A program made the position numbers and the translations under genes. The notes beneath the pieces were generated by a model, which worked only from the letters and a program-made list of their open reading frames with translations, searched no databases and was not told the DNA's origin. Below, in pieces: positions 1 to 36,530 of a DNA stretch of 36,530 nt. Position 1 is the first letter of the stretch, and the number at the start of each line of letters is the position of its first letter. This stretch comes from a virus: IMG/VR virus record IMGVR_UViG_3300029263_001577, positions 1 through 36,530 of that record; one strand, given 5' to 3'.

Positions 1-183
1 ATCGCTTTAAAACCTTTAAATAGACGATGCTCCGATTAAGGCCTTAGGCTAACATTTACCCTAAAGATACCCAACCATTATCAAGCTTTATGCAGCGCAA
101 AAAAATCAGACAGTATATAATCTCGTCCGAGATCTAACATCACTTTTAATGCACCCACTTAATACGATAAGTCCTACACATTA
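1..183. other. host flank upstream of dusA
   Basis: No convincing gene is seen. This is the 5' flank of the interrupted dusA gene. A TATAAT hexamer at 116-121 could be the -10 element of the dusA promoter, but no good -35 element was found at the right distance. Confidence 0.5.
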
Positions 184-270
184 ATGACCATAGCTAAAGA
201 TACGCTAAACCGTCGTTTCACGGTTGCACCCATGATGGATTGGACCTATAAACAACAATATATCATATAA
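184..270 (+). pseudogene. dusA: dusA 5' fragment cut by prophage insertion
   Basis: The reading frame from ATG 184 encodes 28 residues. Residues 11-21 (RFTVAPMMDWT) match the conserved N-terminus of tRNA-dihydrouridine synthase A, which carries the flavin-binding VAPMxDWT block. After codon 21 the similarity stops and a TAA follows at 268-270, inside prophage DNA. DusA reduces uridines in the D-loop of tRNAs. The remainder of the gene should lie beyond the right end of the window, where a phage-supplied 5' end would restore the reading frame. That the 5' end of dusA is a common integration target is established knowledge; its use here is inferred from this junction. Confidence 0.85.
217..249 (+). 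other. attL, prophage attachment site inside dusA
   Basis: dusA identity ends within this stretch, around the codons for PMMDWT (229-246). The crossover must lie inside the conserved segment, because dusA is recreated at the other end in such elements. The exact core cannot be fixed without attR, which is outside the window. Confidence 0.7.
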
Positions 271-312
271 TTCAATAAGTTAAGAACAAAAACAAAGGCA
301 GAGGTGTACTAT

Positions 313-341
313 AGGCGAACCGCTGCAAAAAAACATAAGCA
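313..341 (+). repeat. direct repeat, left copy of the HTH gene 3' end
   Basis: This stretch is nearly identical (two differences in about 29 bases) to 1247-1276, which encodes the last residues (RRTAAKKI) and stop of the HTH gene ending at 1273. Here the frame is broken, so it is a fragment. The two copies flank the ArdC-like/HTH module, which suggests the module arrived or was duplicated as a unit. Confidence 0.7.
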
Positions 342-414
342 TCACCCACCCCTCCTCCATAACAACCCAAAAAACAAATCCCAACCAAAAAAATAAAAAT
401 ATTTTAGTTTTTTC

Positions 415-443
415 TTTATTTACTAAAATATTTTTAGTATTAT
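415..443 (+). promoter_or_regulatory. promoter and inverted-repeat operator of the left accessory operon
   Basis: TTTATT (415-420) and TATTAT (438-443) are 17 bases apart, a sigma70-type arrangement facing the ArdC-like gene. A perfect 13-base inverted repeat (395-407 with 423-435, arm CTAAAATATTTTT) straddles the -35 element and fills the spacer. It is a plausible operator for the HTH protein of the same operon. The rest of 271-493 holds only the 313-341 repeat and AT-rich DNA. Confidence 0.5.
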
Positions 444-493
444 TACATACAGAGGTTAGGGAATGGCTCTAGCCCAGATCAAAGGTGATTATT

Positions 494-769
494 ATGAACA
501 ACTTCAACGCAACTACATCTAACCCTTATTCTGCAAACAACCAAGAACACCTAGAAGGCCACAAAGAAGAATTCGGCCTAACATCTAACGAATGGGCAGG
601 CTTCCACCAATGGAAAGAAGAAGGCCGCAAAGTTAAGAAAGGCGCCAAAGGCTGCAAAATATTTATGGTTTGCGACAAAAAAGAAGTAGCCAAAAATGGC
701 GAAGAAAAGAAAAAGAAGGTGCTAAAATCGTTATACGTTTTTAACAAAGACCATACAGAAGAAATCTAA
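494..769 (+). CDS. ArdC N-terminal-domain protein (ssDNA-binding, antirestriction-like)
   Basis: 91 residues. The block WAGFHQWKEEGRKVKKGAKG (about residues 34-53) and the closing YVFNKDHTEEI correspond to the N-terminal ssDNA-binding domain of ArdC-type antirestriction proteins and plasmid/phage relatives. In full ArdC proteins a metalloprotease-like domain follows; here the protein stops at the domain boundary. ATG 494 is chosen because AAGGTG lies 6 bases upstream, although GTG 485 is also in frame. It is the first gene of a three-gene operon next to attL, a typical place for host-defence-related cargo. The antirestriction role is inferred from the family; activity of the isolated domain is uncertain. 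Confidence 0.65.
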   Translation: MNNFNATTSNPYSANNQEHLEGHKEEFGLTSNEWAGFHQWKEEGRKVKKGAKGCKIFMVCDKKEVAKNGEEKKKKVLKSLYVFNKDHTEEI

Positions 770-777
770 ACAACAAA

Positions 778-801
778 GGGAGGGGCTACCCTCCCGCTTT
801 T
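778..801 (+). terminator. GC-rich hairpin, possible attenuator
   Basis: A 7-bp stem GGGAGGG/CCCTCCC (778-784 with 789-795) with a 4-base loop is followed by GCTTTTA. It sits between the ArdC-like gene and the next gene and could reduce downstream expression. The short T run makes it a weak terminator. Confidence 0.5.
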
Positions 802-812
802 AGGTGCTTATT

Positions 813-1085
813 ATGTACTATTTCATTGATAGCAAAGATCAGAGCGTGACCGCCTACCCAGATCTAGGCAAAGCGGCACGCGCCGCAATAGCAAAACTAA
901 ACGGAACAATACAACCAGGTGACGATCCCGTTAAAGCAGCCAGAACACTATTAAACGACAGAGGTATAATTACCAACCTATCCGGCGCATTTGACTCTAT
1001 AGCAGCCAGCGATGATACCGCAGCACAAGAACTAGCTGCCGATTTTAGAGACGCAACAACCGCATTTTTCGAGAACAAAAAATGA
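813..1085 (+). CDS. hypothetical protein
   Basis: 90 residues from ATG 813, which follows TAGGTG at 801-806; an in-frame GTG at 804 is less likely. The protein is rich in Ala and Asp (an AARAAIAKL helix near residues 22-30) and has no motif I recognise. Its stop overlaps the start of the HTH gene (ATGA), so the two are probably translated together. Confidence 0.6.
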   Translation: MYYFIDSKDQSVTAYPDLGKAARAAIAKLNGTIQPGDDPVKAARTLLNDRGIITNLSGAFDSIAASDDTAAQELAADFRDATTAFFENKK

Positions 1086-1273
1086 AACCCAGCGAAGCAG
1101 TAAAACAAGCAGGTTTAAAAAGCCTTACAGAATTTGCAGACATAACCGGCGAATCAGTACAAACACTAAACAACTGGTTTAAGTCATACCCTCGCCGGTT
1201 TGAGCTAATACTAAAGGGCGTCATTGCAGAAAGAGAGCAAAAACAGAGGCGAACCGCAGCAAAAAAAATATAA
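1082..1273 (+). CDS. small Cro-like helix-turn-helix protein
   Basis: 63 residues. SLTEFADITGESVQTLNNWF (about residues 15-34) reads as a Cro/XRE-type helix-turn-helix of the kind found in many short phage regulators. It is coupled by an ATGA overlap to the upstream gene and is the last gene of the operon. A likely role is autoregulation through the inverted repeat at 395-435; that is inference. The 3' end is duplicated at 313-341. Confidence 0.6.
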   Translation: MKPSEAVKQAGLKSLTEFADITGESVQTLNNWFKSYPRRFELILKGVIAEREQKQRRTAAKKI

Positions 1274-1276
1274 GCA
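1247..1276 (+). repeat. direct repeat, right copy
   Basis: Intact counterpart of 313-341. It lies at the 3' end of the HTH gene and just before the convergent end of the late operon. Confidence 0.7.
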
Positions 1277-1292
1277 CACGAAGAGATGTTTT

Positions 1293-2747
1293 TTAAGCTA
1301 CCACGCCATATCCTTCAGGCAAAACAAATGCCAGCGACCATTTCCGCATATCGTAAGGTTGGCCAACCAAGGCAGGTATATTTGCAGCAGACTCCATCCC
1401 AACACCTTCCTTATATTCATAATTGTAAGGCGCTATATCTCCATTACCATCATTAACCCACCCGCAGCCACCCGCTCTAATGGTTGTTCCCCAACCCTCA
1501 CCTGCCGCATACCACACATAAGCATTTCCGTTAGGCTCCGATGATATTTCTATTTCAATAGTGTTTGAGCTTGCGACCGAAACGCTAACAATACCGATAC
1601 TTGTTGTTGAAAGACCATCCGTAACCTTGAATCCTTTTTTTGTTGAGTTTTGAATGACTGCGTATCCATCGTATACGTCATCATCTAATGAAATTGCATT
1701 AGTATTATATTGAACACTGATTATTGTACCGGATCTCGTTATAGAAATAGGCCTCAATGCCTCAAATTCTATTTTATTAACTAAAATATCAACAAGGGCT
1801 CGACCAAACCAACAGCCTAGATTTCTTGTCCCATTTGCTGATAAATGCGTCCCTTTGTCTGTTACAGGGTAAACGTTTGAAACAATGTAGGCGTTAGATG
1901 TTTCTTCCGACATTTCGTACTGCGCCATTTGAACAGGCAGGTCAGGGTCGCCATTTACGTCCTTGTCTAGCGCGTTACCCCAAACAGCTTGGGTCTGATA
2001 GTTCAGCCAGATAGGGCTATCTGTTTGTCCTAATATGGCTTTTATGTCAGCCGTATAGTCAGATTCAAGTTGCGCAAGCTTTGCTTTGTATATCGCCCTT
2101 GTTGTTGACGCTGCTCTATCGCTCTCGCCTTGCATCCATATTACCGCAATAACTCCTATGGATTGTCCTGCTGCATCAGCCAAGCCTTTAACCTGTGACA
2201 AATATGTTTCAAATACCCCGTAGCGGTACGGATCGTCAGCATAATCCTTACTTAGTTGATCTATGCTAGATCCGCTATTGCCGACACAGTTGGTCAAAAT
2301 GTACTTATCGCTATCAAACCCGTATTTATCATAAATAGCTTCAGCTAGCATGTTTACTGCCGAGTAATTAACCTTTTCCCCCATCACTCCTTCTGAGGCA
2401 GGCAGTGATGCAAGAGACTCATCAGATACAGGATGCTCTACTCCTGGCATATCATTAGTTCCCGCCAACGAATTAAATTGAGCGTTACCACGAGTTATAA
2501 ATGTTGGAACATCGTCAACCTTTGCTGTAACCGACTCTCCATACATTAAAGTGTTTGCGGCACAGGTTTTAGTTAATGATGGAAACGCTTGATACCCTTT
2601 TGAAAGCGACTGACCTGCAACCAAAACAATATTTATATCATATTTTAATGGACTCTCATCTCCAACTATGCCCGAAGACACCCTCCCCGCTCGATTAACA
2701 AACGCATTTTCAATTGAGCTATTAATCGGTTGATTAATAAATTTCAT
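1293..2747 (-). CDS. tail-tip SGNH esterase (sialate O-acetylesterase-like)
   Basis: 484 residues. The SGNH-type blocks are in order: VAGQS at about 43-47 (nucleophile region), GNSG near 156-159, WMQGESD at 204-210 (the QGE signature of sialate O-acetylesterase/acetylxylan esterase-like proteins) and KGTHLS with a probable catalytic His at 301. The C-terminal 170 residues are beta-rich and have no family I recognise. As the last gene of the late operon it is placed like a receptor-binding protein or tail spike that deacetylates surface polysaccharide. Start ATG 2747 has AAGGGG upstream. Esterase activity and substrate are inferred. Confidence 0.75.
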   Translation of the reverse strand: MKFINQPINSSIENAFVNRAGRVSSGIVGDESPLKYDINIVLVAGQSLSKGYQAFPSLTKTCAANTLMYGESVTAKVDDVPTFITRGNAQFNSLAGTNDMPGVEHPVSDESLASLPASEGVMGEKVNYSAVNMLAEAIYDKYGFDSDKYILTNCVGNSGSSIDQLSKDYADDPYRYGVFETYLSQVKGLADAAGQSIGVIAVIWMQGESDRAASTTRAIYKAKLAQLESDYTADIKAILGQTDSPIWLNYQTQAVWGNALDKDVNGDPDLPVQMAQYEMSEETSNAYIVSNVYPVTDKGTHLSANGTRNLGCWFGRALVDILVNKIEFEALRPISITRSGTIISVQYNTNAISLDDDVYDGYAVIQNSTKKGFKVTDGLSTTSIGIVSVSVASSNTIEIEISSEPNGNAYVWYAAGEGWGTTIRAGGCGWVNDGNGDIAPYNYEYKEGVGMESAANIPALVGQPYDMRKWSLAFVLPEGYGVVA

Positions 2748-2756
2748 AGCCGCCCC

Positions 2757-3041
2757 TTATTTATCAATCGGGATAAGAATATCTTCATCCGCGCGCACCC
2801 AGACAACACCTTGCAGCAACGCTTGATTTGCTGTATCCATTCGACCGTAAAATCCGTAAGGAGGGACGCGCTTACCGGAAACATAACCCTCCTCAGCTGG
2901 GTCTATTTCTGGTTTTGTTGCAGCATTAACAACGTATAACATGTTGTTAGATACTGGATTCTGCATCGAGAAATCTTGCTCTGCCGTCGCTGCCTGCGTC
3001 CAATCGCTTGCTAAAACAGTTAGCATTGTTGTTTCTGACAT
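2757..3041 (-). CDS. small tail protein, unknown function
   Basis: 94 residues, immediately upstream of the esterase gene (about 9 bases apart) and downstream of a terminator hairpin. The C-terminal half (KRVPPYGFYGRMDTAN...VVWVRADEDILIPI) looks like a compact beta domain. It may be a tail-fibre accessory or capping domain, but I do not recognise the family. Confidence 0.6.
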   Translation of the reverse strand: MSETTMLTVLASDWTQAATAEQDFSMQNPVSNNMLYVVNAATKPEIDPAEEGYVSGKRVPPYGFYGRMDTANQALLQGVVWVRADEDILIPIDK

Positions 3042-3054
3042 GTTTTTTACTCCA

Positions 3055-3092
3055 TAAAAAAACCGGCAACGCGTTAACGCTGCCGGTTTATA
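3055..3092 (-). terminator. intrinsic terminator after the 346-aa tail gene
   Basis: Stem AAACCGGCA/TGCCGGTTT (3060-3068 with 3081-3089) encloses the palindrome GCGTTAACGC. On the minus strand it is followed by a T run. Confidence 0.8.
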
Positions 3093-3115
3093 TTTTGTGT
3101 TTTGTCTATTTTAAA

Positions 3116-4156
3116 TCACAACAAACCATCGCGGGTATAGTTGCTGACCTTCTCTTTTACTACGCCGCTTGTGTTAACAATAACGCTCTGTCCAAGCACA
3201 TCAACACTACCATCGGCCTGCAGTTTTGTAATCATTGTATTGCCGTTTTCTAGTGCATTTAGCTCATATCTATTACCCAAGCCATCGCACATCTCTATCC
3301 GTGACGGCGGGTTGTATTTGTAGCCGTCAGCCGCATCAGGATCGTACTCACTTGCTTGGAATTTACCATTAATCACGGCGAGGGAGGTTATATCGTCTGA
3401 TGGCCATTCGGTTTCTAAAAGAAGATCTTCAGGGGATGGGTTGCAGTAGTCCGCGCCAGAGCCTCCACACTCAAACTTAAAGACATTATAAGATCGAATT
3501 GAATAAGAATCAGGGTATGCCGGATTTACCATTTTTCTATCATAGTAATCAACACTCACCCACGACCGATTATTAGCAATCCCCCCAGGCCCGCCGCTAC
3601 CTCTAAGATACCAATCCCCCGACCAATGAAAACCATCAATTACAACCTGCGACCTACCAGCGGCATGAGCCCCACCTTCCGTTGGATATACCGGGTTGGC
3701 ATAATACGCCCCATTTCCCCAGTAATACCCTGGCTGGTATGTAGAATCTACCGGCGGCGTATTCGCATCATCCCACCCTGTAGGCGCTTGATATTCTTGC
3801 CCTGGCATGGGCGCAAGGTCTAGCTGTATTTTGTCGCCGGTTGCGCAATCGTAGCCTTCAAACTCATCCGCTTTATCACCTTCCTCTAAATCGTCAGTGA
3901 TTGTTTTGTAGTTGCGTTCTTTTGTTTGCGAGCCGCTATCGTCCGGCGTTTCCGTAGAGGCTTCATCCGGCAGTTCGCCGCTATTGGATTCGATATCGCC
4001 GTTTGAGTTATAAAAGGCAACGCCACGCGTTTTACCGATCGCCGCTTTTTTATTTGCAGGACTTAGGCGCCCATCCTCTTCGATAGCGGTTTTTGCTATA
4101 CGCCGCACCGCTTGCACGATGCGTTGGTTATTAGCTTCTACGCTTTTTTTTGTCAT
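3116..4156 (-). CDS. tail-tip/fibre protein, unknown family
   Basis: 346 residues. The N-terminus (about 1-45) is a basic helix, followed by an acidic, low-complexity linker (about 60-105). A central region rich in Gly, Tyr and Trp (about 130-200) and a C-terminal beta-rich part follow. No catalytic motif is visible. Its place between the hub-like protein and the esterase suggests a structural part of the tail tip or fibre shaft. Confidence 0.6.
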   Translation of the reverse strand: MTKKSVEANNQRIVQAVRRIAKTAIEEDGRLSPANKKAAIGKTRGVAFYNSNGDIESNSGELPDEASTETPDDSGSQTKERNYKTITDDLEEGDKADEFEGYDCATGDKIQLDLAPMPGQEYQAPTGWDDANTPPVDSTYQPGYYWGNGAYYANPVYPTEGGAHAAGRSQVVIDGFHWSGDWYLRGSGGPGGIANNRSWVSVDYYDRKMVNPAYPDSYSIRSYNVFKFECGGSGADYCNPSPEDLLLETEWPSDDITSLAVINGKFQASEYDPDAADGYKYNPPSRIEMCDGLGNRYELNALENGNTMITKLQADGSVDVLGQSVIVNTSGVVKEKVSNYTRDGLL

Positions 4157-4165
4157 AGATAACCT

Positions 4166-6064
4166 TTACACATGTGTGATTAACAACGGATCGTTTGGAA
4201 TGCTTATATCGTATGCCGCCACTCTTTCCGCCTCGCGCTCATCACGATCAATATCATCTATCGCGGGGGTATCAACTATAAATGCGGTTGGATACTGCTG
4301 TAGCGTAGACACCTGATCGTAATATTTGTAGTTGCTGATGTAGCCGGTCCAGCTCTCATCTAGCTGCCCAGCACCGTAGGCATTACCCAAATGCACGCCC
4401 AACCGGATTGTGCTGTTTGTTACTGCCTGATCCGCCACGTTTGGCTTAGCAGGATTAACAAGCGCCGTTTCTGTATAGCTGCCCGTTGCAGGCGCCCTGC
4501 TTAATACAAGCCGCCCTTTGGTTTGTCGCACGCCCGTGGCGCGATTAAACTCATGGGTGATGCTATACACGCGGCCAACACAATCAACCCGCCCATCGGC
4601 GAGTTGCAGGGTATGATGCGTATCAATGTCGGAAAAAACCTGTTTCGGCAGTTTAAAATCGACATAGTTTTTACGATGCGCTTGCAGTAGCTCGCGCTTG
4701 TACATTGTTAATACAATAGAGAGCACGTCATCAAACGCACTACGGCTACCGTAATCGGTACTTGTTGCATCGATGATCCAATCGCCGTTGGGTGACTGTA
4801 CTGCCCCGTCTGGCGGATCAGAGTAAACTTCTGCATCATCCCATTCATCATCTGCATAATCAGCGGTTACCCCGTGCGAACGATCCGACGATGGGACCTC
4901 GCCCCACACCTCAATACTTTCTGATGCTGTGAATGTTAGGCTGTATTTTTCGGTAATGGTTTGAGTAAAACGATTAGCTAGCGACCAGCTTGCAGAAACA
5001 GCATAGAGCTCTGGCGATGGGTTAACCCAACCTTGGCTTAGGCCATTCACCGTATACGCCCCAGTAGCAGGAATATCCTGATAGCTAACCGCGCCTTTAA
5101 GCTCCCAACCGGTTGATTCAATGGCGGACCGTATTAGGGTTTTTGGCACTAGAGGGTAGGGCTTAACCATGTAATCACCCCAGTAATCAACCCCCGGCGC
5201 TTCCCAATAATATTCCCGCTCACGATGACGCAAACGGGTATATCGGTATTCAACATCAACACTGATTTTATTAACTAGGCTTTTGGAGTCTTGCAGGGTA
5301 ACGCTTAGCATATCTTCTGATAAGTCGTTGCCTGTAAGCACTTTATCAACAGCGCCTACCGCCCACGGTACTAGGCGTATAACCCCGTACGCATCAACTT
5401 GTAGGCTTGCCATTCGAGTGCGCAGTAGATCGTTGGCGTAATCCTCGCCTTCAGCCTCTTCATCAAACAGATATTCGGACCACTCGCCACCAATGAGCGT
5501 ATCAATCTCATCACGGCTCATTTTATCCAGCTGCTTACTTAGCAATGTACTCGCTGCAATTTGGGTACGGCCCGTTTCAACAGAATAAGTTGGCGTCTCT
5601 ACCCACCCAGTAAACACTCTATCTGCAGATCCATCTGGCTGAATATAATCAATCGTCACTTTTTTATTAATAACCGCCAGCGGATCAACAACACCCGCCG
5701 GATTTTTAAGCACAAAACTTGCGGTTTTATTTTGCCCTTCCTGCCCTGTAACTATAACCGTGCCTGTAACGCGCGGCGTAACGTCAACACCATCAACCAA
5801 AACAACCGCCTCCCAGCGCCTGCTTTTTTTGGCAACATGCACATCTAGCGTCAACAACGACCGCGCCGGATATCGCGCACACACATCTACATCAAAACCA
5901 AGCAACGTTTGCGCGGAGTAAGCCGCTTTATACTGCACATCAACATCAAACGCTAACAGCTCAGCCGCCGCTTGCTTGGCCTGCACATTGGCATTAAACC
6001 CCAACAACCTAACCGCAGGCTGCTTTGGCTGCACGTTTACGTTAAAAGAGGTTAATACTGTCAT
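4166..6064 (-). CDS. putative tail hub protein with N-terminal repeats
   Basis: 632 residues. The first about 85 residues hold five degenerate copies of a roughly 16-residue unit, LLxFxVxVQxKxAxx (for example LLGFNANVQAKQAAAE and LLGFDVDVCARYPARS). A region resembling tail hub or baseplate proteins follows (VTGTVIVTGQ...VFTGWVETPTYSVETGRTQI, about 100-185), then a long beta-rich section. No lambda-like M, L, K, I or J gene is found, so this gene probably supplies the hub function. Its ATG overlaps the stop of the preceding gene (TAATG), indicating coupled translation. Confidence 0.55.
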   Translation of the reverse strand: MTVLTSFNVNVQPKQPAVRLLGFNANVQAKQAAAELLAFDVDVQYKAAYSAQTLLGFDVDVCARYPARSLLTLDVHVAKKSRRWEAVVLVDGVDVTPRVTGTVIVTGQEGQNKTASFVLKNPAGVVDPLAVINKKVTIDYIQPDGSADRVFTGWVETPTYSVETGRTQIAASTLLSKQLDKMSRDEIDTLIGGEWSEYLFDEEAEGEDYANDLLRTRMASLQVDAYGVIRLVPWAVGAVDKVLTGNDLSEDMLSVTLQDSKSLVNKISVDVEYRYTRLRHREREYYWEAPGVDYWGDYMVKPYPLVPKTLIRSAIESTGWELKGAVSYQDIPATGAYTVNGLSQGWVNPSPELYAVSASWSLANRFTQTITEKYSLTFTASESIEVWGEVPSSDRSHGVTADYADDEWDDAEVYSDPPDGAVQSPNGDWIIDATSTDYGSRSAFDDVLSIVLTMYKRELLQAHRKNYVDFKLPKQVFSDIDTHHTLQLADGRVDCVGRVYSITHEFNRATGVRQTKGRLVLSRAPATGSYTETALVNPAKPNVADQAVTNSTIRLGVHLGNAYGAGQLDESWTGYISNYKYYDQVSTLQQYPTAFIVDTPAIDDIDRDEREAERVAAYDISIPNDPLLITHV

Positions 6065-6501
6065 TAGGGTTTAACTCGCACTTGTACTGCTGAAACATCA
6101 ATTGTTAAATCGGACGCTATACCGACCACCGAGCGCGTATTTTCAAACCGCACATGCAACTCAACCGCACCGCTCTCGCCGGCCGTGATTGTAGTACCCA
6201 GCGACAACGGATCACCCGCCGTTGCAGAATCCAGACCTAGCAACGTAGTTGATAATTTAATTTCGCTTACACTTTGACCACCCACCGGATCACCATCCGC
6301 AGGCGTTAGCACAATGTTATCAACGCCCGGATTTGGATCAGCAACTACCTCATAATCACCTGTATCACTTTCATCCGCCTCAACATCAGCGAGGTAAAAA
6401 ACAAAGTCCTGCGCACCTTCACTATGATCAGTAAACGCAGCAACAGGCACACTCGAACCCACCGCCGTTGTACACGCGGCATCTGTATAAAGTTTTAACA
6501 T
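6064..6501 (-). CDS. small tail protein, beta-rich
   Basis: 145 residues, acidic, rich in Thr, Val and Asp, with a predicted all-beta character (for example GAVELHVRFENTRSVVG). It is the first gene after the tape measure gene, where lambda has M, but no similarity to gpM is visible. It could be a tail-tip connector or an Ig-like decoration domain. Confidence 0.55.
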   Translation of the reverse strand: MLKLYTDAACTTAVGSSVPVAAFTDHSEGAQDFVFYLADVEADESDTGDYEVVADPNPGVDNIVLTPADGDPVGGQSVSEIKLSTTLLGLDSATAGDPLSLGTTITAGESGAVELHVRFENTRSVVGIASDLTIDVSAVQVRVKP

Positions 6502-6530
6502 TGATAAATTCCGTAACGAAAATAAGACAC

Positions 6531-6553
6531 AAAAAAAAGCCCTAAAAAGGGCC
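6531..6553 (-). terminator. intrinsic terminator after the tape measure gene
   Basis: Stem GCCCT/AGGGC (6539-6543 with 6548-6552) and eight T on the minus strand. Confidence 0.8.
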
Positions 6554-6570
6554 TATATTTAAATCAAAAA

Positions 6571-8394
6571 CTACAAACCGGATGCAGCACCCTCTAACAA
6601 GCTAGCAATACTGCTCTCGAACTCATCCTTAGTTTCTGCCGTTATAGATAGGTTTTTGTTTTTACCCGGCACTGCCAGCTCTAACACAAACTTTTTGGTT
6701 GGGCCGTTTTGCTTTGACGCCCCTTGAATCGCTTGACGCTGAACCTCTAAATACTCCTCAACTTTTTTGGTCATCTCAGCCGAACTTTCAGATACCAGCG
6801 TAAGCTTATCGCCGTTTTCGCGGGTAACTTCTAGCAGCGACTTACCCCCTTCTTTACTATCCGCCGCACCACTTCTGCGAGAGTCTTTATCAGGATCTTT
6901 ATAATCAAGCCCTGCCTGTTCGCGCAGCAATAGCACAACATCCTTCATGCCCTGCAAATCATAATTAGAGGCCCAACCATAGTTTTTAGATGCCACATAA
7001 GACGCTTGCGCACGATCAATAAACTGCCCCGCAGCCTGAGCATTACCACCATCCAGCAACCGCTTTGCCGATTTAGCCTCAGACTCAAAATTAAAGTTGC
7101 GGTTATAATTTTTCGGCTTACTCTCATCTTCAGCAAAAAGCTTGCTGTATAAGCTTGTACCTTTCGCCCCACGGGACTTAGCCAACTGCAACGATTCTTT
7201 TTGGGCTTTTAAGCGCCGCTCTTCTAGCTCTGCAAGTTTTTTGGCTTCGATAACTTGCTGCTGCTGCGCCTCTCTGAATTTTTCCGCATCCGCCTGCGCT
7301 TTTTTCAGGCGCTCTTCGCGGGCATCCTCATCAGCACGAAGCTCTTTAAGGCGCGTCTTAACTTCCGATAGCTGTACCTCATACCCACTTCGGCCCCGAA
7401 CTCGACTTTTACTTAATTTACTTTCTAGCTCATTACGCTCTGCCAGCAATCGGTTGTACTCAATAACAGGCTCAGGATCGATATCATTTTTAAAATTACG
7501 AAACCCTTGCGCCAAAAGATCCATAACACCTTTAGTCGCATCGCCCGCCTTTGTTACTTTAGCCAAGCTTTCTGCTAGCTCATCAAAGTCTTGACCTAAG
7601 GTATCAACCGATCCCGCAAAACTCTCAGCCTCTCGCTGAGCGGCACCACCAAACTGCCCCGCTACCTTATCCAACAGCAGGCCTTGCGCTTCTAATAGCC
7701 GCCCACTTTCTGCCAGCGTTTTAATTTTTTCTTTCTCTTGCGCATTAAATGACACACCGGATCGGGTTAATGCAGACAATCCTTTTGTCGGCTCTTCTAG
7801 CGCTTTACCCAGCTGCAAAATTGATGATTTAGCCTCGCCACCTGTCACCGCCGCCATGTCTTGCGCCAAACTGATCGCGCGCGTGAACGTATCACCACTC
7901 ACCGATTTAAACGTCAACAGTATAGCTTGGGCATCACGAATCCCTTCTGTGCTTGCTAATGTACTACGTGCCACTGCCCGCGCATTCTGGTCTAATTGAT
8001 CAACCGTTTGCCCACTGGCATTTCCAGTTGATTTTAATAGCGCCTCTGTTCGCAATAATTGCCGCTCAGTCTCAGCAAGAACACCAACACCCTTACCAAT
8101 AACAACTGCAGAGCCAGCAATAGCCAAGCCCGCCGCAGTACCCGCTACGCCTACAGTTGCAAATCCTGCTGCAATACCACTTAACCGACTAGATACCCCA
8201 CCAAACGGGCCGTCTAAAACAGCTACAGCATTACTCGCACGCCTAAAGCCCGCTTCCATCTTACTTGTCTCAGCCCGCGCCATCTTTGCACGTTTACCAA
8301 ACTGCTGAACCTTATTTCCAGCTTGCGTCACATTTCGATCAAACGTGGATGTTTTTGCGCGCATCTCTATATCAAGCACTGCAACGTTTGTCAT
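6571..8394 (-). CDS. H: tail tape measure protein
   Basis: 607 residues. The N-terminus (about 1-110) is an amphipathic and Gly/Ala-rich hydrophobic segment (AAGFATVGVAGTAAGLAIAG). It is followed by the block typical of lambda-family tape measure proteins: ARAVARSTL, ILLTFKSVSGDTF, GRLLEAQGLLLDKVAGQFGG, FAGSVDTLGQDFDEL (about 140-275). A long charged coiled coil follows (about 300-420). The protein sets tail length and is ejected into the cell with the DNA. It lies downstream of the chaperone genes as expected, but two inserted cargo units separate it from them. Confidence 0.85.
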   Translation of the reverse strand: MTNVAVLDIEMRAKTSTFDRNVTQAGNKVQQFGKRAKMARAETSKMEAGFRRASNAVAVLDGPFGGVSSRLSGIAAGFATVGVAGTAAGLAIAGSAVVIGKGVGVLAETERQLLRTEALLKSTGNASGQTVDQLDQNARAVARSTLASTEGIRDAQAILLTFKSVSGDTFTRAISLAQDMAAVTGGEAKSSILQLGKALEEPTKGLSALTRSGVSFNAQEKEKIKTLAESGRLLEAQGLLLDKVAGQFGGAAQREAESFAGSVDTLGQDFDELAESLAKVTKAGDATKGVMDLLAQGFRNFKNDIDPEPVIEYNRLLAERNELESKLSKSRVRGRSGYEVQLSEVKTRLKELRADEDAREERLKKAQADAEKFREAQQQQVIEAKKLAELEERRLKAQKESLQLAKSRGAKGTSLYSKLFAEDESKPKNYNRNFNFESEAKSAKRLLDGGNAQAAGQFIDRAQASYVASKNYGWASNYDLQGMKDVVLLLREQAGLDYKDPDKDSRRSGAADSKEGGKSLLEVTRENGDKLTLVSESSAEMTKKVEEYLEVQRQAIQGASKQNGPTKKFVLELAVPGKNKNLSITAETKDEFESSIASLLEGAASGL

Positions 8395-8410
8395 ACCAAA
8401 CCCCAGACAT

Positions 8411-8438
8411 AAAAAAACCCGCTAATAAGCGGGTTTTA
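8411..8438 (-). terminator. intrinsic terminator after the Rha-ORF6N gene
   Basis: Stem AAACCCGCT/AGCGGGTTT followed by seven T on the minus strand. It isolates the regulatory cargo gene from the tape measure gene downstream. Confidence 0.85.
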
Positions 8439-8453
8439 TCTATTAAAATTTTA

Positions 8454-9494
8454 TTACCTTAAAAGGTCCCAATGTTTTGCCCACGCCATTTCGCGCACTT
8501 GGTGCTGTAAGTTTTGACTCATATACTCTTCACGCGTTAGCGACAGGTCTCTTTCTAACTGCACGCGCTTAGTTAGCAATTCTATCGCCTGCTTGCATTT
8601 CGACGAGCTCTCACGCTCTATCATTTTTACAACCTGCTCACACTTTAGCGCTTCTGCAAACCGCTCCATGTCGCGCCGCCATTCAAATAAACCCGTCACC
8701 TTGATTACATTACTGGCCGACGACTCCTGAACAGCCACCCAGCGCGCACACAAATTAAGCGATTGAATAAGCAGATCCGGCGGAAGCCCTTTATATTTAT
8801 CTTTAGCAACAGGCTCAAAATAACGTGAAAGCATCAAACCGCGCGTATGATCTGCCCCAAACTCAGTAAAACCCCGGGTTAATTTATCGTAACCACTACG
8901 CGTAAGAAGGATAATCCCAGACGCACTAACATTTAGCCCAAAGCGCTCTAACAGCTGCTGCTCACTATGCGCCACTTTAAAATAATCTTTATTTAATAAA
9001 AATTCGCGCTTCTTTCGGCCATAAAAACGTTTACTTGCATGTCCAGCAACCCGCCCATGCGCCTGATCGATCATCTCAAACGAGACAACCGGCTGATTAA
9101 AGTATTCAACCTTGTTGAGATGCTTAACATGATCTTTGGTGAGCTTATCCGCCATCCAATTAAAGGCGTTAATGTATTGCTCTTTAATTTCAGCCGCTTT
9201 TTTACCTGTAAAGCCCATCACCAAAAACATGAATCCGTCTTTGGTCATTTCACACACGGGCGATTTAATAGGCTTCCCGCCACTAGGATTTTGTCGCTCC
9301 TTAACCGTAAGCGAAAAATTTCGCTCACGGTAATAATCAGAGCAATCAAGCATTCTCAGCTTCGACAAGACATCTTTATGTTGCTTCCCAAAAACCTTAG
9401 CAACCTTAAGAGAGTTTGTGACCAATTGATCACTATTTACAGAAATTATATCTTGCGGATTAAATCCAGCTACCTGCTGTAGTTGAGTGGTCAT
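8454..9494 (-). CDS. Rha-ORF6N fusion, antirepressor-type phage regulator
   Basis: 346 residues from ATG 9494, which has GGAGG 5 bases upstream (ATG 9497 is alternative). Residues about 15-120 match the Rha family (LVTNSLKVAKVFGKQHKDVL, MTKDGFMFLVMGFTGKKA). Residues about 125-190 match an ORF6N domain (VSFEMIDQAHGRVAGHASKRF, LNKDYF). Rha and ORF6N/KilA proteins are phage DNA-binding regulators and often antirepressors. The upstream leader carries a C4-type antisense RNA and its target, the control system known for ant operons of phages P1 and P7. The gene is cargo in the tail operon, bounded by terminators. Antirepressor function is inferred. Confidence 0.8.
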   Translation of the reverse strand: MTTQLQQVAGFNPQDIISVNSDQLVTNSLKVAKVFGKQHKDVLSKLRMLDCSDYYRERNFSLTVKERQNPSGGKPIKSPVCEMTKDGFMFLVMGFTGKKAAEIKEQYINAFNWMADKLTKDHVKHLNKVEYFNQPVVSFEMIDQAHGRVAGHASKRFYGRKKREFLLNKDYFKVAHSEQQLLERFGLNVSASGIILLTRSGYDKLTRGFTEFGADHTRGLMLSRYFEPVAKDKYKGLPPDLLIQSLNLCARWVAVQESSASNVIKVTGLFEWRRDMERFAEALKCEQVVKMIERESSSKCKQAIELLTKRVQLERDLSLTREEYMSQNLQHQVREMAWAKHWDLLR

Positions 9495-9510
9495 CATGAC
9501 CTCCTTTTAA

Positions 9511-9612
9511 TTTCTTCGAAGAAATAGGTGTCGGGAGGTTCGAAACGGCTAAAAGGAAACCGCGTGATTTATTTCCACAAGGGTATTTTATTTAACCACC
9601 CTCCCGGCATAA
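9511..9612 (-). promoter_or_regulatory. leader of the Rha-ORF6N gene, C4 RNA target
   Basis: On the minus strand, CCTTTTAGCCGTTTCG in this leader pairs with CGAAACCTCTAAAAGG of the upstream C4-like RNA at 14 of 16 positions. A GGGAGGGTGGT segment can pair with the CTACCCAACCC part. The leader also folds on itself (TGTCGGGAGG near 9528-9537 with CCTCCCGGCA near 9600-9609). A perfect 14-base palindrome, TTTCTTCGAAGAAA (9511-9524), lies next to the Shine-Dalgarno sequence. Confidence 0.6.
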
Positions 9613-9644
9613 CACATATGCACTCAGCCGATAAACGACAGGCA

Positions 9645-9738
9645 CAAAAAAACCAACGCTAACAGGGTTGGGTAGTCCGCCTTTTAGAGGTTTCGACGCC
9701 TCACCCGCAAACTATAGCCCTATTAGGTTGGTTCGGTC
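9645..9738 (-). ncRNA. C4-type antisense RNA
   Basis: Minus-strand features fit the C4 antisense RNA family of phages with antirepressor operons: a GAGGCGTCGAAACCTC hairpin, the GGCGGACTACCC element, and a 3' stem CCAAC/GTTGG (9667-9671 with 9653-9657) followed by seven T. The 5' AACCAACC could alternatively pair with the 3' GTTGGTT. It lies directly upstream of its predicted target, as in P1 and P7, where C4 RNA is cut from the ant transcript and blocks ant translation. Recognition is by motif and complementarity; no covariance model was run. Confidence 0.65.
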
Positions 9739-9747
9739 AAATATCCG

Positions 9748-10362
9748 CTAAAAATAGCAGTGAGCTTTTATCTCATCCAAATGAGACGACAACCCAGCAA
9801 TATTAAACTCTGCCATAACAGGAAGCTCAGAAAACGGAGCAACCTGCACTAATAATTTATTATGAGCTACAAGTCGCTTAACTAAGTTGCGGGCATCATC
9901 AGGGAAAAACATCGCTTTATGATCCCCGTAAGTGTCCCAACTTTCCATATATGCACGATTTTTATCAAACCTAAATCGCGCAGCGACCGATCCAAGCCCC
10001 AAATAATAAGACCAGTTAATAAAGCCAGACAATTGACCGTTACTACACGCAACAGTAAGCACCGGTGTCACCTTTCGATAAACACCAATCGACACCTCAC
10101 TAACAGATTTCAGGGATACATAATAAGACACCGCATCATCAAAATCTGATACCGTACTAAAAGCCGCCCATTTCCCAGGACTTACCGCCGCTTTATGGCT
10201 CTTTTTATCTAAACCAAAATCCTCAACAACCCGATCAAAACACGCCAATCTATCGAAAGCCGAATCCTTATCAGGGCATTCAGAAACCCGTCCCAATAAA
10301 GATTCAGAAGCCACTAAGCCGCTTACCAGACTAAGAAACACGAACAAAACAAACCTTATCAT
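9748..10362 (-). CDS. VasI/TagO-like exported protein (cargo gene)
   Basis: 204 residues. It has an N-terminal signal peptide (MIRFVLFVFLSLVSGLVASE) and then the pattern of the VasI/TagO family, known from type VI secretion loci and from phages: SAFDRLACFDRVVEDFG (about 34-50), TPVLTVACSNGQLSGFINW (about 99-117), MESWDTYGDHKAMFFPDD (about 138-155) and a C-terminal region ending in a conserved Cys. It lies between the tail chaperone genes and the C4/Rha unit, where lambda has nothing. AAAGGAG precedes ATG 10362. It is probably a lysogenic or envelope-acting moron; its role in phage is unknown. Confidence 0.65.
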   Translation of the reverse strand: MIRFVLFVFLSLVSGLVASESLLGRVSECPDKDSAFDRLACFDRVVEDFGLDKKSHKAAVSPGKWAAFSTVSDFDDAVSYYVSLKSVSEVSIGVYRKVTPVLTVACSNGQLSGFINWSYYLGLGSVAARFRFDKNRAYMESWDTYGDHKAMFFPDDARNLVKRLVAHNKLLVQVAPFSELPVMAEFNIAGLSSHLDEIKAHCYF

Positions 10363-10400
10363 CTTCTACTCCTTTAGCTCCTTGATGAATTGCGAGAATA

Positions 10401-10996
10401 TCAGTTTTTATTGGCCTCTGCCTCTCGCCCTATTCGCGTTAGATTATCTCTAAGCGCCGCGCTTTGCTGTTTAACAAACTCATCAGGATCTAAAATATCC
10501 CAATGCGCTTTCTGCCGCTCTTCTGGATCCTGCAGGCGTTTATATGCCAGCCAGTACTGCATTACCTGTTCTGGCATCTCCTCTAGCATTTCAAACGGGT
10601 TTGCTATACCCCATTTATCAGCCAGCCCAAAGGCAAATTCAAGCCCTGGGCTGTTTAGGAGTTTTTTTCGGGTTCGCTTGCCTCCGTTTGCATTAAACGT
10701 TTTTCAACTAATCCATAAAGCCGATCAATTGCATCGCCGTTAAAATCCTGTATTAGCTCATTGACTGTTTGGGTAAATAGCCGTTTACCCTTTTTATCGA
10801 CAATGTGATAGCGCACATAAATAGTGGCCACCTTCATTGAATAGGCTTCGTCGTCTTTATCTAGCTCGGTTAGTTCGCGATAGCGTGCGATCATATCGAG
10901 CGAGTTAAGCGTGGGCAGAATATAAACATCCTGCCCCTCAAACGCTTCTTTAACTGCCGGTTGCAGTTTGAGTTTATTGATATCGAGTATTGACAT
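10401..10996 (-). CDS. tail assembly chaperone GT, -1 frameshift product
   Basis: Translation of the upstream chaperone gene reaches the heptamer A-AAA-AAC at 10667-10661, in the exact phase for -1 slippage. The -1 frame then runs without a stop through LLNSPGLEFAFGLADKWG into MLEEMPEQVMQYWLAYKRL and ends at 10401. This reproduces the lambda G/G-T arrangement, where a few percent of ribosomes make the longer chaperone that binds the tape measure protein. The downstream frame would otherwise be a 62-residue ORF with no good ribosome binding site. The frameshift is seen as sequence potential; efficiency is unknown. Confidence 0.8.
10655..10996 (-). CDS. G: tail assembly chaperone G (zero-frame product)
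   Basis: 113 residues from ATG 10996; an in-frame TTG at 11008 lies inside the preceding gene. The sequence ILDINKLKLQPAVKEAFEGQDVYILPTLNSLDMI with a helical second half fits the small acidic chaperones that lie between tail tube and tape measure genes in lambda-like phages. The zero frame stops two codons past the slippery heptamer. With its frameshifted partner it should coat the tape measure protein and recruit tube subunits. Confidence 0.75.
   Translation of the reverse strand: MSILDINKLKLQPAVKEAFEGQDVYILPTLNSLDMIARYRELTELDKDDEAYSMKVATIYVRYHIVDKKGKRLFTQTVNELIQDFNGDAIDRLYGLVEKRLMQTEASEPEKNS
10661..10667 (-). promoter_or_regulatory. -1 ribosomal frameshift site A-AAA-AAC
   Basis: Canonical slippery heptamer in the correct phase (codons GAA AAA AAC), 3 bases before the zero-frame stop TAA at 10657-10655. 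No stable downstream structure was worked out. Confidence 0.8.
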
Positions 10997-10998
10997 AA

Positions 10999-11418
10999 TT
11001 AAGACCAAGTCACCGCGCCAGTAATACGCACTGTAAATTGCCCCTCAAGACTTTGGCCTACATTGCCAGAGAAGGGGACATTTTTAACCAAGCCAACAAA
11101 CTCGCCCACAGCACCATCAGCCAGCGTTAACTTAAAATTACGCTCTTCTGAGGCGATTTTGGCTGTATGCATTTCAGCCTGACCTGCATCGCTACGGTTA
11201 TACTGCAACGTACCTGTTACCTGCCCAGAATCCGGCAAACCCACGGTATACTCCTTAGCCGTACTGGTTAAGACAGTTTCATCATTTTCCGTGGGCTCAC
11301 CCTCTGCAAAGCTGATTGTTTTAATACCACCAACCGCATGAAATGTTGGCGATACTTCTGTATCTTCAATTTCAAGCGTTGTACCTTGGGCAGGGATCGA
11401 AATATTTGCACCGGCCAT
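10999..11418 (-). CDS. V: major tail tube protein
   Basis: 139 residues. An all-beta sequence (TTLEIEDTEVSPTFHAVGGIKTISF..., EYTVGLPDSGQVTGTLQYNR..., GQFTVRITGAVTWS) of the lambda-type tail tube family; lambda gpV has an extra C-terminal Ig domain that is absent here. It forms the hexameric rings of the tail tube. TAGGAG precedes ATG 11418. It lies between the tail terminator-like and chaperone genes as in lambda. Its stop is 2 bases from the chaperone start. Confidence 0.8.
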   Translation of the reverse strand: MAGANISIPAQGTTLEIEDTEVSPTFHAVGGIKTISFAEGEPTENDETVLTSTAKEYTVGLPDSGQVTGTLQYNRSDAGQAEMHTAKIASEERNFKLTLADGAVGEFVGLVKNVPFSGNVGQSLEGQFTVRITGAVTWS

Positions 11419-11445
11419 TGTTATCTCCTAACTTATTTCAGGTAA

Positions 11446-11477
11446 TAAAAAACCCCGTTACCGGATTAGTAACGAGG
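11446..11477 (-). terminator. intrinsic terminator upstream of the tail tube gene
   Basis: On the minus strand CCTCGTTAC pairs with GTAACGGGG (one G-U pair), followed by six T. The end of the small upstream gene overlaps the stem. Confidence 0.75.
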
Positions 11478-11690
11478 CTTTGTTGTTTGTTTTTTATGTT
11501 TAAACGCTGTAAGTAAGCGTTGCTTTAAATCATCTTGCGCGGTTGGCGGCAGCTTACTTAGGTAGGTTTGCCTTTGCTGTAGCGTCCAGCTTTTGCACAT
11601 TTCACGGGCTAGACAATCCAACAGGTGGTCTTTGCTATCATTACCGCCCTTTCTACCTAATCGCTCTGCCGCTGCATTAGTGATTAACAC
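11466..11690 (-). CDS. small hypothetical protein
   Basis: 74 residues if started at GTG 11690, which overlaps the tail terminator gene by 14 bases; the frame is open further upstream to 11777, but that would overlap the preceding gene by about 100 bases. It is basic and helical: CLAREMCKSWTLQQRQTYL (about 33-51), then KQRLLTAFKHKK. The family is not recognised. The start is uncertain. Confidence 0.45.
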   Translation of the reverse strand: MLITNAAAERLGRKGGNDSKDHLLDCLAREMCKSWTLQQRQTYLSKLPPTAQDDLKQRLLTAFKHKKQTTKPRY

Positions 11691-12057
11691 CGTACTGCAT
11701 ATCGAGCGCCGTCCATGCTTGGGTTGATTCTCTGTCGTATTCGTACCCTTTCTCGGTAATAAAGCGACAATTGCCATCTAGGGTAATATCCTGCCCCAGC
11801 ACAGCCTCTATCTGATCACCCACCGCATCCAGCACGTCATCAACGTTTTGCTGATCTGGTGCCATTACGCGAACAGTTAACGTACTGTCGTATTCGAGCT
11901 GATCATAATCACCGTTTTCTAAGTAGATACAGACCGCCACTTTTTCGCCGTCTAAATTTGATTTTTTAAACGTGAATAGCTGAATGTCTGGGATAGCCGC
12001 TGCATCAATAACCGTTTTTATATGATCACGGATTAGTTTGCGTTGCCCGTTATTCAT
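11677..12057 (-). CDS. U: tail terminator protein, gpU-like
   Basis: 126 residues. The layout IRDHIKTVIDAAAIPDIQLFT ... EYDSTLTVRVMAPDQQNVDDVLDAVGDQIEAVL fits tail terminator proteins of the lambda gpU type (alpha/beta fold, 131 residues in lambda). These proteins cap the tube when it reaches full length. The place between gpZ-like and tail tube genes agrees. Confidence 0.65.
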   Translation of the reverse strand: MNNGQRKLIRDHIKTVIDAAAIPDIQLFTFKKSNLDGEKVAVCIYLENGDYDQLEYDSTLTVRVMAPDQQNVDDVLDAVGDQIEAVLGQDITLDGNCRFITEKGYEYDRESTQAWTALDMQYGVNH

Positions 12058-12059
12058 GC

Positions 12060-12269
12060 TTAAAGCTCCAATTTATTGACCATTAACTCATCAACCACCA
12101 AATCAAGCTCAGGCCCAACAATCTCAATAGTTGCCTTTACCGACCCATCCGCCTCAAGCTTACCCACAGAAATGCTTTTGACGTTTTTAACTTTTACGCC
12201 ATCAACAAGCACTTGTGTTGTTTGAACTGAACCACCGGACACTATTTTTACATTAGTGTTTTTTGACAT
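12060..12269 (-). CDS. small hypothetical tail-region protein
   Basis: 69 residues, predicted all-beta (VQTTQVLVDGVKVKNVKSISVG...). It lies between the gpZ- and gpU-like genes, with 2-base gaps on both sides, so it is firmly in the operon. No known family is recognised. Confidence 0.55.
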   Translation of the reverse strand: MSKNTNVKIVSGGSVQTTQVLVDGVKVKNVKSISVGKLEADGSVKATIEIVGPELDLVVDELMVNKLEL

Positions 12270-12271
12270 AC

Positions 12272-12823
12272 CTATGCCTCATATTTACTCAAACGCCATG
12301 CGAGATCGCTTTTAAGGCGCTTGGCATAATTTGATTTAAGTTCGCGCTCTGCCGCTTTTGGCGCTATATCCTCAACCTGTTTGCGTATATCTACACGCAC
12401 CACGTCAACGGGCAACCGTGCCGATCCTTTGCGCTCGAATACGTGCTGTTTTCCGTTCCGCCCCCGCGCGATAAATGCACTGCTATAAGTACGCTTACCT
12501 GCTTTTACACCCCTGCCTTTTCTGCTACGCCAACCGCTTTTACCAGAATCACGCGCGTTTAAATCAATAACAGAGATTCCACGGTAGTAGTTGCGCAACC
12601 GTACCCGCATTTTTTTTGAATTTGCGCGGCTTATATAAACCCGCTTTCGCACATGCTTTTGCGGAACAACGATAGATTTAGCCACGCCCCGCACCGTTCT
12701 GGTTTTTGCCGCTGCAGCTGTTTTATTTAGCGCACTAGCCGTCGCGCGCGGCACCTCAATCGCTTTGATCGATTGAAGCTTTTTTGTAAGCACCGCTATT
12801 TGCTGCTCGATTGATCCCGCCAT
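12272..12823 (-). CDS. Z: minor tail protein Z-like
   Basis: 183 residues from ATG 12823; the frame is open to a TTG at 12838 but the ATG follows a GGTGGGG ribosome site. It is very basic, with IEVPRATASALNKTAAAAKTRTVRGVAK (about 22-49) and repeated Arg/Lys-rich strands, the pattern of prophage minor tail protein Z. In lambda Z acts at the head-proximal end of the tail. Its place between head-tail joining and U-like genes matches lambda order. Confidence 0.8.
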   Translation of the reverse strand: MAGSIEQQIAVLTKKLQSIKAIEVPRATASALNKTAAAAKTRTVRGVAKSIVVPQKHVRKRVYISRANSKKMRVRLRNYYRGISVIDLNARDSGKSGWRSRKGRGVKAGKRTYSSAFIARGRNGKQHVFERKGSARLPVDVVRVDIRKQVEDIAPKAAERELKSNYAKRLKSDLAWRLSKYEA

Positions 12824-12836
12824 AAAGCACCCCACC

Positions 12837-12868
12837 AAAAAAGCCAGCTCATTGCTGGGCTGGCTTTA
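12837..12868 (-). terminator. intrinsic terminator between head and tail genes
   Basis: Stem AAGCCAGC/GCTGGCTT followed by a run of six T on the minus strand, 15-45 bases after the head-tail joining gene. Confidence 0.85.
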
Positions 12869-12882
12869 TTTTGTTTGCAGCG

Positions 12883-13200
12883 TTAATCCGCTTTTGTAAC
12901 AGCCCATTCCGCCATATGACCATCGTCTTCTAACTCTTCACGCAGAGTAAGCACGACACCCGTTCCTATAAACCGGACAACCTGCCCCGTTTTAAGCTCG
13001 ATTGGTGGACCAGGAATACTAACAACATCTTTTGGTGCTGCACCGTAGCCGTCTACTGATTGCACGCCCTGCTCATAAATCGCTTGAATGGGATATTCAT
13101 CGCCCCCGTCAGCATCGAGCGCTGACAGGATCGCTTCATCACCAAATTCACCCGAAATAACCCCGTCCATGTCGGTTATCAGATCATCAAATACGGACAT
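12883..13200 (-). CDS. head-tail joining protein, gpFII-like
   Basis: 105 residues. It starts SVFDDLITDMDGVISGEFGDEAIL and ends in a small beta domain with VRFIGTGVVLTLREELEDDGHMAEWAV. Length and position (after the FI-like genes, before gpZ) match the lambda gpFII head-tail attachment protein (117 residues). Sequence evidence alone is moderate. Confidence 0.6.
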   Translation of the reverse strand: MSVFDDLITDMDGVISGEFGDEAILSALDADGGDEYPIQAIYEQGVQSVDGYGAAPKDVVSIPGPPIELKTGQVVRFIGTGVVLTLREELEDDGHMAEWAVTKAD

Positions 13201-13202
13201 AA

Positions 13203-13412
13203 TTAATCCGCCGCTTTAGCTGGTGCTTTTGTCGCTGCTTTAGCCGGTTTTTTTTCAGGCTCGCTAGCCCAATGCGCCGCCGTACTAGACACAAACAGCG
13301 CAATATTGCGCTTACTGTGCTTCATTTCATTCAGCTCATCAGGTGAGTAACTACCTTTTTTTAACGCTACACCGTGCATCCGCGCATCTTCTGGAACTAT
13401 TAGTTTTTTCAT
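13203..13412 (-). CDS. small hypothetical head-region protein
   Basis: 69 residues. The first half (MKKLIVPEDARMHGVALKKG) is followed by a Lys/Ala-rich tail (KKPAKAATKAPAKAAD), which suggests a nucleic-acid- or capsid-contacting extension. No family is recognised. It lies 2 bases upstream of the FII-like gene. Confidence 0.55.
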   Translation of the reverse strand: MKKLIVPEDARMHGVALKKGSYSPDELNEMKHSKRNIALFVSSTAAHWASEPEKKPAKAATKAPAKAAD

Positions 13413-13444
13413 AACTAACCCATTTTTACGTTAATTAAGTGCCG

Positions 13445-13786
13445 CTATTTAAGCAGCACTGCATAACCCGCTTTAATCAACAGATCCGCTGTTTTTTTGG
13501 TAATGTCATCACCAATCGTTAGGACCTGGTCTTTAACCGGGGCTAGTTTGTTTTTGCCATCCGTGCAACGGATCGTTCTAAGCAATTTAATTTGCTTAAC
13601 GTCTGCCGCTGGCGCTGGGATTAGATCATCTGGAAGCGCCCGCAGGTAAAGATCAATAAGCGCTTCTTTATCTGCATCTTTTGGGATTTGGATCTCGGTC
13701 TTCAGGGCAGCAGATAAACGCCCGATCTGCTCCGCTAGCTTCTCTTCATCTAAGCTTGCTAACTGCTCTTTTGATAATACTGTCAT
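13445..13786 (-). CDS. hypothetical protein at the gpFI position
   Basis: 113 residues from the ATG at 13786; an in-frame upstream codon exists at 13795. The N-terminal part is helical (KEQLASLDEEKLAEQIGRLSAAL), the C-terminal part mixed. It occupies the place of lambda FI, which assists DNA packaging, directly after the capsid gene, but I see no clear FI similarity. Confidence 0.5.
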   Translation of the reverse strand: MTVLSKEQLASLDEEKLAEQIGRLSAALKTEIQIPKDADKEALIDLYLRALPDDLIPAPAADVKQIKLLRTIRCTDGKNKLAPVKDQVLTIGDDITKKTADLLIKAGYAVLLK

Positions 13787-13809
13787 GCTAATCACCTACG
13801 TGCTTTTAA

Positions 13810-13835
13810 TAAAAAAAGGGAGCAATTAGCCCCCT
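13810..13835 (-). terminator. intrinsic terminator after the capsid gene
   Basis: On the minus strand GGGGGC pairs with GCTCCC around a TAATT loop, followed by seven T. Confidence 0.8.
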
Positions 13836-13858
13836 GTGTTATATTCACAACTTATCGA

Positions 13859-14890
13859 TTATTCGTCCGTAACAATAACGACAACAAAATCGTTAATGCT
13901 CATTGGCACCATAAGCGGCGCGGACTGCATCATTGTGTATTCACGCGCTGGATCGCCCTGCGTTACCCAGTTTTTAGGGAAGCGATCTGTCTGCGACATA
14001 CCTTCTTTGATTGCATCGATATCCTGAATAGCACCGTAAGCACGCACGCCCTGGTTATTCGTATTACCAAACACAATGCAGTTATCCGGCAGGTAGCGTT
14101 TTTTAGTACCACCCTCTTTGTAATAGTTCTGAGTAACAACAATCTGCACATCACCAAAGTAGCCTTTAAAACTTACGCTTTCGCCAAGGTTTTTAAGAGC
14201 CGTTTCTAGGGTAGAAGTACTGCCACGCAGAGTATCAAGTTTATCCTGAACCGCTTTAAAGCTATGAAACAGCGCCCACGCTTTGGAGTCCATCACCGCG
14301 ACATTAATCATGCCCTCCGACTGGGAGCACCACTCTGTCATATCGTTAGTCGGATCATATGTATCTACATCTTTTTGCGACCAGCGATCCGTTAGCGTTA
14401 GCGCAATGTTGTTGCCGTTATTTTGACCAAAATCAACTTGCTGAGCTTCGTAACCTTCACCTTCTACCGTGTAGCCACCGTAAACGATTGCATCAACCGC
14501 TTGCTTTTCTTCGTACTGCTGAATCGCTAGATCCTCTTTAAGCATGTTTTCAGCAATTTGCGCTTCACGGCGCTGGCCCAGCGTTAGCGCACCGGTTAGG
14601 CGCTCACCCGCACGGCGTTTCATTAGCTTGTTTGGGCTTACTTCGTGCTTTGGTTTAACGTATGCCGCTTGAAAGCTGTTGGTTGAGTAGCCTTTGTCGG
14701 CAATCACTTTACCGCCAACAACAGGGGCAACAGTTACTGCAATATCAACATCTTCATCTAGCTGATCGAGCTTGATCTCTTCTGATTCAGAGTTGTAGAT
14801 ATTGGGATAGAACATCGCCAAAAATAGCGCCTGAAACTTTTGCTTAGTCTCTACTACGCCGAGTAGATCCGCTGTACCAAATGTATCCAT
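13859..14890 (-). CDS. E: major capsid protein, lambda gpE family
   Basis: 343 residues (lambda gpE has 341). Recognisable blocks are LLGVVETKQKFQALFLAMFYP (about 9-29), VKPKHEVSPNKLMKRRAGE (about 78-96), AVMDSKAWALFHSF (about 198-211) and SAPLMVPMSINDFVVVIV near the C-terminus. It is an HK97-fold shell protein processed with the C protease and decorated by the D-like protein encoded just upstream. Terminators on both sides suggest tight control of its stoichiometry. Confidence 0.92.
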   Translation of the reverse strand: MDTFGTADLLGVVETKQKFQALFLAMFYPNIYNSESEEIKLDQLDEDVDIAVTVAPVVGGKVIADKGYSTNSFQAAYVKPKHEVSPNKLMKRRAGERLTGALTLGQRREAQIAENMLKEDLAIQQYEEKQAVDAIVYGGYTVEGEGYEAQQVDFGQNNGNNIALTLTDRWSQKDVDTYDPTNDMTEWCSQSEGMINVAVMDSKAWALFHSFKAVQDKLDTLRGSTSTLETALKNLGESVSFKGYFGDVQIVVTQNYYKEGGTKKRYLPDNCIVFGNTNNQGVRAYGAIQDIDAIKEGMSQTDRFPKNWVTQGDPAREYTMMQSAPLMVPMSINDFVVVIVTDE

Positions 14891-14910
14891 TTTTGTTTCT
14901 CCAGAAACAG

Positions 14911-14942
14911 AAAAGCCCCTGTTTTAATGCAGGGGCTTTTTA
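14911..14942 (-). terminator. intrinsic terminator between D and E genes
   Basis: Stem AAAAGCCCCTG/CAGGGGCTTTT, symmetric and able to work on both strands. Confidence 0.85.
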
Positions 14943-14962
14943 TTAATTCAATTAATTTACGA

Positions 14963-15307
14963 TTAACCCGCAGACTGCAGACTGATTGGTGTGCCGACAA
15001 ATGCTGTTAGCTTTTGTGCGTCTGTTGGCGTGCCATCCCATTCGATCAAATCAACATTGAACGTGCCGCTTTTGTAGGCCTGCGTCACTTCATCGCCGCC
15101 GGTTGTATCAATCGGCGCAACGGTTAAGCGCGTAGCAACTTCGCTGCCGTCTGTTTCGGTTGGGTCCCACGGTACAAATTTACCCGAGGCCGCAACTTGA
15201 CCAAGAGGCGACAACGCTGGAAGGTCGTGGCCTGACGCGATTGTAATTTCGGTTGTTGCTGCTTCATCACTGCCTGAGAAGCGGTTATCAGGAACGTAAG
15301 TTTCCAT
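14963..15307 (-). CDS. D: head decoration protein, lambda gpD family
   Basis: 114 residues (lambda gpD has 110). It has the typical TTEITIASGHDLPALSPLGQV start and the AYKSGTFNVDLIEWDG core, with small C-terminal strands. Trimers of this protein stabilise the expanded capsid. Its first base is the last base of the upstream protease/scaffold gene stop, so the genes are translationally coupled. Confidence 0.9.
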   Translation of the reverse strand: METYVPDNRFSGSDEAATTEITIASGHDLPALSPLGQVAASGKFVPWDPTETDGSEVATRLTVAPIDTTGGDEVTQAYKSGTFNVDLIEWDGTPTDAQKLTAFVGTPISLQSAG

Positions 15308-15735
15308 TATTTATCACCTGTTACTTTTTCGTAGTTTGCAACCAGAGAATTACCCGGTTGCGCCGTGGTTGCTTGATCCGCCCCGATATTAGGCGTCTGC
15401 TCATTGGCCATTGCGTCAGCTAGGGCATTACCCATATCAGAAGCGTCCGCCTTGGCGATCTCTACCGTTGCCAGTAGCGTTTTGGCATCGTCCACACTCA
15501 TGGAGGTATTGAATGCCAAGTGATTAGCGGTTGCCTCGCGGCCTTTCGCCTCTTCACACTGCATAATGCCTGCAATACGCGCCTGCATTTGCGCCGCTGC
15601 ATCTGGCTCGTTATCGCCTGAAGGCTCAGTCACCGGAGTATTTTCCGATGCCTGAACTGTTGGCGCATCTTCACCCGCCGCAGGGCCGGTTGCGTTGGGC
15701 GTTTCCGCCGCTGGTTTAACGTCTGTTTTAGACAT
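15307..15735 (-). CDS. Nu3: Nu3-like scaffold protein, nested in-frame in the protease gene
   Basis: 142 residues from an internal ATG at 15735, preceded by AGGAG with a 5-base gap, the strongest ribosome site inside the gene. The product (MSKTDVKPAAETPNATG...) is the proline/alanine-rich linker plus helical scaffold part, without the protease domain. This is the C/Nu3 nested arrangement known from lambda. Separate expression is inferred from the ribosome site. Confidence 0.75.
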   Translation of the reverse strand: MSKTDVKPAAETPNATGPAAGEDAPTVQASENTPVTEPSGDNEPDAAAQMQARIAGIMQCEEAKGREATANHLAFNTSMSVDDAKTLLATVEIAKADASDMGNALADAMANEQTPNIGADQATTAQPGNSLVANYEKVTGDK

Positions 15736-16701
15736 ACTCGCTCCTATTGAGATTGTTCTGCCCTGCGTGGACAGCTGTTCTGAGAAAATAGATACCGCAT
15801 CGATACCGTTTACCAATTCATCCGCAAAGCCGACATCTACCGCCGCTTGACCGCGATACACTGCCGCTTCGGTCGCTAAAACTGCATTAACATCAAGCCC
15901 CATATGATCGGCCACCAGTTGCGCAAATTCGTTACGTAGGCCGTCAGATTCCGCTTGAAAACGATCTAGCACATCAGCACCCAGCGCCTCATAGGGATTA
16001 CCATCGACTTTATGCGCGCCGGAGTGGATAAGCGTTACTTTTACGCCGTCATCTTCTAGCTTTTTAGACATATCCGCATGAGCCATGACTACACCAACCG
16101 AGCCTGCTATGCCGGTTTGAGTAATTAAACGGCGATGCGCAGAGCTTGCCAGCGCCATACCTGCACTACAGTTCATGTCGTAGCAGAGAGACCAGAGCTG
16201 CTTTCCTGCCTTATCTGCCATCACTCTTAATGCTTGCGATGCATCAAAACAGCCAGAGACCTCACCACCAGGCGTATCGTTATCCAACAGAACCCCCAAA
16301 ACTGCAGAGTCTGCAAACGCTAACGATGCCCGCTGAATAATGCTGTCATAACCCGTCATACCACTAAATGGGTTTAAATAACCCGACTTATGAACCAGCG
16401 TGCCTTTAACCGGCAAAATAGCTACACCGCTTACAACGTGATATATAACTTCTTTTTCGCCATATCGATTAAGCCGCGTTCGGGTTACTGTTTCGCCGCC
16501 ACTCTCTAGTCGCTGACTACCACCCCACGCCGCCGCCGACTGCCGCATTTTCTCACCCGTAAGGATGGTGCCTTCGTTGTCTTGCAGTTCTAAAATGCCC
16601 AGCCGTGGCGCTAGCGCACTAAAAAAAGTGCGCGCGTATCCAGGCTCTAACAGTAGAGGCGTGTTAAGCACTCTACTGGCTATATGTGCCATGTTTTTCA
16701 T
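15307..16701 (-). CDS. C: S49 head maturation protease with C-terminal scaffold
   Basis: 464 residues. The S49 (SppA-type) protease domain spans about 90-300, with catalytic Ser about 179 in NCSAGMALASSA and Lys about 231 in SGAHKVDGNPYE. The C-terminal about 140 residues are Ala/Pro/Glu-rich and serve as scaffold. In lambda, C cleaves itself, the scaffold and the portal during prohead maturation. AGGAA precedes ATG 16701. An internal start produces the scaffold alone (see 15307-15735). Confidence 0.9.
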   Translation of the reverse strand: MKNMAHIASRVLNTPLLLEPGYARTFFSALAPRLGILELQDNEGTILTGEKMRQSAAAWGGSQRLESGGETVTRTRLNRYGEKEVIYHVVSGVAILPVKGTLVHKSGYLNPFSGMTGYDSIIQRASLAFADSAVLGVLLDNDTPGGEVSGCFDASQALRVMADKAGKQLWSLCYDMNCSAGMALASSAHRRLITQTGIAGSVGVVMAHADMSKKLEDDGVKVTLIHSGAHKVDGNPYEALGADVLDRFQAESDGLRNEFAQLVADHMGLDVNAVLATEAAVYRGQAAVDVGFADELVNGIDAVSIFSEQLSTQGRTISIGASMSKTDVKPAAETPNATGPAAGEDAPTVQASENTPVTEPSGDNEPDAAAQMQARIAGIMQCEEAKGREATANHLAFNTSMSVDDAKTLLATVEIAKADASDMGNALADAMANEQTPNIGADQATTAQPGNSLVANYEKVTGDK

Positions 16702-16727
16702 TGTTTAATTTCCTGAATTGCAGGCAT

Positions 16728-16752
16728 AAAAAAACCCGCACAGGGCGGGTTG
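16728..16752 (-). terminator. intrinsic terminator ending the HTH cargo unit
   Basis: Stem AACCCGC/GCGGGTT and seven T on the minus strand, right after the small HTH gene and before the protease gene. Confidence 0.85.
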
Positions 16753-16756
16753 CTTG

Positions 16757-16963
16757 TTATTCGTTTATCAAGGGCGGACCTATATCCCGCCGAGGACTGT
16801 ATAGTGTGTGATCAACAACAATACAGCCCATATTTAACCATTTAGTGACTTGCTGAGGCTTAACGTCCAACGCTTGCGCAAATTGTCGCTGGTTTCCATT
16901 GTAATAAGCTGTGATGTAATCGGCCAGCGGGAAACTGACCGATCTGTTAAGCTTATTCACCAA
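16757..16963 (-). CDS. small HTH protein (cargo between portal and protease genes)
   Basis: 68 residues. FPLADYITAYYNGNQRQFAQALDVKPQQVTKWLNMG (about 11-46) reads as a Cro-type helix-turn-helix. The gene overlaps the preceding one by 11 bases and has its own upstream promoter and terminator, so the pair is an independently expressed cargo unit inside the head operon. It might regulate the promoter at 17274-17301; that is inference. Confidence 0.6.
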   Translation of the reverse strand: MVNKLNRSVSFPLADYITAYYNGNQRQFAQALDVKPQQVTKWLNMGCIVVDHTLYSPRRDIGPPLINE

Positions 16964-17222
16964 CTATATCTACGTCGTTATTATTGAAAACAACTTTAGA
17001 AGATTCGCCGTTGTCTTCAGTAAATTCAATGTATGTTGTTTCGTTTTCCCAGTCCTGCTCTAAATTGAACCCGTTTAGCTCTAATACTGTTAAAGCGTCT
17101 TGCTCAAACGCTAAGCCATCTTCATCGATGATTTTGGTTGGTGAAACAATCCCAAAGATCTGACCTTCATTGTTTTCAACATAAATAACGCCATTTTCAT
17201 TTTGTGATATTAGGCTGCTCAT
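16953..17222 (-). CDS. acidic hypothetical protein (cargo)
   Basis: 89 residues, strongly acidic (EDGLAFEQDALTVLEL..., NNNDVDIVGE). No family is recognised. GAAGGAAT precedes ATG 17222. It is the first gene of the cargo unit and is likely expressed in the lysogen from the promoter just upstream. A protein partner of the HTH protein is one possibility. Confidence 0.55.
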   Translation of the reverse strand: MSSLISQNENGVIYVENNEGQIFGIVSPTKIIDEDGLAFEQDALTVLELNGFNLEQDWENETTYIEFTEDNGESSKVVFNNNDVDIVGE

Positions 17223-17273
17223 GATCTTATTCCTTCAAGTTACCGGCCGGGCCATTCCCTTACCGTTAAGCCT

Positions 17274-17301
17274 ATTATACCTCTCTCAATCTAAAAGTAA
17301 A
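17274..17301 (-). promoter_or_regulatory. sigma70 promoter of the HTH cargo unit
   Basis: On the minus strand TTTACT (17301-17296), a 16-base spacer and a perfect TATAAT (17279-17274). The palindrome AAACC-N5-GGTTT at 17299-17313 overlaps the -35 element and may be an operator. Confidence 0.75.
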
Positions 17302-17342
17302 CCTTTTTGGTTTATTATTTTAATAAATTGAACAACTTTTTA

Positions 17343-17382
17343 CCCCACCACAAAAGATTACATGTAACATTTTGTGGCGGGG
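17343..17382 (-). terminator. long hairpin after the portal gene
   Basis: A 13-bp stem (CCCCACCACAAAA with TTTTGTGGCGGGG, one G-U or mismatch depending on strand) encloses the palindrome TTACATGTAA. It lies 5 bases past the portal stop. There is no clean T run, so it may be a weak terminator, a transcript-stabilising hairpin or a boundary of the inserted cargo. Confidence 0.5.
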
Positions 17383-17387
17383 CAAAA

Positions 17388-18974
17388 TCAAGCCGCCGCC
17401 GAACTATCGGGCAGATCCTCTGCAAATTTATCGTTTTGCAACCAAGCCGGTTTTGGCAGGCCTGCCGCTTCACGTTCTTTTTGCTCTCGCACTTGTTGCT
17501 TGAAGACCTCTTGATAATCAAGTCCCATTTGTGCCAGTTCTTTCTCATACGTGCTAAATCCGTATTCAACGCGCATGACTGCTTCTTTTACATCCTTGAG
17601 ACCGTCGATCGCTAGGCGGCCTGTGCCGATAAACTCGCAATTACACCAAGCACCGCGCGCTTCGTAAAAGTTTCGCTTAGCGCCTTTTGGCAGTTTGACG
17701 ATACCGCTATGCAGCACATCCTCTAAGAACAGGCCAAAGATGATTGCGCCTTTACGCGCTGGGATTACTTTACGACGACCCATAAAGTAGCGCCATTGCT
17801 CCAGCATTGACGCCCGCGCAGTACTGTACGATAAGCCCGAGAAATCTTTGCTCAACCCTTCTTTTGATAGGTTAAGGCCCGCCGCTATCCAGCCAAGAAC
17901 ACCGCTTTCTAGTTCAGAATAACCATTATCTACGTTGCCACTGGTCCGCAGGTTTAGGCGCTCATTAGGCAGTAGTTGCAGCGCCTTAACACCATCACCG
18001 ATATTAAGCGCGCCGCCTCTAAAGCCGTTAACAGCCATCATGTAGTTTTTTAGCATTTCTTCTGAGGTTTCACCCCCAAGCAATGCCATGCCCGCATCCG
18101 GCCCTAGCTCTGATTCTAGCGTTACTGCATACATTGCGTTAACGATGGCGTTTTGCAGTTTGGTATGGTGCATTTTTGGCAGTATTTGCAACTGCTCCAA
18201 CACACTAAGAAACTGGTTTGCACCGCGTGTTTGGCCATCTTCTGTTGGCTCAAATATATGGATTATTTGAGGTCGCCCAAAGCTTGTTTCACGGCTTATA
18301 CGCTTCCAGCTATGCCCCATTCCATCACCAAGCCCATAGGCCGAGGCTTGTCCTTCGCGTATGTTATACGCTAATGCCGCGCCATGAGTATCAAATTCGA
18401 TACCGGCATGCATTAAATTGGTATCCATGCCGTAGCTAGGGTTACAAACCCGTTTTGGTGATATGGATTTAATACATGTTTTAATTAATGAACCCGGTCG
18501 ATCAATCCATTCAGCGGCTGCAAAATCTTCGCCCAGTCGGGTATGAATACTGACCGTTTCACGCATCATCATTGTGAATGTGCGTTTTCGCTCTGCATCT
18601 AAATAGCAGCCGGTTGGATCTTCTGCTACTTCACGCCATAGCTCCTCTACATCACGAATAAAAGCAATGGCGTCCTCTTCATTAACACCCAGCGATTCCC
18701 AGCGCGGCTTATAGCTTAACCGGAAATTGTCACCCACTATGTTATCAATGTGCAGCTGCACCCCATTGGCTGCAAATGCATTGTTACGTACGACATCTTC
18801 AGCGCGGGCGTTACCCATTTTAAGATCAGGCAATAGCGCTGCGTCCGCTGTTTTAAGGCCGGGATACCATTTTGATAATTGGCCACCATGCCCCGCCCCC
18901 GCACCTTGATATGCGCTCATGCTTTGCCGCAATGGAGCGCCATCTAGCCCGACTATTGCTTGAGGATCGCTCAT
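17388..18974 (-). CDS. B: portal protein, lambda gpB family
   Basis: 528 residues (lambda gpB has 533). Blocks typical of the lambda portal family are present: VRNNAFAANGVQLHIDNIVGDNFRLSY (about 61-87), the central HIFEPTEDGQTRGANQFLSVLEQL (about 229-252), and GLSYSTARASMLEQWRYFMGRR (about 374-395). The dodecamer sits at one capsid vertex and is the docking site for the terminase and the tail. It follows the gpW-like gene with a 4-base overlap. Confidence 0.92.
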   Translation of the reverse strand: MSDPQAIVGLDGAPLRQSMSAYQGAGAGHGGQLSKWYPGLKTADAALLPDLKMGNARAEDVVRNNAFAANGVQLHIDNIVGDNFRLSYKPRWESLGVNEEDAIAFIRDVEELWREVAEDPTGCYLDAERKRTFTMMMRETVSIHTRLGEDFAAAEWIDRPGSLIKTCIKSISPKRVCNPSYGMDTNLMHAGIEFDTHGAALAYNIREGQASAYGLGDGMGHSWKRISRETSFGRPQIIHIFEPTEDGQTRGANQFLSVLEQLQILPKMHHTKLQNAIVNAMYAVTLESELGPDAGMALLGGETSEEMLKNYMMAVNGFRGGALNIGDGVKALQLLPNERLNLRTSGNVDNGYSELESGVLGWIAAGLNLSKEGLSKDFSGLSYSTARASMLEQWRYFMGRRKVIPARKGAIIFGLFLEDVLHSGIVKLPKGAKRNFYEARGAWCNCEFIGTGRLAIDGLKDVKEAVMRVEYGFSTYEKELAQMGLDYQEVFKQQVREQKEREAAGLPKPAWLQNDKFAEDLPDSSAAA

Positions 18975-19174
18975 AGATAAACCCCCATTGGGCGGCGTAG
19001 CTTGCCGCTGCCGAGTTCTGATTCTAGCTGTTGAATGTAGCTTTCTAGTTGATAAAGGTTGGCTTGGTTATACTCAACAGAACGCCCATCTTTTTGCACT
19101 TTAACTGCTTTTGTGCCGGTTATGATCTGGTGCTTTGCTAGCCGAGCTTGTTCTAATTGAGTTTGTGTTGCCAT
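18971..19174 (-). CDS. W: head-tail joining protein gpW
   Basis: 67 residues from ATG 19174 (lambda gpW has 68); an in-frame ATG at 19186 lacks a ribosome site. LEQARLAKHQIITGTKAVKVQKDGRSVEY aligns directly with lambda gpW, including the VQKDGR motif. gpW is added to the filled head before FII and tail joining. It overlaps the ends of the terminase and portal genes by a few bases. Confidence 0.9.
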   Translation of the reverse strand: MATQTQLEQARLAKHQIITGTKAVKVQKDGRSVEYNQANLYQLESYIQQLESELGSGKLRRPMGVYL

Positions 19175-19178
19175 CTCT

Positions 19179-21305
19179 TTACCCATTCATAATACGGCCT
19201 AACTCTTTAAGCGATAGACCTTGTTTTTTAGGTGTTGGTTTTGGTGACTTCTGCGCCTGTGGCTTCGACTCTGGCAACAGATCAGCACCGCTCTCATACA
19301 CTGCATCGATATCAATGTTTGGTCGATGATCTATATTTGTTATCAGATCATCCGGCGATTGATCGCCCAGCATATCAACCTGTATTAATGCAGCGCGCTT
19401 GGCTTCCCACCATGATTTCTTTTTAAGGTGCAGCTTTTCAACCATTGCGCAATGAATCAGATAACATTCGCAATCCCATGCCTCGATAGCTGTACCTGAT
19501 TTTTGCTGCCAAACCATTTTGCCCCGCTGAGTTCTTGACGGCGCTTTTACCTCGCCCGTTAACTGATCAAAATAATCAGTACGGACCGATTCATAAAAAT
19601 GCATTCGACCTGCGCCCGTGCCGGATAATTTCAACCGCCCTGCCAGCGCGTCTTTTGATAACTGCGTACCAACGCGCCACAATTCCAAGCCAAAACGATC
19701 GGCTTTGGTTTTGGTTGCATTTAAATCAATACGGCGAGGCAACGAGACAATCGGCGCATCAGCTGAAGTAGCCCCTTTAATTGCGCGAATTTTTACGCCC
19801 TTACCCTGTCTTGATCGTACATATGAGTAAGTAGCACCCTGAGTTACACCGTCACTGGTATCAATTTCCATTGCATCAATGCGCAAAAATGCGCCGCACT
19901 CATGCTGATAGCAACCAAACACCATGCGGTCTAATTCCGACCAAACTGGATCGTTAATGTCGTTTATGTCGTTTCGAGCCCAAATTTCACCAAAGAAAAC
20001 AAGCCAGCTTTCTTGCGCTTCGCCGTAGGCTCTAATAACAATCGCAATACGATCGCGCTGCACGTCAACCGTCATCAGCAATACTAAACCGCCATCTGGA
20101 ACGACCAGCTCTTGATAATCTTCTGCTTTAGCCCGTAATTCATCAGCCGTGGCGTTATCGTCTTTATATTCGTAACTTTGCCCAAGCTTTTGGTTTGTGA
20201 ATTTAATCAGTAGGTTTTGATTACCCTTCTCTGACTCAGCCTTAGCCGATAGATATTCTTTAACAACATCCGCGAGGCTCGTCCCCGGCATACAAACGTA
20301 CAATTCAGACAAGCCCATAAAGCCAGCCTTGCCTGTAAATTTTGCTGTTGGCGTCCAGCCCGCGTTAACATCACCTCGGTTATAGGCATCAAAACAGGTG
20401 TTTCTTATGTTTGTTTGGCGCTGGTAATCATCCCATTCGGTGCCACAATGCGGGCAGACATAAACCGCTGTATCAGGATCAGCTTTGCCGTAAATAGGAT
20501 GGCTAGAATCTAGGTTATCAGTACTCCAAACAACGTTTGCAAAATCAAGCACATGCGAATCACCGCACTCATGACAAGCAACAGGAAGCACCCTCTTATC
20601 AGTTTGCTCTAATCGAGCCTCTGTTTTTGACAACCCCTTTACTGCAGGCGTTCCACCTACAACAAGCAGCGACCCGATATAACGCTTTAATCGCTCCTCA
20701 ATATTACCAATCGCGTCACCCTGACCCGCTACGTTATCAGCAGTATCATCTGGTTCCTCAACAATCCCCAGCCCAACCTTGGACGTGGATTTTACGTTAC
20801 CCGGCGAATTAGAGCCGACCAATTTAATAAACCCGCCAGGGAAAGATCGGTTATCCCAGCGCGCCCCTGACTTACGGGAGGTGCTAACATCCATCCGACC
20901 ATTAACCGATGGATTATCCTGAGCAGTTGGCAAAAACTTCTCATCGTGAAAGTTTTTCGCATCACCTGTTTTTGCAAATAACGCTAGGATCGGGCAGGGA
21001 TTAAACTCGCCCTCAGCAATCGTTTTACAGATAACGCCAAGCAAGAAAAACGTCCAACCAATTTGAGCCGCCTTCATTAGATCAACTTCATTAACCGAAG
21101 AATCATCAAACGGCGCACAAACACCCAAGAAATAAGGGGTGTAATAAAAATCGTATTCACCAAAGTCAGGCAATACAAACTGTGTTTCTAAATATTCCTT
21201 TGTACTAAGTTTCTTCGGCGGATTGAACAGCTCCGCCACTCTCGCCGTCACTTCCGCCAAGTTTGAGCGCATAGTCTCTAACTCGTTCGATTGCAGCTCC
21301 AGCAT
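19179..21305 (-). CDS. A: terminase large subunit, lambda gpA family
   Basis: 708 residues (lambda gpA has 641). The packaging ATPase has the deviant Walker A typical of gpA (KAAQIGWT, about 78-85). A zinc-binding CxxC...CxxC pair follows in HECGDSH and CPHCGTEW. The nuclease part starts around MTVDVQRDRIAIVIRAYG (about 410). It cuts at cos and drives DNA translocation. The C-terminus carries a proline/lysine-rich extension (PESKPQAQKSPKPTPKK). The start codon lies about 100 bases inside the small subunit gene; ATG 21272 is an alternative. Confidence 0.92.
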   Translation of the reverse strand: MLELQSNELETMRSNLAEVTARVAELFNPPKKLSTKEYLETQFVLPDFGEYDFYYTPYFLGVCAPFDDSSVNEVDLMKAAQIGWTFFLLGVICKTIAEGEFNPCPILALFAKTGDAKNFHDEKFLPTAQDNPSVNGRMDVSTSRKSGARWDNRSFPGGFIKLVGSNSPGNVKSTSKVGLGIVEEPDDTADNVAGQGDAIGNIEERLKRYIGSLLVVGGTPAVKGLSKTEARLEQTDKRVLPVACHECGDSHVLDFANVVWSTDNLDSSHPIYGKADPDTAVYVCPHCGTEWDDYQRQTNIRNTCFDAYNRGDVNAGWTPTAKFTGKAGFMGLSELYVCMPGTSLADVVKEYLSAKAESEKGNQNLLIKFTNQKLGQSYEYKDDNATADELRAKAEDYQELVVPDGGLVLLMTVDVQRDRIAIVIRAYGEAQESWLVFFGEIWARNDINDINDPVWSELDRMVFGCYQHECGAFLRIDAMEIDTSDGVTQGATYSYVRSRQGKGVKIRAIKGATSADAPIVSLPRRIDLNATKTKADRFGLELWRVGTQLSKDALAGRLKLSGTGAGRMHFYESVRTDYFDQLTGEVKAPSRTQRGKMVWQQKSGTAIEAWDCECYLIHCAMVEKLHLKKKSWWEAKRAALIQVDMLGDQSPDDLITNIDHRPNIDIDAVYESGADLLPESKPQAQKSPKPTPKKQGLSLKELGRIMNG

Positions 21306-21726
21306 GTTTTTCCACCATTTCCGGAGGAAGCTCTACTTCTAACTGATTATTCATATCATCACGTAAACGCTCAAACGACTGCCTAAACTGCCGTGTCGCA
21401 TACATCGACCAATCCGCTAAAAAACTATAAGCCTCTTCCCTATTTATCGTATTCTCTAATTTTTCGTGATAGTCCAAGCGCATCAGCGCCGTTTTAGTTT
21501 TCTTTTCTTCATACGTGGCCTGAGCGACATCAACCTGCCCCTCACCACCTCGACCCGCAGCCTGATCTCTCAACTGATCACAATACTCAGTCAGCCATTC
21601 ACCAAACGTTGCGCCCTCAGATAAATTCCCCTTTTCAATCTGCTTGCTAATCGCCTGTTGCGAAACACCAACCAACCGAGCAAATGCTGTTTGACTAGCT
21701 TTAGCATTCAGATTCAAAGTTTCCAT
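21205..21726 (-). CDS. Nu1: terminase small subunit, Nu1-like
   Basis: 173 residues (lambda Nu1 has 181). The N-terminal winged HTH is visible (SQTAFARLVGVSQQAISKQIEKGNL, about 11-35), followed by YEEKKTKTALMRLDYHEKLE and a helical C-terminal part that in lambda contacts gpA. It binds cosB to position the large subunit. The predicted cos site begins about 70 bases upstream of its start, in the expected orientation. Confidence 0.85.
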   Translation of the reverse strand: METLNLNAKASQTAFARLVGVSQQAISKQIEKGNLSEGATFGEWLTEYCDQLRDQAAGRGGEGQVDVAQATYEEKKTKTALMRLDYHEKLENTINREEAYSFLADWSMYATRQFRQSFERLRDDMNNQLEVELPPEMVEKHAGAAIERVRDYALKLGGSDGESGGAVQSAEET

Positions 21727-21789
21727 AAATCACCAACAATCAACCACTTACCACCACAACCCCCTATAGCACCAGATATCTGCGAAAAT

Positions 21790-21835
21790 TCCGCGCTACT
21801 GTGCCCCGTATAGAGCTAGATCTCCCAAAGGACCC
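21790..21835 (-). other. cos site (cosQ and cosN)
   Basis: On the minus strand GGGTCCTTT (21835-21827) is identical to lambda cosQ. It is followed 20 bases later by TACGGGGC...GCGG...TTTTCGC, which lines up with the lambda cosN region. By analogy the 12-base cohesive end would be GGGCACAGTAGC, at 21806-21795. The site lies between the lysis genes and Nu1 as in lambda. Lambda's cosQ and cosN sequences are from memory of the published genome. Confidence 0.8.
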
Positions 21836-21881
21836 ATTCGTTTTTCTGAGTCTGCCCAACCCCACCATAGAACCGATGCAC

Positions 21882-21909
21882 AAAAAAAAGCCGAGCAAAG
21901 CCCGACTTC
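21882..21909 (-). terminator. intrinsic terminator after the lysis genes
   Basis: On the minus strand AAGTCGGGC pairs with GCTCGGCTT (two G-U pairs), followed by a run of T. The two mismatches on the plus strand become wobble pairs only in the minus-strand RNA, which fixes its direction. Confidence 0.75.
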
Positions 21910-21933
21910 TTTAAAGATCTACACTCAACCTAT

Positions 21934-22197
21934 CTATGTATCCGGTGCCGGAAGCTCCCGACTTTCGCGCCACTTGCGTATTGCAGCAAACCTATCATCA
22001 CACTCGTCTATCACGTCTAGCGCTGGTTCTATATATTCCACAGCATCGCCATATGTATTCAGCGGCAAAGATGGAGGCAGGCAAGGCATTGTTAAACTAA
22101 CCGGCGGAAACTCCGGCATGCTTACCTGCTTGACGATGTATTCTGTTTTGCAACCGCTCAGCAACAGCACCAGGCAAACTAGCATTAGAATTTTCAT
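21934..22197 (-). CDS. Rz1-like outer-membrane spanin lipoprotein
   Basis: 87 residues with a lipoprotein signal (MKILMLVCLVLLLSGC, lipobox LLSGC, Cys 16) and a proline-rich segment (MPEFPPVSLTMPCLPPSLP), both typical of o-spanins. Its start lies inside the Rz-like gene in another frame. With Rz it forms the complex that fuses inner and outer membranes in the last step of lysis. Confidence 0.85.
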   Translation of the reverse strand: MKILMLVCLVLLLSGCKTEYIVKQVSMPEFPPVSLTMPCLPPSLPLNTYGDAVEYIEPALDVIDECDDRFAAIRKWRESRELPAPDT

Positions 22198-22462
22198 CGC
22201 CGCTTAACTCTTCTTTAGTTTTTTGTTGTGACGCTCTACTCTGGCTTTCTCGGACCTGCCGCGCCTTAGCTAAATCAGCAATCAACTGCTCATCCGCTTT
22301 CTTGTTTGCCTTCAGCTTTTCTATCTGCAGATTAGCCTCATTGAATGATTGCCTATATTGCGCAACAGCTTGCTCTGCCAACGCTTTCTGTTCAACTTGA
22401 TCTAGCAGCAGCCAAACGCCCAGCCCCATCATTACAATAAAAAGAATATACGTACGCATCAC
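22097..22462 (-). CDS. Rz-like inner-membrane spanin
   Basis: 121 residues. An N-terminal membrane anchor (TYILFIVMMGLGVWLLLDQV) is followed by a long coiled coil (AVAQYRQSFNEANLQIEKLKANKKADEQL, about 33-61) facing the periplasm. It overlaps the Rz1-like gene by about 100 bases in a different frame, the usual spanin pair architecture. Its start overlaps the stop of the holin-like gene. Confidence 0.85.
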   Translation of the reverse strand: MMRTYILFIVMMGLGVWLLLDQVEQKALAEQAVAQYRQSFNEANLQIEKLKANKKADEQLIADLAKARQVRESQSRASQQKTKEELSGDENSNASLPGAVAERLQNRIHRQAGKHAGVSAG

Positions 22463-22776
22463 TTAAGCCGCCCCATAAACCATTCACTTATCGCCCCGCC
22501 TTTTGAATCCAGCAGATTTAAAATAGGGGAAAACATAAAGCCAATCGCAATTAACATTCCGTCCCTGCCGGGGAAATCAGTAGGGATAGACGGACCGATC
22601 ATGATCACAGTAACCGCGCCCAGCAACACAAACATAATCAAGCCTTTTAAATTAAACGGCTTCCCCTTGTTTGAATGATGGAATAGATAGTTAGCACCCG
22701 CGCCGATCCCGCCATGCAAACCATAAATAACGTATGACCAAAACAAATCGATAAATGGTGCCAGTAATGCCTTCAT
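22459..22776 (-). CDS. holin-like membrane protein
   Basis: 105 residues from ATG 22776, which overlaps the stop of the upstream gene (ATGA) and follows AGGA. Three hydrophobic segments are visible: LLAPFIDLFWSYVIYGL, GLIMFVLLGAVTVIMIG and GMLIAIGFMFSPILNLL. Position before the spanins and the small size fit a holin. The exact holin family was not identified. Confidence 0.7.
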   Translation of the reverse strand: MKALLAPFIDLFWSYVIYGLHGGIGAGANYLFHHSNKGKPFNLKGLIMFVLLGAVTVIMIGPSIPTDFPGRDGMLIAIGFMFSPILNLLDSKGGAISEWFMGRLK

Positions 22777-23090
22777 CCCTGCCGTCCTACTAAAAGCGAT
22801 TTTTCTATATAGCGCAGCGTTGTTACTAAACACACAGCCACAAACACATCAAACAACGCCCAATAATGAGCCAGCCACGCGCGCTTACCTAGATCTAACG
22901 TCATCATAAACAACGATAACGAGACAGCTAACACAGAAATAGTTACAGAGAACGCCACTAAATATTGCGCAAAATTATTAACCTCTCTCGCCCGCTGCGC
23001 ATGTTTAACTGCTAGCGCAACACGCCCACACCAAAACAAAACCCAGACATAAACAACAGCGACCAACAGATATGCCAACACCCGCACCAC
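22773..23090 (-). CDS. second lysis-region membrane protein (holin or antiholin candidate)
   Basis: 105 residues with three membrane segments: VLAYLLVAVVYVWVLFWCGRVALAV, YLVAFSVTISVLAVSLSLFMM and LFDVFVAVCLVTTLRYI. It is coupled to the next gene by ATGA. Two consecutive small membrane proteins often form a holin/antiholin pair; which is which cannot be told here. Confidence 0.65.
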   Translation of the reverse strand: MVRVLAYLLVAVVYVWVLFWCGRVALAVKHAQRAREVNNFAQYLVAFSVTISVLAVSLSLFMMTLDLGKRAWLAHYWALFDVFVAVCLVTTLRYIEKSLLVGRQG

Positions 23091-23099
23091 CCACCAAAA

Positions 23100-23189
23100 C
23101 TAAATCAAACAAATAGACTGCAACGCCGGAGGCGCATAACTAATCTGCAACAAAAACCCGACACCTATGACCACAAAAACAAACTTCAT
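23100..23189 (-). CDS. 29-residue membrane peptide
   Basis: ATG 23189 overlaps the stop of the endolysin candidate (ATGA) and the frame ends 9 bases before the next gene. The peptide MKFVFVVIGVGFLLQI has one hydrophobic segment followed by a short polar tail. Translational coupling and tight spacing support expression; function is unknown, perhaps a lysis-timing peptide. Confidence 0.45.
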   Translation of the reverse strand: MKFVFVVIGVGFLLQISYAPPALQSICLI

Positions 23190-23788
23190 AACAAATCAGA
23201 TTCCTCAAGCAGCGTGTACGTAAACCGATTGCCATACCATTTTTGAGCAATCTCACACAGCTGCATGATCAACATATGCTCGCCATAGTCTTTAACAACC
23301 TGACACCCTGCCGACCACTGGCCGATATCATCACTCTTAGCACTAGGGCTGCGCGGATGAATATTAATCCCATGCCAGCCATTATCAACCGCACCGCCAA
23401 CATCAACCTCAGCATCACGATCATTATCACGATACACAGGCAACGCCTTAGCTTGAGTAAGCGCCTTGTATTTATCTTTATGCAGACCCAGCATGTAAGC
23501 ACCCGAATACTGCCCAGGAACCAACACCGCAGTACCGAGCTTATTCATCGGATTCAAACGCCAATAAACGCCCGAATCAGTTGTGCAGTCTAACGTTAGC
23601 AACACCCAATGACCGCACTGCTTGAAGGCAACACATAGATAATCGTTAAACGTATTCGCCTGATTATCATTAGTACGAATACCAATAATATTAAGATTAA
23701 AATCACCGCTTTCAAAAAACCGATAACCTTTGCGATCGCATGCCTTACGCAACACATCAACCGTTATATCTCGTTTATCAAACATCAC
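23186..23788 (-). CDS. L,D-transpeptidase-like protein, endolysin candidate
   Basis: 200 residues. The C-terminal half has HGINIHPRSPSA (about 142-153) and a downstream WSAGCQVV (about 161-168), the His...Ser-x-Gly-Cys pattern of YkuD-type L,D-transpeptidases. NLNIIGIRTND and YWRLNPMNKLGTAVLVPGQY are blocks I remember from phage proteins of this kind. It is the only candidate cell-wall enzyme in the lysis region, upstream of holin-like and spanin genes, so it may be the endolysin. No signal peptide is visible, so export would need the holin. Catalysis is inferred. Confidence 0.6.
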   Translation of the reverse strand: MMFDKRDITVDVLRKACDRKGYRFFESGDFNLNIIGIRTNDNQANTFNDYLCVAFKQCGHWVLLTLDCTTDSGVYWRLNPMNKLGTAVLVPGQYSGAYMLGLHKDKYKALTQAKALPVYRDNDRDAEVDVGGAVDNGWHGINIHPRSPSAKSDDIGQWSAGCQVVKDYGEHMLIMQLCEIAQKWYGNRFTYTLLEESDLL

Positions 23789-23817
23789 ATCGCCCCACCC
23801 TCACCTGAACGCGCCCA

Positions 23818-23852
23818 TAAAAAATCCCGTACCTGCAAAACACAGGTACGGG
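23818..23852 (-). terminator. intrinsic terminator, second of a tandem pair after the Q-like gene
   Basis: Perfect 10-bp stem CCCGTACCTG/CAGGTACGGG followed by ATTTTTT on the minus strand. Together with the hairpin at 23896-23923 it forms a block between the antiterminator and the lysis genes, comparable to lambda tR'. Confidence 0.88.
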
Positions 23853-23895
23853 CAAGCACTGACGCTGAATCACTCATGAAAAACCTTACGGACAC

Positions 23896-23923
23896 AAAAA
23901 AGCCCGAGTCGTTAAACTCGGGC
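23896..23923 (-). terminator. intrinsic terminator, first of the tandem pair
   Basis: Perfect 8-bp stem GCCCGAGT/ACTCGGGC followed by six T on the minus strand. A late promoter would be expected just upstream, near the 3' end of the Q-like gene, but no clear hexamers were found. Confidence 0.88.
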
Positions 23924-23962
23924 CTATCCGCACCTATCGCAAGGTACACGAAAGAGCTTAGT

Positions 23963-24487
23963 TTAGTGCCGCACTTTCGTCAACTCTTTTTCCAAACTTT
24001 TCAACAACGCATCACGCGCACCCGTTTTAACCACACCTGCGCCGCGATCACTAACCGCAACTTTACGTCCAGGCAACAAGAACAACAACGCATGATGCCC
24101 CTGCGCAATCCGCCTAAAATACGTTCGACGACTACAACCGCACCGCGCAACCCTAACCGCCTCATCCGCGTCCGCATGCCGGTAATGCTCACACAGCGCA
24201 GTATGCAGCTTGCTATCACTTGATGATAACTTACGCATCGCACGATCAATCTCATAAACAGAATCCGGCATCTCACCAGCCGCCCCGCCCCCAGTCGAAC
24301 GAACAACATCACCCCGCGCATCAATGATCGATGCCAACGCACTATTGCCATAACCAACACCAGAAACAAAACCGCCCACATCACACGCCAGCCACTCAGC
24401 CCACGCCTGCAAACGCTTATCAACCCAAGGCACACACGCCGCCTCAACCCGAGCCCGTTTTATATCTAACTTTTCCGCTGCACCCAT
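23963..24487 (-). CDS. Q-like late antitermination protein
   Basis: 174 residues from ATG 24487 (GGAG 9 bases upstream); the frame is open to 24562, but that extension reads like noncoding DNA. It has KRARVEAACVPWVDKRLQAWAEWL (about 11-34) and a C-terminal helix-turn-helix-like part with IDRAMRKLSSSDSKLHTALCEHY and CGCSRRTYFRRIAQGHHALL (about 83-135). This is the usual build of phage Q-type antiterminators. It is the last early gene, just upstream of a double terminator and the lysis genes, as Q is in lambda. Confidence 0.7.
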   Translation of the reverse strand: MGAAEKLDIKRARVEAACVPWVDKRLQAWAEWLACDVGGFVSGVGYGNSALASIIDARGDVVRSTGGGAAGEMPDSVYEIDRAMRKLSSSDSKLHTALCEHYRHADADEAVRVARCGCSRRTYFRRIAQGHHALLFLLPGRKVAVSDRGAGVVKTGARDALLKSLEKELTKVRH

Positions 24488-24568
24488 ACCGCAATTCTCC
24501 ACAAGCCAAACAAATAAAATAAAAGCGCCAGCCACTCCCACGGCCCACGCGCGACCAATCAAACCCTA

Positions 24569-25318
24569 TTAATTTACACGCCCCCTAAGCACCCTCAGTG
24601 CTGATTCACAAAACTTATCCTCCCAAACCGATTGCGTATGCCGCACCTCTGGCCGCTCATTCACCCAATAATTAACAAACTGATCAACAACAGAGCATTT
24701 CTGCCAATCGCTCAACTCACGCGGATCAACACCAAATGACGACAACGCCACAGCAACACGCTGCTCATCAACAGGAACCCAATCAGAATGCATCTGAAAT
24801 TTCTTGCGCGCGTTTAGAATAGAGAGAGAGTTATTCGGACTAACGGATGTATGCCGTTGTAGAATCGATTGGCTGTTTTTTGATATGACGCTGTTGACGC
24901 TAGCGGATTCGCTAACCTGTTGATTATTAATACACAAACTATCGTTATTATGTGCCGTTGTGCCTGCCGCTGTAGTGCCGTTGTACTGCCGCTGTACATC
25001 TGGACGGACTAAATCTGTAGACGCCAAACGACACAAAAAAACCAACGGCGCATCACATTTAGAGATCAAACCAACCGCCTCTAAACGCTCCAAAAACCAA
25101 CGCACCTGCCGCTGCGTATACATCTGGCTAGGCACCTTAGACCGTTGCGGCCTACGCACCTCCAACACCTCACGCAACCCCTGATAACTCAAGCGCCGCG
25201 TAATACCCACAATGCCCGTCTTATAATCCATATACCGACGCAGCACCCGCATATATAACACCTGACACTCATGAGGTAAACCCTCAGCATCTAACGCCTC
25301 ATACTCAAACTGATTCAT
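24569..25318 (-). CDS. phage replication protein with DnaT-like C-terminal domain
   Basis: 249 residues from ATG 25318, in an ATGA overlap with the upstream gene. The N-terminal part (about 1-100) resembles a winged-helix DNA-binding module (CQVLYMRVLRRYMDYKTG, YTQRQVRWFLERLEAVGLISK). A polar, low-complexity linker follows (about 115-165). The C-terminus (about 178-245) has the DnaT-type ssDNA-binding pattern, ending in FVNYWVNERPEVRHTQSVWEDKF. It probably initiates replication and helps load host DnaB. No separate helicase loader or helicase gene was found. Confidence 0.7.
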   Translation of the reverse strand: MNQFEYEALDAEGLPHECQVLYMRVLRRYMDYKTGIVGITRRLSYQGLREVLEVRRPQRSKVPSQMYTQRQVRWFLERLEAVGLISKCDAPLVFLCRLASTDLVRPDVQRQYNGTTAAGTTAHNNDSLCINNQQVSESASVNSVISKNSQSILQRHTSVSPNNSLSILNARKKFQMHSDWVPVDEQRVAVALSSFGVDPRELSDWQKCSVVDQFVNYWVNERPEVRHTQSVWEDKFCESALRVLRGRVN

Positions 25319-25584
25319 GCAGCACACCTCGCCACATCAACCAAACGCACAACCTCATCGTACAACTGCTTAACGATCCGAGCCCCAGTTGCCGCCTCCA
25401 AATTAACCGACTCAGACAACAATAGATCAGGTACAGTCACCACTTCATCATCAATAATAGGATGGCGCATCAAACACAACTGCACACTCAAAACCCGACC
25501 ACTTGACAATACCGACAAACTAAAATCACTCGGTATTACCGCCCCCAGCGTCACCAACGCGCCAAGCTGCTCATTAAGACCCAT
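25315..25584 (-). CDS. early hypothetical protein
   Basis: 89 residues with no family recognised. The second half is helical (VNLEAATGARIVKQLYDEVVRLVDVARCAA). It is coupled to the replication gene, so it may be a replication accessory or regulator. It lies just beyond the cassette array and the small plus-strand RNA candidate. Confidence 0.55.
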   Translation of the reverse strand: MGLNEQLGALVTLGAVIPSDFSLSVLSSGRVLSVQLCLMRHPIIDDEVVTVPDLLLSESVNLEAATGARIVKQLYDEVVRLVDVARCAA

Positions 25585-25596
25585 AAACCAGCCTCA

Positions 25597-25625
25597 TTGC
25601 AGGCATATCACAAACCTGCTTTAAT
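25597..25625 (+). promoter_or_regulatory. promoter facing away from the replication genes
   Basis: TTGCAG (25597-25602), 17-base spacer, TTTAAT (25620-25625) on the plus strand. GCAGG and CCTGC inside it form a short inverted repeat. Confidence 0.55.
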
Positions 25626-25631
25626 CCACCT

Positions 25632-25714
25632 GTTGAGATTGCTATGTTAGCCCTGCAAGGTACTAGCAATCTTGATACCGCCCCCTCTACGCCAATAGAA
25701 GGGGGCACCTTTTT
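25632..25714 (+). ncRNA. candidate small RNA, OOP-like in position
   Basis: A predicted transcript would start after the TTTAAT and contain a perfect 9-bp stem, AGATTGCTA/TAGCAATCT (25636-25644 with 25664-25672). A GC-rich stem (GCCCCCT.CTA with TAGAAGGGGGC, 25680-25706, one bulge) and T5 at 25710-25714 follow. The T run is only on the plus strand. The region has no coding potential. It is transcribed against the early operon just before the replication genes, the position of lambda OOP RNA. Confidence 0.5.
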
Positions 25715-25728
25715 CACTTTCTTATTTC

Positions 25729-25789
25729 TATAACACTACGCTCATCAGTACAGCTCGTAACCTCGCAGACGTTGAACTACCTGTTATTC
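25729..25789 (-). repeat. attC-like site E
   Basis: On the minus strand it begins ATAAC (overlapping the stop of the 25784-26059 gene) and ends GTTATAG, with imperfectly complementary inner arms and the loop GCGAGGTTACGAGC. The first about 35 bases are identical to the plus-strand site at 34578-34640. Confidence 0.75.
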
Positions 25790-26059
25790 TTTTAAATGGT
25801 CGAACTCGCGGTTGCTGTGATCAATAAATGCACCGATAGCAGAACCTAATTTAATTAAACTATTGTATTGGCTTTTTTCTAACTGCATCCCACATTCATT
25901 TTCGATATGTTTTTTGCTTAAAACATTACAAAGCGCCCACGCAGTATCTCTATCAAGCTCAAGTCTCAAAGTTCCTACTTCTATATTTGAGTTAGTACCA
26001 TCGATGACACCCTGCATTTCATCACTCTTAATTGCTTTATTTCCTAATCTTTTCATCAC
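25784..26059 (-). CDS. cassette gene, unknown function
   Basis: 91 residues. No family is recognised; the sequence is mixed alpha (VGTLRLELDRDTAWALCNVLSKKHIENECG) and lacks signal peptide or membrane segments. GGACGTG precedes the start. It is flanked by attC-like sites F and E and its stop codon forms part of site E, the tight packing of integron cassettes. Confidence 0.65.
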   Translation of the reverse strand: MMKRLGNKAIKSDEMQGVIDGTNSNIEVGTLRLELDRDTAWALCNVLSKKHIENECGMQLEKSQYNSLIKLGSAIGAFIDHSNREFDHLKE

Positions 26060-26078
26060 ACGTCCTTTAATTTAAAAG

Positions 26079-26138
26079 ATAACAATGCAATCAATCCGAC
26101 TGCTCGCTGCTCTCGCGCGTTTTATAGCGTGGTTATTT
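26079..26138 (-). repeat. attC-like site F
   Basis: Minus strand: ATAAC at the gene stop, GTTAT about 55 bases later, imperfect inverted arms between. It belongs to the same sequence family as the plus-strand site at 34324-34386; both contain GAGCAGTCGGATTGATTGC. Confidence 0.75.
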
Positions 26139-26366
26139 GGGCGCTATTAACTTGTCGAAAGCGTTGTAATCAATCTCACTGATAGTCACGTTACCGAAAG
26201 CATCAGGCTCTGCGGTATTACCAACCAAGTCATACCAGCTTTCTTTCAGCTCTTTCATTTCATTTTCAAGAGCAACAAGCTTCATGTACATTGCGCCTGC
26301 CTGTTTCTGTGTCATTTTCATACTTATTTGAACGGCCATTTCTATATCTCCCACGCCAAATAACAA
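26133..26366 (-). CDS. cassette gene, unknown function
   Basis: 77 residues. A helical N-terminal part (QISMKMTQKQAGAMYMKLVALENEMKELKESWYDLVG, about 10-46) looks like a short coiled coil; the rest is acidic. No family is recognised. An internal ATG at about residue 10 is an alternative start. The stop codon overlaps the first bases of site F. Confidence 0.6.
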   Translation of the reverse strand: MLFGVGDIEMAVQISMKMTQKQAGAMYMKLVALENEMKELKESWYDLVGNTAEPDAFGNVTISEIDYNAFDKLIAPK

Positions 26367-26421
26367 GGCGCTTAATCATTGACTGCTCGTAAACTCGCAG
26401 CCTGTTAGCTTTTGGTTATTC
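26358..26421 (-). repeat. attC-like site G
   Basis: Minus strand: ATAAC..., inner arms AAAGCTAACAGGCTGC and the longer complementary arm around TGATTAAGCGCCTT, then GTTAT. One arm carries extra bases, as attC hairpins do. The loop GCGAGTTTACGAGC is shared with other sites. Confidence 0.72.
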
Positions 26422-26592
26422 GTGCGCTAATAAGCTGTCAGATTTAAACTTCTCAAAAGCTCTTTGTGTTTCCATTGCAATTACGGTTGCAGAGTACGAG
26501 CGCGGCTGAAATGATGCAGTTTTAGCATTCTAGATAACGGCGCGGGAAACGCCGTATTGTTTTTTAAATTCTTCTAAATATTTCTCTCTCAT
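26416..26592 (-). pseudogene. cassette gene with an in-frame amber codon
   Basis: From ATG 26592, preceded by GGGAGG, the frame runs MREKYLEEFKKQYGVSRAVI, meets TAG at 26532-26530, then continues in the same frame for 37 codons (NAKTASFQPRSYSATVIAM...) to a TAA that forms the start of site G. A single base change (for example TAG from CAG) explains the break. It is too short to appear as a normal gene. The SxYSATVIA segment resembles arginine-rich small cassette proteins, but the family is not recognised. Confidence 0.6.
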
Positions 26593-26612
26593 ATTTATCA
26601 ACCTCCCGCGCA

Positions 26613-26675
26613 AAATAACAATACGCTTAATTCTGAATCTCGTTCCACTCGCTCAAATTAGCGCGGGGCTATTTA
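26613..26675 (-). repeat. attC-like site H
   Basis: Minus strand: left end ATAGC (one base off ATAAC) beside the stop of the NinX-like gene, right end GTTAT. Inner arms GCGCTAATTT and AGAATTAAGCGT are complementary with extra bases. Confidence 0.68.
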
Positions 26676-27011
26676 GTCCTGCTGCATATCAAGAAAAACC
26701 TCTACGGCAGCTCTTAGAGGATTGGTATCCCAATACTCAATGTCGTCTCTATTCATAGGTAGGTTGCTAGAAGTTAGATGAGCATAGCCATCACCACAAA
26801 CAGTGATGTTGTATGTTGATATCAACCGCCAAGTATCTGAGGCGTTATTGCAGTAATCGAGCGGATAAGCTTGACGCAATACGCTGCCACCAATGCAATG
26901 CCGTGTAATACTTCTTTCGCCTATATGAACATCTTCTTCAATTCCAAGGGCAGCAACTACCAAGCAATTAAGCTCATGATCGCTCAAATTTTCATTAATC
27001 CTTTTCATCAC
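26673..27011 (-). CDS. NinX/DUF2591-like protein in a cassette
   Basis: 112 residues. LSDHELNCLVVAALGI (about 9-24), DYCNNASDTWRLISTYNITV (about 52-71) and the closing NPLRAAVEVFLDMQ (about 97-110) fit the DUF2591/NinX family, usually found in phage early regions. Here it lies between attC-like sites I and H. GGAG precedes the start. That a phage-type gene has become a cassette is unusual; function of the family is unknown. Confidence 0.7.
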   Translation of the reverse strand: MMKRINENLSDHELNCLVVAALGIEEDVHIGERSITRHCIGGSVLRQAYPLDYCNNASDTWRLISTYNITVCGDGYAHLTSSNLPMNRDDIEYWDTNPLRAAVEVFLDMQQD

Positions 27012-27028
27012 TCCGTAGGCCTCAGTCT

Positions 27029-27082
27029 AAATAACAAGTTAAAGCAAGCAGACAGCTCGTAACCTCGCTTGCGGTTGTTTAG
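27029..27082 (-). repeat. attC-like site I
   Basis: Minus strand: AACAACCGCAAGC ... GCTTGCTTTAACTTGTTAT. The arms GCAAGC/GCTTGC pair perfectly and the loop is GCGAGGTTACGAGC, shared with sites E and D1. It starts about 14 bases after the stop of the upstream gene. Confidence 0.7.
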
Positions 27083-27095
27083 GTGGCTAAAACCA

Positions 27096-27278
27096 CTACT
27101 TGTACACTTCACACATATAATCGCCGCCTGCATCCTGCACACAAATTCTGTACTCAACTGGTTTTTTAGGCATTAACCAATCAGCAGCACCAAAGCCGCA
27201 CGCCACTAAAAAACCAGCAATAAAAAAACAGACCATCGGCTTAATATTTTCTTTCAAGTGGTAACTAAAGTTTTTCAT
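27096..27278 (-). CDS. small membrane protein, first cassette gene
   Basis: 60 residues with one hydrophobic segment (MVCFFIAGFLVACGFGAADWL, about 15-35) and a short C-terminal part with two Cys. No family is recognised; the LVAC in the membrane segment is too internal for a standard lipobox. A GTTAGCT motif at about 27296-27302 upstream may be the right end of an older recombination site. Confidence 0.6.
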   Translation of the reverse strand: MKNFSYHLKENIKPMVCFFIAGFLVACGFGAADWLMPKKPVEYRICVQDAGGDYMCEVYK

Positions 27279-27313
27279 GCGTCACAATCCCAAAAGCTAA
27301 CAAATTTAAGCAG

Positions 27314-27514
27314 CTATCTATTACTACATAACCCGCAATTTGATTCACAAGCAGGCCCCGCCTCTCGCTCAAAATCACCACACTTAACCACTTTTACATC
27401 CTCTGAATGATCAATCTCAATAACAAGGCAATGCTTAAACTCAATCGCAGAACAATCCTCATCACGATGCTCACAAACCGCACACATGCCACCTTTAGGG
27501 ATAAACTCACTCAT
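27314..27514 (-). CDS. cysteine-rich early protein
   Basis: 66 residues with eight Cys, in CAVC, EDC, HC, KCGDF, AC, NCGLC contexts, suggesting zinc binding. Its ATG overlaps the stop of the dNMP kinase gene (ATGA). The family is not recognised. Confidence 0.6.
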   Translation of the reverse strand: MSEFIPKGGMCAVCEHRDEDCSAIEFKHCLVIEIDHSEDVKVVKCGDFEREAGPACESNCGLCSNR

Positions 27515-28107
27515 GCCACACGCCCCAGATCACACATATCAACCGCACGATCAAACCACGCATCACAACCCCACTTAACCGCCTTGTCCAGCTCATCAAG
27601 CCCCGCGTTATTCTCAAGCACAAAATCAACAAGCCCAGCATCAATACCCTGCTCCGTCACATGATCATTAACCGGCCCAACACCAGGACGAACAACATTA
27701 ATCACAACGCCACCCCTAGACCGAATAAATCGGGCCTCCTCATCCGTGCGCACATCCGTAAACACAACACAGTCCGATCCCAACGGCTCAAGCGCATCAT
27801 CAGCTAGCAACACCTCAAGACGAAGCGCCATACACTTAACCCACGTATCCGCACCAAACACCTCGCGCACACACTCAGTACCGATGCGCTGCAAAATATC
27901 ACGAGGCGACAAACCCCAATAAGGCACAACATGCTCTTTTTTAACCCGATCACTCATCTGATCTGCCGTTAAACCAAAAACAGAGCGCGCAACCTCACGC
28001 ATAGGATCAGCAAACGCCCGCCGGTAGCCGCTACGCTGCCTCAACAAAAGCCCCGCCGCCGTATCCTTACCGCTACCTGCAACCCCTGTAAATCCTATAA
28101 CCTTCAT
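27511..28107 (-). CDS. deoxynucleoside monophosphate kinase
   Basis: 198 residues. P-loop GVAGSGKDT at 8-16, followed by FADPMREVARSVFGL (about 33-47), WGLSPRDILQRIGTECVR (about 65-82) and a D-V-R motif in FTDVRTDEEARFIR. These are typical of phage dNMP kinases of the T4 gp1 type, which phosphorylate dNMPs for phage DNA synthesis. CAGGTG precedes ATG 28107. It is the first gene after the cro-like gene in the early operon; a LexA-box-like sequence lies just upstream. Confidence 0.85.
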   Translation of the reverse strand: MKVIGFTGVAGSGKDTAAGLLLRQRSGYRRAFADPMREVARSVFGLTADQMSDRVKKEHVVPYWGLSPRDILQRIGTECVREVFGADTWVKCMALRLEVLLADDALEPLGSDCVVFTDVRTDEEARFIRSRGGVVINVVRPGVGPVNDHVTEQGIDAGLVDFVLENNAGLDELDKAVKWGCDAWFDRAVDMCDLGRVA

Positions 28108-28114
28108 AAAACAC

Positions 28115-28130
28115 CTGTATAAAAAAACAG
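28115..28130 (-). promoter_or_regulatory. LexA-box-like sequence upstream of dNMP kinase gene
   Basis: CTGT-N8-ACAG, identical over all 16 bases to the box at 29160-29175. It is 7 bases upstream of the dNMP kinase start and overlaps a terminator-like hairpin, so its role is ambiguous. Confidence 0.4.
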
Positions 28131-28145
28131 CCCTATCACAAGGCT
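28121..28145 (-). terminator. weak intrinsic terminator after the cro-like gene
   Basis: Short stem AGCC/GGCT followed by GTTTTTTT on the minus strand. The position after cro parallels lambda tR1. Confidence 0.45.
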
Positions 28146-28184
28146 AACAATAACCTGCCCCACCAACTAAACTTTACCTACAAG

Positions 28185-28412
28185 CTAAGCAACGGACGGC
28201 AAACCAGCTGTTTCCTGATCTCCCACAGGAAACAGCTCCTCAACAGAAACCCCCAGCGCACGCGCATAACTAAGCGCCTGCCTAACATCAGGAGTACGCA
28301 AGCCAACCTCATGATTACAAACAGCACCTTGACCCAACGGCGGAGAAAGCTGCAAACCAAGTTCTTTTTGAGTGAGCTTTAATTGCTCTCGGTAATATTT
28401 AATTCGATTCAT
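28185..28412 (-). CDS. Cro-like repressor
   Basis: 75 residues from ATG 28412; the frame is open to 28595 but the extension runs through the operator region and the divergent gene. RIKYYREQLKLTQKELGLQL (about 3-22) is an XRE helix-turn-helix start, followed by QALSYARALGVSVEELFPV. It is divergent from the CI-like gene across two operators, and is first in the early minus-strand operon, as cro is in lambda. Confidence 0.75.
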   Translation of the reverse strand: MNRIKYYREQLKLTQKELGLQLSPPLGQGAVCNHEVGLRTPDVRQALSYARALGVSVEELFPVGDQETAGLPSVA

Positions 28413-28418
28413 AGCGAC

Positions 28419-28460
28419 ATAAAAACACGTTTTGTGTTTATGGTCAACACCAAACGTGTT
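28419..28460 (-). promoter_or_regulatory. cro-side early promoter with two operators
   Basis: On the minus strand TTGACC (28447-28442), 17-base spacer, TTTTAT (28424-28419) drives the cro-like gene. Two operators AACAC-N5-GTGTT lie at 28424-28438 and 28446-28460, covering the promoter; their centres are 22 bases apart. Confidence 0.75.
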
Positions 28461-28475
28461 TAAAGGTAAAACACA

Positions 28476-28940
28476 ATGCGTGATACACTGGCAAGCATGA
28501 AATTTGGACAAAAAATAAAACAAGCACGAACAGAAGCAGGGCTCACCCAAGAGCAACTGGGGATAAAGTGCGGCTGGTCTACAGGCAACCCACAAAGCAG
28601 AATTGGCAACTACGAAAAAGACGTTCGAAGCCCATCAGCATCGGATATTGCCATAATAGCTAAAACCCTAAGAAAAGGGATTCTATTCTTTTACGATATA
28701 GAGCCAGAACACACAGTTGCAGAAGATAGCGCGGCTTATAACGCGAAATCACATCTTTCAGATAGCCAGGTCGAAATTTTAGAGCGAGTAATTATCACAG
28801 TCGAAAGAAAATTTAAGGACGTGGACGCAAAAACAAAAGCAAAATTAATTGCCGAAATGTTTAGCAACTACTCAAACTTAGGATTAACCGCCAACGATCT
28901 AACCTCGCCAGGATCAACCCCATCAAAAAAAACTAACTAA
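28476..28940 (+). CDS. CI-like repressor without peptidase domain
   Basis: 154 residues from ATG 28476 (AAAGG upstream); ATG 28497 is an alternative. The N-terminal XRE domain is clear (FGQKIKQARTEAGLTQEQLG, about 10-29). The C-terminal part is a helical tail (LSDSQVEILERVIITVERKF...), with no S24 peptidase domain and no Ala-Gly cleavage site or Ser/Lys dyad. It should hold the lysogen by binding AACAC-N5-GTGTT. Because it cannot self-cleave, induction needs another trigger; see the gene at 28933-29133. Confidence 0.75.
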   Translation: MRDTLASMKFGQKIKQARTEAGLTQEQLGIKCGWSTGNPQSRIGNYEKDVRSPSASDIAIIAKTLRKGILFFYDIEPEHTVAEDSAAYNAKSHLSDSQVEILERVIITVERKFKDVDAKTKAKLIAEMFSNYSNLGLTANDLTSPGSTPSKKTN

Positions 28941-29133
28941 CACGCCAGCGCTTAGCCCACAAAAGCTCTTGAGCCGTAAGAGCAATACTTTCAGACCTAT
29001 ACTGATCATCAGTAACACTATCATTTTTCTCTAACAGCACCCGCCTACGCAGCAGCGCACAAGCCTCAGCCTGCATTTGATGACGCGTACCTATATCAAC
29101 CACATCTCCTCGCCGAACTACCATCTCAGACAC
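28933..29133 (-). CDS. SOS-controlled small protein, antirepressor candidate
   Basis: 66 residues from GTG 29133, which has AAGGAG 6 bases upstream. No known family is recognised; it is charged and helical (ALTAQELLWAKRWRV near the end). It overlaps the 3' end of the CI-like gene by 8 bases on the opposite strand, and a near-consensus LexA box lies just upstream of it. LexA-controlled small antirepressors are known to induce prophages whose repressors cannot self-cleave. That role here is inferred. Confidence 0.55.
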   Translation of the reverse strand: MSEMVVRRGDVVDIGTRHQMQAEACALLRRRVLLEKNDSVTDDQYRSESIALTAQELLWAKRWRVS

Positions 29134-29157
29134 AAAAAACTCCTTGTAATATAAGGA

Positions 29158-29177
29158 TACTGTATAAAAAAACAGTA
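29158..29177 (-). promoter_or_regulatory. LexA box (SOS operator)
   Basis: TACTGT-ATAAAAAA-ACAGTA, a near-perfect match to the gammaproteobacterial LexA consensus, including the flanking TA on both sides. It lies 25 bases upstream of the GTG start of the small minus-strand gene. Confidence 0.8.
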
Positions 29178-29436
29178 TATAAAATACTTAGGCGTATTTA
29201 CACCCCTTCACATAAATTCAAACAATAGAAAATAACAATAACTAGAAAAAGCAAAAGGCTCAAACAAAAAAACAAACAAAAAACACCAACACAGACCGAA
29301 CTGTCTCAGCAATTCACAATAAGATTTAGCCCCCAAATTACTAAAACACCCAACACCCAACACCTAACACCTGCCCACCTAACAACCCAGCATATACATA
29401 AAGAACCAACTCGCAGAAACCATCAAATAAAAACAA
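29178..29436. other. noncoding stretch in the immunity region
   Basis: AC-rich DNA with short irregular repeats of the type AACACCCAACACC near 29345-29375. No gene, stable hairpin or second LexA box is seen. It separates the SOS gene from the plus-strand early promoter. Confidence 0.5.
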
Positions 29437-29494
29437 AACACGATTTGTGTTGACATAAACACTAAATGTGTTTTTAATTAACACAAAACGTGTT
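29437..29494 (+). promoter_or_regulatory. plus-strand early promoter with three operators
   Basis: TTGACA (29450-29455), 17-base spacer, TTTAAT (29473-29478). Three operators AACAC-N5-GTGTT at 29437-29451, 29458-29472 and 29480-29494 have centres 21 and 22 bases apart and cover the whole promoter. The same motif occurs twice at the cro-side promoter. Confidence 0.85.
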
Positions 29495-29523
29495 TAAGCA
29501 AGCACAAAACAGGGAGTAAACCA

Positions 29524-30006
29524 ATGCCTATAGCACTCGCACCACGCGAAAAAGAATACGTCGAATGCCTCAAGCACGGCATGAACGACAAAGAAGCAGC
29601 CCGCGAAATGCACTGCAACCTCGCTGGCATACTCTCAACAGCCAAACGCGCACGATACAAACTGCACGCAAAAAACCGCACAGAACTCGTTATCAACGCA
29701 ATACGCCAAGGCTTTATAGAACTAAGCCTAATCATCTGCGTACTAGCACAGTGCACCACAACAAACGACATAGAACGCCCATCGCCACGCGGACGCACAG
29801 CACAGCACCGCACAACACGCACAGGGCGACCAGCACGCGGCAGCAACCTACTAAGGCTGCGCACACGTAGCAAAACAAACTCACAACTACCGCCAACCCA
29901 ACTTGCAGAAAACATCATCGAATGGACAGGCGGCGAGATATACCAAACCTACGACCTACAGGGGCTAAATCATGAGCAAAATACTCATACACCCAACCAT
30001 GTTTAA
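29524..30006 (+). CDS. LuxR-type HTH protein, first gene of the plus early operon
   Basis: 160 residues. Residues about 5-68 read as a LuxR/GerE-type DNA-binding domain: LAPREKEYVECLKHGMNDKE, then AAREMH...STAKRARYKL and AKNRTELVINAIRQGFI. A short hydrophobic stretch (LSLIICVLAQC) and an Arg/Thr/Pro-rich low-complexity tail follow. AGGGAG precedes the start. As the first gene behind the operator-controlled promoter it probably regulates phage or host transcription. The tail overlaps the next small gene. Confidence 0.65.
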   Translation: MPIALAPREKEYVECLKHGMNDKEAAREMHCNLAGILSTAKRARYKLHAKNRTELVINAIRQGFIELSLIICVLAQCTTTNDIERPSPRGRTAQHRTTRTGRPARGSNLLRLRTRSKTNSQLPPTQLAENIIEWTGGEIYQTYDLQGLNHEQNTHTPNHV

Positions 30007-30127
30007 AAATAACCGCCTCATCGCATTAGAGGCAAAAACAGGGCTGCAGGCGCACATCACAAACAACGGAAAAAGCGCCCAACTTATTGCAAAACCCAAC
30101 AACACAACACCGCCAACAGCGGCATAG
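29972..30127 (+). CDS. small hypothetical protein
   Basis: 51 residues, ATG 29972 preceded by AGGGG at a suitable distance; it overlaps the previous gene by 35 bases and ends 8 bases before the next. The sequence (MSKILIHPTMFKNNRLIALE...) has no recognised family. Spacing and ribosome site support it. Confidence 0.45.
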   Translation: MSKILIHPTMFKNNRLIALEAKTGLQAHITNNGKSAQLIAKPNNTTPPTAA

Positions 30128-30135
30128 GAGCAAAC

Positions 30136-30378
30136 ATGCATCAAGACCCAGGGCCAATGCCAGCACCCAACCCACGGTTTAAACGCATAGGCCAATCATG
30201 GCGCTACAACGGCAAAAACATACACGGCCACATAGAGCTAACCCGCTACGGATTAGCCGGAAAACGCTGGATAGCAAACGCCCACGGCATAGGCTCACTC
30301 TCATTCGCAGAACGCGACATAGACGACGCCAAACAATGGCTAATCAGGATGGACGAACAACAGGAAACAAAACAATGA
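30136..30378 (+). CDS. hypothetical early protein
   Basis: 80 residues with TAGGAG upstream. Basic, with several Gly/Tyr/Trp residues (WRYNGKNIHGHIELTRYGLAGKRW, about 22-45) that suggest a small beta domain. No family is recognised. The stop overlaps the next start (ATGA). Confidence 0.5.
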   Translation: MHQDPGPMPAPNPRFKRIGQSWRYNGKNIHGHIELTRYGLAGKRWIANAHGIGSLSFAERDIDDAKQWLIRMDEQQETKQ

Positions 30379-30683
30379 AACACATCAAAAACGGCAAAAT
30401 AGACATGCAAGAAGCAGCCCAGCGCACAAACATAAAAGGCGGGCTCATTGGGCTATACAAACTACTAAAAACCCAACAGCTATTTAACAGCGACAACACA
30501 CCCAAGCGCCACTTAGTGCAGCAAGGCTTGTTCATATTAGAACCAAAGCGCGCCCGCATCGAGGGCCGTCCAGATCGCGAATACATTAAAACATGGGCAA
30601 CCCTAAACGGCCTCCTATGGCTACACGAAATAGTCGAAAAGCACGGCACCAAAAAAACCAACCCAAAAAACGAGGCAGCATAA
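30375..30683 (+). CDS. KilAC-like domain protein
   Basis: 102 residues from ATG 30375 (ATGA overlap). The layout IDMQEAAQRTNIKGGLIGLYKLLKTQQLF, then NTPKRHLVQQGLFILE and a C-terminal WATLNGLLWLHEIVEKH, fits the C-terminal (KilAC) domain of phage antirepressors, here standing alone. It may act as a DNA-binding regulator of the early operon. Confidence 0.55.
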   Translation: MKHIKNGKIDMQEAAQRTNIKGGLIGLYKLLKTQQLFNSDNTPKRHLVQQGLFILEPKRARIEGRPDREYIKTWATLNGLLWLHEIVEKHGTKKTNPKNEAA

Positions 30684-30685
30684 CC

Positions 30686-30850
30686 ATGAGCACTGCACCC
30701 GATATCCTCCTGTTTATCGCCGCCGCCCTAGTGATCATGCTTATTCTGCTTCTGGGGTGGGTTATCGCAATAGCAGCAACCGCCGCCTACGCATACGTAT
30801 CAAACAGACCCATTCGCCCAGCAATTCAGGCACTACTAGACGAATGGTAA
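30686..30850 (+). CDS. small membrane protein
   Basis: 54 residues from ATG 30686. Nearly the whole N-terminal half is hydrophobic (ILLFIAAALVIMLILLLGWV and AIAATAAYAYV), so one long or two short membrane segments. GAGG lies upstream. Function unknown. Confidence 0.55.
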   Translation: MSTAPDILLFIAAALVIMLILLLGWVIAIAATAAYAYVSNRPIRPAIQALLDEW

Positions 30851-30884
30851 GCAACAACAAAACAAAGCACAAAAGGCACTGAAA

Positions 30885-31454
30885 ATGACAGACATAATGA
30901 TCGACCTAGAAACACTAGGATCACAAAAACACTGCACCATCCTAAGCATTGGCGCATGCGCTTTCGACAGAGACAGCGGCAACATTACATCGACATTCAG
31001 CATCGACATAAGCCGCACCGCCAGCGAGTTTATTGGCTTCCGTGAAGACCCTGAAACCCTTAAATGGTGGAACGAACAAGGTCCCAAGGCAAAAGCACTA
31101 CTTCAGCGCTGCGACTCGCCAACAGACAGCGAACTACCCCACCACGCAGCCGAGCGCTTCGTCACCTGGTTCAATAATACGGCTGGCAAAAACATAAAAG
31201 GCGTCTGGGCAAACGAGCCCACATTCGACTGCGAAATCCTAAGTCATTTTCTGACATGGCTAAAAAAAGAAATCCCTTGGCATTTTCGCCACGAACGCAG
31301 CTGTCGAACAATCGTTGATCTAGGCCGCGAACTAGGCATCGACCCAAAAAAAGACATGCCATTTACCGGAACACCACACAACGCAAAAGACGACGCAATA
31401 CACCAAGCAAAATACGTTAGCGCGATCTTTCAGCACATAAAAAACAACCACTAA
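30885..31454 (+). CDS. DnaQ-like 3'-5' exonuclease
   Basis: 189 residues. DLETLG (Asp 7, Glu 9) forms exonuclease motif I; WANEPTFDCEIL (about 109-120) is motif II; HNAKDDAIHQA (about 164-174) is motif III of the DEDD family. The type matches phage and RecE-like exonucleases with a short domain. It probably acts in recombination or DNA processing in the plus early operon, the counterpart of the lambda exo side. Confidence 0.8.
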   Translation: MTDIMIDLETLGSQKHCTILSIGACAFDRDSGNITSTFSIDISRTASEFIGFREDPETLKWWNEQGPKAKALLQRCDSPTDSELPHHAAERFVTWFNNTAGKNIKGVWANEPTFDCEILSHFLTWLKKEIPWHFRHERSCRTIVDLGRELGIDPKKDMPFTGTPHNAKDDAIHQAKYVSAIFQHIKNNH

Positions 31455-31470
31455 AGCAAGGAGCAACACA

Positions 31471-31686
31471 ATGCTAATACTCACAAGACGTCCAGGCGAA
31501 TCAGTAATCATCACACTAGAAGACGGAACCGAAATAAACATCGTCACACTAGAAGTAAACGGCAACCAAGTACGCACCGGCTACATTGCACCGCTCAACG
31601 TAAAAGTAAATCGACAAGAGATTCACGACCGCATCAAAAAAGAAAAAGAGCAAGAACAAGAACAAGAGCAGGAGCGCGCAGCATGA
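31471..31686 (+). CDS. csrA: CsrA/RsmA-family RNA-binding regulator
   Basis: 71 residues. MLILTRRPGE retains Leu 4, Arg 6 and Arg 7 of CsrA; GNQVRTGYIAP and VKVNRQEI correspond to the second RNA-binding strand with the conserved Arg (Arg 44 in E. coli). A few extra residues (TLEDGTE) lie in the loop after GESVII, and a Gln/Glu repeat tail replaces the usual C-terminus. AAGGAG precedes the start. CsrA binds GGA motifs in mRNA leaders to control carbon flow, motility and biofilm. Action on host mRNAs by the phage copy is inferred. Confidence 0.85.
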   Translation: MLILTRRPGESVIITLEDGTEINIVTLEVNGNQVRTGYIAPLNVKVNRQEIHDRIKKEKEQEQEQEQERAA

Positions 31687-32090
31687 GCACCCAAAAAAAC
31701 CAAACCGCCGAGATCGCCGCGCTTAAACAACAACTAAGCACAGCCCAAAAACAACTGCAAAAAGCGCGCGAATCAAACGAAAAACTAGCCGATGCAATCA
31801 CAAGCACCGAGCTATCACTCGCACTAAGCCAACAAAGCGCCGACCAGCTCATTAATGAAAACCAAGCGCTTATAGATCATATCGCAAACACAGAGCACTG
31901 CTTTGGCGTAATCGCAGGCAAATACGAAGGCCCCGCCAGCGAGCAAAATATAAAAATGGCCCACAACGACCTAACAATAGATGCAGCTATTGCCGCCTAT
32001 GCAGAAGTAGAAAACTACCCATTTAGTTACATCACCTACAAAGAGATCTCATTTATTGCACTAAAAAGCATAGCGGAGCAAGCAGCATGA
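31683..32090 (+). CDS. coiled-coil early protein
   Basis: 135 residues, ATGA overlap with the csrA homologue. A long coiled coil (IAALKQQLSTAQKQLQKARESNEKL, about 11-35) precedes an alpha-rich domain ending FIALKSIAEQAA. No family is recognised. Linkage to csrA might mean a partner, but this is speculative. Confidence 0.55.
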   Translation: MSTQKNQTAEIAALKQQLSTAQKQLQKARESNEKLADAITSTELSLALSQQSADQLINENQALIDHIANTEHCFGVIAGKYEGPASEQNIKMAHNDLTIDAAIAAYAEVENYPFSYITYKEISFIALKSIAEQAA

Positions 32091-32521
32091 AAACACAGCA
32101 CCCAAAACAACCACCCACACACAAAATAGACTTTTTACTCTACCGCAAAACAGAGCGCGGTATATTTAGACTAAACAGCGCGGGCGAATGGGTGCGCTCA
32201 ACAATAGATCCAGACGACTTTCGCAGACAGGCAAAAAAACTAACAGAAAAAGAGATCTACCCAACACCACCGCCGCCCCCAGAAAAAACAAAAATATTTC
32301 ACAAGGCACGCACCAGAAACAGACTAAAAAGAATAGAACAAATCAAAAACGCAATACAAAAAGAGCTACAAAAAACAGGGAAAATACCCAACTACAACCA
32401 CACAAAAAAAATAACACAGTGCGGAAAACCGCTATACAAAAAAGCATTACTCATGCTCACACAAAACATAACCGCCGACGACGCAGTAATTATCTATGAA
32501 CAAAACAACAGAGCAGCATAA
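32087..32521 (+). CDS. hypothetical basic early protein
   Basis: 144 residues, ATGA overlap with the previous gene. A proline run (PTPPPPPE, about 63-70) separates an N-terminal beta part from a very basic helical part (RTRNRLKRIEQIKNAIQKELQKTG). Possible nucleic-acid binding; no family is recognised. Confidence 0.5.
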   Translation: MKTQHPKQPPTHKIDFLLYRKTERGIFRLNSAGEWVRSTIDPDDFRRQAKKLTEKEIYPTPPPPPEKTKIFHKARTRNRLKRIEQIKNAIQKELQKTGKIPNYNHTKKITQCGKPLYKKALLMLTQNITADDAVIIYEQNNRAA

Positions 32522-32681
32522 ACAACTAAACCCGCAACACTGGGATTGGCGCCAATGCTCAAAAGCAACAAACAAAAAACCAATCCCTAGCTGCAACTTC
32601 CCGCACTGCCAATGCCCGTTTGACATAACACCGGACATGAAGTGCATCAAAGGACGACCCACTAAAAAGCAAGGAGCATAA
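32496..32681 (+). CDS. small cysteine-containing protein
   Basis: 61 residues with four closely spaced Cys (CNFPHCQC and a later KC), a possible zinc site. It overlaps the previous gene by 26 bases and ends 1 base before the methyltransferase start. No family is recognised. Confidence 0.5.
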   Translation: MNKTTEQHKQLNPQHWDWRQCSKATNKKPIPSCNFPHCQCPFDITPDMKCIKGRPTKKQGA

Positions 32682-32682
32682 A

Positions 32683-33618
32683 ATGATTACAATAAACAGT
32701 TACTTTTGCGGCGCAGGACTAATGGATATAGGGCTACAAAATGCAGGACTCACAATCAACCAAGCATTTGAGCTGGACAAAGACGCCTGCAAAACGTACA
32801 GCGCAAACCTTGGCGATCACGTAACCCAATGCGACATATCTGAAAAGCTAGTGATAGAACAAGAATCATGCGACGGCATGATCTTTACATACCCCTGCAC
32901 AAAATACAGCACCATAGCCGACATACACAAAACCCGCACAGGCGACGAACTATTCCTGCACACACTTCGCCACCTAGCAATCGCACGCCCTGAGTTCTAT
33001 GCAGTAGAAAACGTACCAGGCATGAAAGCATTCCCCATCGTAATGGAAGCAATGACAAAAATGCCAGACTACTACGTGCAAGTATTCTGCCCCATAAAAT
33101 CAGAGCAATGGCTACCACAGCGCCGCAACAGACTAATCATTGTTGGCACCCGTCGATCATTCAATATAAGACCGCCCAAAAACACCCGCGCCATCAAGTT
33201 AGCCGATATTATTGAGACCGACCCACAAATAACACAACCAAAAGCCATAGCAGCAAGAATGAGCGGAAAGTACAGAGACCTACCAATCATATCCGACCCC
33301 AAAAAAGGAGACATCGCGCCCACCTGTATAGCCCACTACGCAAAAGACAAAAGCACACGGCTAGTAAAAGATGAACGATACCCTTTAGGCGTTAGACCCT
33401 ACTCAGTCAGAGAATACGCCCGACTCCAAGGATTGCCCGACTCTTTCAAGTTCCCAGTTTCCGACACAGCAGCTTATCGACAGATCGGCAACGGCGTATC
33501 CGTACCCGTAGGCGAATGGATTGGTGAAGAAATACAGCGATACATGAAACAAAAAAAAGACCGAGGCGCAGCGCGTCTTTATGCGGGCTTAAAAAGCCGG
33601 AATAACCCCACGGCTTAG
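32683..33618 (+). CDS. DNA (cytosine-5) methyltransferase
   Basis: 311 residues. C5 motifs in order: FCGAG (8-12, AdoMet binding), PC at 71-72 with the catalytic Cys, ENV at 109-111, QRRNR at 146-150 and GNGVSVPVGEW near the C-terminus. The variable target region is short. No restriction endonuclease is adjacent, so it is probably an orphan enzyme protecting phage DNA or altering host methylation. AAGGAG precedes the start. The last about six codons run into attC-like site A, so the C-terminal tail may have been replaced by cassette insertion. Confidence 0.88.
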   Translation: MITINSYFCGAGLMDIGLQNAGLTINQAFELDKDACKTYSANLGDHVTQCDISEKLVIEQESCDGMIFTYPCTKYSTIADIHKTRTGDELFLHTLRHLAIARPEFYAVENVPGMKAFPIVMEAMTKMPDYYVQVFCPIKSEQWLPQRRNRLIIVGTRRSFNIRPPKNTRAIKLADIIETDPQITQPKAIAARMSGKYRDLPIISDPKKGDIAPTCIAHYAKDKSTRLVKDERYPLGVRPYSVREYARLQGLPDSFKFPVSDTAAYRQIGNGVSVPVGEWIGEEIQRYMKQKKDRGAARLYAGLKSRNNPTA

Positions 33619-33664
33619 CCGATGGAGTGCAACGACAGTCGAGCCTAGAGCTGATTGTTATACG
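33600..33664 (+). repeat. attC-like site A
   Basis: Starts ATAAC (33602-33606), ends GTTATAC (33657-33663). Arms GGCTTAGCCGATG and CAGTCGAGCCTAGAGC pair with extra bases on one side, the asymmetric hairpin of attC. It overlaps the last codons of the methyltransferase gene. Nearly identical to site B. Confidence 0.8.
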
Positions 33665-33688
33665 GCAACTAACTACGGAGAAATATAC

Positions 33689-33919
33689 ATGTATTTAACA
33701 GTACAAGAGATTATAGATTTAGCTGAGTTTTCAGGATTGAAGGTTATTAGTGAGCTTAATGATGAAGAGCTAGAGACTGAGATAACCATAGGTGCTGACT
33801 GTAACGGTATTGAGATAGCAGACGATGAAGGTGTAGTTGAGAAGTACAGAGCGGCGGCTAGATGTGATGGTTGTGACTATGATGAACTTCAACCACTTGG
33901 AAAGCCTCTAGACGTATAA
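33689..33919 (+). CDS. cassette gene, unknown function
   Basis: 76 residues, acidic (EEIDL-type helices and DDEGVVEKY), with a CDGCDYDEL segment. GGAG precedes the start. The stop TAA forms part of site B. No family is recognised. Base composition on the coding strand (GT-rich) differs sharply from the upstream AC-rich phage genes. Confidence 0.65.
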   Translation: MYLTVQEIIDLAEFSGLKVISELNDEELETEITIGADCNGIEIADDEGVVEKYRAAARCDGCDYDELQPLGKPLDV

Positions 33920-33977
33920 CCCCACGGCTTAGCCGATGGAGTGCAACGACAGTCGAGCCTAAAGCCGATTGTTATGG
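33914..33977 (+). repeat. attC-like site B
   Basis: ATAAC (33916-33920) to GTTAT (33971-33975). GGCTT pairs with AAGCC, and TAGC.CGA.TG pairs with CAGTCGAGCCTA leaving unpaired bases on one side. It differs from site A at about two positions. Confidence 0.82.
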
Positions 33978-33999
33978 TGGTCTAAATTGGAAAGGAAAA

Positions 34000-34329
34000 A
34001 TGAAAAGAAGAGTCACTAAAAAGCTTAGCAAAAAGTTATTTAACTTAATCAAAACAAAGCAAACATTTAACAATGTTATTAAAAGCGTCTGGATTAATGA
34101 TGATGAGTGCGGCGATGAAATGCCTTACGGAACGCCATGTATTGGCGGTGAGTTTGATTCATATTCAGGCGATGCATCGGAAATTTTTACGGTTTACGAG
34201 TATTTGAGGTCGTATTGTGAATTCAGCTTCCCCGATAACGATTGGAATCCTGAGTCTGGGGATTGGCCGATACACAAAAGAAAGATCACAGGGCTTCGTG
34301 TGATTAAGTTAATCAAGGCGACACCATAA
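34000..34329 (+). CDS. cassette gene, unknown function
   Basis: 109 residues. Basic N-terminus (MKRRVTKKLSKKLFNLIKTK), then an acidic and aromatic middle (GGEFDSYSGDASEIFTVYEYL) and ITGLRVIKLIK at the end. AAAGGA precedes the start. The stop overlaps site C. No family is recognised. Confidence 0.65.
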   Translation: MKRRVTKKLSKKLFNLIKTKQTFNNVIKSVWINDDECGDEMPYGTPCIGGEFDSYSGDASEIFTVYEYLRSYCEFSFPDNDWNPESGDWPIHKRKITGLRVIKLIKATP

Positions 34330-34386
34330 CCCAGCGATAAAACGCGTGAGAGCAACGAGCAGTCGGATTGATTGCTTTGTTATAAA
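34324..34386 (+). repeat. attC-like site C
   Basis: ATAAC (34326-34330) to GTTAT (34379-34383), with GAGCAGTCGGATTGATTGC inside. Same family as minus-strand site F in the other array. Confidence 0.78.
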
Positions 34387-34400
34387 TCGGAGATGACGCA

Positions 34401-34583
34401 ATGAAACCGGAATTACAACAAGCTCCTTTATCTGAAGAGGCAGCAATATTAGTTCTCATAGACCTAGCTCAGGACTCAGTTGATCAGTGCTATGCATGGG
34501 GTAATGACGCTACTGCTGACGCTAATTCGGCACGGCTAGAAGAGGCTAAAGCATTAATACTGAGCAGAATAGGAGGTTTATAA
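34401..34583 (+). CDS. cassette gene, unknown function
   Basis: 60 residues, almost entirely helical (SEEAAILVLIDLAQDSVDQC and SARLEEAKALILSRIGG). The stop overlaps site D1. No family is recognised. Confidence 0.6.
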   Translation: MKPELQQAPLSEEAAILVLIDLAQDSVDQCYAWGNDATADANSARLEEAKALILSRIGGL

Positions 34584-34640
34584 CAGGTAGTTCAACGTCT
34601 GCGAGGTTACGAGCCGCACCGATGAACGCAGTGTTACTAA
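34578..34640 (+). repeat. attC-like site D1
   Basis: ATAAC (34580-34584) to GTTAC (34633-34637). GTTCA...TGAAC and TGCG...CGCA form the hairpin. The first about 35 bases are identical to minus-strand site E. Confidence 0.75.
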
Positions 34641-34683
34641 GCAAGCAGAATTGACTTGGTGACAGGCTGGCCGCAACTGGGCA
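34641..34683 (+). other. ORF-less remnant between sites D1 and D2
   Basis: About 45 bases between two recombination sites, too short for a gene. It may be the remnant of a deleted cassette or an empty cassette. Confidence 0.45.
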
Positions 34684-34742
34684 AAATAACCCTCCAATTT
34701 TGCGGCTCGCGTAGCGGACCCAAAAGAGCTGATTGTTATACG
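34684..34742 (+). repeat. attC-like site D2
   Basis: ATAAC (34686-34690) to GTTATAC (34735-34741). Its right end GAGCTGATTGTTATACG matches site A, while the inner arms (TTTTGCGGCTCGCG) differ. Confidence 0.72.
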
Positions 34743-34761
34743 AATATTTTAGGGATTAGAA

Positions 34762-34989
34762 ATGACTTACACAGCAAAAAACCATTGGCTAGACAGAGAT
34801 GAAACTGCCGACACAATGCTAGAAATAATGAAGGAGTGCCAGGTATTTAAAGTGCTTAAAAAAGGCTATGAATTTGAAGTTATTGAATGCTGTGATGGGT
34901 ATTTCGGTGTAACTTTAACTAAAGAGCAAATGCTTGCGCTTGCTGACGAAATTAAAGCTTTAGCTAATAGCGTACAACCCGAGAGCTAG
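34762..34989 (+). CDS. cassette gene, unknown function
   Basis: 75 residues: an N-terminal helix (ETADTMLEIMKECQVFKVLKKG), a beta part (YEFEVIECCDGYFGVTL) and a closing helix (KEQMLALADEIKALANS). No family is recognised. A truncated copy of the D2 arm (ATTTTGCGGCTCGCG, about 35001-35017) follows the stop, so the array ends in a broken attC. Confidence 0.6.
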   Translation: MTYTAKNHWLDRDETADTMLEIMKECQVFKVLKKGYEFEVIECCDGYFGVTLTKEQMLALADEIKALANSVQPES

Positions 34990-35035
34990 AGGAAAAGTTA
35001 GATTTTGCGGCTCGCGATTAACAAAGCAAGGACAT

Positions 35036-35060
35036 AAAAAAAGCACTTATCTAAGTACTT
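35036..35060 (-). terminator. terminator of the tRNA-Cys fragment
   Basis: On the minus strand AAGTACTT pairs with AAGTGCTT (one G-U pair) around AGAT, followed by seven T, 9 bases after the tRNA CCA end. It looks like the original terminator of the tRNA gene. Confidence 0.75.
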
Positions 35061-35068
35061 GATTTTAA

Positions 35069-35122
35069 TGGAGGCGCGGGTCGGAATCGAACCGGCGTAC
35101 ACGGAGTTGCAGACCGCTGCAA
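35069..35122 (-). pseudogene. tRNA-Cys(GCA) 3' half
   Basis: The minus strand reads GCGGTCTGCAAC (anticodon arm with GCA), then the T arm GCCGGTTCGATTCCGAC, the acceptor strand CCGCGCC, T and encoded CCA. A matching 5' acceptor strand GGCGCGG and a D arm are absent upstream, so it is not a complete tRNA gene. Such 3' halves are left by integrases that use tRNA genes. Confidence 0.8.
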
Positions 35123-35191
35123 CACAACAGGACAGCAAGAAGCCGTCCGTAAAACAGCAATATGATTTGGTTCAAATAAACAGGAACCACC

Positions 35192-35446
35192 ATGAACACA
35201 TTTTTTGGACTAATGGCCGAATTTGACACAGCAGAAATACCACTAGAAAAACTATGCGAAAAGTACTTTAACCTAGACATAAAAACAGCATCAACCCGCG
35301 CCGCCCGATCAAAACTACCCGTTGCCGCATACCGCGCAGGCACCCAAAAAAGCCAATGGCTCGTTAGCGCCCAAGCTCTGGCAAACTACCTAGACGCCTG
35401 CAAAAAAGAAGCAGAAGACGACTGGCAAAAACGCAACGCAGCCTAA
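35192..35446 (+). CDS. PrtN-family activator, excisionase-like position
   Basis: 84 residues. MNTFFGLMAEFDTAEIPLEKLCEKYFNLD (1-29) and a C-terminal LVSAQALANYLDACKK match the pyocin activator PrtN family, which is often found beside phage integrases. AGGAACC precedes the start. It is convergent with the integrase gene. It may act as regulator or directionality factor; which one is not known from sequence. Confidence 0.75.
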   Translation: MNTFFGLMAEFDTAEIPLEKLCEKYFNLDIKTASTRAARSKLPVAAYRAGTQKSQWLVSAQALANYLDACKKEAEDDWQKRNAA

Positions 35447-35454
35447 ACAGACCG

Positions 35455-35480
35455 CAAAAAAACAGGGGCCACACGGCCCC
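35455..35480 (-). terminator. terminator between PrtN-like and integrase genes
   Basis: Stem GGGGCC/GGCCCC with an ACAC loop and TGTTTTTTT on the minus strand, just after the integrase stop. Confidence 0.85.
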
Positions 35481-35486
35481 AGCAAA

Positions 35487-36530
35487 CTAATCTATATCCT
35501 CGGGCCTTAAATGCGTATACCGCTTAAGCGTCGCCCAATCCTCATGCAGAGTATGCAACGCCACCTGCTCGATAGGATAACCCTGCTCAAATAATCGGCT
35601 AGTCCCCTCATGCCGCAAATCATGCAGCCGCAAATCATCAATCCCCAGCACTTTGCACGCTTTCGCAAAATACATTGAAACCGTTTTAGCATTATACGGA
35701 AAAATCAGCTCACCACCCCGAGGCTGTCGCTCAACAATCTTCCACGCACCCGCCGTATACTTAAACCGCTTATGATTACCCTTTTTAGCAGTAGGATGCT
35801 TTGCGTCGCGCACCATCCCCGTCCGCCGCTCTTCATTATTATCATCCCACCGCAACCGACACGTTTCCGCATCACGCCGTGCACTATAAATCTGAAACCA
35901 CATTAAATGCAGCATAGGCACCGTCATACATGATCGATACTGCTTGCGCCAAAAATAACGCGACAACGCCCACAACTCAGCCCGCGTTGGCCGCCGATCC
36001 CGCCGCCGCGACCTTGCAATCATCTTATGCTGCCGCAACAACGCCTTAGCATCAGGAATTAACGACAAATCAATCGGAATACCATCACTCGCCCTAACCG
36101 TCTTAAAAATACCCGACAACCAAACATAATCATTATTAATCGTAGACGGCCCCGCCCCCATATCTTTACGATACCGCGCGTGCTCGATCAAATCCTTAAC
36201 CGTTAAACGCATCACAGACTTTTTACTCATCGGACACGTTAACAGCTTATTAATATCGTGCGCCTTAGACCGACCAAACCCATCATCCGGCGTAAAACTA
36301 TCAATATAACGCTGCACAACATCACCCACCGTTACACGCTCAGCAACAACCCTATCCACGCCACCTGCTCCGCGCAACTCTCGCTCCCGCTCAGCTGCCC
36401 AATCAACCGCCGACGCTTTCTTACTGAATGTTTTAGACTCTCTATGTATAATCTCCCCTTTTTCTTTAATTAAAATCTCAGCCTTATAACGCAATCCCTT
36501 TAATGTTTTGCGCCTGGTAATACTAGCCAT
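35487..36530 (-). CDS. int: tyrosine site-specific integrase
   Basis: 347 residues; the start codon is the last codon of the window. The SAM-like DNA-binding domain spans about 65-155. Catalytic residues are Arg 218 or 219 in SARRDAETCRLRW, Lys about 250, His 303 and Arg 306 in HDLRHEGTSR, His 329 and Tyr 338 in LKRYTHL. The IntI-specific insertion is not visible, so it is a phage-type rather than an integron integrase. By position it should recombine attP with the dusA site; attR should follow immediately outside the window. Confidence 0.9.
   Translation of the reverse strand: MASITRRKTLKGLRYKAEILIKEKGEIIHRESKTFSKKASAVDWAAERERELRGAGGVDRVVAERVTVGDVVQRYIDSFTPDDGFGRSKAHDINKLLTCPMSKKSVMRLTVKDLIEHARYRKDMGAGPSTINNDYVWLSGIFKTVRASDGIPIDLSLIPDAKALLRQHKMIARSRRRDRRPTRAELWALSRYFWRKQYRSCMTVPMLHLMWFQIYSARRDAETCRLRWDDNNEERRTGMVRDAKHPTAKKGNHKRFKYTAGAWKIVERQPRGGELIFPYNAKTVSMYFAKACKVLGIDDLRLHDLRHEGTSRLFEQGYPIEQVALHTLHEDWATLKRYTHLRPEDID

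Follow-up and report, generated by a model that had tools for sequence, protein, structure and literature searches.

CALINs, arrays of attC sites that lack an integrase, were reported in phages in 2023 and, in the accessible parts of that report, the attC sites of three virulent phages were recombined with IntI1 (Qi et al. 2023, PMC9892861). The phage arrays described below resemble these in being attC arrays without an integrase, but the TJE1 site examined here is of ordinary polarity, and the same parts of the report contain, as far as we could find, no description of antisense cassettes or of a site family common to unrelated phages. A preliminary description of the present DNA had supposed integron cassettes in temperate phages to be rarely described; according to the accessible text of PMC9892861 they had already been described, temperate phages included. 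The integron of the Shewanella prophage M16-3 (MZ568829) shares with our arrays their position inside a prophage, the ATAAC/GTTAT ends and the complementarity of each cassette to its own far end, but M16-3 has intI and its sites are sense to the genes. A departure in orientation within the integron is also known from the reverse integrons of Treponema, though there, in the parts of the reports available, the integrase gene and the cassettes point in one direction and the gene-to-attC order is not described as reversed (PMC3607928, PMC4909258). The dusA-associated prophage integrases are related to our case through a sister phage whose integrase adjoins host dusA, although their topic, in the accessible text, is prophage integration and not cassettes (PMC4482086). 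A literature search limited to openly accessible journal papers met with no account of arrays in which every cassette is antisense.

We report two CALINs in a temperate marine phage in which, as we think likely from sequence comparison, the cassettes run back to front, with every gene antisense to its own attC. The stretch analysed, referred to as the window, is a whole 36.5-kb IMG/VR virus record (IMGVR_UViG_3300029263_001577) of a lambdoid marine phage, whose portal protein is 60% identical to that of Marinobacter phage PS3 and whose genes include those for a dNMP kinase, a DnaT-like replication protein and a tyrosine integrase. The minus strand carries array 1, which has a Cys-rich gene that adjoins the dNMP kinase gene on one side and the replication genes on the other. 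Only this array had been recognised in the preliminary description; array 2, on the plus strand at 33602-34990 between a cytosine methyltransferase gene (dcm) and the phage integrase, had been overlooked and was found by comparison with a relative. Each array has five sites (Table 1) and there is no intI in the record, which places them among CALINs in the sense of at least two close attC sites without an integrase. The absence of an integron integrase from the window had been stated before and is borne out here, the sole match to TIGR02249 being weak and partial (16.2 bits) and lying inside the phage integrase.

Table 1. Sites and genes of the two arrays, with the phage integrase; R1 is the covariance model described in the text.
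Feature	Coordinates	Strand	Remarks
Type-4 site E, last of array 1 in gene order, proposed anchor	25730..25785	-	Type-4 last in 5/6 arrays
Cassette gene 1, 90 aa, no family	25784..26056	-	Block with site D also in L005 array 2
attC D (cassette 1), antisense to genes	26079..26136	+	R1 17.5 bits, + strand
Cassette gene 2, 68 aa	26133..26339	-	
attC C of cassette 2	26360..26419	+	R1 17.7 bits, + strand
Cassette gene 3, broken by in-frame TAG	26416..26592	-	Seen in the sequence
attC B of cassette 3	26615..26672	+	R1 12.9 bits, + strand; under the background maximum of 15.8 bits
Cassette gene 4, NinX family (PF10765, E 1.3e-8)	26673..27008	-	
attC A of cassette 4, short, degenerate	27031..27076	+	Family HMM E 1.4e-4; R1 does not return this site in full
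attC F	33602..33661	-	R1 12.9 bits, - strand
Gene, 76 aa	33689..33919	+	Array 2
attC G	33916..33975	-	R1 17.6 bits, - strand
Gene, 109 aa	34000..34329	+	Array 2
attC H	34326..34383	-	R1 24.7 bits, top match in window
Gene, 60 aa	34401..34583	+	Array 2
Type-4 site I	34580..34637	+	Array 2
attC J	34686..34739	-	R1 12.0 bits, - strand
Gene, 75 aa, then truncated site remnant to 35016	34762..34989	+	Array 2
Phage tyrosine integrase	35487..36530	-	Not integron integrase

Array 1 holds five imperfect inverted repeats (A-E) within 25730-27076, placed on the minus strand at 27076-27031, 26670-26615, 26417-26360, 26134-26079 and 25785-25730, which end in ATAAC/GTTAT, with the exceptions ACAAC in A and ATAGC in B, and have the loop GCGAGNNNNACGAG or close to it. 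The stop codons of most array genes overlap the ATAAC. To this extent the preliminary description was accurate: its five repeats with a common loop have all been located, two of them with degenerate ends, the small gene it called broken carries the in-frame TAG, and the overlap of stop codons with the left end of the repeat is as it said. It had, though, given each of five genes a following repeat, whereas the polarity of the sites ties each to the gene downstream, leaving four cassettes and placing the 60-aa gene at 27096-27278 outside array 1. Nor are the five repeats of one kind, for the last (25785-25730) is of another kind and lies in the opposite orientation. A short stretch within the Cys-rich gene, at 27411-27434, is similar to the right end of an attC (TTAAGCATTGCCTTGTTATTGAG), possibly as a remnant or by chance. 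At the far end of array 2 stands the methyltransferase gene (32683-33618), whose 3' end resembles the tail of the 74-aa gene that replaces it in a sister phage, so that this end of the array, judging from that likeness, is remodelled too. A DNA search with the arrays against named phages and plasmids gave 0 matches, a pattern scan of genome contigs gave a single match in Bacillota that is probably due to chance, and PADLOC returned nothing for the small cassette proteins tested.

In a real integron, the bases that precede AAC in R'' are complementary to the beginning of their own cassette, even across hundreds of bases, since the circular form brings the two together. Across 24 gene units from five arrays, the sequence upstream of each site is complementary to the far 5' end of its own unit at 119 of 144 bases, against 73 of 144 for the neighbouring unit and a permuted mean of 79.5; all 20,000 permutations fell short of 119. 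The M16-3 integron, which has its intI, behaved in the same way as a control (46/54 against 26). The inner arms, L'' and L', are complementary and pair within the site, scoring 230.6 compared with 168.7 +/- 8.0 when the right halves are shuffled between the 33 sites, and the R'' and R' boxes, with their AAC end and GTT start, appear as ATAAC/GTTAT in nearly all sites, two being degenerate. The folding energies of single sites are weak to modest and not decisive, and a structure-only scan did not discriminate the sites. Two further candidates fell away: locus L017 was taken as a false positive within coding sequence, and a stretch of phage H101 that had been guessed to be its CALIN contained no recognisable attC.

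In ordinary attC sites the extrahelical base lies in the arm next to R'', where the sequence AACAA is read. Read in the direction of their genes, 24 of the 33 phage sites have the extra base in the right arm (three left, six ties) and 22 of the 33 have TTGTT at the right. Of the 15 Shewanella control sites, 13 have the base in the left arm and all 15 have AACAA at the left. Fisher tests were applied to both sets of counts. Read antisense to the genes, therefore, 24 of the 27 decided sites carry the extra base where an attC should have it. The same polarity is given by a covariance model, R1, whose training set was confined to known attC sites of other phages (15 of the Shewanella prophage integron and one of TJE1); it was run with filters off and, being small, gives rough E-values. 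The orientation control consists of that one integron and one TJE1 site. The seven best matches of R1 in the window all fall on array sites, and each is antisense to the genes, on the plus strand in array 1 and the minus strand in array 2. Four exceed the background maximum of 15.8 bits, found in 95 kb of other phage DNA that includes other parts of the L021/L022 and L023-L025 phages, and three (12.0-12.9 bits) fall within it. In loci L005, L021 and L024 the array sites that R1 reports, type 4 apart, also score best antisense. R1 has two further matches outside the main arrays, at L021:6725-6789 (25.6 bits) and L024:19668-19726 (19.1 bits).

Comparison with relatives bears directly on what moves. 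The sister phage (contig 3300047667_001319; L002/L005) has backbone stretches 94-98% identical to the window, or 83% beside array 1, and carries different cassettes in array 1 and ten sites in array 2. Its contig runs into host dusA (L005:14476-15108) beside an integrase homologous to that of the window, and the sister is thus a prophage at dusA; the best matches to this dusA in the plasmid and phage collections are at about 61-64% identity. Gene 1 (25784-26056) and its upstream attC D form a block, bounded exactly from ATAAC to ATAAC, that the window has in array 1 and the sister in array 2, with unrelated DNA on both sides, and the next attC downstream is of a different type in the two phages. 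For this last reason our own first reading of the unit, a gene with its downstream attC, was dropped. The 75-aa gene of array 2 is uninformative on what moves: its shared block starts inside the upstream site and stops inside the truncated one, with no clean end at a site.

The architecture given in the preliminary description, in which the attC comes after its gene and reads in the same sense, as in a standard cassette, is therefore not what we find. Since the extrahelical base, the AACAA motif and the sister phage all agree with the model, the mobile unit, as read from these comparisons, is an attC with the gene downstream of it, the genes being antisense to the attC. Where near-identical sites clearly share a flank, it is the downstream flank in the phages and the upstream flank in both Shewanella pairs, which fits a cassette composed of attC and downstream gene better than one composed of gene and downstream attC. 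The claim that these are integron-type cassettes nevertheless holds, on site structure, own-end complementarity, the independent covariance model and the exact cassette in different arrays of two sisters. It was to have been given up if a covariance model of attC found no match or if the same genes lay in synteny in all related phages; the model of genuine attC sites does match, and the sister has different cassettes at that place.

Near-identical sites are also common to the window phage and two unrelated phage contigs whose arrays have the same site types. One (L021/L022) encodes PhoH, a sliding-clamp-like protein, a thymidylate synthase and a DNA transfer protein; the other (L023-L025) encodes NinB, SSB and NinG. 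Such sharing points to a separate cassette pool that phages may draw on. A tail module at 2694-7248 of the window is 96.6% identical to contig 3300046449_000160 (L023), which is elsewhere a different phage, and this common module suggests that the two have a host in common. Between the sister and one of the unrelated phages, 71 bases are identical (L005:12508-12578 and L021:11217-11287), comprising an attC and a leader with its ribosome-binding site, and they precede different genes; this stretch may bear on how cassettes form.

The type-4 site stands apart from the others. Taken in the order of the genes, it closes five of six arrays (p=0.0004), stands before the backbone or a further gene, and has a different gene before each copy. 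Five of its seven copies match the attC model in the gene sense, opposite to the other sites, while the model reports neither of those in the window; its arm asymmetry disagrees with this model polarity. The first position of an integron is attI; in the arrays' own orientation type 4 is the first site and holds that position in five of the six. By analogy of position, the type-4 site may be an attI-like insertion anchor.

A cassette of this kind would consist, in the order of transcription, of an attC, a leader with a ribosome-binding site and a gene, and the expected crossover (AA^C, and G^TT on the other strand) would fall at the stop codon of the gene. The phage operon would transcribe the genes, which all face the same way, from the end of the array opposite the start of the site orientation. 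At that start the constant type-4 site would serve as the anchor, new cassettes entering beside it. No intI was found in the four phage records, which are possibly incomplete, so the arrays are not complete integrons and the integron integrase would be supplied in trans, most likely by the host or else by another element. The cargo, which includes the phage early families NinX and gp49/66, would be accessory phage early genes; to judge from these families, the genes made into cassettes seem to have been those of phages and not those of the host. An origin of the antisense cassettes from standard host cassettes is unlikely, because attC recombination is not expected to reverse the direction of a gene inside the cassette that holds it. 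The full reading, in which phages have their own pool of cassettes, kept apart from ordinary bacterial ones by the antisense build, with arrays growing from the type-4 anchor through a trans-acting integrase and unrelated phages that share a host exchanging early accessory genes as finished units, is one to which we give not quite an even chance. Our preferred explanation, that of antisense cassettes, is weakened by the fact that just one cassette has been seen in two different arrays, and plain cassette movement gives no account of one attC-plus-leader type preceding different genes.

The overlap of gene stop codons with the left end of each site, which the Shewanella array shows too, and the existence of phage CALINs of ordinary polarity in the accessible parts of PMC9892861 would be natural if, as the preliminary description held, these were standard cassettes, gene then attC, taken from a host chromosomal integron; with the model, the extra base and the motif all making the sites antisense, and gene 1 keeping its upstream attC while its downstream one differs between the two phages, we regard that account as very improbable. 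The inverted repeats are intergenic, in polycistronic regions, and their folding energy is modest, as might be said of terminators, RNA-processing hairpins or MITE-like repeats between phage genes. Such elements are not expected, however, to show far-end complementarity, to match a model of genuine attC or to be shared as exact units, and an Rfam scan of the window gave no family at the gathering threshold, so that we give this explanation hardly any credence.

A somewhat different proposal accepts that the sites derive from integrons and holds that they are no longer mobilised by integrase, homologous recombination between phages swapping the cassettes through the repeated sites. No integron integrase was found in the phage records, the phages are mosaic, the common tail module being an example, and some junctions look like plain deletions; yet the common cassette switches exactly at ATAAC on both sides, despite neighbouring sites of different types, and most cassettes retain complementarity to their own ends. 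We therefore consider this proposal unlikely and prefer integrase-mediated movement of antisense cassettes.

The early regions of phages are highly variable and rich in small genes of unknown function, whose exchange calls for an explanation. In the present arrays the units of exchange seem to have recognisable recombination sites at their limits, and their antisense build would mark phage cassettes off from the ordinary cassettes of the host. The placing of one attC-plus-leader unit before many different genes bears on how cassettes are made. We predict that more arrays of this kind will come to light when phage genomes are screened for attC sites lying antisense to the genes.
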